NCBI GenBank assembly: GCA_039980135.1
Contig: JBDXCV010000001.1
Location: 138,914 to 191,986, forward strand
Length of the DNA: 53,073 nt
From: Alphaproteobacteria bacterium
GTDB taxonomy: Bacteria; Pseudomonadota; Alphaproteobacteria; UBA6615
Direction: 5' to 3'
The stretch's first letter is position 1; each line of letters begins with the position of its first letter. Position numbers and translations under genes: made by a program. The notes under the pieces are model-generated. The model saw only the letters and a program-made list of their open reading frames with translations, was not told the origin of the DNA and ran no database searches. This document shows positions 1 through 53,073 of the stretch, one piece after another.

Positions 1-126
1 GAGTTGGTCTACGCGGGCACCGACTGGGTCGACGAGCGATTGTCCCGGCGATCCATGCAGTTGATGGCCGAAGAGGCCATGCCCCGGGTCAATGCCGCGA
101 TCGGAAGTTCGAGGGCGGCTGAATAG
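1..126 (+). CDS. C-terminal fragment of a luciferase-like monooxygenase (partial)
   Basis: The reading frame is open from the first base and ends in TAG at 124-126, giving the last 41 residues of a protein whose start lies outside the window. The tail contains the run LMAEEAMPRVNAAI, which resembles the usual end of luciferase-like (LLM class) flavin-dependent oxidoreductases, where the final helix reads approximately F/MAEEVMPR. It converges on the carboxypeptidase gene with only 17 bases between the two stops. With so few residues the family call is an inference; the reading frame itself is well supported by codon usage and by the lack of any competing gene. A second, complete LLM protein lies at 51131-52372. 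Confidence 0.55.
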   Translation, partial: ELVYAGTDWVDERLSRRSMQLMAEEAMPRVNAAIGSSRAAE

Positions 127-143
127 CGGCGCCAACCGGCCGG

Positions 144-1430
144 TCAGCGAACCACCTGTGCCAGCTGGATATCACCGTTCGGGGTGACCATCGCGCAGGC
201 CGATCCGGCGCTCCGCAATTGCCGGCAGATATTGCGGGCCTTGTCCTGTTCCATGCCCACGATGCGCGCGCGGAACAGGGTCGTGCCCTTGCTCTCCAGC
301 GGCAGAATTTCGATGGTCGCCGTCGCGGGTAGCCCACGCAGCCTTTGAGAGACCTGTCCCGCGGCCAGATGGGCGCGGCTGTAGCCCTTGAAGGCGCCGA
401 CCTGGACGCCCCAGTCGAGAATACCGCCGCCATCGTCGCTGACGCTTCCCGGCGTGTTCACTGTAACGGGCACGGTGGCCAGCGCGAGGCGCGGCGCCGC
501 GGTATCCGGTGTTCGTCCCGGAATCGCGGGCTTCGATACGGGCAGGGCGGCAAATGTGGAATTGGACTGCGCCCGGCCCCAGGAGCGATTCAGCAGGGAG
601 GCCATATGGGTATCGCGCGACTGGCCCGTCTTGCCGCCGAAGACAACGCCGATCAGCCGGACGCCATTGCGCTCGGCGGACGCAACCAGATTAAAGCCCG
701 AGGCACGGATATAGCCGGTCTTGATGCCGTCCATGCCGTCATAGGTCTTCAGCAGCTTGTTGTGATTGCTGTAGGTCCTTTTCCCGTACTGGAAGGTCAG
801 ATCCGAGAAATGTGCGTATTGGTTGGGGAAGCGGTCGAGCATCGCCTTGCCGAGAACGGCCATGTCGCGGGCCGTGCTGAGCTGGCCGCGGTTGGGCAAG
901 CCGGACGCATTCTTGAAGGTCGTGCGGCGCATGCCGATCTCGCGTGCACGTTTTGTCATCATCTGGGCGAACTTGATCTCGGTGCCGCCGATCGCTTCGG
1001 CGACCACGGTCGCGACATCATTGGCCGACTTCACCGAAAGCGCCCCGATCGCCGCTTCGACCGTGATGGTCTGGCCGACCTTCAGGCCGAGCTTGGACGG
1101 CGCCTGGCCCGCTGCGCGCCGTGATACCGGCAGCGCCTGGTCGAGCTTCAGTTTCCCGTTCTCAAGGGCTTCGAAGACCATGAAGAGTGTCATGATCTTG
1201 GTGAGCGATGCCGGGAAATTGCGTGTGTCCGCGTTGCGCGCGTGGAAGACCTCGCCGCTTTGCGCGTCCATCACGAAGGAGGCATAGCCGGCCTGTGCCG
1301 GCTGGGCCGCAAGCAGGGCTGCCGCCGCGAACAGCCCCATCGCAAGGGCACGGGACGGGAATCGCCAGACATGCGCGCACATATTGCGGAACGCAATCCG
1401 TCCATCGCCGCAACCAAATAACGTGCCCAT
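144..1430 (-). CDS. D-alanyl-D-alanine carboxypeptidase (PBP5/6, DacF type) with C-terminal SPOR domain
   Basis: A periplasmic serine peptidase that trims the terminal D-Ala from peptidoglycan stem peptides. The three penicillin-binding motifs are present in order: SLTK (S75-K78), SAN (S135-N137) and KTG (K237-G239). A hydrophobic signal segment at about residues 27-47 ends in AQA. Residues about 345-428 form a SPOR-like repeat (WGVQVGAF near its start), a domain that binds denuded septal glycan, so the enzyme probably works at the division site. ATG at 1430 is chosen because GGGAAG lies 8 bases upstream; an internal ATG at 1382 has no ribosome-binding site. Length is 428 residues. The divergent intergenic region holds GANTC sites and palindromes described separately. 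Confidence 0.9.
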   Translation of the reverse strand: MGTLFGCGDGRIAFRNMCAHVWRFPSRALAMGLFAAAALLAAQPAQAGYASFVMDAQSGEVFHARNADTRNFPASLTKIMTLFMVFEALENGKLKLDQALPVSRRAAGQAPSKLGLKVGQTITVEAAIGALSVKSANDVATVVAEAIGGTEIKFAQMMTKRAREIGMRRTTFKNASGLPNRGQLSTARDMAVLGKAMLDRFPNQYAHFSDLTFQYGKRTYSNHNKLLKTYDGMDGIKTGYIRASGFNLVASAERNGVRLIGVVFGGKTGQSRDTHMASLLNRSWGRAQSNSTFAALPVSKPAIPGRTPDTAAPRLALATVPVTVNTPGSVSDDGGGILDWGVQVGAFKGYSRAHLAAGQVSQRLRGLPATATIEILPLESKGTTLFRARIVGMEQDKARNICRQLRSAGSACAMVTPNGDIQLAQVVR

Positions 1431-1452
1431 CAACAATCTTCCCGGTCAATTT

Positions 1453-1463
1453 TTTCAATTGAA
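1453..1463. promoter_or_regulatory. Palindromic site sharing its core with the MarR operator at 21881
   Basis: TTTCAATTGAA lies 23 bases upstream of the carboxypeptidase start. The same 11 bases form the core of the perfect palindrome GTTTCAATTGAAAC in front of the marR gene at 21860. A shared core suggests the MarR protein could also act here. This is inferred from two sites only. Confidence 0.35.
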
Positions 1464-1493
1464 TCAATGTGATTCTAGTGAATGTACCGAATC
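1461..1493. promoter_or_regulatory. Cluster of three GANTC (CcrM-type) methylation sites
   Basis: GAATC at 1461-1465, GATTC at 1471-1475 and GAATC at 1489-1493 sit within 33 bases between divergent genes. The first two are also the arms of a perfect inverted repeat, GAATCA-ATG-TGATTC (1461-1475). GANTC is the target of the alphaproteobacterial cell-cycle methylase CcrM and is read by GcrA. The methylase gene is not in the window, so function is inferred. Confidence 0.45.
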
Positions 1494-1514
1494 CATGTAA
1501 ATAGCATCATGGAA

Positions 1515-1530
1515 TTAAGTCATCACTAAC
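1515..1530 (+). promoter_or_regulatory. CtrA-like site, one mismatch (TTAA-N7-CTAAC)
   Basis: TTAA at 1515-1518, seven bases, then CTAAC at 1526-1530. The CtrA consensus is TTAA-N7-TTAAC, so the second half has one mismatch. It lies 30 bases upstream of the lipoprotein start at 1560 and next to the GANTC cluster. Single imperfect sites can occur by chance. Confidence 0.3.
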
Positions 1531-1559
1531 CATATTGAAAAGTGATGCAGCGAGGAATT

Positions 1560-2213
1560 ATGCGCCGATTAACCCTCACAACCATTGCAGTCCTGGGGCT
1601 TGCCGCCTGTACCACTTTTAAGGGCTCGGTCGATAATCCCGTTGAACGATCGCTGACCTGGTTCAGTTATGTCGCGGGCGACGATATTCGCACCGCCTGT
1701 GCGGCGAACTCCCCCGATCAGTACAGATTTGTCTACAACGGCGTCTATGAGCGCCAGATCCGGGCTTATGATCTGCGCCTGGGTGCGGACGGTGCGGCGC
1801 TAACCTCGCGGGCGCGCAACGCAGCGGGGAATGTCCTCAACTTCCAGCTCCGCAGTCCGCTCAGCCCCTGGGAACTGCGCCGCTCGGATGTGCAGCTGAC
1901 ACCCGCCGATACGTCGGCGATCGTCGAAGGGCTCTCCAGGGATGTGGCAGCCGCGCCGGAATCGGCGGGCCAACGCCTTCGAAGCAACAAGTTCTATTGG
2001 ACGGTCGCCGCATGTCAGTCAGGGACGTTCCGGTTGCACGCGTTCGAGCAGGACCGGGTCGAGATCGAGTCGCTGGCGTTTCGCAAGCCCCTGCTTGCCC
2101 ATGACAAGACCGAGGTTAAAATTCTTGAAGCCGAACAAATTGAGGGCTTTGCCGACAATGCGTTCGAGATCAGAATAAACCGGACCGGCGACGGGATCGT
2201 CGGTCAGTTCTAG
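1560..2213 (+). CDS. Small lipoprotein of unknown function
   Basis: A 217-residue protein whose N-terminus, MRRLTLTTIAVLGLAAC, is a typical lipoprotein signal ending in the lipobox LAAC, so the mature protein should start at the acylated Cys17 and be anchored in a membrane. ATG at 1560 is preferred because the purine-rich AGGAA lies just upstream and because a longer start (GTG 1542) would add residues before the signal peptide. No catalytic motif or named family is recognised. Cys pairs and alternating polar segments suggest a compact periplasmic domain. It is divergent from the carboxypeptidase, with which it shares a promoter region, so an envelope role is plausible but unproven. Confidence 0.75.
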   Translation: MRRLTLTTIAVLGLAACTTFKGSVDNPVERSLTWFSYVAGDDIRTACAANSPDQYRFVYNGVYERQIRAYDLRLGADGAALTSRARNAAGNVLNFQLRSPLSPWELRRSDVQLTPADTSAIVEGLSRDVAAAPESAGQRLRSNKFYWTVAACQSGTFRLHAFEQDRVEIESLAFRKPLLAHDKTEVKILEAEQIEGFADNAFEIRINRTGDGIVGQF

Positions 2214-2275
2214 GGCCGTGGTTTTCATTGGATTTGTTCGCGCGCGGTCGGACTGCATTTATCGGAGTTGAGGCG

Positions 2276-3106
2276 ATGACATTGTTGAGGCGCGAGGATT
2301 ACCCGGATCAGTTGCCGCGGCCGGAGGCTGTGCTGGAGTATCAGCAGTTGCTCTGGGACAAGAGCCGGGACATCGAGGGCACGGACATTGCCTGGGGCGA
2401 TGATATCTATCAGCGGGTCTCGATATATCCGGCGCCCGAGCCCAACGGCGATGTATTCGCGTTCATCCATGGCGGGCGCTGGACGAGCGGTCACAAGGAG
2501 GCCATGGCCTTCATGGCGCCGGGCTTCCATGCGGCAGGGATCACCTTCGCGAGCCTCGGTCACCGCCTGGCACCGGCCAAGTATGAGGACGGGTTCCCGG
2601 ACCTTTGCAACGGACTGGCGTGTCTTTCCGCCAATGTTGATCGTGTCGGCGGCAATCCGCAGCGGATTTTCATCGGTGGGCACTCATCGGGCGGGCATTA
2701 TGCGGCCCAGCTCGCCGTCACGCGCGACTGGCAGGCCCGCCACGGTCTGTCGCGAGACGTGATAAAGGGCTGTCTGCCGATCTCCGGTGTCTACGATGTC
2801 TCCTCGGACGCCGATTTCGACGACTGGCCGCCGCCCTGTTTGGGCGAAGGTGACGATGGGCATGAGAAGAGTCCGCTGTATCGGATCGCCGAGGTGCCGC
2901 CGCCGTTTCTGGTGACATGGGGCAGCGAGGACTATCCGTTTCTGATTCCCCAGGCCAAGGCATTTGCGCAAGCCATCACCGACGGGAAGGGGGAAGCGGA
3001 TACTCTGGAAATTCCCGGGAAAACCCATTTCACGGTACTGGGTGACGGGGCCGACCCGGCCGGCGCATGGAATAAGCGCGCCGTGAACTGGATATCCCAG
3101 CACTAG
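2276..3106 (+). CDS. Alpha/beta hydrolase, kynurenine formamidase/arylesterase-like
   Basis: A 276-residue cytoplasmic serine hydrolase. The oxyanion-hole motif HGG is at residues 65-67, the nucleophile elbow GHSSGG has Ser137, and the C-terminal region has the acid in WGSEDYP and the catalytic His in GKTHF. The HGG plus GHSSGG arrangement is typical of the hormone-sensitive-lipase/kynurenine-formamidase branch. No tryptophan catabolic genes are adjacent, so the substrate cannot be assigned. ATG at 2276 is used because GGAG lies 8 bases upstream; a TTG at 2228 is in frame but has poor context. The gene starts 62 bases after the lipoprotein and may be cotranscribed with it. Confidence 0.8.
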   Translation: MTLLRREDYPDQLPRPEAVLEYQQLLWDKSRDIEGTDIAWGDDIYQRVSIYPAPEPNGDVFAFIHGGRWTSGHKEAMAFMAPGFHAAGITFASLGHRLAPAKYEDGFPDLCNGLACLSANVDRVGGNPQRIFIGGHSSGGHYAAQLAVTRDWQARHGLSRDVIKGCLPISGVYDVSSDADFDDWPPPCLGEGDDGHEKSPLYRIAEVPPPFLVTWGSEDYPFLIPQAKAFAQAITDGKGEADTLEIPGKTHFTVLGDGADPAGAWNKRAVNWISQH

Positions 3107-3221
3107 AATCCGACGGCAATAATGGTGTTGAAACGTCCCCGCGTGTGCCGTGGGGCGACGCTTGGACAGCGATAATATATCACTAAATCAAATAGATACC
3201 GCGTGTGCGAATAAAAAATGG

Positions 3222-3230
3222 TGCACTGCA
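3222..3230. promoter_or_regulatory. Candidate PhaR operator 1 (TGC-N3-GCA)
   Basis: TGCACTGCA, a TGC-N3-GCA dyad. PhaR, the PHA-responsive repressor of phasin genes in alphaproteobacteria, binds CTGC-N3/4-GCAG or TGC-rich dyads. This copy lies just upstream of a TTGACA element. Binding is inferred. Confidence 0.45.
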
Positions 3231-3240
3231 ATATTTTTTA

Positions 3241-3269
3241 TTGACATCACCTGCCCACACTCCCATATT
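3241..3269 (+). promoter_or_regulatory. Candidate sigma-70 promoter of the phasin gene
   Basis: A consensus -35 TTGACA at 3241-3246 is followed after 17 bases by CATATT (3264-3269), a 4 of 6 match to the -10 consensus. The element is flanked by the two TGC-N3-GCA dyads, as expected for a repressed phasin promoter. Confidence 0.5.
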
Positions 3270-3279
3270 CACGTCATGT

Positions 3280-3288
3280 TGCGTTGCA
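3280..3288. promoter_or_regulatory. Candidate PhaR operator 2 (TGC-N3-GCA)
   Basis: TGCGTTGCA, followed by G, so TTGC-GTT-GCAG differs from the CTGC-N3-GCAG consensus at one base. It falls just downstream of the predicted -10, where a bound repressor would block transcription. A perfect 10-base palindrome ATAACGTTAT follows at 3291-3300. Confidence 0.45.
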
Positions 3289-3339
3289 GCATAACGTTAT
3301 AAACAGGACTTGGTTCGAACGTTTCCCGGTCCTCGGCGC

Positions 3340-3359
3340 ATGTGCACCGATATGCACAT
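3340..3359. repeat. Inverted repeat in the phasin leader
   Basis: ATGTGCA (3340-3346), six bases, TGCACAT (3353-3359): a perfect 7-base inverted repeat 19 bases before the phasin ATG. It could be a further operator or an RNA hairpin that affects translation. Confidence 0.4.
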
Positions 3360-3378
3360 AAACGAAAGGAAGTCAGTT

Positions 3379-3915
3379 ATGGCCACCACGAAAAAGACTG
3401 GTGCGGCAAACGCGGCTCAGGAAACCCTGGAATCCGTTGCTGCCACGCAGAAAAAGACGATTGAAGACGCCGTTCAGGCCGGCACCGAGGCCTTCGCCAA
3501 GGGTTACGAGCAGTTCTACACGAGCGCCCGTGAGCAGATGGACAAGGCACAGAAGTCCGCCATGGAGAACATGGATCAGCTGAGCGATGCCAGCCGCGAG
3601 AATGCCGAGGCGCTGGTCGTTTCGGGCAACATCTTCGCCAAGGGTTTCGAGATCGTCGGCAAGGAATTCGCCGCTTACGCGGAAAAGACGATCGAAGCCA
3701 ACATGGCTGCGGCACAGAAGCTCGGTGCGGTTAAGAACCCGCAGGAGTTCATGGACCTCCAGACCAAGCTCGCGAAGGCTGCGTTCGAAGATTTCGTCGC
3801 CGAATCCGCCAAGCTGCAGGACCTGTCGGTCAAGGTTTCCAACGAAGCCGCACAGCCTCTGAACGAGCGCCTCAACAAGGTCGTTGAGACGTTCTCCAAG
3901 ACAATCGCCGCGTAA
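3379..3915 (+). CDS. Phasin family protein (PHA granule surface protein)
   Basis: A 178-residue, Lys/Ala/Glu-rich, wholly helical protein of the phasin 2 type, which coats polyhydroxyalkanoate granules and controls their size and number. The central block reading FEIVGKEFAAYAEKTIEAN is characteristic. There are no membrane segments or signal peptide, consistent with a cytoplasmic granule protein. ATG at 3379 is chosen because AAAGGA lies upstream and the N-terminus MATTKKTG is lysine-rich as usual; in-frame codons further upstream (from 3310) run through the regulatory region. No PHA synthase or depolymerase lies in the window. The upstream region has a promoter and two possible PhaR sites. 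Confidence 0.88.
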   Translation: MATTKKTGAANAAQETLESVAATQKKTIEDAVQAGTEAFAKGYEQFYTSAREQMDKAQKSAMENMDQLSDASRENAEALVVSGNIFAKGFEIVGKEFAAYAEKTIEANMAAAQKLGAVKNPQEFMDLQTKLAKAAFEDFVAESAKLQDLSVKVSNEAAQPLNERLNKVVETFSKTIAA

Positions 3916-3941
3916 TTCTCCTCCCTTTACGACGGCGTTTC

Positions 3942-3975
3942 GACGGCCCGGCCCAGTATTTCTGGCCGGGCCGTC
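3942..3975 (+). terminator. Hairpin downstream of the phasin gene
   Basis: GACGGCCCGGCC (3942-3953), ten-base loop, GGCCGGGCCGTC (3964-3975): a perfect 12-base stem 26 bases after the phasin stop. No T-run follows, so it may stop transcription weakly or act as an mRNA 3-prime stabiliser. Confidence 0.6.
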
Positions 3976-4104
3976 ACCGTTTCCGGGCCTTGCCTTTCGC
4001 GGCGGCCCTCCTCAAATATCTGGATAAGTGCGCCACACGCATTCACGAACGTGCGTGGCTCGGCTACAATGTCGTATGCGTGAAAAAGGATATTTGAACT
4101 TAAG

Positions 4105-4503
4105 ATGTTAAGCAGTCTCAACGTGTTGCTGGAAAATCCCGGCGTCGGACCACGCGCGTCGGATGATGATTCCGGTGATTCCGACGATGCAATCGGCGGC
4201 GACGGCGATAACAGCACCGGTATTGCGACCAAGACCCGGGCAAAGACGAAGAAACCGTCGATGTACAAGGTCTTGATGCTGAATGACGATTACACGCCGA
4301 TGGAATTCGTCGTGCTGGTGCTGGAGAAGTTTTTCGAGAAGCAGCATGAGGAAGCCATCAAGATCATGCTGCACGTCCACCAGAAGGGCGTCGGCATATG
4401 TGGTGTGTTTACCTATGAGGTGGCCGAGACCAAGGTCACGCAAGTGATGGATTTTGCGCGCAAGCATGAGCATCCGTTGCAATGCACGCTGGAAAAGGAA
4501 TAA
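4105..4503 (+). CDS. clpS: ATP-dependent Clp protease adaptor ClpS
   Basis: The N-recognin of the bacterial N-degron pathway: it binds proteins that start with Leu, Phe, Trp or Tyr and delivers them to ClpA. The conserved core runs from about residue 53 ([16 protein letters not shown]) to the end. LNDD supplies the Asn and Asp that hold the substrate amino group, the following Met of TPMEF matches the gatekeeper Met40 of E. coli, and His in MLHVHQKG matches the second binding residue. The acidic, disordered N-terminal 50 residues are the extension that enters the ClpA pore. Length 132. ATG at 4105 has only a distant AAGGA, so the exact start is less sure. clpA follows after 62 bases. Confidence 0.93.
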
Positions 4504-4565
4504 CGCGCGACTAATTGATGTTGAACCGGATGACGAAGCCCTGACGCAGAAGGTACCCTTCGCAA

Positions 4566-6935
4566 ATGCTGTCTCAGAACTTGGAACAATCGCTGCACCG
4601 TGCCCTGGCGCTCGCCAATGAGCGGCACCACGAATACGCCACGCTGGAGCATCTTCTGCTCTCGCTGACCGAAGACCAGGATGCAGTTGCCGTGTTGCGG
4701 GCCTGCGGTGTCGATATCGACCACCTGCGCCGGGATCTTTCCCAGTATATCGATGAGGAATTGTCGAGCCTGATCACCAGCCGGACGGAGGAATCCAAGC
4801 CGACGGCCGGGTTCCAGCGTGTCCTCCAGCGGGCCGCGATCCACGTCCAGTCGTCCGGCCGGGAAGAGGTCACGGGTGCGAACGTGCTGGTCGCCATCTT
4901 CTCCGAACGCGAAAGCCATGCCGTGTATTTCCTGCAGCAGCAGGAGATGACCCGGCTGGATGCCGTCAATTATATCTCCCACGGCATCGCCAAGGTGCCG
5001 GGCCAGGAAGACAATCGTGCCGTGCGCGGCGCCGACGAGGAGGAACTCGACAGCGAGGCGACGATCAAGAAGGGCCAGGAGGCGCTGGGCGCCTATTGCG
5101 TCAATCTCAACCAGAAAGCCGAGGACGGGGACATCGACCCGCTGATCGGCCGCGAACTCGAAGTCGAGCGCACGATCCAGATTCTCGCCCGCCGGACCAA
5201 GAACAACCCGCTCTATGTGGGCGATCCGGGCGTCGGCAAGACGGCCATCGCGGAAGGCCTGGCCAAGCGCATCGTCGAGGGCAGTGTGCCCGAGGTCCTG
5301 GCCGATGCGACGATCTTCGCGCTGGATATGGGGGCGTTGCTCGCCGGCACGCGCTATCGCGGCGACTTCGAGGAACGGCTCAAGGCGGTGATGAACGAGC
5401 TCGAGGAGACCGAAGGTGCCGTGCTGTTCATTGACGAGATACACACCGTGATCGGCGCCGGCGCCACGTCGGGTGGCGCCATGGACGCGTCGAACCTGCT
5501 GAAACCGGCACTCGCCGGCGGCAAGCTGCGCTGCATCGGGTCGACCACCTACAAGGAATACCGGAACTATTTTGAGAAGGACCGGGCGCTGGTGCGCCGG
5601 TTCCAGAAGATCGATGTCTATGAGCCGTCGGTTGAAGATACGGTCAAGATTCTTCGCGGCCTGAAGCCCTATTACGAAGAGCATCATGATATCCGCTACA
5701 CCGAGCAGGCGATCCGGACCGCGGTCGAGCTCTCGGCGCGCTATATCAATGACCGCAAGCTGCCCGACAGCGCCATCGACGTGATCGACGAGACCGGGGC
5801 GGCCCAGGCGTTGCTCACGCCGTCGAAGCGCAAGAAGACCGTTGGCGTAAAGGACGTGGAGGCCGTGGTCGCCAAGATCGCGCGCATCCCGCCGAAATCC
5901 GTCAGCCGCGACGACAAGACCGCGCTGGAGAATCTCGAACGTGACCTGAAGACGATGGTGTTCGGCCAGGACAAGGCGATCACCGCGCTGTCGAGTGCGA
6001 TCAAGCTGGCCCGCGCGGGCCTGCGCGAACCCGAGAAGCCCATCGGGGCCTATCTGTTCTCCGGCCCCACGGGTGTCGGCAAGACTGAAGCGGCGCGCCA
6101 GCTCGCCCATTCACTGGGCGTCGAGCTCACGCGCTTCGACATGTCGGAATATATGGAACGCCACTCGATCTCGCGCCTGATCGGCGCGCCGCCGGGCTAT
6201 GTCGGCTTCGATCAGGGTGGTCTGCTGACGGACGCGGTCGACCAGCACCCCCACCAGGTGCTGCTGCTCGACGAGATCGAGAAGGCGCATCCCGATCTGT
6301 TCAACATCCTGCTGCAGGTGATGGATTACGGGAAGCTAACCGACCATAACGGCAAGAATGTCGATTTCCGTAACGTCATCCTGATCATGACGACCAACGC
6401 GGGCGCGGCCGACATGGCGAAGCCCGCCATGGGCTTCGGCTCCGAGACCCGGGAGGGCGAGGACGAGGAGGCGATCAACCGACTGTTCACGCCGGAGTTC
6501 CGTAACCGCCTCGATGCGGTCATCGGCTTCAACAACCTCTCGCCCGACGTCATGGGCAAGGTGGTCGAGAAGTTCGTCATTCAGCTGGAGGCCCAGCTCG
6601 ACGACCGCAACGTCTCCATCGTACTCGACGATGACGCGCGCGAGTGGCTGGCCAAGAAGGGTTACGATCCGAAATTCGGCGCGCGGCCGCTGGCCCGGGT
6701 GATTCAGGAGAGTCTCAAACAGCCGCTGGCCGAGGAGTTGCTGTTCGGCAAGTTGACCAAGGGCGGCACCGTGCGGGTCGGCGTCAAGGATGACGCGCTG
6801 ACGTTCGACCTCGAGAACGACAAGCCATCCGGGAAAGACGGTGGTTCCGGCAAGCCGAAGCGCAAGCGCAAGAGGCCGAATACCGATGGATCCGGTGGTG
6901 GCGGCGACAAGGAGCCCGCGCTCGTCGAGAAGTAA
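4566..6935 (+). CDS. clpA: ATP-dependent Clp protease ATP-binding subunit ClpA
   Basis: A 789-residue AAA+ unfoldase that feeds substrates to ClpP. The Clp N-domain (residues 1-145) docks ClpS. The first AAA module has Walker A GDPGVGKT at 219-226 and Walker B VLFIDE near 287-291; the second has GPTGVGKT at 500-507 and [10 protein letters not shown]. The pore segment [13 protein letters not shown] is present. The ClpP-docking loop reads KPAMGFGSE, so MGF replaces the usual IGF/IGL tripeptide. The C-terminus carries a 30-residue Lys/Arg- and Gly-rich tail not seen in the E. coli protein. It is cotranscribed with clpS and followed by an intrinsic terminator. Confidence 0.95.
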
Positions 6936-6958
6936 TTCGTTTAACGGCGAATAAGTGG

Positions 6959-6986
6959 AAAGGGCGGGCTTCGGTCCGCCCTTTTT
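6959..6986 (+). terminator. Intrinsic terminator of clpS-clpA
   Basis: AAAGGGCGG (6959-6967) pairs with CCGCCCTTT, with a TTCG loop, and a T5 run at 6982-6986. Confidence 0.85.
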
Positions 6987-7010
6987 CGTTGAAGCGTTCC
7001 CCGCGCCTAT

Positions 7011-7040
7011 AAAAACGGGGCGGCCGTGGGCCGCCCCGTT
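7011..7040 (-). terminator. Intrinsic terminator of the orphan TRAP binding-protein gene
   Basis: AACGGGGCGGCC (7014-7025), loop GTG, GGCCGCCCCGTT (7029-7040): a perfect 12-base stem. Read on the minus strand it is followed by TTTTT (complement of 7011-7015), just after the stop at 7063. Confidence 0.85.
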
Positions 7041-7062
7041 CAAACGCTCAAATAAACGTGGG

Positions 7063-8133
7063 TTATTTGATGACGTATTCGTGGGCCGGTGTCGCACCGT
7101 TCTTCTTGGCAAGCTCCATGAGCCGCTTGAAGGTGGCCTTGCCGGGATATCCCTGGTCTTCGTACTCCTGCGCCTTCTGGTTGACCCAGGGCTCGATCGC
7201 ACGGGCCATCTTGGTCCGCTCGGCGGGGTCGAGGTCGCGTACCGTCACGCCTTGCTTGCGCAGGTTGTCGAGCGCGGAGGTGAACTTGGCAACACCCTCA
7301 TCTTCAACGGCCTTACCGTATACGAGAACCTCTTCTTCGATGATCTTCTGGATCTCCGGCGGAATCTTGGACCAGGTGTCGAGGTTGACCGTGAGCGGGT
7401 AGATCAGCGTCGAGCCCCAACCCATCGTCGTGTAGTACTTCGCGACTTCGCCGAACTTGAAGCCGTAGTAGGGGGCCGGGAAGATGACCATGCCCTTGTA
7501 CACGCCTGACTGCAGCGCGTTGTAGGCTTCGTTCAGGTTGGTCTGGACCTTCGCCGCACCGGCGTAGTCGAGCCAGGGAAGGTTCGGACCGGCGGCGCCG
7601 ACCTTCACGCCCTTGAGCTCTTCCATCTTGGTCCACGGAAATGTGGTGCCCAGGCCGTAATCGTCGAACGCGCCGCCGCCCAGATACTTCTGGTTATAGG
7701 TTTCGAACACCTTGTAGAAGTAGTCGAACTCCTGCTGAACCTGGCGCGTCGTCGGCCCCATGATCCGGGGATCGCCCGAGATGAATGGATTGAAGTAATT
7801 GAGGTTGTGGACGAACAGCTTGGTGGGCTCGAAGGCGGAGGTCATCGAGCCGAAGTCGACCAGGCCTTTTTGGGTCGATTCGAGAACTTCGAAGAGGTTG
7901 GCGAGCGTGCCGCCATAGCCCTCGATAAAGCGAACCTTGTGGTCGGTCTCGGCCGCCACGCGCTTTGTGACGTTCGGGACAAACGTCTTCTGAATCTGGT
8001 TGACGGTTGACAGCGGCGCGGCCGGATGGCCGGCAGCGATACGGAACGTGAAATTGTCAGCTTGTGCCGTCGTCGAGGCGATCAGCCCAGCCGCGGCGCA
8101 GGCGCCCAATTTCCAGAAAGATTTCGAGATCAT
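7063..8133 (-). CDS. TRAP transporter substrate-binding protein, DctP family (orphan)
   Basis: A 356-residue periplasmic solute receptor for a sodium- or proton-driven TRAP transporter. A signal peptide (about residues 1-24, ending TTAQA) precedes the mature start DNFTFRIAAGHP. The long connecting-helix region and the segment YNALQSGVYKGMVIF match the DctP fold, where an Arg or equivalent polar group near the middle binds the carboxylate; the conserved Arg is not obvious, so the ligand is uncertain. ATG 8133 is preceded by GGGGGAG; a longer in-frame start at 8298 would put 55 residues before the signal peptide. No permease genes are adjacent, so it must share a permease encoded elsewhere. A strong terminator follows. 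Confidence 0.82.
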   Translation of the reverse strand: MISKSFWKLGACAAAGLIASTTAQADNFTFRIAAGHPAAPLSTVNQIQKTFVPNVTKRVAAETDHKVRFIEGYGGTLANLFEVLESTQKGLVDFGSMTSAFEPTKLFVHNLNYFNPFISGDPRIMGPTTRQVQQEFDYFYKVFETYNQKYLGGGAFDDYGLGTTFPWTKMEELKGVKVGAAGPNLPWLDYAGAAKVQTNLNEAYNALQSGVYKGMVIFPAPYYGFKFGEVAKYYTTMGWGSTLIYPLTVNLDTWSKIPPEIQKIIEEEVLVYGKAVEDEGVAKFTSALDNLRKQGVTVRDLDPAERTKMARAIEPWVNQKAQEYEDQGYPGKATFKRLMELAKKNGATPAHEYVIK

Positions 8134-8510
8134 GCTCTCCCCCTTTGTAATTCTTAGTTGGTAAAGCCTTGCGCCATCTTCGGTCGTATTCTTTGCACTT
8201 AGTGGCGCGAGGTGAACGGGTAACGAAACAACGCAGTGATAGTAGGTGACTGTTAGAAGGGGATGCAACACGCGAACGGAGCGCCACTCACGAACCATGC
8301 GGCTGCGAGACCCGCTTTCGAACGGATATTCCGGCCGCCCATGAGACGTTCTCGAACGTTTAATGCCAAGAAATTAAACGAAATCCCCGCTGTAGCGGCC
8401 CGGCTATCTGATCTCGAAGGACATCGGGTCATGATGCGGGCAGATAATTTGGTTGATGCTGCGGTTTGTCGAATACTGTGAGCCGACCACGCCCATGCAA
8501 CGAAAACGGT
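8134..8510. other. 377-base noncoding region between two minus-strand genes
   Basis: No convincing gene is seen on either strand. The part next to 8133 should hold the promoter and leader of the TRAP binding protein. It also contains an 8-base inverted repeat at 8357-8380 and a small dyad CCGCT-GT-AGCGG at 8387-8398. The part next to 8511 is the 3-prime flank of the GNAT-like gene. Confidence 0.6.
8357..8380. repeat. Perfect inverted repeat, possible operator
   Basis: CGTTTAAT (8357-8364), eight-base spacer, ATTAAACG (8373-8380). AT-rich arms with no T-run after them are more like a protein-binding site than a terminator. Confidence 0.4.
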
Positions 8511-9671
8511 TTAGTCCGCCTGCCGATAGGGCAGGTGCTCGGCGTAGTTCTCGATTTCCCAGCCCACCTCGCGTTCCTCTTCGCGGCAAAAACGCTCGAC
8601 CGCCTCGCGGAAGCTTTCGTTGGGGATGTAGTGGCCGGAGTAGGTCGGCACCGGCTCGTAGCCGCGCTGGATCTTGTGGGGGCCCTGGGTACCCGCCTCG
8701 ACGGTCTTGAGGCCGTTGTCGATCGCGAACTCGATCGCCTTGTAGTAGCACGCCTCGAAATGCAGGAACCGGAAGTCGCCCAGACAACCCCAGTTACGAC
8801 CATACAGCGCCGTGGCGCCACGCAGATTGAGCGCACCCGCGACCGGCAGGCCGTCCATGTCGGCGATCACCAGAACGATCTGCTCGCCCATCCGGTCCTG
8901 TGCCGCCTCGAAGAATTCGCGGGTCAGATACGGGTAGCCCCATTTGCGGTCATAGGTGTCGACGTAGAATTGATAGAAGGCGTCCCAATGGTGGGATTGG
9001 ATGTCGTCGCCGGACAGGGCGCGCACCGTGATGCCCTGATCGGCGACCTGGCGCCGTTCCTTGCGGATCATCTTGCGCTTGCGGCTGGTCAGCGCGCCGA
9101 GGAAGTCATCGAACGTCTCATAGTCGCGGTTGTGCCAGTGAAACTGGCGGCCGATCCGCTGGATCCAGCCTGCGAGCCCCATCACGTCGTAATCATGCTC
9201 GGTGCAGAACGTTACATGCACCGACGATAGTTCGAGCTTCTGGCAAACCGTCTCCAATGCGCGGAGCAGGGTCAGCCGGGCATCGTCGGAATCCGGCGCA
9301 TCGCCGGCCAGCAACCGGGGGCCGCCGACGGGTGAGAAGGGGGCTGCGACCTGCATCTTCGGGTAGTAGCGACCGCCCGCACGCTCCCACGCATGGGCCC
9401 AGCCATGGTCGAAGACGTACTCCCCCTGTGAATGGCTCTTCAGATAGACCGGGGCGGCGGCAATGATGTCGCCGTTGGTTTCTTCCACCACGACATGATG
9501 GGGCAGCCAACCCGCCTCGTTCGACGCGCAACCGGTCTCCTCCAGCGCCAGCAGGAACGGATAGCTGACGAACGGGTTGTCGCGTCCGGCGAGCCGGTCC
9601 CAGCTGTCGGGCGGAATGTTCGCGATATTCTCGACGACGCGGGCGGAAAGTGCTGTGTCTCCGTCGGGCAT
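8511..9671 (-). CDS. FemAB/GNAT-like acyltransferase (DUF482 / PF04339 type)
   Basis: A 386-residue cytoplasmic protein of the family often named peptidogalycan biosynthesis protein or GNAT family N-acetyltransferase. It has a tandem GNAT-like architecture. Family hallmarks seen are PFVSYPFLLALEETG near the N-terminus, SRKRKMIRKERR in the middle, GRNWGCLGDFRFLHFEACYY, and EAGTQGPHKIQRGYEP near residue 340. The substrate is unknown; relation to FemAB aminoacyl transferases suggests amino-acid or peptide transfer. It ends 9 bases downstream in the gene order from the CDF start region: its start (9671) lies 9 bases after the CDF stop at 9681, so it is probably the third gene of the ridA-CDF operon. 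Confidence 0.82.
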   Translation of the reverse strand: MPDGDTALSARVVENIANIPPDSWDRLAGRDNPFVSYPFLLALEETGCASNEAGWLPHHVVVEETNGDIIAAAPVYLKSHSQGEYVFDHGWAHAWERAGGRYYPKMQVAAPFSPVGGPRLLAGDAPDSDDARLTLLRALETVCQKLELSSVHVTFCTEHDYDVMGLAGWIQRIGRQFHWHNRDYETFDDFLGALTSRKRKMIRKERRQVADQGITVRALSGDDIQSHHWDAFYQFYVDTYDRKWGYPYLTREFFEAAQDRMGEQIVLVIADMDGLPVAGALNLRGATALYGRNWGCLGDFRFLHFEACYYKAIEFAIDNGLKTVEAGTQGPHKIQRGYEPVPTYSGHYIPNESFREAVERFCREEEREVGWEIENYAEHLPYRQAD

Positions 9672-9680
9672 GGCGACAGT

Positions 9681-10622
9681 CTACTGGTCCGGGTCGCCTT
9701 CACCAAGCGGCGCGTCTCCGGATGGGCCATCAGGGTCGGGAAATTCAAACTCGAGGGTCGAATGGGCGATTTCGTATTCGTTCTTCAAGATCGCTTTGAG
9801 GCGGCTCTTGATGCTTTCCATGCCGCCCATGTCCGCGCGCGCAATCACGACATGGGCCTCAAGAGAACGACGGTGTTCATCGATGTTCCAGACATGGACG
9901 TGGTGGATATCGCGTACGCCTTCGGTTTCCTGCAGGCGGGTCGTGACATTCCGGACGTCGATTTCCTCGGGCACCGCCTGCATCAGGATGTTCACGGCCT
10001 TCGGAATTTCGAACGTTGCCTGCACGAGGATGTATCCGGCAATGGCGAGTGTCACGATGGCGTCGATGAAAAGCCAGCCATACAGGATGATCAATGTGCC
10101 GCCGATGATCACACCCACGGAGGCGAGGGCGTCTGACACATTGTGAATGAACGCGGCACGGATGTTGATGGATGTCCGGGCCATGGCGAAGGTGAGCAGT
10201 GCCGTCACCGTATCGACGGCAAGCGCGATACCGGCAATGATAACGACCGTCCAGCCTTCGACCGGCTGTGGGTCGATCAGCCGGTCGACCGCTTCGACGA
10301 TGAGAAACAGGCCGATGAAAATCAGCCATGTCAGGTTGAAGAGCGCACCGATCATCTCGGCGCGCCCATGCCCGTAGGTATGGTTTTCGTCCGCCGGGCG
10401 GCGGGCGATCTTGCGGGCAATCAGCGCGATGGCGAGCGCGGCAGCATCCGAGAAGTTGTGAATCGCATCCGCGATCAGGGCAAGACTGCCGGAAAACACG
10501 CCGCCGATGACCTGTGCGACCGTGAGCAGGACATTGACCACGATGGCGAGGATGAGTCGGCGATCACCTCCCGGCGTATCGGGTGGGACGGGCCCGTGCG
10601 AATGGTGGTGTAGTCCGGCCAA
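9681..10622 (-). CDS. Cation diffusion facilitator family transporter (CzcD/ZitB-like)
   Basis: An inner-membrane divalent metal/proton antiporter, probably for zinc. Six membrane segments are seen between residues about 22 and 205. The metal site motifs are HNFSD in segment 2 and HNVSD in segment 5, the His/Asp pairs typical of zinc-selective CDF proteins. A His-rich start (GLHHHSHG) and an approximately 90-residue cytoplasmic C-terminal domain follow the family plan. The chosen start is TTG at 10622, preceded by GGGAG with good spacing, giving 313 residues; the only upstream ATG (10730) lies inside the ridA gene and would add a low-complexity Arg/Ser/Pro stretch that is a frame shadow. It follows ridA after 16 bases. 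Confidence 0.85.
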   Translation of the reverse strand: MAGLHHHSHGPVPPDTPGGDRRLILAIVVNVLLTVAQVIGGVFSGSLALIADAIHNFSDAAALAIALIARKIARRPADENHTYGHGRAEMIGALFNLTWLIFIGLFLIVEAVDRLIDPQPVEGWTVVIIAGIALAVDTVTALLTFAMARTSINIRAAFIHNVSDALASVGVIIGGTLIILYGWLFIDAIVTLAIAGYILVQATFEIPKAVNILMQAVPEEIDVRNVTTRLQETEGVRDIHHVHVWNIDEHRRSLEAHVVIARADMGGMESIKSRLKAILKNEYEIAHSTLEFEFPDPDGPSGDAPLGEGDPDQ

Positions 10623-10638
10623 AAGGGGTTTCTCCCGG

Positions 10639-11106
10639 TCAGGCGATCTCGAAGATCGCCTCGACCTCGACCGCCACACCGGCGGGCAGGGACGCCATGC
10701 CCACGGCGGCGCGGGCATGGCGGCCGGCATCGCCGAAGACTTCGGCGAACAGGTCCGATGCGCCGTTCACGACCGTCGGCTGGCCTGTAAAGTCGGGGGT
10801 TGCGGCCACGAAGCCCGTAAGCTTAACCACCCGGCTGATCCGGTCGAGATCACCGCCGAGCGCGTCTTTTGCCTGGGCAATGAGTGCCAGCGCGCAGACG
10901 CGGGCCGCCGCGGCGCCCTCCTCGACGTCGAACTCCGCGCCCAGCCGCCCGATAAAGCCGGGTTTGCCGTCGACGACGGGGATCTGGCCCGAGACGAAGA
11001 GCAGGTTTCCCGTCTGCACATAGGGGACGTAGTTGCCTGCGGGCGCGTTGGCGGGCGGCAATTCGATACCGAGTTCGGCGAGGCGGGCGTCGATGGTTCC
11101 GGACAT
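10639..11106 (-). CDS. RidA family protein (reactive enamine/imine deaminase)
   Basis: A 155-residue cytoplasmic protein of the YjgF/YER057c/UK114 family. RidA enzymes hydrolyse 2-aminoacrylate and related enamines produced by PLP enzymes such as threonine/serine dehydratase; a threonine ammonia-lyase is encoded at 42427-43653. The motif for substrate binding, ARAAVGMASLPAGVAVEVEAI near the C-terminus, retains the Arg equivalent to Arg105 of E. coli RidA. Another family block, GNLLFVSGQIPV, is near residue 35. The length is longer than the common 130 residues because of a helical insert typical of the subgroup starting MSGTIDARLAELG. ATG 11106 has AGGAG upstream. Probable first gene of an operon with the CDF transporter. 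Confidence 0.87.
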   Translation of the reverse strand: MSGTIDARLAELGIELPPANAPAGNYVPYVQTGNLLFVSGQIPVVDGKPGFIGRLGAEFDVEEGAAAARVCALALIAQAKDALGGDLDRISRVVKLTGFVAATPDFTGQPTVVNGASDLFAEVFGDAGRHARAAVGMASLPAGVAVEVEAIFEIA

Positions 11107-11208
11107 GATGGTTTCTCCTGTAGAGCCCGTGTTCAATCCCGGGCGAATGCTGGCGCACAGCATAGCGATGCCGGGCGTCGGGCGTAAGAAATAGGCGCGA
11201 AACGGATC

Positions 11209-11245
11209 AAAAAAACCGGGGTGCGCCTACCTTTGCACACCCCGG
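11209..11245 (-). terminator. Intrinsic terminator of nrdJ
   Basis: CCGGGGTG (11216-11223) pairs with CACCCCGG (11238-11245). On the minus strand the stem is followed by seven T (complement of 11209-11215). Confidence 0.85.
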
Positions 11246-11332
11246 AGGTCAGGGAGGAGAGTAACCCGGCGCCAAGCGGACTGGCGCGGGGTCGCTATTC
11301 GAGCCATCGGGGTCCGACCCGGCCCGAATTCC

Positions 11333-15055
<3,723 letters not shown>

Positions 15056-15409
15056 GTAACCCCCCAAAACAGGCGCGATTTAGGCGCCGTAACAAAAAAT
15101 GAGCCAGGGTGGCCGCGCCTGAATCCAAATACTCGCCGAGGGCGGCCCCCGCCGAGTCCGTGGCGATTTCGTGACAAAAACGACGAAAAACACCAAATCT
15201 CGGCAATTGTGGACGGTAAACCACAAGATATTTGCGCCGCAACCACATTTTGGGTTGAGGGACCGACAATCGTCCATATCATGTGTTTTACGGCGTGGTC
15301 GGGGGCCGCACAGCGTCGGCCGAAAACGTGACATCATGGCTCTGGCCAAACTCGGAGGCGGGTGCCATAGTCCCGCAAACATCAGCGCATTTAGGGATTT
15401 GGACGCTCA
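15056..15409. other. 354-base divergent intergenic region between nrdJ and the NDUFA12-like gene
   Basis: No gene is seen. It should hold both divergent promoters. It contains the candidate NrdR boxes at 15190-15236 and, just beyond, CAACC/GGGTTG arms at 15240-15257. I looked for a cobalamin riboswitch and saw no B12 box. Confidence 0.6.
15190..15236. promoter_or_regulatory. Candidate tandem NrdR boxes upstream of nrdJ
   Basis: ACACCAAATCTCGGCA (15190-15205) and CCACAAGATATTTGCG (15221-15236) each match the core of the NrdR consensus (acaCwAtATaTwGtgt) with mismatches mainly in the outer right half. They start exactly 31 bases apart, three helical turns, which is the usual spacing of NrdR box pairs. 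They lie about 135-180 bases upstream of the nrdJ start. NrdR binding is inferred. Confidence 0.5.
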
Positions 15410-15763
15410 ATGGCCACGTTGGGAACGCTGCTTAAAACCATGATCTCAGGGCATCTTGTCGGCGCCGACAAGTTCGGGAACCGCTATTATCGCGGACGGG
15501 CCCGCAATCGTTATAATCGTGAGCGCCGCTGGGTCGTCTACAAGGGCCGACCGGAAGCGAGCAAGGTGCCGCCCGAATGGCACAGCTGGCTGCACCACAT
15601 GACGGAATCGCCGCTCGACGAGGCCCATCGCCATGATTGGCAGCAAGAACATGTCCCGAACCTGACGGGCACGCGCGCCGCATATCATCCCCCGGGCAGC
15701 GTGTTGCGGGATGGCGAGCGCCGGCGCGGAACGGGTGATTATGAGCCCTGGACGCCACAATAG
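15410..15763 (+). CDS. NADH:ubiquinone oxidoreductase subunit NDUFA12 family protein
   Basis: A 117-residue protein of the NDUFA12/B17.2 accessory subunit family of respiratory complex I, found in alphaproteobacteria and mitochondria. The recognisable block runs GNRYYRGRARNRYNRERRWVVY and then VPPEWHSWLHHM. It has no signal peptide or membrane helix; the subunit sits on the matrix (cytoplasmic) side where the arm meets the membrane. ATG 15410 is chosen; an internal ATG at 15440 gives MISGHL and cannot be excluded. The main nuo operon is elsewhere. The gene heads a conserved cluster with mlaD genes and DUF2155. Confidence 0.85.
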   Translation: MATLGTLLKTMISGHLVGADKFGNRYYRGRARNRYNRERRWVVYKGRPEASKVPPEWHSWLHHMTESPLDEAHRHDWQQEHVPNLTGTRAAYHPPGSVLRDGERRRGTGDYEPWTPQ

Positions 15764-15820
15764 CCGGTTTGTTGCACAACCCGAGTTGCGGAATCAGATC
15801 AATTCGATGAGCGTATCCCG

Positions 15821-16297
15821 ATGAATACGTCGTCACATCGTGAACTCCGAGACGTGATCGTCGGGCTCGGCGTCGTCATTGTCGTGATCGCCATTATCGG
15901 CGTGGGTTTCAGTCCGGCCCGGACATCCGGCGGCGAGACAATCGACGTAAACGCGGTATTCGGGCGGACGGACGGGCTTCAGGTCGGCAGCCCCATATAT
16001 GCCGCCGGGGTTCAGATCGGTGAAGTCGTCGCGCTCGACCTTGTCGAACAATTTCGCGTGCAAGCGACCCTGCGGATCGATGCATCCGTTGAACTCGATA
16101 CCGACGCGACCGCCGCGATCATGACCGATGGTATATTTGGCGCCAAACTCGTGCGCGTCGATATCGGCGGGTCCGACCGGATCATCCGGGATGGCGGCCG
16201 GATCAGTTTTACCGAAGATGCAATCGTTCTTGATGACCTGCTGGGGCTCATCGTGTCCCAGGCGAGAACGGCGCGTAATGCAGGAGCGAATCAATGA
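15821..16297 (+). CDS. MlaD-like MCE domain protein 1
   Basis: A 158-residue lipid-transport protein with one N-terminal membrane anchor (about residues 10-28, VIVGLGVVIVVIAIIGVGF) and one MCE domain (about 38-115) that should face the periplasm. MlaD hexamers carry phospholipids between inner and outer membranes. The MCE pattern GLQVGSPIYAAGVQIGEV is clear. It is slightly shorter than E. coli MlaD (183 residues). The final codons overlap the start of the second mlaD-like gene by four bases (ATGA), implying translational coupling. No mlaE, mlaF or mlaC lies nearby, so its ATPase and permease partners must be encoded elsewhere. Confidence 0.85.
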   Translation: MNTSSHRELRDVIVGLGVVIVVIAIIGVGFSPARTSGGETIDVNAVFGRTDGLQVGSPIYAAGVQIGEVVALDLVEQFRVQATLRIDASVELDTDATAAIMTDGIFGAKLVRVDIGGSDRIIRDGGRISFTEDAIVLDDLLGLIVSQARTARNAGANQ

Positions 16298-16743
16298 AAC
16301 GCGGTGCCGTAGAGACAATCCTTGGTGCGGTCGTTCTGCTGATTGCGATTGGCTTTGTTTTCATCGGCGCACGGTCCATCGATGTGCAGGACAATGACGG
16401 CTACGAGCTGACGGCGCGCTTCCTGAGAGTGGGCGGGCTCGACAGAGGTGCCGATGTTCGTATTTCCGGCGTGAAGGTCGGTTCGGTCATTGACCGGTCG
16501 CTCGATGAGAAGACATTCGAGGCTGTCGTGACTTTCAGTGTGCGCAGCGATCTCCGCCTGCCGGCGGATACCGAAGCCGGGGTGACGGCGGAGGGGCTGC
16601 TCGGCGGCAAATATCTGCGATTGTTCCCGGGCAAAGCGACCGAGACGCTGCCGCCGGATGGCGAGATTGTCCAAACCCGCGATTTCCGGGCACTGGAGGA
16701 TACGGTCTCGGAAATCATCTTCCTGGCGACCGATTCCAAATGA
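16294..16743 (+). CDS. MlaD-like MCE domain protein 2
   Basis: A 149-residue paralogue of the preceding protein, with an N-terminal membrane anchor (about 8-26) and an MCE domain with GLDRGADVRISGVKVGSV. The central loop differs from copy 1 (LDEKTFEAVVTFSV against VEQFRVQATLRIDA). Only the second copy has the family signature AEGLLGGKYLRLFPG, so copy 2 is closest to canonical MlaD. It overlaps copy 1 by four bases and is followed after 28 bases by the DUF2155 gene. Two adjacent short MCE genes might make a mixed ring; this is inference. Confidence 0.87.
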   Translation: MKRGAVETILGAVVLLIAIGFVFIGARSIDVQDNDGYELTARFLRVGGLDRGADVRISGVKVGSVIDRSLDEKTFEAVVTFSVRSDLRLPADTEAGVTAEGLLGGKYLRLFPGKATETLPPDGEIVQTRDFRALEDTVSEIIFLATDSK

Positions 16744-16771
16744 TGCCGGCTGGCGTTCCCCGGGTTTCGTG

Positions 16772-17185
16772 ATGCGGCGGTTGCTTTTACCTGGCGCGCT
16801 TGTGTTGGCTCTCGTCTGGGGCGGGGCGACCGGGGCAGCGGCTCAGGACGTCGAAACCGTGTCTGCTGGTGCAGTCCTGCAGGGCCTCGACAAGGTCACC
16901 GCACGTATTTCGACCTTTGAGGCACCCTTCGATGTGCCGGTCCGGTTCGGTTCGCTGGTGATCCAGGCCCGCGCCTGCCACAAGGCGCCGCCGACCGAAC
17001 CGCCGGAAAGTACCGCGTTTCTCGAGATCGACGAGACGTTCGAGACCGCGTTGCCGCGAGACCTGTTCACCGGCTGGATGTTCGCATCGAGCCCGGCGGT
17101 CTCGGCGCTCGAGCATCCGGTCTACGATGTCTGGGTGGTGGATTGTATGAAGGCCTCGAACGCGGCGTCTGACAGTTCCGGCTGA
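16772..17185 (+). CDS. DUF2155 domain protein, periplasmic
   Basis: A 137-residue exported protein. The signal peptide MRRLLLPGALVLALVWGG runs to about residue 24 (ending AAAQ). The mature part has the DUF2155 core: ALQGLDKVTARISTFEAPFDVPVRFGSL, two Cys (in ARACHKAPP and VVDCMKA) that may form a disulphide, and GWMFASSPAVSALEHPVYDVWVVDC. The function is unknown; the domain is restricted to alphaproteobacteria and nearly always sits next to mlaD and aat. ATG 16772 gives a clean signal peptide; a longer start inside the preceding gene is rejected. Its last 64 bases overlap the convergent aat gene. Confidence 0.85.
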   Translation: MRRLLLPGALVLALVWGGATGAAAQDVETVSAGAVLQGLDKVTARISTFEAPFDVPVRFGSLVIQARACHKAPPTEPPESTAFLEIDETFETALPRDLFTGWMFASSPAVSALEHPVYDVWVVDCMKASNAASDSSG

Positions 17186-17772
17186 AAATCTGCAACAACC
17201 TTGAGGGCGGCCGCCAGGCGCTGCTTGTAGGCGGCGCGCTCAATTTCCGCCGCGCCGAACTGGCGCAGATGGTCGGTAACGAACTGGCTGTCGAGGAGCA
17301 CGAACCCGCCTTTCTGCAGCCGCGCGGCGAGGTGGCACAGCGCGACCTTGCTCGCGTCGCGGGCGCGGGAAAACATGCTCTCCCCGAAAAATGCGCCGCC
17401 GAGGCTCACGCCATACAGGCCGCCGACGAGTGCGCCGTCGTCCCAGCATTCTACCGAATGGGCGAAGCCCATCTCGAAAAGCGCGTTGTAGAGATGCTCG
17501 ATCTCGTCGTTGATCCAGGTTTCGGGGCGGTTGCCCTGGGGCTCGGCACAGCCGCGCACCGTGCCGACGAAATCGCTGTCGCAGCGAATCTCGTAGGGGT
17601 TTGTCCGGATGGTTTTACGCAATCGCCGTGGAATGTGGAACGCCTCAAGCGGCAGCACGCCGCGCACATCGGGGTCGATCCAGTAGAGATCGGCATCGTG
17701 TCGACTTTCCGCCATCGGGAATATGCCGCTCGCGTAGGCACCCAGGAGGAGTTGCGGTGTCAGTCCGGTCAT
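17122..17772 (-). CDS. aat: Leucyl/phenylalanyl-tRNA--protein transferase
   Basis: Adds Leu or Phe from aminoacyl-tRNA to the N-terminal Lys or Arg of a protein, turning it into a substrate for ClpS-ClpAP. The 216-residue protein shows the family signature: GIFPMAE near residue 17, WIDPDVRGVLPLEAFHIPRRL, and the GNAT-like core GGLYGVSLGGAFFGESMFSR followed by LLDSQFVTDHLRQFGA. ATG 17772 follows the accC stop by 9 bases, so it is the last gene of the aroQ-accB-accC-aat operon. The stop codon at 17122 lies inside the DUF2155 gene on the opposite strand, so the two genes overlap tail to tail by 64 bases. Confidence 0.95.
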   Translation of the reverse strand: MTGLTPQLLLGAYASGIFPMAESRHDADLYWIDPDVRGVLPLEAFHIPRRLRKTIRTNPYEIRCDSDFVGTVRGCAEPQGNRPETWINDEIEHLYNALFEMGFAHSVECWDDGALVGGLYGVSLGGAFFGESMFSRARDASKVALCHLAARLQKGGFVLLDSQFVTDHLRQFGAAEIERAAYKQRLAAALKVVADFQPELSDAAFEAFIQSTTQTS

Positions 17773-17781
17773 TGTCCCAGA

Positions 17782-19122
17782 CTAGTCGGTTGCGACGAAG
17801 CTTTCGAGCCAATGAATATCGTACTCGCCCGCGATGAATGAGGCATTGTCGGCGAGACGCTGGTGCAACGGGATCGTGGTGGACACACCCGATACGACCA
17901 TTTCCCCGAGCGCGCGCCGCAACCGCATCAGCGCCTCGTCGCGCGTGCGTCCGTGGACAATCAACTTGGCAACGAGGCTGTCGTAATAGGGCGGGATGCT
18001 GTAGCCGGCATAGAGTGCCGAATCGACACGTACGCCGAGCCCGCCTGGTGCGTGAAACTCCGCGATCCGCCCCGGCGAGGGGGTGAAGGTCTCGGGGTCC
18101 TCGGCGTTGATGCGGCATTCGAAGGCATGGCCGTTGATGCGGATGTCGTCCTGGCGCAGGGACATCCCCTCGCCGGCGGCGATGCGGATCATTTCCGCCA
18201 CGATATCGATATCGCAGATCATCTCGGTGATCGGATGCTCCACCTGTACCCGGGTGTTCATCTCGATGAAGTAGAACTCGTCATTCTCGAACAGAAACTC
18301 GAACGTCCCGGCGCTGCGATAACCCAGATTGGCGGCGGCGTCGGCGCAAATCTTGCCGATACGCTGGCGGGTCGCCTCATCGAGGATCGGGCAGGGGGCC
18401 TCCTCGAGTACTTTCTGATGCTTGCGCTGGAGCGAGCAATCGCGCTCGAACAGGTGCACCGCGTTGCCCTTGCCGTCGGCGATGACCTGAACTTCGACAT
18501 GGCGCGGATGACCGAGATATTTCTCGATATAGACCGTGGCGTCGCCGAAGCCGGCCAACGCCTCGGTCGAGGCCATGTTGAAGGCGTTCTCGAGGTCTTC
18601 GGGGCGTTCAACGACCTTCATGCCCCGCCCGCCACCACCCGAAGCGGCCTTGACGATAACCGGGTAGCCAATGTCTGCGGCGATCGGTACGGCGTCCTCG
18701 GCGGATTTTACGGCCCCGTCCGATCCCGGCACGACCGGCACACCAGCGCGCTTCATCGCGTCCTTCGCCGCGACCTTGTCCCCCATCGTCGAGATCAGGT
18801 CCGAGCTCGGTCCGATAAACGCAATGTCATGCTCTTCGACGATCCGGGCGAAGTTTGCGTTCTCCGACAGAAAGCCGTAGCCGGGATGAATGGCGTCGGC
18901 GTCGGTGACGGTCGCCGCCGAAAGGATTGCCGGGATGTTGAGATAAGAGTCGGCTGCTGTCGGTGGCCCGATACACACGCTTTCGTCTGCCAGGCGGACA
19001 TGCATCGCATTCGAATCCGCCGTCGAATGAACCGCGACCGTCGAAATGCCCATTTCCTTGCACGCCCGATGGATGCGCAGTGCGATTTCGCCGCGGTTGG
19101 CGATCAGAACCTTTTTGAACAT
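17782..19122 (-). CDS. accC: Acetyl-CoA carboxylase biotin carboxylase subunit
   Basis: A 446-residue ATP-grasp enzyme that carboxylates the biotin on AccB, the first half-reaction of fatty acid synthesis. It starts [17 protein letters not shown], carries the ATP-binding glycine-rich loop [12 protein letters not shown] at about residue 163, and has [14 protein letters not shown], which holds the catalytic Glu and Arg. Length and domain order match E. coli AccC (449). ATG 19122 is preferred over an upstream start that would add 15 unrelated residues. It follows accB by 16 bases and precedes aat. Confidence 0.97.
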
Positions 19123-19138
19123 CGGAGCGCCGGCCGGC

Positions 19139-19603
19139 TTATTCGATGATGGCGAGGACTTCGCCAAACTCGACCGGTTGGCCGCTCGCGACGTCGATGC
19201 TCAGGAGCGTACCTGCGCGCGGCGCCTTGACTTCGTTGAAGGTCTTCATGGCCTCGATTAGCAACAGGGTCTGTCCTTCACGAACGGTATCGCCGGTCTT
19301 GACGAATGGTGGGTCTTCGGGCGCCTGTGCCAGATATACGGTCCCGACCATCGGCGACGTGACGGCACCCGGATGCGCAACCGGATCGCCGGTGCCGGTT
19401 GTCGCGGCAACCGCCGCGCCCGCCGCGGCGGCGGCGATGCTGGCTGGCGCCACCGATGCGGCAGCCGCCACACCGGCGCCCGGCAAGGCCACGCGCACAC
19501 GCTTGCCGTTGTCCTCGAATTCGATTTCGGCCAGGCCTGTTTCGTTCAGCAGGTCGGCGAGTTTGCGGACGAGGTCCGGATCAATGTCAAAAGGGTCGCT
19601 CAT
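19139..19603 (-). CDS. accB: Acetyl-CoA carboxylase biotin carboxyl carrier protein
   Basis: A 154-residue carrier. Residues 1-40 form the helical N-terminal dimerisation part, residues about 42-75 are the flexible Ala/Pro-rich linker, and the biotinyl domain follows, with the biotin-accepting Lys120 in EAMKTFNE. The usual EAMK is followed by TFN instead of MMN, which is common in alphaproteobacteria. It is translated four bases after aroQ and 16 bases before accC. BioY at 33663 may supply its biotin. Confidence 0.96.
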
Positions 19604-19606
19604 TCG

Positions 19607-20053
19607 CTACAGATCCATTCGCGCCGCGAGCGCGGATATTGCCAGCACATAGCTGTGGGAACCAAAGCCGCACACGACACCTGTCGCAGCCGCGCTGATA
19701 TAGGATTTATGTCGAAACTCCTCGCGGGCGAAGATGTTCGACAAATGCACTTCCACAATCGGAATATCGAGCAGGCGCAGCGCATCGTGAACCGCGACCG
19801 ACGTATGGGTATAGGCCCCGGCGTTGATCGCCAGCCCGGACGCGCCGGTACGGGCCTCCTGGACCCAGGCCACGAGTTCGCCCTCATGGTTGGTCTGGCG
19901 AAAATCCAGATTGAAGCCCGCGGTCTTAGCCGCGTCGGCGCAACGCATCTCGATATCGGCCAGCGAATCCCCGCCATAGATGCCGGGCTCGCGTTCACCG
20001 AGCAAATTCAGGTTTGGCCCGTTCAGGACCCATATGGAACCGTGGGTAGTCAC
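19607..20053 (-). CDS. aroQ: Type II 3-dehydroquinate dehydratase
   Basis: Third step of the shikimate pathway: 3-dehydroquinate to 3-dehydroshikimate. The 148-residue length and the motifs [20 protein letters not shown] (residues 7-26, with the catalytic Tyr26), [16 protein letters not shown], and [18 protein letters not shown] (with the catalytic His) are those of the dodecameric type II enzyme. It is the first gene of the operon with accB, accC and aat, an arrangement seen in many alphaproteobacteria. The 166-base gap to the divergent decarboxylase should hold its promoter. Confidence 0.96.
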
Positions 20054-20219
20054 TCAACTCTTCCAATCGTCATCCAGACGCTCGCCGTTAACACAGGCCG
20101 CGATTCAGGGCAATTGACGCGGTATGCCGATCACCCGCATCCGCGCGCGGTTTTTGGTTGGTTTGTGGCCAATTCCATCTATAACGCGGCGCCTGAACTT
20201 TTGGCGGAACGTCTGGCCG

Positions 20220-21353
20220 ATGACCGAGAGAATCGAACGTTTCTTTGAACGCACGAAAACGCGAACCCCCTGCCTGGTGGTTGATCTCGACCGGGTCGCG
20301 GAGAACTACGCCCGCATGGCGGCATTGATTCCGTGGGGCGAGATATTTTACGCGGTCAAGGCGAACCCGGCGGCGCAGGTCATCGAACGCCTCGCCGCCT
20401 CGGGTGCGGCATTTGACGCGGCGAGCCCGGCGGAGATTTCGGCATGTCTGGACGCGGGGATCGCACCGGACCGCATTTCCTATGGCAACACGGTCAAGAA
20501 GCCTACGGACATATCCTTCGCGGCCGGACGGGGCGTGGACCTGTTCGCCTTCGACAGTGTCGGCGAGATCGAAAAGCTCGCCGTCGGCGCGCCGGGATCG
20601 TCGGTGGTCTGCCGGGTCGTTGTATCGAATGACGGCGCCCGGTGGCCGCTGACCCGGAAATTCGGTTGCAACGCCGATGAGGCCGTCGGACTGCTGGAGC
20701 GTGCGCGTGCGGCAGGGCTGCATCCTGCGGGTCTGTCGTTTCATGTGGGAAGCCAGCAGACCGATGCGGCGCGCTGGTGTGAAGCCATTGCCGTGTGTGG
20801 TAAATTGTTTGCACGTGCCGCGAGTGCGGGCATTGCGCTGAATATTCTCAACCTCGGGGGCGGGTTTCCCGTGCCCTATGGCGATGGCGCGGTGCCGGAA
20901 CTGAAGCAGGTCTTCCATGCCATCGACCGGTCTCTCGATACGGCGTTCCCGGGCGCGCGCCCGAGGGTGATCGTCGAACCGGGGCGCGCGATCGTTGCCA
21001 GTGCCGGCATCATGCGCAGCGAGGTTATCCTCGTGGCGGACCGGGCCTACGATACGACGGAACGCTGGGTCTATCTCGATGTCGGGCGGTATGGCGGGCT
21101 CGCGGAGTCCGAGGGCGAGGCGATCCGCTACCGGATGGATGCCGTCGAATGCGATGGCCCGAGCGGTCCGGTCGTGGTCGCAGGACCAACCTGTGACAGC
21201 CATGATGTGATGTATGAGAACGCCATGTGTGTCCTCCCGTTGGCGTTGAAGGCAGGCGACATCATCAACCTCTACGACACCGGCGCTTATACCTCGACTT
21301 ATGCTTCGGTTGGCTTCAACGGGTTCTCGCCGCTCGAAGAGCACTACATCTAG
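20220..21353 (+). CDS. Type III PLP-dependent decarboxylase (ornithine/lysine-type)
   Basis: A 377-residue enzyme of the alanine-racemase-fold group that decarboxylates ornithine (possibly also lysine or diaminopimelate) to polyamine precursors. The PLP Schiff-base Lys47 lies in YAVKANP, the phosphate-binding glycine loop is LGGGFPVPYG, EPGRAIVA follows, and the active-site Cys325-Asp326 is in GPTCDSHD. The short C-terminus and lack of the YRxP carboxylate-clamp of meso-diaminopimelate decarboxylase favour the ornithine type. ATG 20220 gives the family start MTERIERFF. A longer start at 20124 is in frame but runs through the promoter region. Convergent with the marR gene. Confidence 0.88.
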   Translation: MTERIERFFERTKTRTPCLVVDLDRVAENYARMAALIPWGEIFYAVKANPAAQVIERLAASGAAFDAASPAEISACLDAGIAPDRISYGNTVKKPTDISFAAGRGVDLFAFDSVGEIEKLAVGAPGSSVVCRVVVSNDGARWPLTRKFGCNADEAVGLLERARAAGLHPAGLSFHVGSQQTDAARWCEAIAVCGKLFARAASAGIALNILNLGGGFPVPYGDGAVPELKQVFHAIDRSLDTAFPGARPRVIVEPGRAIVASAGIMRSEVILVADRAYDTTERWVYLDVGRYGGLAESEGEAIRYRMDAVECDGPSGPVVVAGPTCDSHDVMYENAMCVLPLALKAGDIINLYDTGAYTSTYASVGFNGFSPLEEHYI

Positions 21354-21386
21354 CGGTCTCTTCCAGGCTCCCAACAAGCTCCACGT

Positions 21387-21860
21387 CTACCCGTGGGAGA
21401 GCGTGTCGGCCCTGTCCTGAAGTTTGGCAAGCAAACGGTCGAGTGCCTTGGCTTCACCGGGGCCCAGTGCTTCGAGGAGGTTGCGTTCATGGGCAGTGGC
21501 GACGGGGACGATCTTGTCATGGATCGATTGTCCTTTCCGGGTCAGGCGCGCAATCATGCGTCTGCGGTCGCGGGGATCCGAAGTCCGCGTGATCAGGTCT
21601 CTTTTGATCAGGCGAGTCATCGCCCGGCTGACCGTTACCTTGTCCATCGCCGTGCGGGCACAGATTTCGGTCGCCATCTCGGGGCCGAACCTTCCGAGGA
21701 CCGCCATTACCCGCCACTCGGGAACGGTCAACCCAAACCGATCGTGGTAGTCGCGCGCAATGGCGTTGCTGACGGTGTTGGCCAGGATCGACAGCCGGTA
21801 GGGGAGGAATGCCTCCAAGTCGAGATGGGCACTCGCGGAAACGGATGTGGCGTTGGCCAT
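21387..21860 (-). CDS. MarR family transcriptional regulator
   Basis: A 157-residue winged-helix dimeric repressor. The recognition helix region is ATEICARTAMDKVTVSRAMTRLIKRDLI and the wing holds RTSDPRDRRRMIARLTRKG, the classic MarR DNA-binding signature. ATG 21860 is preferred; the in-frame upstream start at 21896 would place 12 residues inside the operator. A perfect 14-base palindrome lies 20 bases upstream and is its likely autoregulatory site. The neighbouring decarboxylase converges on it, so there is no obvious divergent target gene, and the ligand is unknown. Confidence 0.9.
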   Translation of the reverse strand: MANATSVSASAHLDLEAFLPYRLSILANTVSNAIARDYHDRFGLTVPEWRVMAVLGRFGPEMATEICARTAMDKVTVSRAMTRLIKRDLITRTSDPRDRRRMIARLTRKGQSIHDKIVPVATAHERNLLEALGPGEAKALDRLLAKLQDRADTLSHG

Positions 21861-21880
21861 GCTTAAACACACCCTAAAAG

Positions 21881-21894
21881 GTTTCAATTGAAAC
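21881..21894. promoter_or_regulatory. Perfect palindrome, candidate MarR autoregulatory operator
   Basis: GTTTCAATTGAAAC, 14 bases, fully self-complementary, 20 bases upstream of the marR start at 21860. Its core recurs at 1453-1463. Confidence 0.65.
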
Positions 21895-21924
21895 AAAATT
21901 AGATGGCGTGGAGCGTCGGGTCAA

Positions 21925-22590
21925 TTACCCGACGGGTGACTGGTCGCCGGGTGTATCGAGATGCCCACGAATGGCGGTGAACACATCCTCGAACATCGGC
22001 GTTGTCAGGCGACCGGTGTTCGTGTTGTAGCGCGAGCAGTGATAGCTGTTCATCAATATGATGGGCCGCCCGTTCTGCGCGATCTCATGGCGGGCACAAT
22101 GCCCGAATTTGAAGGCGGACTGCTTGTAACCCAGCGTCGCCAGCGTGGCATTGTGGGCCAGACCGCCGAGCGCGAGGATGACGCGGAGCCCGGACATGGC
22201 GTCGAATTCGGAGACCAGGAACGGGCGGCAGGCCTTCACCTCGGCGCCGACCGGCTTGTTCTGCGGCGGCACACAGCGCACCGCGTTGGTGATCCGGCAG
22301 TCCGTTAATTCGATGCCGTCGTCGGGCCGGGCCTCATAGGTGCCGCGTGCGAAACCGAACTTCACAAGCGTGGGGTAGAGCAGGTCTCCCGCATAGTCGC
22401 CCGTAAAAGGACGCGCCGTGCGGTTGGCTCCCTTCAGGCCCGGTGCGAGGCCGACAATCAGCAACCGTGCGCCGGTCGCCCCGAAGCTGGGGACGGGGCC
22501 ATTGTGGAAATCGGGATATTTGGCCTGGTTGTCCGTCCGGAAATCGACCAGACGCGGACACAACGGACAATCGGGGGCGGGCACATCCAT
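21925..22590 (-). CDS. Uracil-DNA glycosylase, family 5 (UdgB/UDGb type)
   Basis: A 221-residue base-excision repair enzyme that removes uracil (and often other deaminated bases) from DNA. The motif GLAPGLKGANRTARPFTGDYAGD matches motif 1 of family 5, which lacks the usual catalytic Asp of family 1. The cysteines of an iron-sulphur cluster are seen: C8 and C11 near the N-terminus, and Cys in NAVRCVPPQ and VKACRPF. Motif 2 appears in LMNSYHCSRYNTNTG. It is 5 bases downstream of the NYN-domain gene and probably cotranscribed with it. Confidence 0.86.
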   Translation of the reverse strand: MDVPAPDCPLCPRLVDFRTDNQAKYPDFHNGPVPSFGATGARLLIVGLAPGLKGANRTARPFTGDYAGDLLYPTLVKFGFARGTYEARPDDGIELTDCRITNAVRCVPPQNKPVGAEVKACRPFLVSEFDAMSGLRVILALGGLAHNATLATLGYKQSAFKFGHCARHEIAQNGRPIILMNSYHCSRYNTNTGRLTTPMFEDVFTAIRGHLDTPGDQSPVG

Positions 22591-22595
22591 GGCAG

Positions 22596-23246
22596 TTAAT
22601 CGCCGGCCGCGGCGGCCTGACCGTCGTGCTCGTAGTCATCGTCCTCGAAGTCGTCATCCTCGGGGCCGTCATAGTCATAATCGTCGTCAAAACCGTCGTC
22701 GCGGCGCGCGGGCCGGCCCGTGCGCGCGCGCGCTATTTCGTTGCGCAACTCCCTGACGTCGACGAAACGGTCGGCCTGGCGGCGCAACTCGTCGGCGACG
22801 GATGCTGTGTTGCCGGCGGTGGTGCTGACGACTGTGACCCGCGCACCGCGGCGTTGAACGGCCTCGATCAGACGACGGTACTCGCTGTCACCCGAAAACA
22901 GCACCACGTGATCAACCTGATCCGCGATTTCGAGCATGTCGACGGCAAGGTCGACATCGATCGAATTGCGGATGCGGCGACGTCCGTTCGAATCGGTAAA
23001 ATCCTTCGCCGGCTTCGTGATCAGCGTGTAGCCGTTATAGTCGAGCCAATCGACGAGCGGACGGATGGGTGAATATTCCTGATCCTCGATCAGGACCGTA
23101 TAGTAGTAAGCGCGCATGAGATTGGAATTATCCTGAAACAGCGCCAGAAGCTTCTTGTAGTCGATATCGAAATCCAGACCGCGCGCGGTTGCATAGAGAT
23201 TGGCGCCGTCGATGAACACGACGGTCTTTTCGCTGCTGTTCAGCAT
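22596..23246 (-). CDS. NYN domain protein (LabA/DUF88 family, PIN-like nuclease)
   Basis: A 216-residue cytoplasmic protein with a PIN-fold NYN domain (about 8-165). Conserved acidic metal-binding positions lie in VVFIDGANLY, NSIDVDLAVDML and VVLFSGDSEY, typical of RNA-cleaving NYN nucleases. The C-terminal 45 residues are extremely Asp/Glu-rich (DDDYDYDGPEDDDFEDD), likely disordered and possibly mimicking nucleic acid. It stands divergent to folK and just upstream of the uracil-DNA glycosylase gene. Its RNA target is unknown. This gene next to folK-rpoZ is a common alphaproteobacterial arrangement. Confidence 0.88.
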   Translation of the reverse strand: MLNSSEKTVVFIDGANLYATARGLDFDIDYKKLLALFQDNSNLMRAYYYTVLIEDQEYSPIRPLVDWLDYNGYTLITKPAKDFTDSNGRRRIRNSIDVDLAVDMLEIADQVDHVVLFSGDSEYRRLIEAVQRRGARVTVVSTTAGNTASVADELRRQADRFVDVRELRNEIARARTGRPARRDDGFDDDYDYDGPEDDDFEDDDYEHDGQAAAAGD

Positions 23247-23410
23247 GTACCTAAATCCTTGTTTGAAATGCTAAAACGCGCCGATGAGATCATGTGACCG
23301 ATGCCAAGACCTGCGCGATTGAAAATGCTGTTCTTGAATAATTGTCTAGATAACGCGCGGTTGCCGGACTGTCCAGCGACCCGCAAGTACGGGCGTCTGG
23401 AGGCGTTTGA

Positions 23411-23902
23411 ATGATCCTGATCGGCCTCGGCGCCAATCTGCCCGGCACCGACAACAGCACCCCGCAGGAAAATCTTGCCACCGCACTTGCGGAAATACAG
23501 GCGGCGGGTGTTGTCGTGATCAAACGCTCCCGCTGGTATTCAAGCGCACCCGTGCCCGCGTCGGACCAGCCGGATTATGTGAACGCCGTGGCCGCACTGG
23601 CGACGGATTTGGCACCGGGACCGCTGCTGACGTTGCTTCATGAGATCGAAGGCCGGCTGGGGCGTGTGCGTACGGTCCGCGACGCCGCCAGGGCCATCGA
23701 TATCGACCTGCTCGACCATGACGGAAAGGTCGATGCCGGCTGGCCGATCCTGCCGCACCCGCGCATGGCCGATCGTGCCTTTGTCCTTCGCCCGCTGCTG
23801 GATATCGCACCCGACTGGCGTCACCCCGCGACAGGCGAGGCGCTCTCGGCATTGCTTGCGCGGGTGGCAGATTGCGATGCGGTTCGCCCGTTGCCATCCT
23901 GA
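23411..23902 (+). CDS. folK: 2-amino-4-hydroxy-6-hydroxymethyldihydropteridine pyrophosphokinase
   Basis: Transfers pyrophosphate from ATP to the pterin in folate synthesis. The 163-residue protein has the start MILIGLGANLPG, the segment RWYSSAPV followed by QPDYVNAVAAL, and the HPPK signature near residue 90 in the form GRVRTVRDAARAIDIDLLDHDG, where the Trp and Gly of the usual RWGPRxxD are replaced but the Arg and Asp pattern is kept. HPRMADRAFVLRPLLDIAPDW is the C-terminal family block. ATG 23411 is directly preceded by a short AT-rich leader. It is divergent from the NYN gene and is followed by the rpoZ promoter. Confidence 0.92.
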   Translation: MILIGLGANLPGTDNSTPQENLATALAEIQAAGVVVIKRSRWYSSAPVPASDQPDYVNAVAALATDLAPGPLLTLLHEIEGRLGRVRTVRDAARAIDIDLLDHDGKVDAGWPILPHPRMADRAFVLRPLLDIAPDWRHPATGEALSALLARVADCDAVRPLPS

Positions 23903-23939
23903 TCGGCGCACCCAACCGTATTGCGGTGCACCCAAGCCC

Positions 23940-23968
23940 TTGGCATTTCGCGATTTTGTGCCTATATA
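23940..23968 (+). promoter_or_regulatory. Sigma-70 type promoter of rpoZ
   Basis: TTGGCA (23940-23945), 17-base spacer, TATATA (23963-23968), a near-consensus promoter placed 28 bases upstream of the rpoZ ATG. An AAGGA ribosome-binding site follows 7 bases before the start. Confidence 0.7.
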
Positions 23969-23996
23969 CAGGCCGAATTTCATGAAGGATATCTGA

Positions 23997-24395
23997 ATGG
24001 CCCGCGTAACAGTCGAAGATTGCATCGAGAAGGTTTCGAACCGGTTTGATTTGGTGATGCTCGCATCCCAGCGCGCGCGTGAAGTGTCGGCCGGTGCGCC
24101 GATCACGGTTGAGCGCGACAATGACAAGAACCCGGTGATCGCGTTGCGCGAGATCGCGGATGAGACGGTCGAACTGGAAAATCTCCAGGAATCTCTCATC
24201 GTCAGCCAGCAGAAGCATGTCGAGTTCGACCTTCCCGAAGAAGATGAGGTCATCGAGTTGCTTGAATCGGAATCCAACATTGCCGGTGTCACGCCGGACG
24301 CGCCTGAAGCCGACGCGGAGCCGGGTGCAGAGCCGCATATGCCGCAGATGCGCTTCGAGGATGCGGTGGACGAAAGCCAGGACGGCGCCAGCTGA
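23997..24395 (+). CDS. rpoZ: DNA-directed RNA polymerase omega subunit
   Basis: Assists assembly of the beta-prime subunit and forms part of the (p)ppGpp binding site 1. The N-terminal [13 protein letters not shown] and the following [16 protein letters not shown] are conserved; residues 2-5 (ARVT) are those contacting ppGpp in the E. coli enzyme and are kept. The 132-residue protein is longer than E. coli omega (91) by an acidic tail of about 50 residues ([10 protein letters not shown] and similar). It has its own promoter and precedes rsh, the alarmone synthetase gene. Confidence 0.95.
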
Positions 24396-24458
24396 TCCGG
24401 CGGTCCTTTCGGCGCGCTGCGCCGTCCCGTCACGATACGGGAAGCAATCGAGATTTAG

Positions 24459-24490
24459 CCCGGGCGCACGCAAGTGCATCCGGGTTTTTT
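24459..24490 (+). terminator. Intrinsic terminator or attenuator between rpoZ and rsh
   Basis: CCCGG (24459-24463) pairs with CCGGG (24480-24484), with an inner GCAC-GCAA-GTGC hairpin, followed by T6 at 24485-24490. Only 40 bases separate it from the rsh start, so it could either end rpoZ transcription or regulate read-through. Confidence 0.7.
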
Positions 24491-24493
24491 CGT

Positions 24494-24509
24494 CGGGCCC
24501 GCGGGCCCG
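24494..24509. repeat. Perfect 16-base GC palindrome in the rsh leader
   Basis: CGGGCCCGCGGGCCCG is fully self-complementary and starts four bases after the T-run. GCCCG in the terminator 5-prime arm could pair with its first CGGGC, giving mutually exclusive structures. Confidence 0.55.
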
Positions 24510-24530
24510 CAACAGGGTTATGATGTAGCC

Positions 24531-26708
24531 ATGATGCGGCAGGTGGAACTGGTTGAGCGCGTGCGCGCCTACGATCCGAGTGCGGACGAGGAAGCGCTCA
24601 ATCGTGCCTATGTCTTTTCAATGAAGGCACATGGCTCCCAGACACGAGAGTCCGGCGATCCCTATTTCAGCCACCCGCTCGAAGTCGCCGCCATTCTGAC
24701 CAACTATCATCTTGATACGGCGTCGATTATCACCGCGCTGCTGCACGACACGATTGAGGACACCGATGCGACCAGCGCGCAGATCGCCGAGCTGTTCGGC
24801 GAGGAGGTCGCGCAACTCGTCGATGGGGTGACCAAGCTGACGCGGCTCGAATTGCAGTCCGACCGCGCCAAGCAGGCGGAGAATTTCCGCAAGCTGCTGC
24901 TGGCGATGAGCCGGGATATCCGTGTGCTGCTCGTGAAACTCGCGGACCGGCTGCACAATATGCGCACCCTCGAACATATGGTCAGCGACGATCGGCGCCT
25001 GCGGATCGCGCGCGAGACGATGGATATCTATGCGCCGCTGGCCGAACGCATCGGCATGCACGACATCAAGGACGAACTCGAGGATCGCGCTTTTCGCGAG
25101 ATCAACGGCGAGGCGCGTGATTCCATTTCCCGGCGGCTGGGATTCCTGCGCGCCGAGGGTGAGGACGTTGTCGAGAAGGTCGTGCGGGAGTTGGGCGAAG
25201 TGCTCGCAGAGGCCGGAATCGAGGCGGATATCGCGGGGCGCGAAAAATCGCCCTACTCGATCTGGCGGAAGATGCAGCGTCAGCAATCATCGCTGGAGCA
25301 ATTGTCCGACATCATCGCCTTTCGAGTCATCGTGTCGAGCGTACCCCAATGCTATCAGGCGCTGGGGATCGTCCACAGCCGGTATCGCGTCGTGCCCGGC
25401 CGGTTCAAGGACTACATCTCGACCCCGAAACCGAACGGATACCGCTCCATTCACACGAGCGTTCTGGGCTTGGCCGATCAGCGGATCGAAATCCAGATTC
25501 GCACCCGCGACATGCACGATGTCGCCGAACGCGGCGTCGCGGCACACTGGATCTACAAGAATGTCGGCTCGGGTCCGGCGACGAGTGCCACGAAGGCGGA
25601 GAGCGAGCAATACCGGTGGCTGCAGGAGTTGCTGGAAATTCTCGACAACGCGTCTGCGCCCGAGGATTTTCTGGCCCACACCCGGCTGGAGATGTTCTCG
25701 GACCAGGTGTTCTGCTTCTCGCCCAAGGGAGACGTGTATTCGCTGCCGCGCGGCGCGACGCCGATTGATTTCGCCTATGCCGTTCATACGGAAATCGGCG
25801 ACCGGGCGGTGGGGGCCAAGATCAATGGCCGGAACCTGCCGCTGCGCACGGTCCTGCAGAATGGCGATCAGGTCGAGATACTGACTTCCAAGAATCAGAC
25901 CCCGTCGCCGGATTGGGAAAAACTCGTGATCACCGGCAAGGCGCGGGCGCGCATCCGACGGGTCTTGCGCGAGGACCAGATGCGCCAGTATGTCGATCTG
26001 GGTCGAAGCATCGTCGAAAAGGCATTTGGCCGTTTCGGGGAAACGCTTTCCGATATCAACCTCGACACGGCCTTACGCGAGTTCCACGCAGACTCAAGCG
26101 ACGATCTGTTCGCGATGGTCGGGCAGGGTGTCTACACCGGCAGCGATGTGGTCCGGTCGATCTTTCCAGACCGGGCCGAAGAGGTCGGCGGCAAGAAGCC
26201 AGGCGGATCGATATTCTCACTCCGGCGGCGGCGCCCGCAACCGGCGGAAGGCGAACACGCCGTCCCCATCAGCGGCCTGACGCCGGGGGTCGCGGTCCAC
26301 ATGGCCAAATGCTGCTACCCGCTGCCCGGCGACCGCATCGTCGGGATTATGACCACGGGTAAGGGAACCACCGTTCACACGATAGACTGCATGACCCTCG
26401 AAGCCTTCGCCGACAGTCCAGAGCGCTGGATCGATGTCGACTGGGACCGGGAGCAGGACGGTATGAGGGCACAGGTCAGCCGCCTGAACATCACCCTGAT
26501 GAACGAACCCGGGAGCCTTGCGGAGATGGCGGAGACCATCGCGGCGGCCCGGGGAAATATCTCGAACCTGAAGTTCACGAACAGGACTGCAGATTTCTTC
26601 GATATGGTGGTCGATATCGAGGTCGAGGACGCGAAACATCTCAACAATATTGTCACCAGCCTGCGCGGGCGAAGGCCCGTCAGCACTGTCGAGCGTGCAC
26701 GCAGCTAG
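24531..26708 (+). CDS. rsh: Bifunctional (p)ppGpp synthetase/hydrolase (RelA/SpoT homologue)
   Basis: A 725-residue stringent-response enzyme. The hydrolase HD motif is HDTIEDT (H72-D73). The synthetase domain carries RFKD (291-294), the signature of bifunctional Rel/SpoT enzymes rather than EFDD of synthetase-only RelA, followed by KPNGYRSIHT. A TGS domain starts near MFSDQVFCFSPKGD, and the C-terminus ends in an ACT domain (LMNEPGSLAEMAETIA). Alphaproteobacteria usually have this one long RSH. ATG 24531 is chosen over 24534 and over an upstream start at 24474; none has a strong ribosome-binding site. It lies directly downstream of rpoZ, whose product binds ppGpp. Confidence 0.94.
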   Translation: MMRQVELVERVRAYDPSADEEALNRAYVFSMKAHGSQTRESGDPYFSHPLEVAAILTNYHLDTASIITALLHDTIEDTDATSAQIAELFGEEVAQLVDGVTKLTRLELQSDRAKQAENFRKLLLAMSRDIRVLLVKLADRLHNMRTLEHMVSDDRRLRIARETMDIYAPLAERIGMHDIKDELEDRAFREINGEARDSISRRLGFLRAEGEDVVEKVVRELGEVLAEAGIEADIAGREKSPYSIWRKMQRQQSSLEQLSDIIAFRVIVSSVPQCYQALGIVHSRYRVVPGRFKDYISTPKPNGYRSIHTSVLGLADQRIEIQIRTRDMHDVAERGVAAHWIYKNVGSGPATSATKAESEQYRWLQELLEILDNASAPEDFLAHTRLEMFSDQVFCFSPKGDVYSLPRGATPIDFAYAVHTEIGDRAVGAKINGRNLPLRTVLQNGDQVEILTSKNQTPSPDWEKLVITGKARARIRRVLREDQMRQYVDLGRSIVEKAFGRFGETLSDINLDTALREFHADSSDDLFAMVGQGVYTGSDVVRSIFPDRAEEVGGKKPGGSIFSLRRRRPQPAEGEHAVPISGLTPGVAVHMAKCCYPLPGDRIVGIMTTGKGTTVHTIDCMTLEAFADSPERWIDVDWDREQDGMRAQVSRLNITLMNEPGSLAEMAETIAAARGNISNLKFTNRTADFFDMVVDIEVEDAKHLNNIVTSLRGRRPVSTVERARS

Positions 26709-26800
26709 CCGCCGGCCCCCAGAGGGACCGTCGCCGGGTTGACCTTTGGGGCCTTGCGCGACAATTCTACCGGCGAACCCGGGAATAACGAGATACTCCA

Positions 26801-27568
26801 ATGGCTTCTGATTTACGGCTCGGCGTCAACGTCGATCATGTTGCGACCATTCGAAACGCACGAGGCGGCGGGCATCCTGATCCGGTGCGCGCGGCCCGAG
26901 CGGCCGCGGCCGCGGGTGCGGACAGCATCGTCGCGCATCTGCGCGAAGACCGTCGGCATATTTCCGACGACGACCTGGCCCGGCTCATGGAGACGATCGA
27001 TATACCGCTGACCCTGGAAATGGCGGCCACGGATGAGATGCTCGAGATCGCGTTGCGCCATGTGCCGCACGCCGTGTGTATCGTGCCGGAGCGTCGCGAG
27101 GAGCGCACGACCGAAGGCGGGCTCGATGTCGCCTCGGGGCACAACCATCTGAAACATTTCGTCGACCGGCTGACGGGGAACAAGGCAATTGTTTCGATGT
27201 TCATCGAGCCGGACCGACGCCAGATGGATGCCTCTCATTCGATCGGGGCGCCCGCTGTTGAAATTCACGTCGGCGCCTATTGCGATGCCATAATCGATGG
27301 CCATGAAGACGTAGCCGCTGAGCAGCTGGCGCGGATCATGGATGCGGCCGCCTACGGATCGGAACTCGGATTGCAGATCCATGCCGGCCACGGGATCACA
27401 TTCGACACGGTGGCGCCGATTGCCGCGATCGGGCAGATCGTCGAGTTGAACATCGGTCATTTCATCATCGGCGAGGCAATTTTCGGCGGGCTCGACAGTT
27501 CGATCAGGCGCATGCGTTCCCTGATGGACGCGGCCCGTTCGGACGCGAAGGGTGAGGCGAGCGCATGA
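26801..27568 (+). CDS. pdxJ: Pyridoxine 5-prime-phosphate synthase
   Basis: Condenses 3-amino-2-oxopropyl phosphate with deoxyxylulose 5-phosphate in vitamin B6 synthesis. The 255-residue TIM barrel begins [19 protein letters not shown], which binds substrate, and contains [33 protein letters not shown], and the C-terminal [13 protein letters not shown] phosphate loop. It follows rsh after 92 bases, where a weak TTGACC element at 26739 may mark a promoter. It overlaps acpS by four bases (ATGA). Confidence 0.96.
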
Positions 27569-28029
27569 GCGAAGACGACGCCCAGAATCCGCCCTCCGCC
27601 CCCGTACTGCCCATGTACCCGATGATCATTGGTCTCGGCAGCGACCTGATCGACATCACCCGGATCGAGCGCACCCTGGCGCGGTTCGGCGACAAGTTCG
27701 TGCAGCGCTGTTTCACCGAAATCGAGCGGGTGAAATCGGACCGCCGTGCGAACCGGGCGGATAGCTATGCCAAACGATATGCGGCGAAGGAAGCCTGCTC
27801 GAAGGCGCTGGGCACCGGCTTTCGAAAAGGCGTGTTCTGGCGCGACATGGGGGTTGTAAATTTGCCTTCTGGCAAGCCGACCATGGCGCTGACCAACGGG
27901 GCCGCGGCACGCCTGGCGGAGATCACGCCGCCGGGCATGAAACCGCTGATTGAACTGTCTCTCACGGACGAACCGCCGATCGCACAGGCCATCGTCATCA
28001 TCTCGGCAATCCCCGATCCGGGCGATTGA
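27565..28029 (+). CDS. acpS: Holo-[acyl-carrier-protein] synthase
   Basis: Transfers 4-phosphopantetheine from CoA to apo-ACP. The core [18 protein letters not shown] holds the metal-binding Asp, and [16 protein letters not shown] holds the Glu and Lys of the AcpS signature. The ATG at 27565 overlaps the pdxJ stop and would add 19 residues ([10 protein letters not shown]...) before the conserved start; ATG 27622 gives a 135-residue form closer to the family length. The overlap supports coupling, but no ribosome-binding site is seen before 27622, so I keep the longer start. The conserved pdxJ-acpS pair is common in proteobacteria. Confidence 0.92.
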
Positions 28030-28165
28030 TCCGGCGGGCCTCACCCGGGTGCCGGAATTCGTGACTGGCGAAATCCCGGTGAGACAGCTAGAACGCGCGT
28101 CACTGCGCGCACCCGGTGGTCATCGGACTTCAGCGCAATCGGATCACTAATCGAAACAGGCAGAC

Positions 28166-28909
28166 ATGGCGAAAGACCGCAGCAAGAAAACCGGCGGCAC
28201 CATGGAAACGGTGCGGACGATCATCTACGCGTTGCTGATCGCGGGGGTGGTGCGCACGTTTCTGTTTCAGCCCTTCAACATTCCATCGGGGTCCATGATC
28301 CCGACCTTGTTGATCGGCGACTATCTGTTCGTGTCCAAATTCTCCTACGGCTATAGCCGCTATTCGCTTCCGTTTGGGCTCGGATTTTTCAATGGGCGGG
28401 TTTTTGGCGGCACGCCGGATCGCGGTGACGTGGCAGTGTTCCGCCACCCGCCGACCAACCGGGAGGACTTCATCAAGCGGATTGTCGGCATGCCCGGCGA
28501 TCACATTCAGATGGCCGGCGGCCGGTTGAGCATCAACGGCAATGTGGTGCCTCGGCGGCGTATTGACGACCATATCTCGCGCGACGGCGGCGGCCAGGTG
28601 CGCCGGGTCCCGCAATATGAGGAGACCTTGCCGAACGGCCGTACATATATAATCCGCGAGGGCTTTGGCGATCGAGGGCCGGCGGACAACAGCCGCGAAT
28701 TCGTGGTGCCAGCCGGCAACTATTTTGCCATGGGCGACAATCGCGACGACAGCAACGACAGCCGGGGTTGGGGTTTCGTTCCGGCGGAAAATCTAATCGG
28801 GCGGGCGGAAATACTATTCTTCTCGACCGACGGTACCGCGGGCTGGCTGGAGCCGTGGCGCTGGATCCAGGCGACGCGCTTCAATCGCATTTTCGATTCC
28901 GTGGACTGA
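28166..28909 (+). CDS. lepB: Signal peptidase I
   Basis: Cleaves signal peptides of exported proteins at the outer face of the inner membrane. The 247-residue protein has one membrane anchor (about 15-33). The catalytic Ser43 is in PSGSMIPTL and the general base Lys104 in KRIVGMPGD; the C-terminal GDNRDDSNDSR is box E. The single anchor and cytoplasmic Lys-rich start are usual for alphaproteobacteria. The last base of its TGA stop is the first base of the rnc ATG (TGATG). An intergenic region of 136 bases separates it from acpS and holds only GC-rich short dyads. Confidence 0.95.
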   Translation: MAKDRSKKTGGTMETVRTIIYALLIAGVVRTFLFQPFNIPSGSMIPTLLIGDYLFVSKFSYGYSRYSLPFGLGFFNGRVFGGTPDRGDVAVFRHPPTNREDFIKRIVGMPGDHIQMAGGRLSINGNVVPRRRIDDHISRDGGGQVRRVPQYEETLPNGRTYIIREGFGDRGPADNSREFVVPAGNYFAMGDNRDDSNDSRGWGFVPAENLIGRAEILFFSTDGTAGWLEPWRWIQATRFNRIFDSVD

Positions 28910-29577
28910 TGGCCGACGCGTCCGATCTTGGTGCACTCGAGCGTGCGCTCGGCCATGTTTTCACAAACCGCACCCTCCTTGAGCGCGCGCTGACCCACGC
29001 CAGCCGCGATTCAGTCCATTCCTATGAGCGCCTCGAGTTTCTCGGAGACCGGGTACTCGGGCTGGTGGTTGCTCGGATGCTGCTCGACCGGTTCCCCGAT
29101 GAGAAGGAAGGTGAGATCGGCCGACGGTTCGCCGCATTGGTAAATGCCGGATCTCTGGCGCAGGTCGGCGCAGAGCTCGGCCTCGCGCCCTATATTCTGG
29201 CGGGTCCGGGCGTGACGAACGAAGCCATCGTCGCCGATGTGGTCGAGGCGTTGATCGCGGCGCTGTACCGGGACGGCGGACTTGCCGTCGCGGAGACGTT
29301 TATCCGCGGTATTTGGGCGCCGATGATGGAGACCGTGTCGCGGCCACCACGCGACCCCAAGACGGCCTTGCAGGAATGGGCCCAGGCGGGCGGGCGAGGT
29401 TTGCCTAGCTATCATGATGTGGGCCGCGACGGTCCGGATCACGCGCCGTTGTTCAAGGTCGAGGTCAGAATCGAGGGGGTCAAGCCGGTTCAGGCGACGG
29501 GGCCGAGTAAACGCGCGGCCGAACGCGAAGGCGCGGCTATAATGCTCCGGATGCTCGGAATTGATCATGATGACTGA
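28909..29577 (+). CDS. rnc: Ribonuclease III
   Basis: Cleaves double-stranded RNA in rRNA and mRNA maturation. The 222-residue protein starts MADASDLGALERALGH; the RNase III signature YERLEFLGDRVLGL lies near residues 39-52 with the catalytic acidic residues, and EALIAALYRDGG gives the second set. A double-stranded RNA-binding domain covers about 150-222 (DPKTALQEWAQ to AAIMLRML). The ATG overlaps the lepB stop by one base, and the era start lies inside its last codons, so lepB-rnc-era are translationally coupled, as in many bacteria. Confidence 0.96.
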   Translation: MADASDLGALERALGHVFTNRTLLERALTHASRDSVHSYERLEFLGDRVLGLVVARMLLDRFPDEKEGEIGRRFAALVNAGSLAQVGAELGLAPYILAGPGVTNEAIVADVVEALIAALYRDGGLAVAETFIRGIWAPMMETVSRPPRDPKTALQEWAQAGGRGLPSYHDVGRDGPDHAPLFKVEVRIEGVKPVQATGPSKRAAEREGAAIMLRMLGIDHDD

Positions 29578-30496
29578 CGCGCCGAATGTCTCATCGGGTG
29601 AAGGCGGGACCCGTTGCGGATTTGTGTCCGTCCTCGGCGCGCCGAATGCCGGCAAGTCGACATTGGTCAACCGGCTGGTCGGCGCCAAGGTAACGATTGT
29701 CAGCCCGAAGGTGCAGACCACGCGGATGCGTGTGCGTGGCATCGCCATCAAGGACCGGACCCAGATTATCTATACCGATACGCCGGGTATCTTCGCCCCG
29801 AAGCGCCGTCTCGATCGCGCGATGGTGGACGCAGCGTGGGGCGGGGCGTCCGACGCGGATGTGATTGCGGTGCTGGTGGACGCCAAACGGGGAATCGATC
29901 GCGACGTGGAACGGATTATCGAGGGTCTCGAGATGCATTCGAGCCCCACGGTGCTGGTTCTCAACAAAGTGGATGGGCTCAAGCGCGAGGTCCTGCTGAC
30001 CCTCTCCGAGACCCTGAACGGCATGGCGCGGTTCGATTCGACGTTCATGATATCGGCCCTGAACGGCAACGGCGTGGACGATCTGGAGACGCATTTCCTT
30101 GGCCTGATGATGCCGGGACCCTGGCTGTTCCCCGAGGACGAGATATCCGACCTGCCGCAGCGCCTGTTTGCGGCCGAGGTGACCCGCGAGAAGGCGTATT
30201 TCGTGCTGCACCAGGAAATTCCCTATTCCCTCTCGGTCGAAACCGAGAGTTGGGAAGAGTTCGACAACGGCAGCGTGCGCATCGAACAGAATCTGACCGT
30301 CTCGCGGGAGTCGCAGAAGGGTATTGTCCTCGGCAAGGGGGGGCAGATGATCAAGCGCATCCGGGCCGACGCCCAGGCGGAACTGGCGGAGATCCTCGAA
30401 CGGCCGGTGCATTTGTTCGTGCGGGTGCGGGTGCGCGAGAAATGGGCCGAGGATCCGAGCCATTTCCGCGATTGGGGCCTGCGCTATGATGCTTAA
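29567..30496 (+). CDS. era: GTPase Era
   Basis: An essential small GTPase that binds 16S rRNA near its 3-prime end and helps 30S subunit assembly. G1 is GAPNAGKST, G3 is DTPGIF, G4 is NKVD and G5 is SALNG. The C-terminal KH domain has GKGGQMIKRI. Start candidates are ATG 29567 and ATG 29570, both inside the last codons of rnc; 29567 is chosen arbitrarily. Protein length is 309, close to E. coli Era (301). The Ser/Glu-rich stretch before the P-loop is longer than in E. coli. Confidence 0.96.
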   Translation: MMTDAPNVSSGEGGTRCGFVSVLGAPNAGKSTLVNRLVGAKVTIVSPKVQTTRMRVRGIAIKDRTQIIYTDTPGIFAPKRRLDRAMVDAAWGGASDADVIAVLVDAKRGIDRDVERIIEGLEMHSSPTVLVLNKVDGLKREVLLTLSETLNGMARFDSTFMISALNGNGVDDLETHFLGLMMPGPWLFPEDEISDLPQRLFAAEVTREKAYFVLHQEIPYSLSVETESWEEFDNGSVRIEQNLTVSRESQKGIVLGKGGQMIKRIRADAQAELAEILERPVHLFVRVRVREKWAEDPSHFRDWGLRYDA

Positions 30497-30516
30497 TCAC
30501 CCGAATCTGCGGCACC

Positions 30517-31296
30517 ATGGACTGGCGTGACGAGGGGTTTGTGCTGGCCGCCCGGCCCCATGGCGAAGGGGCGGCGGTCGTTCAGATTCTGACACGCGAG
30601 CACGGGCGACACGCCGGTCTGGTGCATGGCGGGGCGTCGCGGAGCAAGCGCGCGACGGTCGAGCCGGGCAACCTAGTGGATGCCGTCTGGCGCGCGCGCC
30701 TGACCGAACATCTGGGCCGGTTCACGATCGAGCCGTCCCGGCACACGGCCGCCCAGATCATGGATGATCCGGCACGGCTCGCAGCCCTGTCGGCGGCCTG
30801 CGCGGTGACGGAGACGGTGATACCCGAGCGTGAGCCCCACCCGGGTCTTTTCGACGCGACGGCAGCATTGTTCGACGCGCTCACCGATGGCGATGAGGAA
30901 ATTTGGCCCGCCGTATATATCCAGTGGGAAATGGGCTTGCTGGGTGAACTCGGGTTCGGACTCGACCTGCAAGCCTGCGCGGCCACGGGCGTGACCGCCG
31001 ATCTTGTGTATGTCAGCCCCCGGACGGGCAGGGCCGTATCACGCGAGGCCGGCGCGCCCTACGCCGACCGTATGCTGACGTTGCCGTTGTTCCTTCAGCC
31101 GGACGGGCGGGGTCGGGGCGCGACGGCGGCCGATTTTACCGCGGGCTTGCGCCTGACAGGCCACTTCCTGGCCCGGCATGCGTTTGATCCGCTGGACAGG
31201 CCTTTGCCGCCCGCGCGTACGCGCCTCGAATCCCTGGTCAGCCGGCGTTCGGGCTTGGCCGAAGAGGATGGCGAGAAAGATGCGCCGGATTCTTGA
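30517..31296 (+). CDS. recO: DNA repair protein RecO
   Basis: A mediator of the RecFOR recombination pathway that loads RecA on SSB-coated DNA. The 259-residue protein has an N-terminal OB-fold (about 1-80, starting MDWRDEGFVLAARPHGEG and including HGGASRSKRA) and a helical C-terminal part. The QACAATGV segment marks the region that binds zinc in other RecO proteins, but only one Cys pair could be found there, so the full Cys4 site is missing, as is common in alphaproteobacteria. It follows era by 20 bases. Confidence 0.9.
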   Translation: MDWRDEGFVLAARPHGEGAAVVQILTREHGRHAGLVHGGASRSKRATVEPGNLVDAVWRARLTEHLGRFTIEPSRHTAAQIMDDPARLAALSAACAVTETVIPEREPHPGLFDATAALFDALTDGDEEIWPAVYIQWEMGLLGELGFGLDLQACAATGVTADLVYVSPRTGRAVSREAGAPYADRMLTLPLFLQPDGRGRGATAADFTAGLRLTGHFLARHAFDPLDRPLPPARTRLESLVSRRSGLAEEDGEKDAPDS

Positions 31297-31349
31297 GGTG
31301 ACTCATGCGCACACCCTAAAAGGGCATGTTGTGTAACGGAGCTTTGAGA

Positions 31350-33575
31350 ATGACGGTAATCGGCGGTGAAATTCGTCAGGAGGCGTTCAAGGACGCGCTG
31401 AGCGAGCGCTATCTGAGCTATGCGCTCTCGACGATCATGGCGCGGTCCCTGCCGGATGTGCGCGACGGGCTGAAGCCGGTGCACCGGCGCTTGCTGCATG
31501 CGATGCGTCAACTGCGTCTCGACCCCGATCAGGGTTACAAGAAATGCGCGCGCGTCGTCGGCGACGTGATGGGCAAGTATCACCCCCATGGCGACCAGGC
31601 GATCTACGATGCGATGGTGCGGCTGGCCCAGGAATTTGCGGTTCGCTATCCGCTGGTGGACGGGCAGGGGAACTTCGGCAATATCGATGGCGATAACGCC
31701 GCGGCGATGCGCTACACCGAAGCGCGGATGACCGCGGTCGCGCAGGCCTTGCTCGACGGAATCGACGAGGACGCGGTCGATTTTCGCGATACCTATGACG
31801 GCGAAGGCGATGAGCCGGTCGTCCTGCCGTCGAATTTTCCGAATTTGCTCGCCAATGGCGCGACGGGCATCGCGGTGGGCATGGCGACCAGCATTCCGCC
31901 TCATAATGTGGGTGAAATCTGCAACGCGTTGGCGCATCTGCTGAAAACCCCGAATGCGACGATCGCCAAGCTGGTGTCGCTGATGCCGGGGCCGGATTTC
32001 CCGACCGGCGGTGTGCTCGTCGAGGATCGCGAGACCGTGATCGAAGCCTACGCCAGTGGTCGGGGCAGTTTCCGCATTCGCGCGCGCTGGGAGGAAGAAT
32101 CTCTGGGGCGCGGCCAGTATCAGGTCGTCGTCACCGAAATTCCCTATCAGGTTCAGAAATCGCGGCTGGTCGAACGCATCGCGGAGTTGATGCATGCGCG
32201 CAAGCTCCCGCTGCTTGGTGATATCCGCGAAGAATCGGCCGACGATATCCGTCTGGTTCTGGAGCCCAAGAGCCGCAACGTTACGGCAGAAATGCTCATG
32301 GAGAGCCTGTTCCGCAACACGGACATGGAGTCCCGTATCGGGTTGAACATGAACGTGCTGGATGCCGAGACCGTACCGCGGGTGATGGATCTGCGCGAAG
32401 TGCTCCAGGCCTATCTGGACCATCGCCACGACGTTCTGGTGCGCCGGACGAAATACCGTTTGGAGAAGATTGCGGACCGTCTGGACGTTTTGAAAGGCTA
32501 CATGGTCGTCTTCCTCAACCTCGACGAGGTGATCGCGGTGATCCGCGAGGAGGACGATCCGCGCGCGGTCATGAAGAAGCGCTGGGAATTGAACGATGCC
32601 CAGGTCGATGCGATCCTGAACATGCGCCTGCGCTCGTTGCGGCGGCTCGAGGAAATCGCCATCCGCGAAGAGATCGAGGGGCTCGAAGGCGAGCAGAAAA
32701 CCCTGAAGGCCCTGCTTCGCGACAAGGCCAAGCGGACAAAGCGTCTCGCAGACGAGATCGCCGACCTCAAGAAGGCCTTCGGCCCCAAGACGGACCTGGG
32801 CCGCCGGCGCACCGAAATCGCCGATGCGCCCGAACCCGTTGCCGTGCCGGTCGAGGCGATGATCGAACGCGAGCCGGTGACCATCGTGTGCTCCGAAAAG
32901 GGCTGGGTACGCACAATCAAGGGACAGGGGATCGACCCCAAGGAGCTCAAGTTCAAGGAAGGTGATCGCGGCAAGTTCGTCATCCCGGCCGAGACAACCG
33001 ACAAGTTACTGGTGTTCGCAACGAACGGGCGCTTCTACACCGTGGCGGTGGACAAGCTGCCGGGCGGGCGCGGGCATGGCGAGCCGCTGCGCCTGATGTT
33101 CGATCTCGGCAATGATGCGGAAATCGTGACCCTCAAGGTGCACAAACCCGGCGATAAAATGGTCGTCGCGTCGAGCGACGGGCGCGGGTTCGTCGTGCCC
33201 GAGGACGAGGTTGTCGCCCAGACCAGGAGCGGCAAGCAGGTTCTCAACGTGAAGGGTGATGTGGAGGCGGTGGCCTGTGCGCGGGCTGATGGCGACCATA
33301 TCGCGGTGCTCGGCAAGAAACGGAAGATGGTCGTCTTCCCGTTGTCGGAACTCCCCGAGATGTCGCGTGGCCGCGGGGTGAAATTGCAGAGCTACGGAAC
33401 GGGCGACAGCCTGGCGGATGTTGCGACGTTCGTGATGTCGGATGGCCTCACCACGCGGACGGGTGACCGGCATCGGACATTCCCGAAGGATGAACTCAAG
33501 GATTGGATCGGCAAGCGTGCCCAGGCGGGACGCAAGGTGCCGCGCGGTTTCCCGACGGCGCCGCGTTTTTCATAG
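31350..33575 (+). CDS. parC: DNA topoisomerase IV subunit A
   Basis: The 741-residue cleavage subunit of topoisomerase IV. The active-site Tyr122 is in AMRYTEARM and the N-terminal part has [17 protein letters not shown]. The quinolone-resistance region reads [20 protein letters not shown], so the positions matching E. coli Ser80 and Glu84 are Gln83 and Asp87. The C-terminal blades lack the QRRGGKG GyrA box, which, with length, separates it from gyrA. ATG 31350 has GGAG at 8 bases; TTG/ATG upstream is rejected. It follows recO by 53 bases, possibly with its own promoter. Confidence 0.95.
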
Positions 33576-33624
33576 GGGTCGCCGGTGCCCGGGATTATTG
33601 GCAGCGGTCCGGGAAGCTGATAAC

Positions 33625-33640
33625 AGTCAGAAAAGTGACT
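33625..33640. repeat. Inverted repeat upstream of bioY
   Basis: AGTCA (33625-33629), six bases, TGACT (33636-33640), 22 bases upstream of the bioY start. No BioR box (TTATMKATAA) was found, so the regulator is unknown. Confidence 0.3.
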
Positions 33641-33662
33641 ACACGCGAACTGGAGAGAATTC

Positions 33663-34253
33663 ATGCAGGTATCAGCAGGTACAGCGCCCACGTTGATCGA
33701 TACGATTTGGCCGCGGCAATCGGGTGGTTTGCTCCGCATGGCGCTTCTGGCGGTCGCAGGCAGCATCCTGATGGCGCTGTCGGCCAAGACCCAGGTCCCG
33801 ATGTGGCCGGTCCCGATGACGATGCAGACATTTGCGGTGCTGGTGATCGGAATGTCGTTTGGCTTTCGTCTCGCCGGCGTAACCCTGCTTCTGTATCTCG
33901 CCGAAGGTGCCGTGGGGTTGCCGGTTTTCGCCAGCGGCGGCGGTCTCGCCTATTTCGCCGGTCCGACGACCGGCTATCTGGTCGGATTCCTCGTCGCCGC
34001 GATGCTGGTTGGATGGCTGGGCGAAAAAGGCTGGGATCGCAGTGTTCCGCTGACCTTCGTGGCGATGTTCGTGGGGACAATCGTTATCTTTGCACTGGGC
34101 GTGACCTGGCTTGCAGTCTTCCTGAATAATTTTCAGGCGGCACTCGCAAACGGATTCAGCCCGTTCATCATCGGCGCGTTCGTGAAGATCGCGCTTGCGG
34201 CGGCGGTTCTGCCTCTGGTCTGGAAGTTTGCGATCCGCAAACGCGGTGTCTAG
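33663..34253 (+). CDS. bioY: Biotin transporter BioY (ECF S component)
   Basis: A 196-residue integral membrane protein with about six transmembrane helices that binds biotin. Family blocks are LMALSAKTQVPMWPVPMTMQTFAVL near the first helices and GPTTGYLVGFLVAAMLVGW. It can work alone or with the ECF energizing module (BioM, BioN), which is not in view. It follows parC by 87 bases; GGAG lies upstream of ATG 33663. The biotin it imports would serve AccB (accB at 19139). Confidence 0.93.
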   Translation: MQVSAGTAPTLIDTIWPRQSGGLLRMALLAVAGSILMALSAKTQVPMWPVPMTMQTFAVLVIGMSFGFRLAGVTLLLYLAEGAVGLPVFASGGGLAYFAGPTTGYLVGFLVAAMLVGWLGEKGWDRSVPLTFVAMFVGTIVIFALGVTWLAVFLNNFQAALANGFSPFIIGAFVKIALAAAVLPLVWKFAIRKRGV

Positions 34254-34275
34254 GCCGTTCGACAGCCTCTGAATC

Positions 34276-34313
34276 AAACGGCCGCCAGCCTCATGACGAG
34301 GCGGCGGCCGTTT
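34276..34313. terminator. Bidirectional terminator between bioY and the TRAP operon
   Basis: AAACGGCCGCC (34276-34286) with inner GCCTC pairs through a five-base loop with GAGGC and GGCGGCCGTTT (34303-34313), with one bulged A. T-rich bases follow on the plus strand (TTTCGCTTTG), and the A-rich start acts as the tail on the minus strand. Confidence 0.8.
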
Positions 34314-34336
34314 CGCTTTGATCGGCGGGTTGCGTC

Positions 34337-36997
34337 CTAGAAGTTCAGGGAGATATCCCTGTGCACGGCTAGGCAGCTTGCGATGTTGCCGGTAATCTCG
34401 TCCGGCAGCCGGTCCTGCAGTCGAAGCCCGATGGATGTCCGGATCGCCGCGTTGTAGGTCGCCAGTTCGCCCGACAGGACCGCGTCCGCACGCGTGCGCC
34501 ATTCCACCTCGGCGGCATGGGCCGCGATCGCTTTCGCGACCTCCGCGTTCGCCGTATCACGGTTCAGGCGGCGCGGTGAGAGTGCGCGGCGAGCTTTGGA
34601 CAGCGGGCTGCGTATGTCGTTGACCTGGGCGAGACCGGACAGGCTGTTGCTGGAGAATGCGCGGATGGCCGCAGAAGCTTCTTCCGGGCTGGCCGTTGCG
34701 ACCACCCCCTGCAGCGCAGTAAGCTGGTCGCCGATGGCGGCCAGGGCTTCAGTGTCGGCCAGAATCTCACGAATGTCGTGGACCGGCCCATAAGCCTCGT
34801 CGACCGTGCGACGGTAGGCGAGACGGGCCTTGCGCTCGGCACCTGTCAGATCGACGAACTGCTTGCGGATGTCCTTCCATTCGACGGGAATCCGCGATCG
34901 GAGTTCCGCTTGATGGGCGAGTAATTCCTCGATTTCGTGCTCGGCATCGAGAGCGCCCTCCGTGTCTTCGTCACGCTTGAGCTGGAATATCTCGTTGCGA
35001 ATTTCGTCGATTTCCCCGTCGACTTTTCGAGCATCGGATTCGAGACGGCGGACCTGACGATGGAACGGCTCGTAGTCCGGGATGAATGCGACCACGCTGG
35101 CCGCCGCGGTGCGCACATCGTCAACCCGCGCGAATACGTTGTCAGCCTTGTCCAGGCTGGCGCGCAGCGCATTGGCATGAGATTCGGGCAGAACCGACAG
35201 GTTCAATTGGTGGGCGTTGTTGATGGCAGCCTGAATCTGGTTACCGTTCGCGTCATAGAAACTGAACAGATGTTCTTCGATACAGGCCTGCAGACGGGGG
35301 TTTTGTGGCGGCGGTGCCGTATCGGCCGAGAGGAACGACTTGTTGGGCAGGAAGTTTACCAGGCCCGGGAAGAAGCCGACGATGGCGAGGCCGACCAGCT
35401 GCAAGCCGATGAAGACCGTCACACCCTTGTACATGTCGGTGGTTTTGACTTCCGGCGGGGCGACGCCGCGCAGATAGAACAGGGCGAAGCCAAAGGGAGG
35501 CGTCAGGAACGACGTCTGCATGTTGACGCCGATCATCACGCCCAGCCAGACGGCCGAGATGTTGGCCGACGGATCGGCCAGCAGGATCGGTGCGATGATC
35601 GGAACCACCACGACCGCGATCTCGATGAAGTCGAGGAAGAAGCCGAGAACGAAGATCACGGCCATAACCACGACGAACTGCGTCCAGAAGCCGCCCGGCA
35701 GACCGCCCAGGAACTCTCTGACCAGCTCTTCGCCGCCGAAGGCACGGAAGGCGGCCGTCAGCATTGCCGCGCCGAGCAGGATGATGAAGACCATGGACGT
35801 TGTCTTTGCCGTCTCCACCATCACCCCGCGCAGGGTGTCGTCGATCTTGAGGGTGCGCCAGGCGCTCCAGATGACGGCGACAAGTAGCGCCACCACGGCG
35901 ATTGCGGCGAGGGTCACCCCGAGCGCGTCCGTGCCGTCGTCGATGGATTTCACGTTCAGATCGAACTGGTTGCCCAGAATGAGGACCGCGGCGATGGAGA
36001 CAATCGCCAGGATGGCGGGGTAGAAGGCGCCGCGTTGGCCGTCCTTGAGCCGGTAGCCGGCCATGATCATGGCGCCGACGGCGCCGATGGCACCGGCCTG
36101 ATTGACGGTGGCGATACCCATGATGATCGAGCCGAGGACCGCGAGGATCAGGGTCAGCGGCGGCACCAGCGCCAGCAGGACCCGGCCGGCGAAGCGGATG
36201 TCGTAACGGCCCTCATAGGGGACGGGCGGTGCCGAGCCTTTCTTCAGGAAGGCGAACACCAGGATATACAGGGCGTAGAGACCGACGAGAACCATCCCCG
36301 GCAGCAGGGCGCCGAGGAACATGTCGCCGGCGCTGGTCGAGGTGATGTCGAACTCGCTCGGCATCGTGATCTCGCCGGTGCCGAACTTGTACTCCAGCTT
36401 GCGCGCGGTACTGGCCTGATCGGTTGCGTTCGAGAGCTGGTCGGCCAGGATGATAAGGACGATCGATGGCGGGATGATCTGGCCGAGCGTGCCCGACGCG
36501 GCGATCGTACCCGTCGCGAGTGGCTTTGAGTAATTATTGCGCAGCATCGCGGGCAGGGAAATGAGACCCATGGCGACGACCGTCGCGCCGACGATGCCCG
36601 TGGTAGCGGCGAGCAGCGCGCCGACAAAGACCACCGAGATGCCGAGACCGCCGGGCACGGGGCCGAACAGCTGCGCCATCGTGACCAGAAGATCTTCGGC
36701 GATCTTCGAGCGCTGCAGCATGATGCCCATGAACACGAAGAGCGGCACCGCGATCAGCGTGTCGCGTTCGACTTCCCAATAGACCCCTCTGAAGTTGGTC
36801 ACCCCCGCGGTAAGCCACTGGATGGGGCCATCCTGGGCGAAGTAGGCGCCCGTATCCCCGGCGAATATCACGCCGGTGAGGGCGGCGAGGCCGATCGTCA
36901 GGATCGCCGCCCCCGGCAGGGCGAACGCGACGGGGAAGCCCATGCCCAGGGCACCCGCCATGATCAGGACCAGCAAAGCTACGAAGAAGAGTTCCAT
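34337..36997 (-). CDS. TRAP transporter large permease (DctM type) with a long C-terminal coiled-coil extension
   Basis: An 886-residue membrane protein. Residues 1-550 form the usual DctM-type transporter, with about 12 hydrophobic segments including GALLAATTGIVGATVVAMG, the IIPPSIVLIILADQL family block and LGVMIGVNMQTSFLTPPFGF. From about 555 to 886 (bases 34337-35335) it has an unusual soluble extension: a Pro-rich hinge (APPPQNP), a small segment, then a charged coiled coil near 645-705 (HRQVRRLESDARKVDGEIDE) and helices to the end. The extension has no transmembrane segment. It is joined to the same open frame, so not a misassembled neighbour. Third gene after takP-like and the small permease. 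Confidence 0.88.
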   Translation of the reverse strand: MELFFVALLVLIMAGALGMGFPVAFALPGAAILTIGLAALTGVIFAGDTGAYFAQDGPIQWLTAGVTNFRGVYWEVERDTLIAVPLFVFMGIMLQRSKIAEDLLVTMAQLFGPVPGGLGISVVFVGALLAATTGIVGATVVAMGLISLPAMLRNNYSKPLATGTIAASGTLGQIIPPSIVLIILADQLSNATDQASTARKLEYKFGTGEITMPSEFDITSTSAGDMFLGALLPGMVLVGLYALYILVFAFLKKGSAPPVPYEGRYDIRFAGRVLLALVPPLTLILAVLGSIIMGIATVNQAGAIGAVGAMIMAGYRLKDGQRGAFYPAILAIVSIAAVLILGNQFDLNVKSIDDGTDALGVTLAAIAVVALLVAVIWSAWRTLKIDDTLRGVMVETAKTTSMVFIILLGAAMLTAAFRAFGGEELVREFLGGLPGGFWTQFVVVMAVIFVLGFFLDFIEIAVVVVPIIAPILLADPSANISAVWLGVMIGVNMQTSFLTPPFGFALFYLRGVAPPEVKTTDMYKGVTVFIGLQLVGLAIVGFFPGLVNFLPNKSFLSADTAPPPQNPRLQACIEEHLFSFYDANGNQIQAAINNAHQLNLSVLPESHANALRASLDKADNVFARVDDVRTAAASVVAFIPDYEPFHRQVRRLESDARKVDGEIDEIRNEIFQLKRDEDTEGALDAEHEIEELLAHQAELRSRIPVEWKDIRKQFVDLTGAERKARLAYRRTVDEAYGPVHDIREILADTEALAAIGDQLTALQGVVATASPEEASAAIRAFSSNSLSGLAQVNDIRSPLSKARRALSPRRLNRDTANAEVAKAIAAHAAEVEWRTRADAVLSGELATYNAAIRTSIGLRLQDRLPDEITGNIASCLAVHRDISLNF

Positions 36998-37015
36998 CAG
37001 TGCTGATCCCGCGGG

Positions 37016-38062
37016 TTAGGCGTCGTTGAGGCCGGCAGGCCGTTTCGGGCGACCGGGCTCTTCGCGCAACTCGGCGGCGTTGGCGAGGAAGTAGTTCATG
37101 AACTGGACCAGCATGGACAATGCGAACACCGCCAGGAATCCCGCCATGAGGTATTTGACGAACATGCCGAACCCGGCCTGCGTAACCTCGAAAGCGAGGA
37201 TCGGGCTGTTGATAACCGCCGCCTTGGACCACATGCCCAGCGAGATGATCACCCAGCAAAGCGGGGCACCGAGAAACAGGCAACCGAGTACATTCGTCCA
37301 TGCCTTGCCGCGCGGCCCGAAACCTGCATAGAGAACATCCACCCGCACATGGCCTTCTTCGACCAGCGCATAGGCACTGGCAAACAGGAACAGGCCCGCA
37401 TACCAGAAGCGTACGAGATCGCCCATGAACGCCTGTTCATAGGAAAATACGAAGCGGGCAATAACGATCTGGAGTTCGGCGACCACGACCAGCAGCGCCA
37501 GCCAGGTGAAGCCGAGGGTGCGAACAAAATAGGCGATGATGCAGGCGATGCCAATCAACGGCATGTGCACATAGGTGCCCCGGACGCGGGAAATGCCCAG
37601 TTGCTTTTCCAGGTCGGCCCCGACGAAAGCGCTGAGAAAGCCCTCGACGCGCAAGAAGGAAATGACGGCGTCGCCGATGCCGACGATGAGCACGGCCCAG
37701 AATGCGGCGCGCACGATGTAGGCGGCGATCGCACCAAGCCGGGCGGCTTCCTCGTGCAGGAGGCGTTGCGGTGTCGAGACCACAAAGCCGATTACGGCAA
37801 GGACGATCACCAGATAACTCGCCAGCTGAATCCAGGCGAGTGTTGCCGCGCCGCCGGACAGCGGATTGCGCAGTGTGTCGAAACCGAACCAGCCCATATG
37901 GGCGAACAGGTTCGAGACGCCGGGCCAGTCCTGCCAGAAGGTGAGGTAGTTGTTGAGGACGTACAGGAAGGCGAGTCCCACCACCGACAAGGCGAACGAA
38001 CGCAAAGCGACCGGCGCTAAGCCCGTATCTGCGGGGGGGGAGGCTGCCGTTGTATCCGTCAT
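37016..38062 (-). CDS. TRAP transporter small permease (DctQ type), double-length
   Basis: A 348-residue integral membrane protein. Typical DctQ proteins have 150-230 residues and four helices; here the DctQ-like part is in the C-terminal half (from about 180, with AELQIVIARFVFSYEQAFMGDLVRFWYAGLFLFASAYAL), preceded by about 170 residues with four more hydrophobic segments (from LRSFALSVVGLAFLYVLNNYL). It lies between the takP-like gene and the large permease, 18 bases upstream of the latter. The coding start has a C8 tract (38033-38040 in forward G) that could slip. A hairpin separates it from takP. Confidence 0.85.
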   Translation of the reverse strand: MTDTTAASPPADTGLAPVALRSFALSVVGLAFLYVLNNYLTFWQDWPGVSNLFAHMGWFGFDTLRNPLSGGAATLAWIQLASYLVIVLAVIGFVVSTPQRLLHEEAARLGAIAAYIVRAAFWAVLIVGIGDAVISFLRVEGFLSAFVGADLEKQLGISRVRGTYVHMPLIGIACIIAYFVRTLGFTWLALLVVVAELQIVIARFVFSYEQAFMGDLVRFWYAGLFLFASAYALVEEGHVRVDVLYAGFGPRGKAWTNVLGCLFLGAPLCWVIISLGMWSKAAVINSPILAFEVTQAGFGMFVKYLMAGFLAVFALSMLVQFMNYFLANAAELREEPGRPKRPAGLNDA

Positions 38063-38136
38063 GGATTTCGCCGGTCTCGCTGTCCTGAAATGCCCGGTTG
38101 CCCGCCGGGACGGCGGGTGGCGGGCTTAAAAGACAA

Positions 38137-38182
38137 ACGAAACATGGAGGGCGGAGCCCGAAGGCCCCGCCCCATGTTTCGT
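38137..38182 (-). terminator. Large hairpin between the takP-like gene and the small permease gene
   Basis: ACGAAACATGG (38137-38147) pairs perfectly with CCATGTTTCGT (38172-38182), with an inner GGGCGG/CCGCCC stem. A partial T-tract (TTGTCTTTT) follows on the minus strand. Such structures after binding-protein genes usually cut transcription partly or protect the upstream mRNA, making more binding protein than permease. Confidence 0.7.
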
Positions 38183-38195
38183 GCGGTCTTCGCGC

Positions 38196-39296
38196 CTACA
38201 GGCCGAGAACGCGGTTACGCTGCTGAACATAGGCCTGGTCCGAAATATTGGTCCAGGCGCCGATGTCAGAGCGAGCCTGCAGGAAGCTTTCGTAGATACG
38301 CTTGGACAGATCGCTATGGGCCTGCACTTCATCGAAGACCTCTTCGGCGGCTTCGCCGAAGCTGTCATAGGTATCGTCCGAGAACTGACGAAGCTGGACG
38401 CCCTGATTCGCGATCAGGTCCTTCAGCGCCGCACCTGACTTGGCGTTGTACTCTGACATCATCCAGTCATTCTCGGAGGCCGCAGCCGCCTCGATGATGG
38501 CCTGATCCGACTTGGACAGCTTGCCCCAGAATGAGGCGTTCAGCCCGAGGGCGAGCATCGAGCCCGGCTCGTGCATGCCCGGATAGTAGTAGAACTTGGC
38601 AGCTTCGTAGAACTTCATGAAGCCATCGTTCCACGGGCCCACCCACTCGGTGGCGTCGATCGCGCCCGAAACCAGGTTTTCGTAAATCTGACCACCCGGG
38701 AGAGAGACCGGCGAGGCACCCAGCTTGGCCATGACGTCGCCGCCGAGGCCCGGGATACGCATCTTCAGACCCTTGAGGTCGTCGGCGGAGTTGATTTCCT
38801 TGCGGAACCAGCCGCCCATCTGGACGCCGGTGTTACCCGCCATCAAGCCTTTGAGGCCGAACTCGCCCGCGAGCTCATCCCAGAGTTCCTGGCCACCGCC
38901 AAAGCGGATCCAGCCATTCATCTCGGTGTAGGTCAGGCCGAACGGGACGGCGGTGAAGAACGCCCAGCCCGGATGCTTGCCTTTCCAGTAATAGTCGGCG
39001 GCGTGATAGCCCTGCGCATTGCCCGAAGCGACTTCGTCGAAGCTATCGAACGCGCCGACGCGCTCACCGGCGGAGAAGTACTGCATCTGAATGCGGCCTT
39101 CACTCATGGTCGCGATACGCTCGGCGAGGCGCTGTGCGCCGGTGCCAAGGCCCGGGAAATCGCGTGGCCAGGTCGAGACCATTGCGAACTCGATCCGGTC
39201 CTGTGCGATGGCTGGTTTCGGAAAGGCCGAAGCAGCTGCTGCTGCGCCGGTGACGCCGGCGACACCGGCGGCTTTGATAAATTTACGTCGTTCCAT
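38196..39296 (-). CDS. TRAP transporter substrate-binding protein, TakP-like
   Basis: A 366-residue periplasmic binding protein. The N-terminus MERRKFIKAAGVAG is a twin-arginine signal, ending AIAQ at about residue 32. The mature domain carries NTGVQMGGWFRKEIN and GAIDATEWVGPWND, which match the signature blocks of TakP, the alpha-keto-acid-binding protein of Rhodobacter sphaeroides; the Arg in GGWFRKEI is the carboxylate-binding residue. The likely ligands are pyruvate or branched keto acids. ATG 39296 with AGGGAG is chosen over an in-frame start at 39380. It is the first gene of the operon. Confidence 0.88.
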   Translation of the reverse strand: MERRKFIKAAGVAGVTGAAAAASAFPKPAIAQDRIEFAMVSTWPRDFPGLGTGAQRLAERIATMSEGRIQMQYFSAGERVGAFDSFDEVASGNAQGYHAADYYWKGKHPGWAFFTAVPFGLTYTEMNGWIRFGGGQELWDELAGEFGLKGLMAGNTGVQMGGWFRKEINSADDLKGLKMRIPGLGGDVMAKLGASPVSLPGGQIYENLVSGAIDATEWVGPWNDGFMKFYEAAKFYYYPGMHEPGSMLALGLNASFWGKLSKSDQAIIEAAAASENDWMMSEYNAKSGAALKDLIANQGVQLRQFSDDTYDSFGEAAEEVFDEVQAHSDLSKRIYESFLQARSDIGAWTNISDQAYVQQRNRVLGL

Positions 39297-39480
39297 GGAT
39301 TGCTCCCTGAGGTGCGTGTTCGTGTTTTTCGCCCCAGCCTGATTTTCGCACTTATTGTTTGGGCGGGTGCTGTGCAGCATCTTGCGACCGCGGATCGATC
39401 ACAATCTGCAGAAACGACTTTATGTCAGTGGGTTGGGGCGCGCAACGGCGCACACGCCATACAAAAGTATGACGGTCGGC

Positions 39481-40224
39481 TCAGCGCGGTGGTTCGCTGC
39501 TCGGAAGCTGCGCGTCGCTCCAGCCTTTCGGGCTCAGATGTTCGATTGGCTGAAATCGGCTCTTGTACGTCATCTTGGCGCAGCCCTCGATCCAGTAACC
39601 CAGATACACATAGAGACGTTTTCGGGCGGCCGCTTCGCGGACAAGCTGCAGAATGCTGAACGTGCCGAGGCTCCGACGGTCCTCGGACGGCTCGAAATAG
39701 CTGTATACCGCTGAAAGGCCGGTCGAGAGGACGTCGGTGAGACACGCTCCCAGGAGCGCGCCGGAAGCGTCCCGGATCGACATCAACTCGGTTTCCACGA
39801 CGGAATCCTCGACCATGGCGCGAAAGTCGGAGAATGACATCGCGGCCATCTCACCGCCGCTGTGCCGGTCGCGCTGGTAGCGAAAGAAGAGATCGTAATG
39901 TTCGTCGGTGGCGCGTGCGGCGCCGGTCGTGACGACAAGGTCCGAATTCCTGTTCCAAACCCGTTGCTGGGAACGGCTAGGCACAAACGCTTCAACGGGA
40001 ACCCGGATCGGGACGCAACCGTTGCAACCCGGGCAAGCGGGTCGATAGACGATGTGGTGCGAACGTCGAAAGCCGGCAAGTGCGAGCTGATCGTGCAGAT
40101 CCTGGGCCTGCGCGCCGCGCAATTCGGTAAACAGGTTCCGTTCGACGCGGCCATCCAGATACGGACAGGGCATCGGACCCGTCCGATAGAATACAAGCGG
40201 GGGTTTCGGTGCTTGGCTGGTCAT
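39481..40224 (-). CDS. bpt: Aspartate/glutamate leucyltransferase Bpt (arginyltransferase-like)
   Basis: Transfers Leu from Leu-tRNA to an N-terminal Asp or Glu, making it a primary N-degron for ClpS. The 247-residue protein has the family blocks: CPYLDGRVERNLFTEL near the N-terminus, YRPACPGCNGCVPIRVPVEAF with Cys residues, and a GNAT-like C-terminal half with YVYLGYWIEGCAKMTYK. Its sequence resembles eukaryotic ATE1 and bacterial arginyltransferases. ATG 40224 is used, and the neighbouring palindrome ATCGTT/AACGAT (40251-40271) lies in its leader. In alphaproteobacteria it often sits near hemB and parC, as here. Confidence 0.93.
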   Translation of the reverse strand: MTSQAPKPPLVFYRTGPMPCPYLDGRVERNLFTELRGAQAQDLHDQLALAGFRRSHHIVYRPACPGCNGCVPIRVPVEAFVPSRSQQRVWNRNSDLVVTTGAARATDEHYDLFFRYQRDRHSGGEMAAMSFSDFRAMVEDSVVETELMSIRDASGALLGACLTDVLSTGLSAVYSYFEPSEDRRSLGTFSILQLVREAAARKRLYVYLGYWIEGCAKMTYKSRFQPIEHLSPKGWSDAQLPSSEPPR

Positions 40225-40250
40225 GCACTGGTCCGGGCGGATGATCGCGA

Positions 40251-40271
40251 ATCGTTCTGAATTCTAACGAT
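40251..40271. repeat. Inverted repeat in the bpt leader
   Basis: ATCGTT (40251-40256), nine-base spacer with GAATTC, AACGAT (40266-40271), 26 bases upstream of the bpt start. Could be an operator. Confidence 0.3.
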
Positions 40272-40315
40272 GTCGAACGTGTCGCGCAAAGCCAGGCCTC
40301 TGGTGGGTGTCGGGC

Positions 40316-41458
40316 CTAGCCTGAATTCTGGTGGTTGTCGATTTCCGTCTTCCGGGCCGGTTCGATGACGGCGGGACCGTTACTGTCGTTGGCGCCGAAA
40401 TCATTGGTGCCAGGCGCGGCAGGCGAAGGTGCCGCCGGCAAACTGTCGATGCCGAGTGTTTTCTCGTCGAGTTCGAGGGGCACCTCATTCTCGCGCAGAA
40501 GCACGATGCTGATGCGCCGATTCTGTTCGCTCTCCGGCTCGCTCGGCAAGAGCGGATCGGTGTCGGCGCGGCCCTGAACGAGCGCGATGCGTTCGGAACC
40601 GAGACCGGACTCGATCAGCAACCGGCGCGCGGCGTTCGCGCGGTCGGAGCTGAGCTCCCAGTTCGTGTATCCCTCGGCGGAACGATAGCCGCGCGAGTCC
40701 GTGTGGCCGCTGATCGAGATCTTGTTCGACAGCTGATTGACGACCCGCGAGACGAGTTGAACGAGTTTGCGTGTCTCTGCGTTTGGCTGCGAACTGCCAA
40801 GCGCGAACATGGAATAGCCGGCCTGATCGACGAGTTGGATACGCAGGCCCTCGGGGGTTTGCTCGATCAACAGGCTGTCTTCCAGCTGGGCAAGTTCGGG
40901 AACGCTTTCAATGGCCTGACGTAATGCATCGGCCGCGGCTTCGAACTGGGCCTGTTCACGTTTGGCCATCGCTTGCTGGATGGCACTTTCGTCGATCGTT
41001 CCGTCGTCCGGCTTGTCGGTTTCGCCGTTCTCGGCGAACTGGGTCGATCCGTTCTCCGGAAATTCGGTTTCTCCACCGTCGCCGGCCGTATCGAGGTCGC
41101 CTTCGACGCCGCCCTCACCGTCGCCTGACGGCAGCGGCGGGAGGGGCACGCTCGCGCCTTCGGTCGGGCCGCCGGCAGAAACCTTGTTCCCGTCAATCGC
41201 GATCGTCGTGCCACCCAGGATACTTCCCGAGCCGCTGCCGGGTGAGGCGATGGATTCGGGTGAGAAATAGTCGGCGATCCCCGATCGCTGTTCTTCGGTC
41301 GTCGCGTTCAGGAGCCAGAGCAGCAGGAAGAACGCCATCATCGCGGTCACGAAGTCGGCATACGCAACTTTCCATGCACCACCATGATGGCCGTGCCCAT
41401 GTCCCTTCACCTTCTTGATGATGATGGGTTGCTGGTTGGGGTTGCCTGCGTCAGCCAT
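40316..41458 (-). CDS. motB: Flagellar motor protein MotB
   Basis: The peptidoglycan-binding stator subunit. His/Gly-rich start (GHGHGHHGGAW), then a membrane helix KVAYADFVTAMMAFFLLLWLL (about residues 30-50) with the proton-carrying Asp35. A plug/linker of about 100 residues is very acidic (segments like TEFPENG and TQFAENG repeat). The OmpA-like peptidoglycan domain covers about 220-330, with ISGHTDSRGY and QNRRISIVLL. The 60-residue tail is Pro/Ala-rich. Translation start ATG 41458. It follows motA by 27 bases, and the pair forms one operon. Confidence 0.94.
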   Translation of the reverse strand: MADAGNPNQQPIIIKKVKGHGHGHHGGAWKVAYADFVTAMMAFFLLLWLLNATTEEQRSGIADYFSPESIASPGSGSGSILGGTTIAIDGNKVSAGGPTEGASVPLPPLPSGDGEGGVEGDLDTAGDGGETEFPENGSTQFAENGETDKPDDGTIDESAIQQAMAKREQAQFEAAADALRQAIESVPELAQLEDSLLIEQTPEGLRIQLVDQAGYSMFALGSSQPNAETRKLVQLVSRVVNQLSNKISISGHTDSRGYRSAEGYTNWELSSDRANAARRLLIESGLGSERIALVQGRADTDPLLPSEPESEQNRRISIVLLRENEVPLELDEKTLGIDSLPAAPSPAAPGTNDFGANDSNGPAVIEPARKTEIDNHQNSG

Positions 41459-41485
41459 GTCCGCGCTCGTCCTGCCGGCGCCGGA

Positions 41486-42343
41486 CTAGGCGGGCGTGTT
41501 CTCGGTCGCTTCCTCGAGTTCGGCGAATGTCGGACGGACGCTGCTGAGCAGGGTCTTGCGTGCGAATTCGACCGAAACTGCCGGGGCGTTGCCCGCGACA
41601 TGGGCGAGGATACCGGCCTTCAGGCAGGTCAGGTACTTGCTGTTGGCCTCCTGGACCATCTTGATGGCACTGGCCAGCGGGCCGACGAAACCATAGGCGA
41701 GGAGAATACCGAGGAAGGTGCCGACGAGGGCGCCGCCGATCAGCTTGCCGAGAATTTCGGGCGGCTCGGTGATCGAGCCCATTGTCTTGATGATACCCAG
41801 CACGGCCGCGACGATGCCCAGCGCGGGGAAGCCGTCGCTGAGAAGCTGCATGGCGGTGGCGGTCTGTTCGTCTTCCATATGATGGACGTCGAGTTCCTCA
41901 TCCATCAAGGCCTCGAGTTCGTGCGGGTTTTCCGTTCCCAGCGTCACCAGGCGCAGATAGTCGCAGAAGAACTCAACGGCATGGTGGTCGCCGCTGAAAT
42001 TGGGGAAGTTCGAAAACAGTTCGCTGTCGTGGGGGTTTTCGATGTGTTGTTCGAGTGCGAGGTTGCCCTTGGCTTTCGCCAGTTTGAAGGTGGCGTACAT
42101 CATCGAAAGGAGTTCGAGATAATCTTCCTTTGAGTTCGCCGGGCCCTTGAGCGCGGTCTTGAAACCCTTGCCGGTTTTTTTCAGAACATGCTTGGGGTTC
42201 GAGGTGATGTAGGCACCCACGCCGGCACCGCCAATGATCACCAGTTCGAAAGGTTGATAAAGTACGCCCAGCTTGCCGCCCATCGCGACATAGCCGCCGA
42301 GCACGCAACCGAGAACCATTACCCATCCGACAATTACAAGCAT
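41486..42343 (-). CDS. motA: Flagellar motor stator protein MotA
   Basis: The other stator subunit, which turns ion flow into torque on FliG. The 285-residue protein has four membrane segments (about 2-22, 30-47, 170-190, 203-222). The cytoplasmic loop includes the charged patches after helix 2, and Pro of helix 3 (DGFPALGIVAAVLGIIKTM). ATG 42343 begins MLVIVGWVMV. A possible CtrA site lies about 60 bases upstream. No flagellar structural genes are nearby. Confidence 0.95.
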   Translation of the reverse strand: MLVIVGWVMVLGCVLGGYVAMGGKLGVLYQPFELVIIGGAGVGAYITSNPKHVLKKTGKGFKTALKGPANSKEDYLELLSMMYATFKLAKAKGNLALEQHIENPHDSELFSNFPNFSGDHHAVEFFCDYLRLVTLGTENPHELEALMDEELDVHHMEDEQTATAMQLLSDGFPALGIVAAVLGIIKTMGSITEPPEILGKLIGGALVGTFLGILLAYGFVGPLASAIKMVQEANSKYLTCLKAGILAHVAGNAPAVSVEFARKTLLSSVRPTFAELEEATENTPA

Positions 42344-42402
42344 CGCATCACACGCCCATTGGAAGCGGGGAAATCCGCGAGGCCTAGATTGGCGAAGATA
42401 GG

Positions 42403-42417
42403 TTAAGAAGCGGTTTA
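42403..42417 (-). promoter_or_regulatory. CtrA-like site upstream of motA, one mismatch
   Basis: On the minus strand the site reads TAAA-N7-TTAACC, matching the CtrA consensus TTAA-N7-TTAACC except for one base; the spacer is exactly 7. It lies about 60 bases upstream of the motA ATG. Motility genes are a known CtrA regulon in Rhodospirillales. Confidence 0.4.
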
Positions 42418-42426
42418 GGCGCCGCT

Positions 42427-43653
42427 TTACGGGTTGCGCGCGCCCGCGACATCGCTCAACAGGTGAGTCTGAAGACCCGCGGCCTCGAGCTTTTCAACGA
42501 TTTCCTTGGCGTGCGCCGCATTTCTTGTCTCGATCACGATGTCGATATAGGTCTCTTTTACCGGCACGTCGAAAAACATGCGTTGGTGTGTAATTTCGAC
42601 GATGTTGCCGCCGACATCGCCGATCAACTGGCTCACCTGTGCAAGATTCCCGGGCGCGTCGGAAATCTGAACCCGCAGCCGCACCATCTGGCCACCGCGC
42701 ACGAGCCCGCGAAGCAGGACGGCGGCATACAGGCGCATGTCGATATTGCCGCCGCTGACCATCAGGCCGACCCGGCGGCCCTCAAACCGGGGCCGGTCAT
42801 CCATGACGGCCGCGAGCGGAACGGCACCCGCCCCCTCGACAATGACTCCGCCGGTATCCGCCATCAGTTCGACCGCGGCCTCGATCTCGGGTTCGCCGAC
42901 CGTCACGATATCATCGACCAGTTTTTCGACGATGGGCAGGGTCAGTGCGCCCGGGGTTTTGACCGCGATGCCTTCGGCGAGAGTGGCGCCGGTGCCTTCG
43001 ATTTCCTCGCCGGCGAGCGCGGCCTTCATGGATGCGTAGAGCGCGGCCTCGACGCCGATAATCTCGACGTCCGGCATGCGCGCCTTGAGCGCGATGGCGC
43101 AGCCGGCGATCAACCCGCCGCCGCCGACCGGAATCAGGACCACGTCGAGATCGGGTGCGTCGTCGGCCATCTCGAGCGCGGCGGTGCCCTGGCCCGCGAT
43201 GATCAGTTCGTCGTCATAGGGCGGCACGAAGGTCAGGTTTTCTGTGGCCGCGAGATCCCGCGTATAGGCGAGCGCCGCGGTGAAGCTGTCACCCTGCAGA
43301 ATAACATGTGCACCATAGCGTTCGGTGCGGGAGATCTTGGCGAAGGGCGTCTCGCGCGGCATGACGATGGTCGCGAAGATGCCCATTTGCGCCGCGAAAT
43401 ACGCCACGCCTTGGGCGTGATTGCCGGCCGAGCAGGCGATAACGCCGTTCACGGTGGCCGGATCAATTGCGCCCAGCCGGTAGCGCGCGCCACGCGCCTT
43501 GAACGATCCGGTGAGTTGCAGGCTCTCAAGCTTGAGGTGGATGTCGCAACCGGCCTCGCGTGAAAGGCCGGGCGCATGGACTGTCGGCGTGCGGATGATA
43601 TCCCCGCGGATTGTCGTAGCCGCAGTGTTGATGTCGGCGATAGTTACGGTCAT
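42427..43653 (-). CDS. Threonine ammonia-lyase (PLP-dependent, with ACT domain)
   Basis: Deaminates threonine to 2-oxobutanoate (and serine to pyruvate). The PLP Lys52 is in TGSFKARGA, the phosphate loop is PVGGGGLIAG, and SAGNHAQGVAYFA is the Asn loop. The last 80 residues (from about 330, VRLRVQISDAPGNLAQV) form an ACT domain. Total length 408 is close to the short catabolic/IlvA-like form. RidA at 10639 would clear the enamine product. The start overlaps the acylase stop by 4 bases. Confidence 0.92.
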   Translation of the reverse strand: MTVTIADINTAATTIRGDIIRTPTVHAPGLSREAGCDIHLKLESLQLTGSFKARGARYRLGAIDPATVNGVIACSAGNHAQGVAYFAAQMGIFATIVMPRETPFAKISRTERYGAHVILQGDSFTAALAYTRDLAATENLTFVPPYDDELIIAGQGTAALEMADDAPDLDVVLIPVGGGGLIAGCAIALKARMPDVEIIGVEAALYASMKAALAGEEIEGTGATLAEGIAVKTPGALTLPIVEKLVDDIVTVGEPEIEAAVELMADTGGVIVEGAGAVPLAAVMDDRPRFEGRRVGLMVSGGNIDMRLYAAVLLRGLVRGGQMVRLRVQISDAPGNLAQVSQLIGDVGGNIVEITHQRMFFDVPVKETYIDIVIETRNAAHAKEIVEKLEAAGLQTHLLSDVAGARNP

Positions 43654-46034
43654 GGCGTCAATGTAAGCTCGGATGTGGCGGTGCGCCGGATTTCATCCGG
43701 CGTGCCATTTAACACGATGTAGTTGCCGTCGCGCCATTCGTCGGCGAGGTCTCCGTAATGTGGCGAGGTGACCTGGCCGGACTGACCGGGCGCGATCATG
43801 AAACGTCCGCTGTCGGGTGCGGCCATGTCGAACATGGCGCGCAGGCCCGGGCCGTGTATGTGGGGATAACGTGCGTTTCTCACATCCCGGTAGGTGCCCC
43901 GGTTGATCGTATGATCGCCACCGCCGGTTTCAATTGCGGGCGAGATGAGACGTGCCAGCGGTCCCGCGAAACGCAGCAACGGATGCGGGAAAATTGCCTC
44001 ATGCGCGTCTCCCCAGCGCCAAGCTGCGGTATTCTTGCCATGGTTTTTGCGGAGTTGAGCCAGGGCGTCGTCGAGGGCCGCGCCGACGATCTGTCCGCAG
44101 GTCTCCGTCGCGTTCGTTCGCCTGTTGTCACACCAGGTTAAGTTTTCCGTGAGCATGCGCGCCATCACACGCGGCCGCACACCGCGATAACGTCCGGCGA
44201 ACGGACCGAGTTCGTCGTCCATCAGATGGTGGCGGAGCGCATGCGACCAGGTGGCGTAGATCAGGGGCTCCGCCCGGTCCGCGTCCATCGACCCGTCCCA
44301 GGCCGCCATCATCACGGGTATGTCCTGGCTGCGGATGCCGGTCGGCAGCGCGTTCAGCATCGCGGTGGTGAGGTCGCGCGCGCCGAGGGAGAGCACATCA
44401 TTCTGGATCGCCGCAAAACTTTCCAAGGAATGGTGTTCGCGCTCGGCGATCAGGCTTTCGATCCGCCGGGCCCGGAACCCGTCCGGCCAGTCGTTGCTGA
44501 TCGTGTGAGGGTAGCTGCGGGGTGCGACCCGGTTGTTGGCATTGATGATCACGCCGTCGGGCGGGTTCTGGCGCTGTGGAAGCGCATCGAAGGGCACGAA
44601 GCCGGCCCAGTCATGCGCGCCGGTCCAGCCGGGGAACGGCCGCATGCCAGGCCCGCCGGGACGTATCGGCAGGCGGCCCGCGGCGACGACCCCGAAGCTG
44701 CCGTCGCGATGGGCGTAGACCACATTCTGCATGGGTGCGTGGAAATCACGCAGCGCGGCGCGAAACGCGTCAACCGTTTTCGCTGTGTTGATGCCATGAA
44801 CCGCTTCGGCCGTCCGGTCATCTTCGCCCAGCGCAGCGAAGGCGAGCGCGATCACGGTCCCGGGGGCGGCGGCCCGCGCGGCATCGTCTGAAATGTCTGA
44901 CAGGACAGGACCATGGCGCGTCGTGCGAACCACGAGCCGTTCGGGCGTGCCACGTCCGCGCACGCGGATGGTCTCCCCGCGCAGAATGAACGGCCGGCTC
45001 CCATCGGGCGTCAGGTAGCGACCGGGGTCCTGGGGGTCGATGCGCTCGATGAACAGGTCTTGCGTATCCGCGTGGGTGGTGGTCAGTCCCCAGGACAGAT
45101 CGTTATTGCGCCCGATCATGAAGAAGGGTTGACCCGGCAGCGCGCCGCCGGATGCGGTGAAGTCCGGTGTCACGATCCGGGCGAGATGCCACATGCCCGG
45201 TGCGCCAAAGCCAAGATGGGGATCATTCGCGAGCAACGGCTTGCCGGACGCCGAGCGATTGCCGGACACGACCCATTCGTTCGACGCGCTGGCGGCCGGA
45301 AACAAGTTGGGGATCGCACCGGCCACAGAGGCGTAACCGTTCAAAGGCTCCGCCGCCCGAGACAGTGTGGTCGGTGCGTCGTCCGGCTGGTCCGGCCACA
45401 GGTCGTTGATCTGGTCAGGAGACAGCACATGGTGCAGGTCCGCGCGGAGCAGTTCGGTGCGGAAGTCACCGGACAAGAGCAGCGACATCAGCCGTACCCA
45501 TGCCGCGCTGTCGGCCGCACGCCACGACTCGAACGGCAACCCGAGGACGATCATCTCGGGCGGGCGTTTGGTCCCCGGGGCGTTCATCCAGCCGTTCACC
45601 CCCTCGGCATAGGCTTCGATCACGGCCGTTGCTTCGGGCGAGAGTTGTTCGACGGAGGCTTCCGCGAGGCGGTAAATGCCGAGGGTCCGCATGAACCTGT
45701 CGGTACGCAGACCAGGTGTCCCGATGACCTCGGCAAGGCGGCCGGCCGCTGTGCGGCGCATGAACTCCATCTGGAAGAACCGGTCCTGGGCGTGGACGAA
45801 CCCGAGGGCCCGATAAGCATCAAGCGGGGTATCGGCAAAGATGTGCGGCACCGCATGAGCATCGCGGATCACCGAGACGGGTCCATCTAGACCTGTCAGT
45901 GTGATCTCTCCGCTCGTGTCGGTCTGCGCCGTCGCGAAGATGACCAGCACCACGACCACCGCCAGAACCGCAATACCGACAGGGACGGCCAGCAATATCG
46001 CCAGACCGGAAATGGTGCCGCAGATCAGACGCAT
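43650..46034 (-). CDS. Penicillin acylase family protein (Ntn hydrolase)
   Basis: A 794-residue precursor of a periplasmic heterodimeric amidase of the Ntn-hydrolase class, which includes penicillin G acylase, AHL acylases and cephalosporin acylase. A strong N-terminal hydrophobic segment (about 3-35) acts as signal or anchor. The small-chain part includes LGFVHAQDRFFQMEFMRR. The autocatalytic cleavage site precedes Ser251-Asn252 (ASASNEWVV), the new N-terminal nucleophile. The large chain has GGGDHTINRGTYRDV near its end. The substrate is unknown; quorum-signal or antibiotic cleavage is possible. Confidence 0.9.
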   Translation of the reverse strand: MRLICGTISGLAILLAVPVGIAVLAVVVVLVIFATAQTDTSGEITLTGLDGPVSVIRDAHAVPHIFADTPLDAYRALGFVHAQDRFFQMEFMRRTAAGRLAEVIGTPGLRTDRFMRTLGIYRLAEASVEQLSPEATAVIEAYAEGVNGWMNAPGTKRPPEMIVLGLPFESWRAADSAAWVRLMSLLLSGDFRTELLRADLHHVLSPDQINDLWPDQPDDAPTTLSRAAEPLNGYASVAGAIPNLFPAASASNEWVVSGNRSASGKPLLANDPHLGFGAPGMWHLARIVTPDFTASGGALPGQPFFMIGRNNDLSWGLTTTHADTQDLFIERIDPQDPGRYLTPDGSRPFILRGETIRVRGRGTPERLVVRTTRHGPVLSDISDDAARAAAPGTVIALAFAALGEDDRTAEAVHGINTAKTVDAFRAALRDFHAPMQNVVYAHRDGSFGVVAAGRLPIRPGGPGMRPFPGWTGAHDWAGFVPFDALPQRQNPPDGVIINANNRVAPRSYPHTISNDWPDGFRARRIESLIAEREHHSLESFAAIQNDVLSLGARDLTTAMLNALPTGIRSQDIPVMMAAWDGSMDADRAEPLIYATWSHALRHHLMDDELGPFAGRYRGVRPRVMARMLTENLTWCDNRRTNATETCGQIVGAALDDALAQLRKNHGKNTAAWRWGDAHEAIFPHPLLRFAGPLARLISPAIETGGGDHTINRGTYRDVRNARYPHIHGPGLRAMFDMAAPDSGRFMIAPGQSGQVTSPHYGDLADEWRDGNYIVLNGTPDEIRRTATSELTLTP

Positions 46035-46043
46035 CGGCGTGGC

Positions 46044-46493
46044 CTAGAGGTCGACCTGATAGGTCTTCCAGGGCGTGGCATGTGCGACCCGGTCGTAGAA
46101 GCCGCGGCCACGGTAATTGTCCTCGGCCGTGAACCAGCGCAGCCATGACCAGCCGCGGGTACGGCCGATCTCCGCGATGGCATTGATCAGCGCGTCCGCC
46201 GCACCGCTCCCGCGCGACGCTTCCGCGACAAACAGATCGTCGAGAAAGCCGGCCTCGGTGCCGGACAGGGGCCGCGCGAGGCTTCTGAAATGTGCCAGGC
46301 CGATGGGGACGCCATCGGCATCGCGGGCCAGCAGGCATTCGGTTTGATGGTCGGGATCGTTGATCCAGCCCCAGACGCGCTCGATGATGTCGGGGTCATC
46401 CGGCATCTCGTAAAATCGGCGATACCCGACAAACATCTCGGCCCAGGCCGCTTTGTCTTCCGCTGTCGGTGGGGCAATTTGAATGGACGCCAT
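46044..46493 (-). CDS. GNAT family N-acetyltransferase
   Basis: A 149-residue acetyl-CoA-dependent acyltransferase. The CoA-binding segment LDDLFVAEASRGSGAADALI matches motif A (RxxGxG/A as RGSGAA), and WFTAEDNYRGRGFYDR is motif B. The substrate is unknown. ATG 46493 (MASIQIAPPT) is chosen; a start at 46559 would add 22 residues with no family match. It is the first gene of the acylase/threonine-lyase run, divergent to a hydrolase. Confidence 0.85.
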   Translation of the reverse strand: MASIQIAPPTAEDKAAWAEMFVGYRRFYEMPDDPDIIERVWGWINDPDHQTECLLARDADGVPIGLAHFRSLARPLSGTEAGFLDDLFVAEASRGSGAADALINAIAEIGRTRGWSWLRWFTAEDNYRGRGFYDRVAHATPWKTYQVDL

Positions 46494-46587
46494 ATCTGCT
46501 CTCGCCGGCCTATTGGTGGTTGGTGACACGGGCGACCCTGGGCTAGGTTCGCGCGCCATTTCAACACGACGTTAGAGGCATGATGTG

Positions 46588-47427
46588 ATGCGGTCACGGT
46601 CTTTCCGGGGATTAAGCCAATCTGGCTTTCATCGCCTGCACTACACCGAGTGGGGAGAACCGGACGCACCGGTTGTTCTTTGTGTGCATGGGTTGACCCA
46701 GACGGCACGCTCGTTTGACAGGCTGGCCGAAACAATGGCGGGGGACCGGCGCGTGATCTGTCTGGACGTGGTCGGACGAGGCAGAAGCGGCTGGCTTGCC
46801 GACCCGTCGGGCTATGACTTCCCGCAATATCTCGCGGACGTGAATGCATTGGTGGCGCGACTGGGGGCGGACAGCATCGATTTTGTCGGCACCTCGATGG
46901 GCGGGATCATGGGCATGTTGCTCGCCGCGATGGCCGACACGCCGATCGACAAGCTGGTCGTCAACGATGTGGGTCCCTTCATTCCGAAAGCCGCGCTGGA
47001 GTGGATACGTGACTATGTCGGGACCGACCCCGAATTCCCCGACCTGGCAGCCCTGGAGGCCTATCTCCGCCAGATTTGGGCGCCGTTCGGGGCGCTGGAC
47101 GACGCGGAGTGGACGCATCTCGCCGATACCTCTGCCCGCAGGGCCGACAACGGCTCGTATTCGCTCGCCTATGACCCGGCAATCGCGGTGCCGATGAAGG
47201 CGAACCCGGCCACGGACGTAAACTTGTGGCCCGTGTGGGACGCGATTGCCTGCGACACGCTCGTGGTGCGCGGCGCCGAGTCATTGCTGCTTCCGGCCGA
47301 AACGGCCCGGGAGATGACCAAACGCGGACCCTGCGCGGCGCTCGTCGAAATACCAGATGTGGGTCATGCGCCAACATTTTCGCGGCCCGGGGAGATCGAA
47401 CCGGTCGCGGACTTTCTTCGCCGATGA
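46588..47427 (+). CDS. Alpha/beta hydrolase
   Basis: A 279-residue serine hydrolase. The oxyanion region is CVHGLTQTARSFD (about 33-45), the nucleophile elbow is GTSMGG (Ser near 103), Asp lies in the region LVVRGAESLLL, and His is in DVGHAPTF near residue 264. Similar proteins are lactonases, esterases or epoxide-hydrolase-like. A GTG at 46585 is possible, but ATG 46588 has AGAGG upstream at 9 bases. The stop overlaps the next gene start by four bases, indicating a two-gene operon of hydrolases. Confidence 0.85.
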   Translation: MRSRSFRGLSQSGFHRLHYTEWGEPDAPVVLCVHGLTQTARSFDRLAETMAGDRRVICLDVVGRGRSGWLADPSGYDFPQYLADVNALVARLGADSIDFVGTSMGGIMGMLLAAMADTPIDKLVVNDVGPFIPKAALEWIRDYVGTDPEFPDLAALEAYLRQIWAPFGALDDAEWTHLADTSARRADNGSYSLAYDPAIAVPMKANPATDVNLWPVWDAIACDTLVVRGAESLLLPAETAREMTKRGPCAALVEIPDVGHAPTFSRPGEIEPVADFLRR

Positions 47428-48422
47428 CGCCGCCGCCTGACCCGTTGTCCGGCTGGCCGCCATTTCGCGCGCGGGCGCCGTGGTTCGGCGGCGATCTTCA
47501 GACTTTGCGCAACACCATCATGCGGGATCGGGCGGACCTCGATCCCTGGCCTGGAGAGCGCCTCTACTTCAAAGCAGACAACGGCGACCGCCTGAACGGT
47601 GTTCTGCACCCCGCACCGGATAAGCCAAAAACCCTTGTGACCCTGATCCACGGCCTCACAGGCTGCGAGGACAGCGCCTATGTGCGCGCGAGTGCGCGTT
47701 TTCTATTGGAGGCAGGCAATACGGTTTTACGCCTGAACCTGCGTGGTGCATTGCCGTCACGCCAGGATTGCCGCCAGATGTATCACGCCGGGCGCAGCGA
47801 AGATCTGGCGCTGGTGTTCGACGAGTTGGCGAACATGGGTTACGGCGCGGCGCAGCTGTTCGCGGTCGGATACTCGCTTGGCGGTAACATCCTGCTCAAA
47901 TACCTGGCGGAGGCGGGCGAGGATTCGCGGGTGTCCCGCGCGGTCACCATTTCGACTCCGCTCGACCTTTCGAGGGTTTCACGCCGTCTGGAGGCGCCGC
48001 GAAACCGCCTCTATCACCGCTGGCTGCTCGACCGTATGAAGCTGGATTGGCGTGGCGGGCCGCTGGACCTGAACACCGCGCAGATGGACGCGCTGGATCG
48101 GGCCGACTCGATCCGCAATTTCGACGATGGCGTGGTCGCGTCGAGCAATGGCTACGCGGATGCCGAGGACTACTATGCGCGTTGCGCGGCCGGCCCGCGC
48201 CTGGGCGAAGTCACTATCCCGACCTTGCTGGTACACGCGGAAGACGACCCGTGGATACCGGCGGATATTTACCGCCGATACGCGCCGTCGATGCCGCCTG
48301 AAATGGCGCTCGCGTTGACGCCGGGCGGTGGCCATGTGGGATTTCATGGCAAGACCGGCCGCTGGCACGATCACGCGATACGCCGGTTTTTCGATGGGAA
48401 TGTGCGCGCCCTTGATACATGA
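47424..48422 (+). CDS. YheT-family alpha/beta hydrolase
   Basis: A 332-residue hydrolase of the YheT/COG0429 family. Landmarks: TLIHGLTGCEDSAYVRASARFL near residue 75, LRLNLRGALPSRQDC, nucleophile elbow VGYSLGGNILLKYLAE, and GGGHVGFHG at the C-terminus with the catalytic His. Typical length is 320-340. Substrate unknown; some members act on lipids or esters. The start ATG overlaps the TGA of the preceding gene. A stronger terminator follows, although it mainly serves the opposite strand. Confidence 0.9.
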   Translation: MTPPPDPLSGWPPFRARAPWFGGDLQTLRNTIMRDRADLDPWPGERLYFKADNGDRLNGVLHPAPDKPKTLVTLIHGLTGCEDSAYVRASARFLLEAGNTVLRLNLRGALPSRQDCRQMYHAGRSEDLALVFDELANMGYGAAQLFAVGYSLGGNILLKYLAEAGEDSRVSRAVTISTPLDLSRVSRRLEAPRNRLYHRWLLDRMKLDWRGGPLDLNTAQMDALDRADSIRNFDDGVVASSNGYADAEDYYARCAAGPRLGEVTIPTLLVHAEDDPWIPADIYRRYAPSMPPEMALALTPGGGHVGFHGKTGRWHDHAIRRFFDGNVRALDT

Positions 48423-48452
48423 AAAAGGGGCGCCCCGACCGGGAGCGCCCCT
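48421..48452 (-). terminator. Intrinsic terminator of the peroxiredoxin gene
   Basis: AGGGGCGC (48426-48433) plus CCCG pairs with CGGG and GCGCCCCT (48445-48452), one bulged base. On the minus strand a T5 tract (complement of the A-run before 48426) follows. Confidence 0.85.
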
Positions 48453-48471
48453 GAATCAAAACCGCAAATAG

Positions 48472-49131
48472 TTACTTCGGTTGCGGGACGATCCGAAGAT
48501 ACGGCCGCGGCGCGTTCCAGCCGTCCGGGTAGGCGGCTTTGGCGTCTTCATCGGACACGGCGGGCAGGATGATGACGTCTTCGCCGTCCTTCCAGTTCAC
48601 CGGCGTTGCCACCTTGTGGTTGGCCGTGAGCTGCAGTGAATCGATGACGCGCAGGATCTCGTCGAAGTTGCGACCGGTGCTCATCGGGTAGGAGATCACC
48701 AGTTTGACCTGCTTGTCGGGGCCGACAATGTAGACGTTGCGGACGGTCGCGTTCGTGGCAGCGGTGCGGCCTTCGGAGGTACCGTCTTCGTTTGCCGGGA
48801 GCATGCCGTAGAGCTTGGCGACCGTGAGCTCGCTGTCGCCGATCAGCGGGTAGGTCACCTTGACGCCCTGGGTCTCCTCGATATCGCCGACCCACTTCTC
48901 ATGGTCGTCGACCGGGTCCACGCTCAGGCCGATGATCTTGACGTTACGCTTGTCAAATTCGGGCTTGAGCTTCGCCATATAGCCGAGCTCGGTCGTGCAG
49001 ACCGGGGTGAAATCCTTGGGGTGGGAAAACAGCACGCCCCAGCTATCGCCCAGCCATTCGTGAAAATTGATTGTCCCTTCTGTCGTCTGTGCCTCGAAGT
49101 CGGGCGCGGTGTTACCGATCTGTACCGTCAT
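48472..49131 (-). CDS. 1-Cys peroxiredoxin (Prx6 type)
   Basis: A 219-residue peroxide-reducing enzyme. The peroxidatic Cys45 lies in TPVCTTE, and Thr and Arg complete the active site. No second Cys is present in the whole protein, so it is the 1-Cys type and needs an external reductant such as glutathione. The long C-terminal arm (ending WNAPRPYLRIVPQ) is typical of Prx6. ATG 49131 with GAGGAG at 8 bases; an in-frame start at 49191 is rejected. It is monocistronic. Two perfect palindromes lie upstream. Confidence 0.93.
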   Translation of the reverse strand: MTVQIGNTAPDFEAQTTEGTINFHEWLGDSWGVLFSHPKDFTPVCTTELGYMAKLKPEFDKRNVKIIGLSVDPVDDHEKWVGDIEETQGVKVTYPLIGDSELTVAKLYGMLPANEDGTSEGRTAATNATVRNVYIVGPDKQVKLVISYPMSTGRNFDEILRVIDSLQLTANHKVATPVNWKDGEDVIILPAVSDEDAKAAYPDGWNAPRPYLRIVPQPK

Positions 49132-49184
49132 GTTCGTCTCTCCTCTTATTTTGTCCCCAACGACGGCCGGACGCCGACAGCCGC

Positions 49185-49200
49185 GGCGCAATGTTGCGCC
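49185..49200. promoter_or_regulatory. Perfect palindrome in the peroxiredoxin leader
   Basis: GGCGCAA-TG-TTGCGCC (49185-49200), 7-base arms, 54 bases upstream of the peroxiredoxin ATG. It may be an operator or an mRNA hairpin. Confidence 0.45.
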
Positions 49201-49266
49201 TTCGTCATGACAACCTGACGTTTAGTTAGATCGCGAGGCCGCTAATGACAAGGCGGCGCCGTAAAA

Positions 49267-49280
49267 TGTGTAATTACACA
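49267..49280. promoter_or_regulatory. Perfect 14-base palindrome upstream of the peroxiredoxin gene
   Basis: TGTGTAATTACACA, fully self-complementary and AT-rich, in the intergenic region 136 bases upstream of the peroxiredoxin start and 28 bases beyond the end of the PH-like gene. Regulator unknown. Confidence 0.45.
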
Positions 49281-49308
49281 AAATATCGCGTGAATTAATC
49301 TCTCGGAC

Positions 49309-49947
49309 CTACCCGATCTTCTCCGGCGATTCCTGGTCCGGCGTGTCCGCGCCTTCGCTTTCCGGTTCGTGAACCGATTGCCAGTGCGCGATGTGGTCCT
49401 GGATCGATGCGAGGATATCGTTGACCGGCGTGTCGAGGCCGTACTGCTGCATGATCGGCTCCTGGATCGCGAATTCGGCGCGCACGAACTGGAGCCATGA
49501 GAGGGGGATTGGCGCAGTGGGGCGGACTTTCGGCAGTTCGGCGAACTTGAACAGGAGATAGGGTTTGCGTCGCGTACGGGTGATCGAGGCGATGATACCG
49601 CGACGAACCTGGCTCGAATGGGCGATAAACTCGATGTTTTCCCAGGGAATAGTCCCCACGAGCCATTCGCGGAAATACACGCCATTTTCATCGATCAGTA
49701 CCTGGGGGTTGCGATCGCGCATACGAAGCGCGGTGACGCCGGCCCAGATCAATGCCGCGGCGATCAAGACTCCCGCAAAGCGCCAGGAATCTTCAACCGG
49801 TCCCTGCGCCACGTATGGGATTATCAGGCACATGAGGGCGAGGGTCAGGATTGCGAGCAAACGCCAGAACTGGACCTGTTGGCTGTAGCGGGCAATCAGC
49901 GGAGGCGGTGCCTCTGTCGAGACCTGTATGTCTTCGTCAGTCGCCAT
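49309..49947 (-). CDS. Membrane protein with PH-like domain (STM3941-type), function unknown
   Basis: A 212-residue inner-membrane protein. Two hydrophobic segments at about 27-47 (FWRLLAILTLALMCLIIPYV) and 58-75 are followed by a small soluble domain with the pattern VLIDENGVYFREWLVGTIPWENIEF, resembling bacterial PH-like domains, and an acidic tail (EPESEGADTP). ATG 49947 is chosen; a start at 49965 is possible. It overlaps the hemB stop by 11 bases, suggesting it is translated from the hemB message. In alphaproteobacteria an RDD-family gene often sits here; this one is different. Confidence 0.65.
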   Translation of the reverse strand: MATDEDIQVSTEAPPPLIARYSQQVQFWRLLAILTLALMCLIIPYVAQGPVEDSWRFAGVLIAAALIWAGVTALRMRDRNPQVLIDENGVYFREWLVGTIPWENIEFIAHSSQVRRGIIASITRTRRKPYLLFKFAELPKVRPTAPIPLSWLQFVRAEFAIQEPIMQQYGLDTPVNDILASIQDHIAHWQSVHEPESEGADTPDQESPEKIG

Positions 49948-50953
49948 TGAGAAGCCGTGCGGCATCGAGGGCGAAATAGGTCAGCACACCGCTGCAGCCC
50001 GCCCGCTTGAATGCCATCAGGGTTTCCATCATCACGCGCTCATAATCCAGCGCGCCGTTATCGGCGGCGAACCGCAGCATGGCGTACTCGCCGCTCACAT
50101 TGTAGGCGAATGTCGGGATCCCAAACTGCGACTTCACCCGCTGGATGATGTCGAGATAGGCGAGGCCGGGCTTCACCATGATCATGTCGGCGCCTTCGTC
50201 GATATCGAGGGCGACTTCACGAAGTGCCTCGTCGCTGTTGGCGGGGTCCATCTGGTATGTGTCCTTGGTCTCGCCCTTCAGGAACCCGGCGCTGTCGATG
50301 GCATCGCGGAACGGGCCGTAGAATCCCGATGAGAATTTCGCGGCGTAGGACATCAGAAGCACCCGGTCATAGCCATTCGAATCGAGTGCCTCGCGCAGGG
50401 CGCCGATCCGTCCGTCCATCATGTCCGACGGTGAGATGATGTCGCAGCCGGCCTCGACCTGGACCAGCGCCTGGCGGCACAACGCCTCGATGGTTTCGTC
50501 GTTGACCACATGGCCGTCACGCACGATCCCGTCATGTCCGTCGGAGTTGAAGGGATCGAGTGCGACGTCACACATGACGCCGACATCCGGATGCGCATCC
50601 TTGATTGCCCGGATTGCCCGACACATCAGGTTGTCGGGGTTCCAGGCTTCGGCGCCGTCCGGCGTTTTGAGTTCTGCGGGTGTCGCGGGAAACAGCGCCA
50701 CGGAGGGAATGCCCAGGGACTTGGCCTCGCCGACCGCGGCCGACAGGCGGTCTGGCGAATAGCGGACGACGCCCGGCATGGTCGGGATTTCTTCTGTCCG
50801 GTCGTTGCCGCCGCAAACGAAGATCGGCCAGATGAAGTCATCCGGCGAAAGCAAATTCTCGCGCACCATGCGGCGCGACCAGTCCCAGCGTCGATTGCGA
50901 CGCATGCGTGTCTGCGGAAAGGCACCAACCGGTGTCGAGGGGCCGCGGGCCAT
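49937..50953 (-). CDS. hemB: Delta-aminolevulinic acid dehydratase (porphobilinogen synthase)
   Basis: Condenses two 5-aminolevulinates to porphobilinogen in heme and corrin synthesis. The 338-residue TIM barrel has Schiff-base lysines K206 (AAKFSSGFYGPFRDA) and K261 (MIMVKPG). The metal region is CDVALDPFNSDGHDG, with Ala and Asp where Zn enzymes have three Cys, so it is the magnesium/potassium-dependent type. ATG 50953 is used. It follows no close upstream gene. Porphyrin is needed for cobalamin, which nrdJ requires. Confidence 0.96.
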   Translation of the reverse strand: MARGPSTPVGAFPQTRMRRNRRWDWSRRMVRENLLSPDDFIWPIFVCGGNDRTEEIPTMPGVVRYSPDRLSAAVGEAKSLGIPSVALFPATPAELKTPDGAEAWNPDNLMCRAIRAIKDAHPDVGVMCDVALDPFNSDGHDGIVRDGHVVNDETIEALCRQALVQVEAGCDIISPSDMMDGRIGALREALDSNGYDRVLLMSYAAKFSSGFYGPFRDAIDSAGFLKGETKDTYQMDPANSDEALREVALDIDEGADMIMVKPGLAYLDIIQRVKSQFGIPTFAYNVSGEYAMLRFAADNGALDYERVMMETLMAFKRAGCSGVLTYFALDAARLLNGD

Positions 50954-51130
50954 GACCGCTCCTGAGAATTGCCTGAAAGGGCCGGAAACATAGCCGCAAC
51001 GCGCCGCGGGTCCAAGCCCTGTGCACTTTCCACCCCGGGCGTTCTGCGCATATAGTTTTCTACAGGGATTCAGGTGTTTTTGCGGGAGTGAAGCGCCCGG
51101 GCGGGCGAAACCAGATTTGGGGGGTAGGAC

Positions 51131-52372
51131 ATGGCCAGGCCTAAAGTCATTGTGAACATGTATCCGGTATTGCCGGCCGCAGATGAAGCGGACCGGGCGG
51201 CGAAGCGCCCCATCGGACGAAATTCCGAGATTTACAACAATGTGCTGCACGAGATGGTCGACATCGTCAAAGCGGCGGACGACCTCGGCGTTTGGGGTGT
51301 GAGCACCATCGAACATCATCTCCATTCAGAAGGTTATGAATTGGCACCAAGTCCGGGGATCGTGAATGCCATGTGGTCCCAGCACGTAAAGAATGCCCGT
51401 GTCGGGACCATCGGTTATGTCGCGGCGACGCGCGACCCGATCCGCATGGCCGAGGAAATGTCGGTCATGGACCACGTGACCCGGGGCAAGTATTTTGCCG
51501 GATTTGCGCGGGGTTACCAGGCCCGCTGGGCGCATATTCTGGGGCAGTATGTCGACGCTCAGGCGACGGCGTCGGACGGTAGCGCGGTAGATGAAAAAAA
51601 CCGCGAGCTCTTCGAGGAGCGGGTGCTGCAGGTCGTCGATTGCTGGGAGAACGAGACGGTCGCGTTCGACGGCAAATATTACAAGGCGCCCTATCCCTAC
51701 GACACAGGGGTGGAAAATTTCCCCGCGGCATCTGTCGCGCAACGCATGGGGGCGCCAGGCGAAATAGATGCGGATGGCACGACCGTCCGGCGTGTTTCGG
51801 TCGTCCCCAAACCCTATCAGGATCCCCATCCGCCGGTGTTCGTCGCGGTAAGTTCCAGCCCGGACTCGATCCGTTTCTGTTCGCGAAACGGTTTTTCGCC
51901 GGTGTATTTCACGCCGACCGATCATCTGGTCGAACTCGCCAATGTCTATGTGGACGAGGGCAAGAAGACGGGGCGTGATCTGCAGTTCGGCGCCAACCAA
52001 ACGATCGTGCGCTGGCCGCATTTCTCACGCGACAAGGCGCATTTCCGCGAGCAGCTCGCGGCCTATGACGCTGAATTCTACAAGAATATTTACGGTTCTT
52101 TCTTCCCGTTCCTGGTGGACGGCGTCGACAGCGATGCGGCGATGGTGGATCGGATGGTCGATACCGGGATTTTCATCGGCGGGACGGTCGAAGACACGAT
52201 CGCCGAGTGGAAGCACACCTATGAGCGCATCCCGTCGGAGTATATTTGCCTCATCTGGCATTATGCGATGTGTCCGAAGGAGACGGTGATCGAGGAGCTT
52301 GAAATCTTTATGGAGAAGGTGCTGCCGGAGCTCGATATACCCGAATTCGATGTGGTTCAGGCTGCCGAGTAG
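51131..52372 (+). CDS. LLM class flavin-dependent oxidoreductase
   Basis: A 413-residue TIM-barrel protein of the bacterial luciferase-like family. Characteristic pieces are DDLGVWGVSTIEHHLHSEGYELAPSP, the MAEEMSVMDHVTRGKYFAGFARGYQ segment that binds FMN and substrate, FFAVSSSPDSIRF-like region near 240, and the end GGTVEDTIAEW. Family members include F420 or FMNH2-dependent monooxygenases; substrate is unknown. ATG 51131 follows GGGGGGTAGGAC, a strong purine-rich site. The gene stands alone between hemB and ldtR, divergent from hemB. Confidence 0.85.
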   Translation: MARPKVIVNMYPVLPAADEADRAAKRPIGRNSEIYNNVLHEMVDIVKAADDLGVWGVSTIEHHLHSEGYELAPSPGIVNAMWSQHVKNARVGTIGYVAATRDPIRMAEEMSVMDHVTRGKYFAGFARGYQARWAHILGQYVDAQATASDGSAVDEKNRELFEERVLQVVDCWENETVAFDGKYYKAPYPYDTGVENFPAASVAQRMGAPGEIDADGTTVRRVSVVPKPYQDPHPPVFVAVSSSPDSIRFCSRNGFSPVYFTPTDHLVELANVYVDEGKKTGRDLQFGANQTIVRWPHFSRDKAHFREQLAAYDAEFYKNIYGSFFPFLVDGVDSDAAMVDRMVDTGIFIGGTVEDTIAEWKHTYERIPSEYICLIWHYAMCPKETVIEELEIFMEKVLPELDIPEFDVVQAAE

Positions 52373-52442
52373 ATCACCTTCAGGCGGTATCCCGTACGCC
52401 AGCTAAGCCCGATGCGTGTGTGGTTTTGCCGTTTGACGCCGG

Positions 52443-52447
52443 GATTC
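52443..52447. promoter_or_regulatory. GANTC methylation site near the ldtR promoter
   Basis: GATTC, a single CcrM-type site 16 bases upstream of the CtrA box. One site could be chance, but it sits next to a perfect CtrA box. Confidence 0.3.
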
Positions 52448-52462
52448 CAATCCGCGTTCGGT

Positions 52463-52478
52463 TTAAGCCCTCCTTAAC
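52463..52478 (+). promoter_or_regulatory. Perfect CtrA box upstream of ldtR
   Basis: TTAA (52463-52466), GCCCTCC spacer of seven bases, TTAAC (52474-52478), with a further C. This exactly fits the CtrA consensus TTAA-N7-TTAAC. It lies 58 bases upstream of the ldtR ATG. The downstream half also forms part of a GGTTTAAG/CTTAACC near-palindrome. Confidence 0.6.
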
Positions 52479-52536
52479 CTGTTTCTGCGATCCTGAATGC
52501 TCGAATTAACGCTCGGGACACGGGAGACGCAGGAAA

Positions 52537-53022
52537 ATGAAACAGACCTATCTAGCGACGATCGTCCTGCTCGAACGGATGCATCGCCAGTTTCTCGAGG
52601 TGATCAAGTCCGAGCTCGAAGGTCACGATATCCGCGACATCAACAACGTACAGGCACTGATCCTGTATAATATCGGCGGCGACGAGATGACCGTCGGAGA
52701 GCTGACCCTGCGCGGCTACTATCTCGGCTCGAACGTTTCCTACAACGTCAAGAAGATGACCGAACACGGTTATCTTCACCAGGAACGCTCCTCCCATGAT
52801 CGGCGCTCCGTCCGTGTGAAGCTGACGGAGAAGGGCCTTGAACTCAGCCGCGTCCTCGAACAGATGTTCGAGCGTCATGTGGAAGCGGTGGCGGATTCGA
52901 TCGACGAAGACAAACTCGGTGCGGCGAACGAAAGCCTGCGCGATGTGGAGCGGTTCTGGCTCCAGCAGCTGGGATTTGGCCCACGCGTTGCTGAATTCTC
53001 CCGGGTCGAGACAGCGGCCTAG
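52537..53022 (+). CDS. ldtR: MarR-type transcriptional regulator LdtR
   Basis: A 161-residue MarR-family regulator named for its control of an L,D-transpeptidase gene and cell-wall stress in rhizobia and Liberibacter. The family start MKQTYLATIVLLERMHRQFLE is nearly diagnostic, followed by INNVQALILYNIGGDEMTVGELTLRGYYLGSNVSYNVKKMTEHGYLHQERSSHDRRSVRVKL, which holds the winged helix. ATG 52537 has GCAGGAAA upstream. Together with the D,D-carboxypeptidase in this window it points to envelope control; a CtrA box precedes it. Gene ends 50 bases before the window edge. Confidence 0.9.
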   Translation: MKQTYLATIVLLERMHRQFLEVIKSELEGHDIRDINNVQALILYNIGGDEMTVGELTLRGYYLGSNVSYNVKKMTEHGYLHQERSSHDRRSVRVKLTEKGLELSRVLEQMFERHVEAVADSIDEDKLGAANESLRDVERFWLQQLGFGPRVAEFSRVETAA

Positions 53023-53053
53023 ACACCCGAGACGACCCCGTTAACGAAAAAGG

Positions 53054-53073
53054 GCGGCTGCATTCGCAGCCGC
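53054..53073. terminator. Terminator hairpin of ldtR, cut by the window end
   Basis: GCGGCTGC (53054-53061), ATTC loop, GCAGCCGC (53066-53073). The stem is perfect; the T-run lies beyond the window. An A-rich stretch just before the stem (AAAAAGG) would give a tail on the minus strand. Confidence 0.75.

Follow-up and report, generated by a model that had tools for sequence, protein, structure and literature searches.

The LdtR-like regulator gene near the end of the window (the whole stretch of 53,073 bases analysed here) is preceded by a TTAA-N7-TTAAC element that is quite probably a CtrA promoter box, with CtrA binding predicted from the motif and its conservation. It is most likely a promoter of a kind known for CtrA, with a target, the ldtR-like gene, that is not described in the literature searched. 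Since the nine closest full-length relatives keep the box and it recurs in other groups, the site is probably genuine and would link control of the envelope with the cell cycle. The initial annotation placed the site correctly and probably also read it correctly, and comparison between genomes supports that reading more strongly than the annotation had assumed. The exact box stands 58 bases upstream of the start codon, as that annotation had placed it, and is the single occurrence of TTAA-N7-TTAAC in the window. The rarity claimed for chance matches in 53 kb was confirmed by 100 dinucleotide shuffles, which gave a mean of 0.02 matches (at least one match in 2 of 100). The features of the region are listed in Table 1.

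Table 1. Features of the ldtR-like promoter region, in window coordinates.
Feature	Position	Strand	Basis or remark
Luciferase-like (LLM class) monooxygenase gene	51131-52372	+	Upstream neighbour; PF00296
GATTC (GANTC) site	52443-52447	+	Outside the conserved element; comparable place in 2/10 orthologues
Candidate full CtrA box TTAAGCCCTCCTTAAC (TTAA-N7-TTAAC)	52463-52478	+	Sole exact match in the window; TTAAG-N6-TTAAC in 10/10 full-length family orthologues, the window's own included
Putative -10 hexamer GATCCT	52489-52494	+	10 bases 3' of the box
Predicted transcription start (approximate)	52501	+	Set by placing the hexamer at -12 to -7
LdtR-like MarR-family regulator gene (161 aa)	52537-53022	+	ATG at 52537; NF047395 182.9 bits; Pfam HTH_27 and MarR_2 above cut-off

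The protein belongs to the MarR family, with a winged-helix MarR domain recognized above cut-off by PF12802 and PF13463. Its best NCBIfam match is LdtR (NF047395), at 182.9 bits (185.8 in a six-frame search), below the curated equivalog cut-off of 250 bits. Five other orthologues score 184-196 and a paralogue 148 against the same profile, all under the cut-off, and "LdtR-like" is therefore the safer name. The label "cell-wall stress regulator" in the initial annotation was carried over from LdtR of Liberibacter and Sinorhizobium and is not sustained by a score of 182.9 against 250; an envelope-related role may nevertheless be supposed for the regulator. The closest solved structure is a weak match (E 8e-8). 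A second LdtR-like paralogue in the genome (G000:C13:192813-193241, L029) is 48% identical and has a single TTAA upstream, without the N7 box. Directly 3' of the ldtR-like gene, at the window end, lies a terminator-like inverted repeat, GCGGCTGC ... GCAGCCGC (53054-53073).

The family search covered 24 genomes, 15 of them with a match at E 1e-20. The orthologue set comprises ten full-length proteins (the window's own included) from four genera, 74-100% identical; three truncated and nine paralogue-type matches were left out. The truncated matches (L024, L025 and L026) start at residue 93 or 78 and cover only the C-terminal part of the protein, as would be seen with a truncated or misassembled gene. 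TTAAG-N6-TTAAC is present in the window and in all nine other orthologues, at -68 to -74 relative to the start codon. When about 130 upstream bases were aligned, no column upstream of the leader was invariant except the ten of TTAAG and TTAAC, and the rest of the promoter has diverged. In the nine paralogue-type promoters the N7 box was not found (0/9), and eight of them have a single TTAA.

Exact boxes were also compared by target across the window's genome (G000) and the genomes G021, G008 and G010. Among the sites fetched, ldtR was the only target linked by similarity in all four; a link was seen for a pilin in three genomes and for fliX/flgI in two. For G021 the comparison covered 10 of 15 N7 sites. 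The genome G001 also has a box at ldtR, and it could share no other target because the ldtR site alone of its 33 was compared. Genomes G015-G017 were excluded, having many matches to pattern and control alike.

Two further short motifs near the box were considered and rejected as components of the element. The GANTC site lies 15 bases upstream of the box (16 by coordinate difference), where the initial annotation had noted it, but its conservation did not follow, as only two of the ten orthologues have one at a comparable place. A conserved promoter GANTC, through which GcrA and CcrM might exert joint control, is thus missing from the family promoters (2/10), despite the GcrA and RAMA-domain proteins encoded in the genome. 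A TTAAC at 52506-52510 was taken as a possible third half-site, and only 2/10 family promoters have another TTAAC within 200 bases. Over the window as a whole (1-53073), GANTC is depleted more than twofold (123 observed, 286 expected from shuffles), which would fit a CcrM methylation system.

Outside the family, the class search gave a match at E 1e-25 in 206 of 386 genomes, and promoters were drawn from the better-scoring matches listed. The sample of 104 consisted of 25 of 26 new loci (L067, with 66 bases upstream, was dropped), 60 listed matches (one per genome, in roughly rank order, with some genomes skipped) and 19 of 29 loci, the other ten being family members or a fragment. Removal of near-identical sequences left 100 promoters, of which 98 entered the final comparison. 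Exact TTAA-N7-TTAA was present within 200 bases in 14 of these 98 non-redundant ldtR-like promoters; the other spacings between N2 and N14 gave 0-3 occurrences each. The promoters of neighbouring genes at the same loci served as controls and had the exact N7 pair in 2 of 238 (Fisher p 1.1e-6); controls were required to have 100 intergenic bases, a rule from which ldtR promoters were exempt. Twelve of the 14 boxes lie at -62 to -84, and the 14 come from twelve further families, judged by family codes. The initial annotation had envisaged that the box might be absent from orthologous ldtR promoters, and it is instead found in every family orthologue and again in these 14. With one mismatch allowed within 150 bases, 40 of the 98 ldtR promoters had a pair at N7 and 12-25 had one at other spacings; among the controls, 23 of 238 had a pair at N7 and 4-18 at other spacings. 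TTAA-like pairs are therefore generally more frequent in ldtR promoters, and clearly most frequent there at N7. They exceed the controls at nearly every spacing, and the controls likewise peak at N7. The exact box is absent from 84 of the 98 promoters, and no locus of one set of 19 has it. A first small control had given no difference (3/44 ldtR promoters, 2/56 others); the comparison of 98 with 238 is the larger test. By this sampling the box outside the family is recurrent, not universal, and the pattern is compatible both with ancestry followed by losses and with repeated gain.

The genome analysed (3.76 Mb, 98.8% complete) encodes a CtrA, on which the reading of the initial annotation depended. 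The protein at G000:C9:25982 scores 423.1 bits against a curated cut-off of 350 and is 71% identical to the Caulobacter CtrA sequence used as reference, with a near-identical DNA-binding domain. A ChpT-type gene (PF10090) adjoins ctrA (G000:C9:25982-27087; L009, L083). GcrA is encoded, as is a RAMA-domain protein that is assigned as CcrM-like by its domain alone. The ctrA promoter itself has a TTAA-N6-TTAA pair rather than an N7 pair; in Rhodobacter and Magnetospirillum, CtrA sites with 6 bases between the half-sites are reported (PMC6180460).

Genome-wide counts say less than conservation does. In 3.76 Mb the exact pattern matched 8 times, one palindromic place with overlapping matches being counted twice, and the reversed-pattern control matched 6 times. 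TTAA pairs spaced N4 to N10 occur at 8, 4, 9, 10, 2, 3 and 5 places, respectively (one more overlapping N10 pair also exists), and the N7 count is only modestly above those of other spacings. These raw counts are weak as proof, and it is conservation that raises the site above chance. As to the promoter enrichment proposed as a check in the initial annotation, all ten TTAA-N7-TTAA places are intergenic, but so are 28 of 32 pairs of other spacings, and intergenic location was accordingly rejected as proof. Many equal matches inside genes, which that annotation had named as possible counter-evidence, were not found among the ten N7 places by the gene calls, which come from a simple codon-usage caller and may be wrong for some genes.

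The further N7 boxes of the genome lie near an Flp pilin gene, fliX with flgI, csrA beside genes read as flagellar (names such as FliP or FlgB are the analyst's reading), a response regulator gene beside a transglutaminase-like gene, a PAS-domain gene, an enoyl-CoA hydratase-like gene and purB. Two more, a TPR-type gene and a place near an amidase-like gene, were named by the analyst's reading only. Pilin and flagellar genes are reported as CtrA targets elsewhere (PMC4433202, PMC4287350). The box of the PAS-domain gene, TTAAGACCAATTTAACCTG (L008 1501-1519), is much like that of ldtR and lies 69 bases upstream of the called start. The sole two N8 pairs (G000:C9:516311 and C9:584890; L092, L093) have the palindromic form TTAACCTWATGGTTAA and may be bound by a different regulator.

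The layout of the promoter bears on the mode of control. GATCCT, GAATAT, GACTAT, GAACAT or GATAAT stands at the same distance from the box in nine of the ten family promoters and is absent in L021. From the predicted start, the 5' base of the box would be at about -38, and activation is reported for Caulobacter full sites whose 5' base lies close to -35 (PMC4287350). The place of the box before a -10-like hexamer thus makes activation the likelier mode. It is not certain, because opposite trends are reported in Agrobacterium and Liberibacter crescens. In Agrobacterium two promoters that carry CtrA motifs close to the start codon became more active once the motif was altered, an effect that the authors ascribed to repression (PMC7003649), and in L. 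crescens under osmotic stress ctrA went down and ldtR up, the change in ldtR not being significant (PMC8832773). As proposed here, phosphorylated CtrA would occupy the -35 region of the ldtR-like gene by binding both TTAA half-sites, which are separated by roughly one turn of the helix, and would most likely help RNA polymerase to the -10-like hexamer 10 bases downstream. The MarR regulator would then be produced while CtrA is active.

The box could instead be the operator of the regulator itself, a TTAAG-N5-CTTAA inverted repeat of the kind that MarR dimers bind. The window core is indeed palindromic (TTAAG CCCTC CTTAA), and Liberibacter LdtR is reported to bind its own promoter (PMC3999280). 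The symmetry is not kept in the relatives: the C before the second TTAA occurs in 5/10 family members and 1/14 outside promoters, whereas the C after the second TTAA occurs in 10/10 and 9/14, and its mirror image, a G before the first TTAA, in 0/10 and 4/14. Conserved inverted symmetry was thus found neither in the family nor in the outside promoters, and the directional letters that are conserved fit the Hyphomonas ChIP-seq consensus TTAA-N7-TTAAC rather than a symmetric MarR operator. The box also differs from the LdtR site known from footprinting, ATATTCCTTGTATTTTAA (PMC3999280). Moreover, the family genomes G009 and G011 gave no LdtR-like match at E 1e-20 and yet have N7 boxes, some of which lie upstream of ctrA (417 bits, cut-off 350), fliX and a pilin-like gene (under the Pfam cut-off and 47% identical to a pilin above it). 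Boxes at these three genes in genomes with no LdtR-like gene detected make an LdtR operator unlikely. The comparison covered 20 loci of the two genomes, two listed G011 places being left out, and most boxes other than those at the three genes had no matching target in the other genomes. On this evidence autoregulation is an unlikely explanation of the box.

A different factor with a similar site, such as an OmpR-family regulator like CenR, or MucR or SciP, might act at the box with or without CtrA. OmpR-family regulators are reported to bind repeats about one turn apart (PMC9275681), and most Caulobacter cell-cycle promoters under MucR peaks are reported to carry the CtrA motif (PMC4287350). 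The CenR motif, given as TGA-N8-TGA, is unlike the box (PMC9275681), the SciP motif is GCGNC-based (PMC4287350), and the box matches the CtrA ChIP-seq consensus exactly (PMC7200025); we consider control by such a factor quite improbable. The remaining explanation is a chance match in AT-richer promoter DNA. It would accord with the intergenic location of TTAA pairs of most spacings, with the closeness of the exact count to that of the reversed control and with the outcome of the small control. Conservation in ten of ten orthologues amid diverged surroundings speaks against it, as does the spacing-specific excess outside the family (14/98 against 2/238), a comparison by which the chance reading appears already largely refuted. 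Its probability is judged to be very low. A CtrA box thus remains the preferred reading of the element.

Among known systems, the full CtrA site of Caulobacter, TTAA-N7-TTAA (PMC4287350), is like the present one in its half-sites, 7-base spacing and flagellar co-targets; judged from the predicted start, a 5' base near -35 would be shared as well. It differs in the target gene, as the LdtR profile gave no match in the Caulobacter vibrioides control genome; the ldtR-like target is possibly missing from it, and this could be the reason that the link went unnoticed in that model. The consensus from CtrA ChIP-seq in Hyphomonas neptunium, TTAA-N7-TTAAC (PMC7200025), is identical to the box, including the 3' C. 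LdtR of Liberibacter asiaticus and Sinorhizobium meliloti is a MarR-family relative of the window protein and is reported to act on an L,D-transpeptidase gene, osmotic tolerance and motility (PMC3999280, PMC8832773). It differs in its binding site and in that the window protein falls below the LdtR cut-off, and CtrA control is not described in the accessible parts of these papers. In Agrobacterium, CtrA motifs lie upstream of L,D-transpeptidase genes (PMC11527210), which predicts that CtrA acts there on the same envelope process; those sites differ in being at the enzyme genes and in their partly atypical spacing. The Agrobacterium genes affected by PdhS2 include the MarR-family gene Atu2665, which is reported with a CtrA half-site and no full site (PMC7003649). 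It is of the same regulator family as the window gene, but has the half-site only. Literature searches on CtrA with LdtR or MarR-family regulators returned no paper whose accessible text links CtrA and LdtR.

A wider proposal is that membership of LdtR-type MarR regulators in the CtrA regulon is old and recurrent among Alphaproteobacteria and was overlooked since Caulobacter appears to be without the gene, and that CtrA times an envelope and osmotic-stress regulator across many lineages. We hold this at a little short of even confidence. The prediction is short and testable, consisting of two half-sites and one gene, and CtrA ChIP-seq data exist for several genera. If CtrA does control an LdtR-type regulator, a single transcription factor would link the state of the cell cycle to osmotic tolerance and to remodelling of the envelope, in lineages where the Caulobacter paradigm offers no guide.
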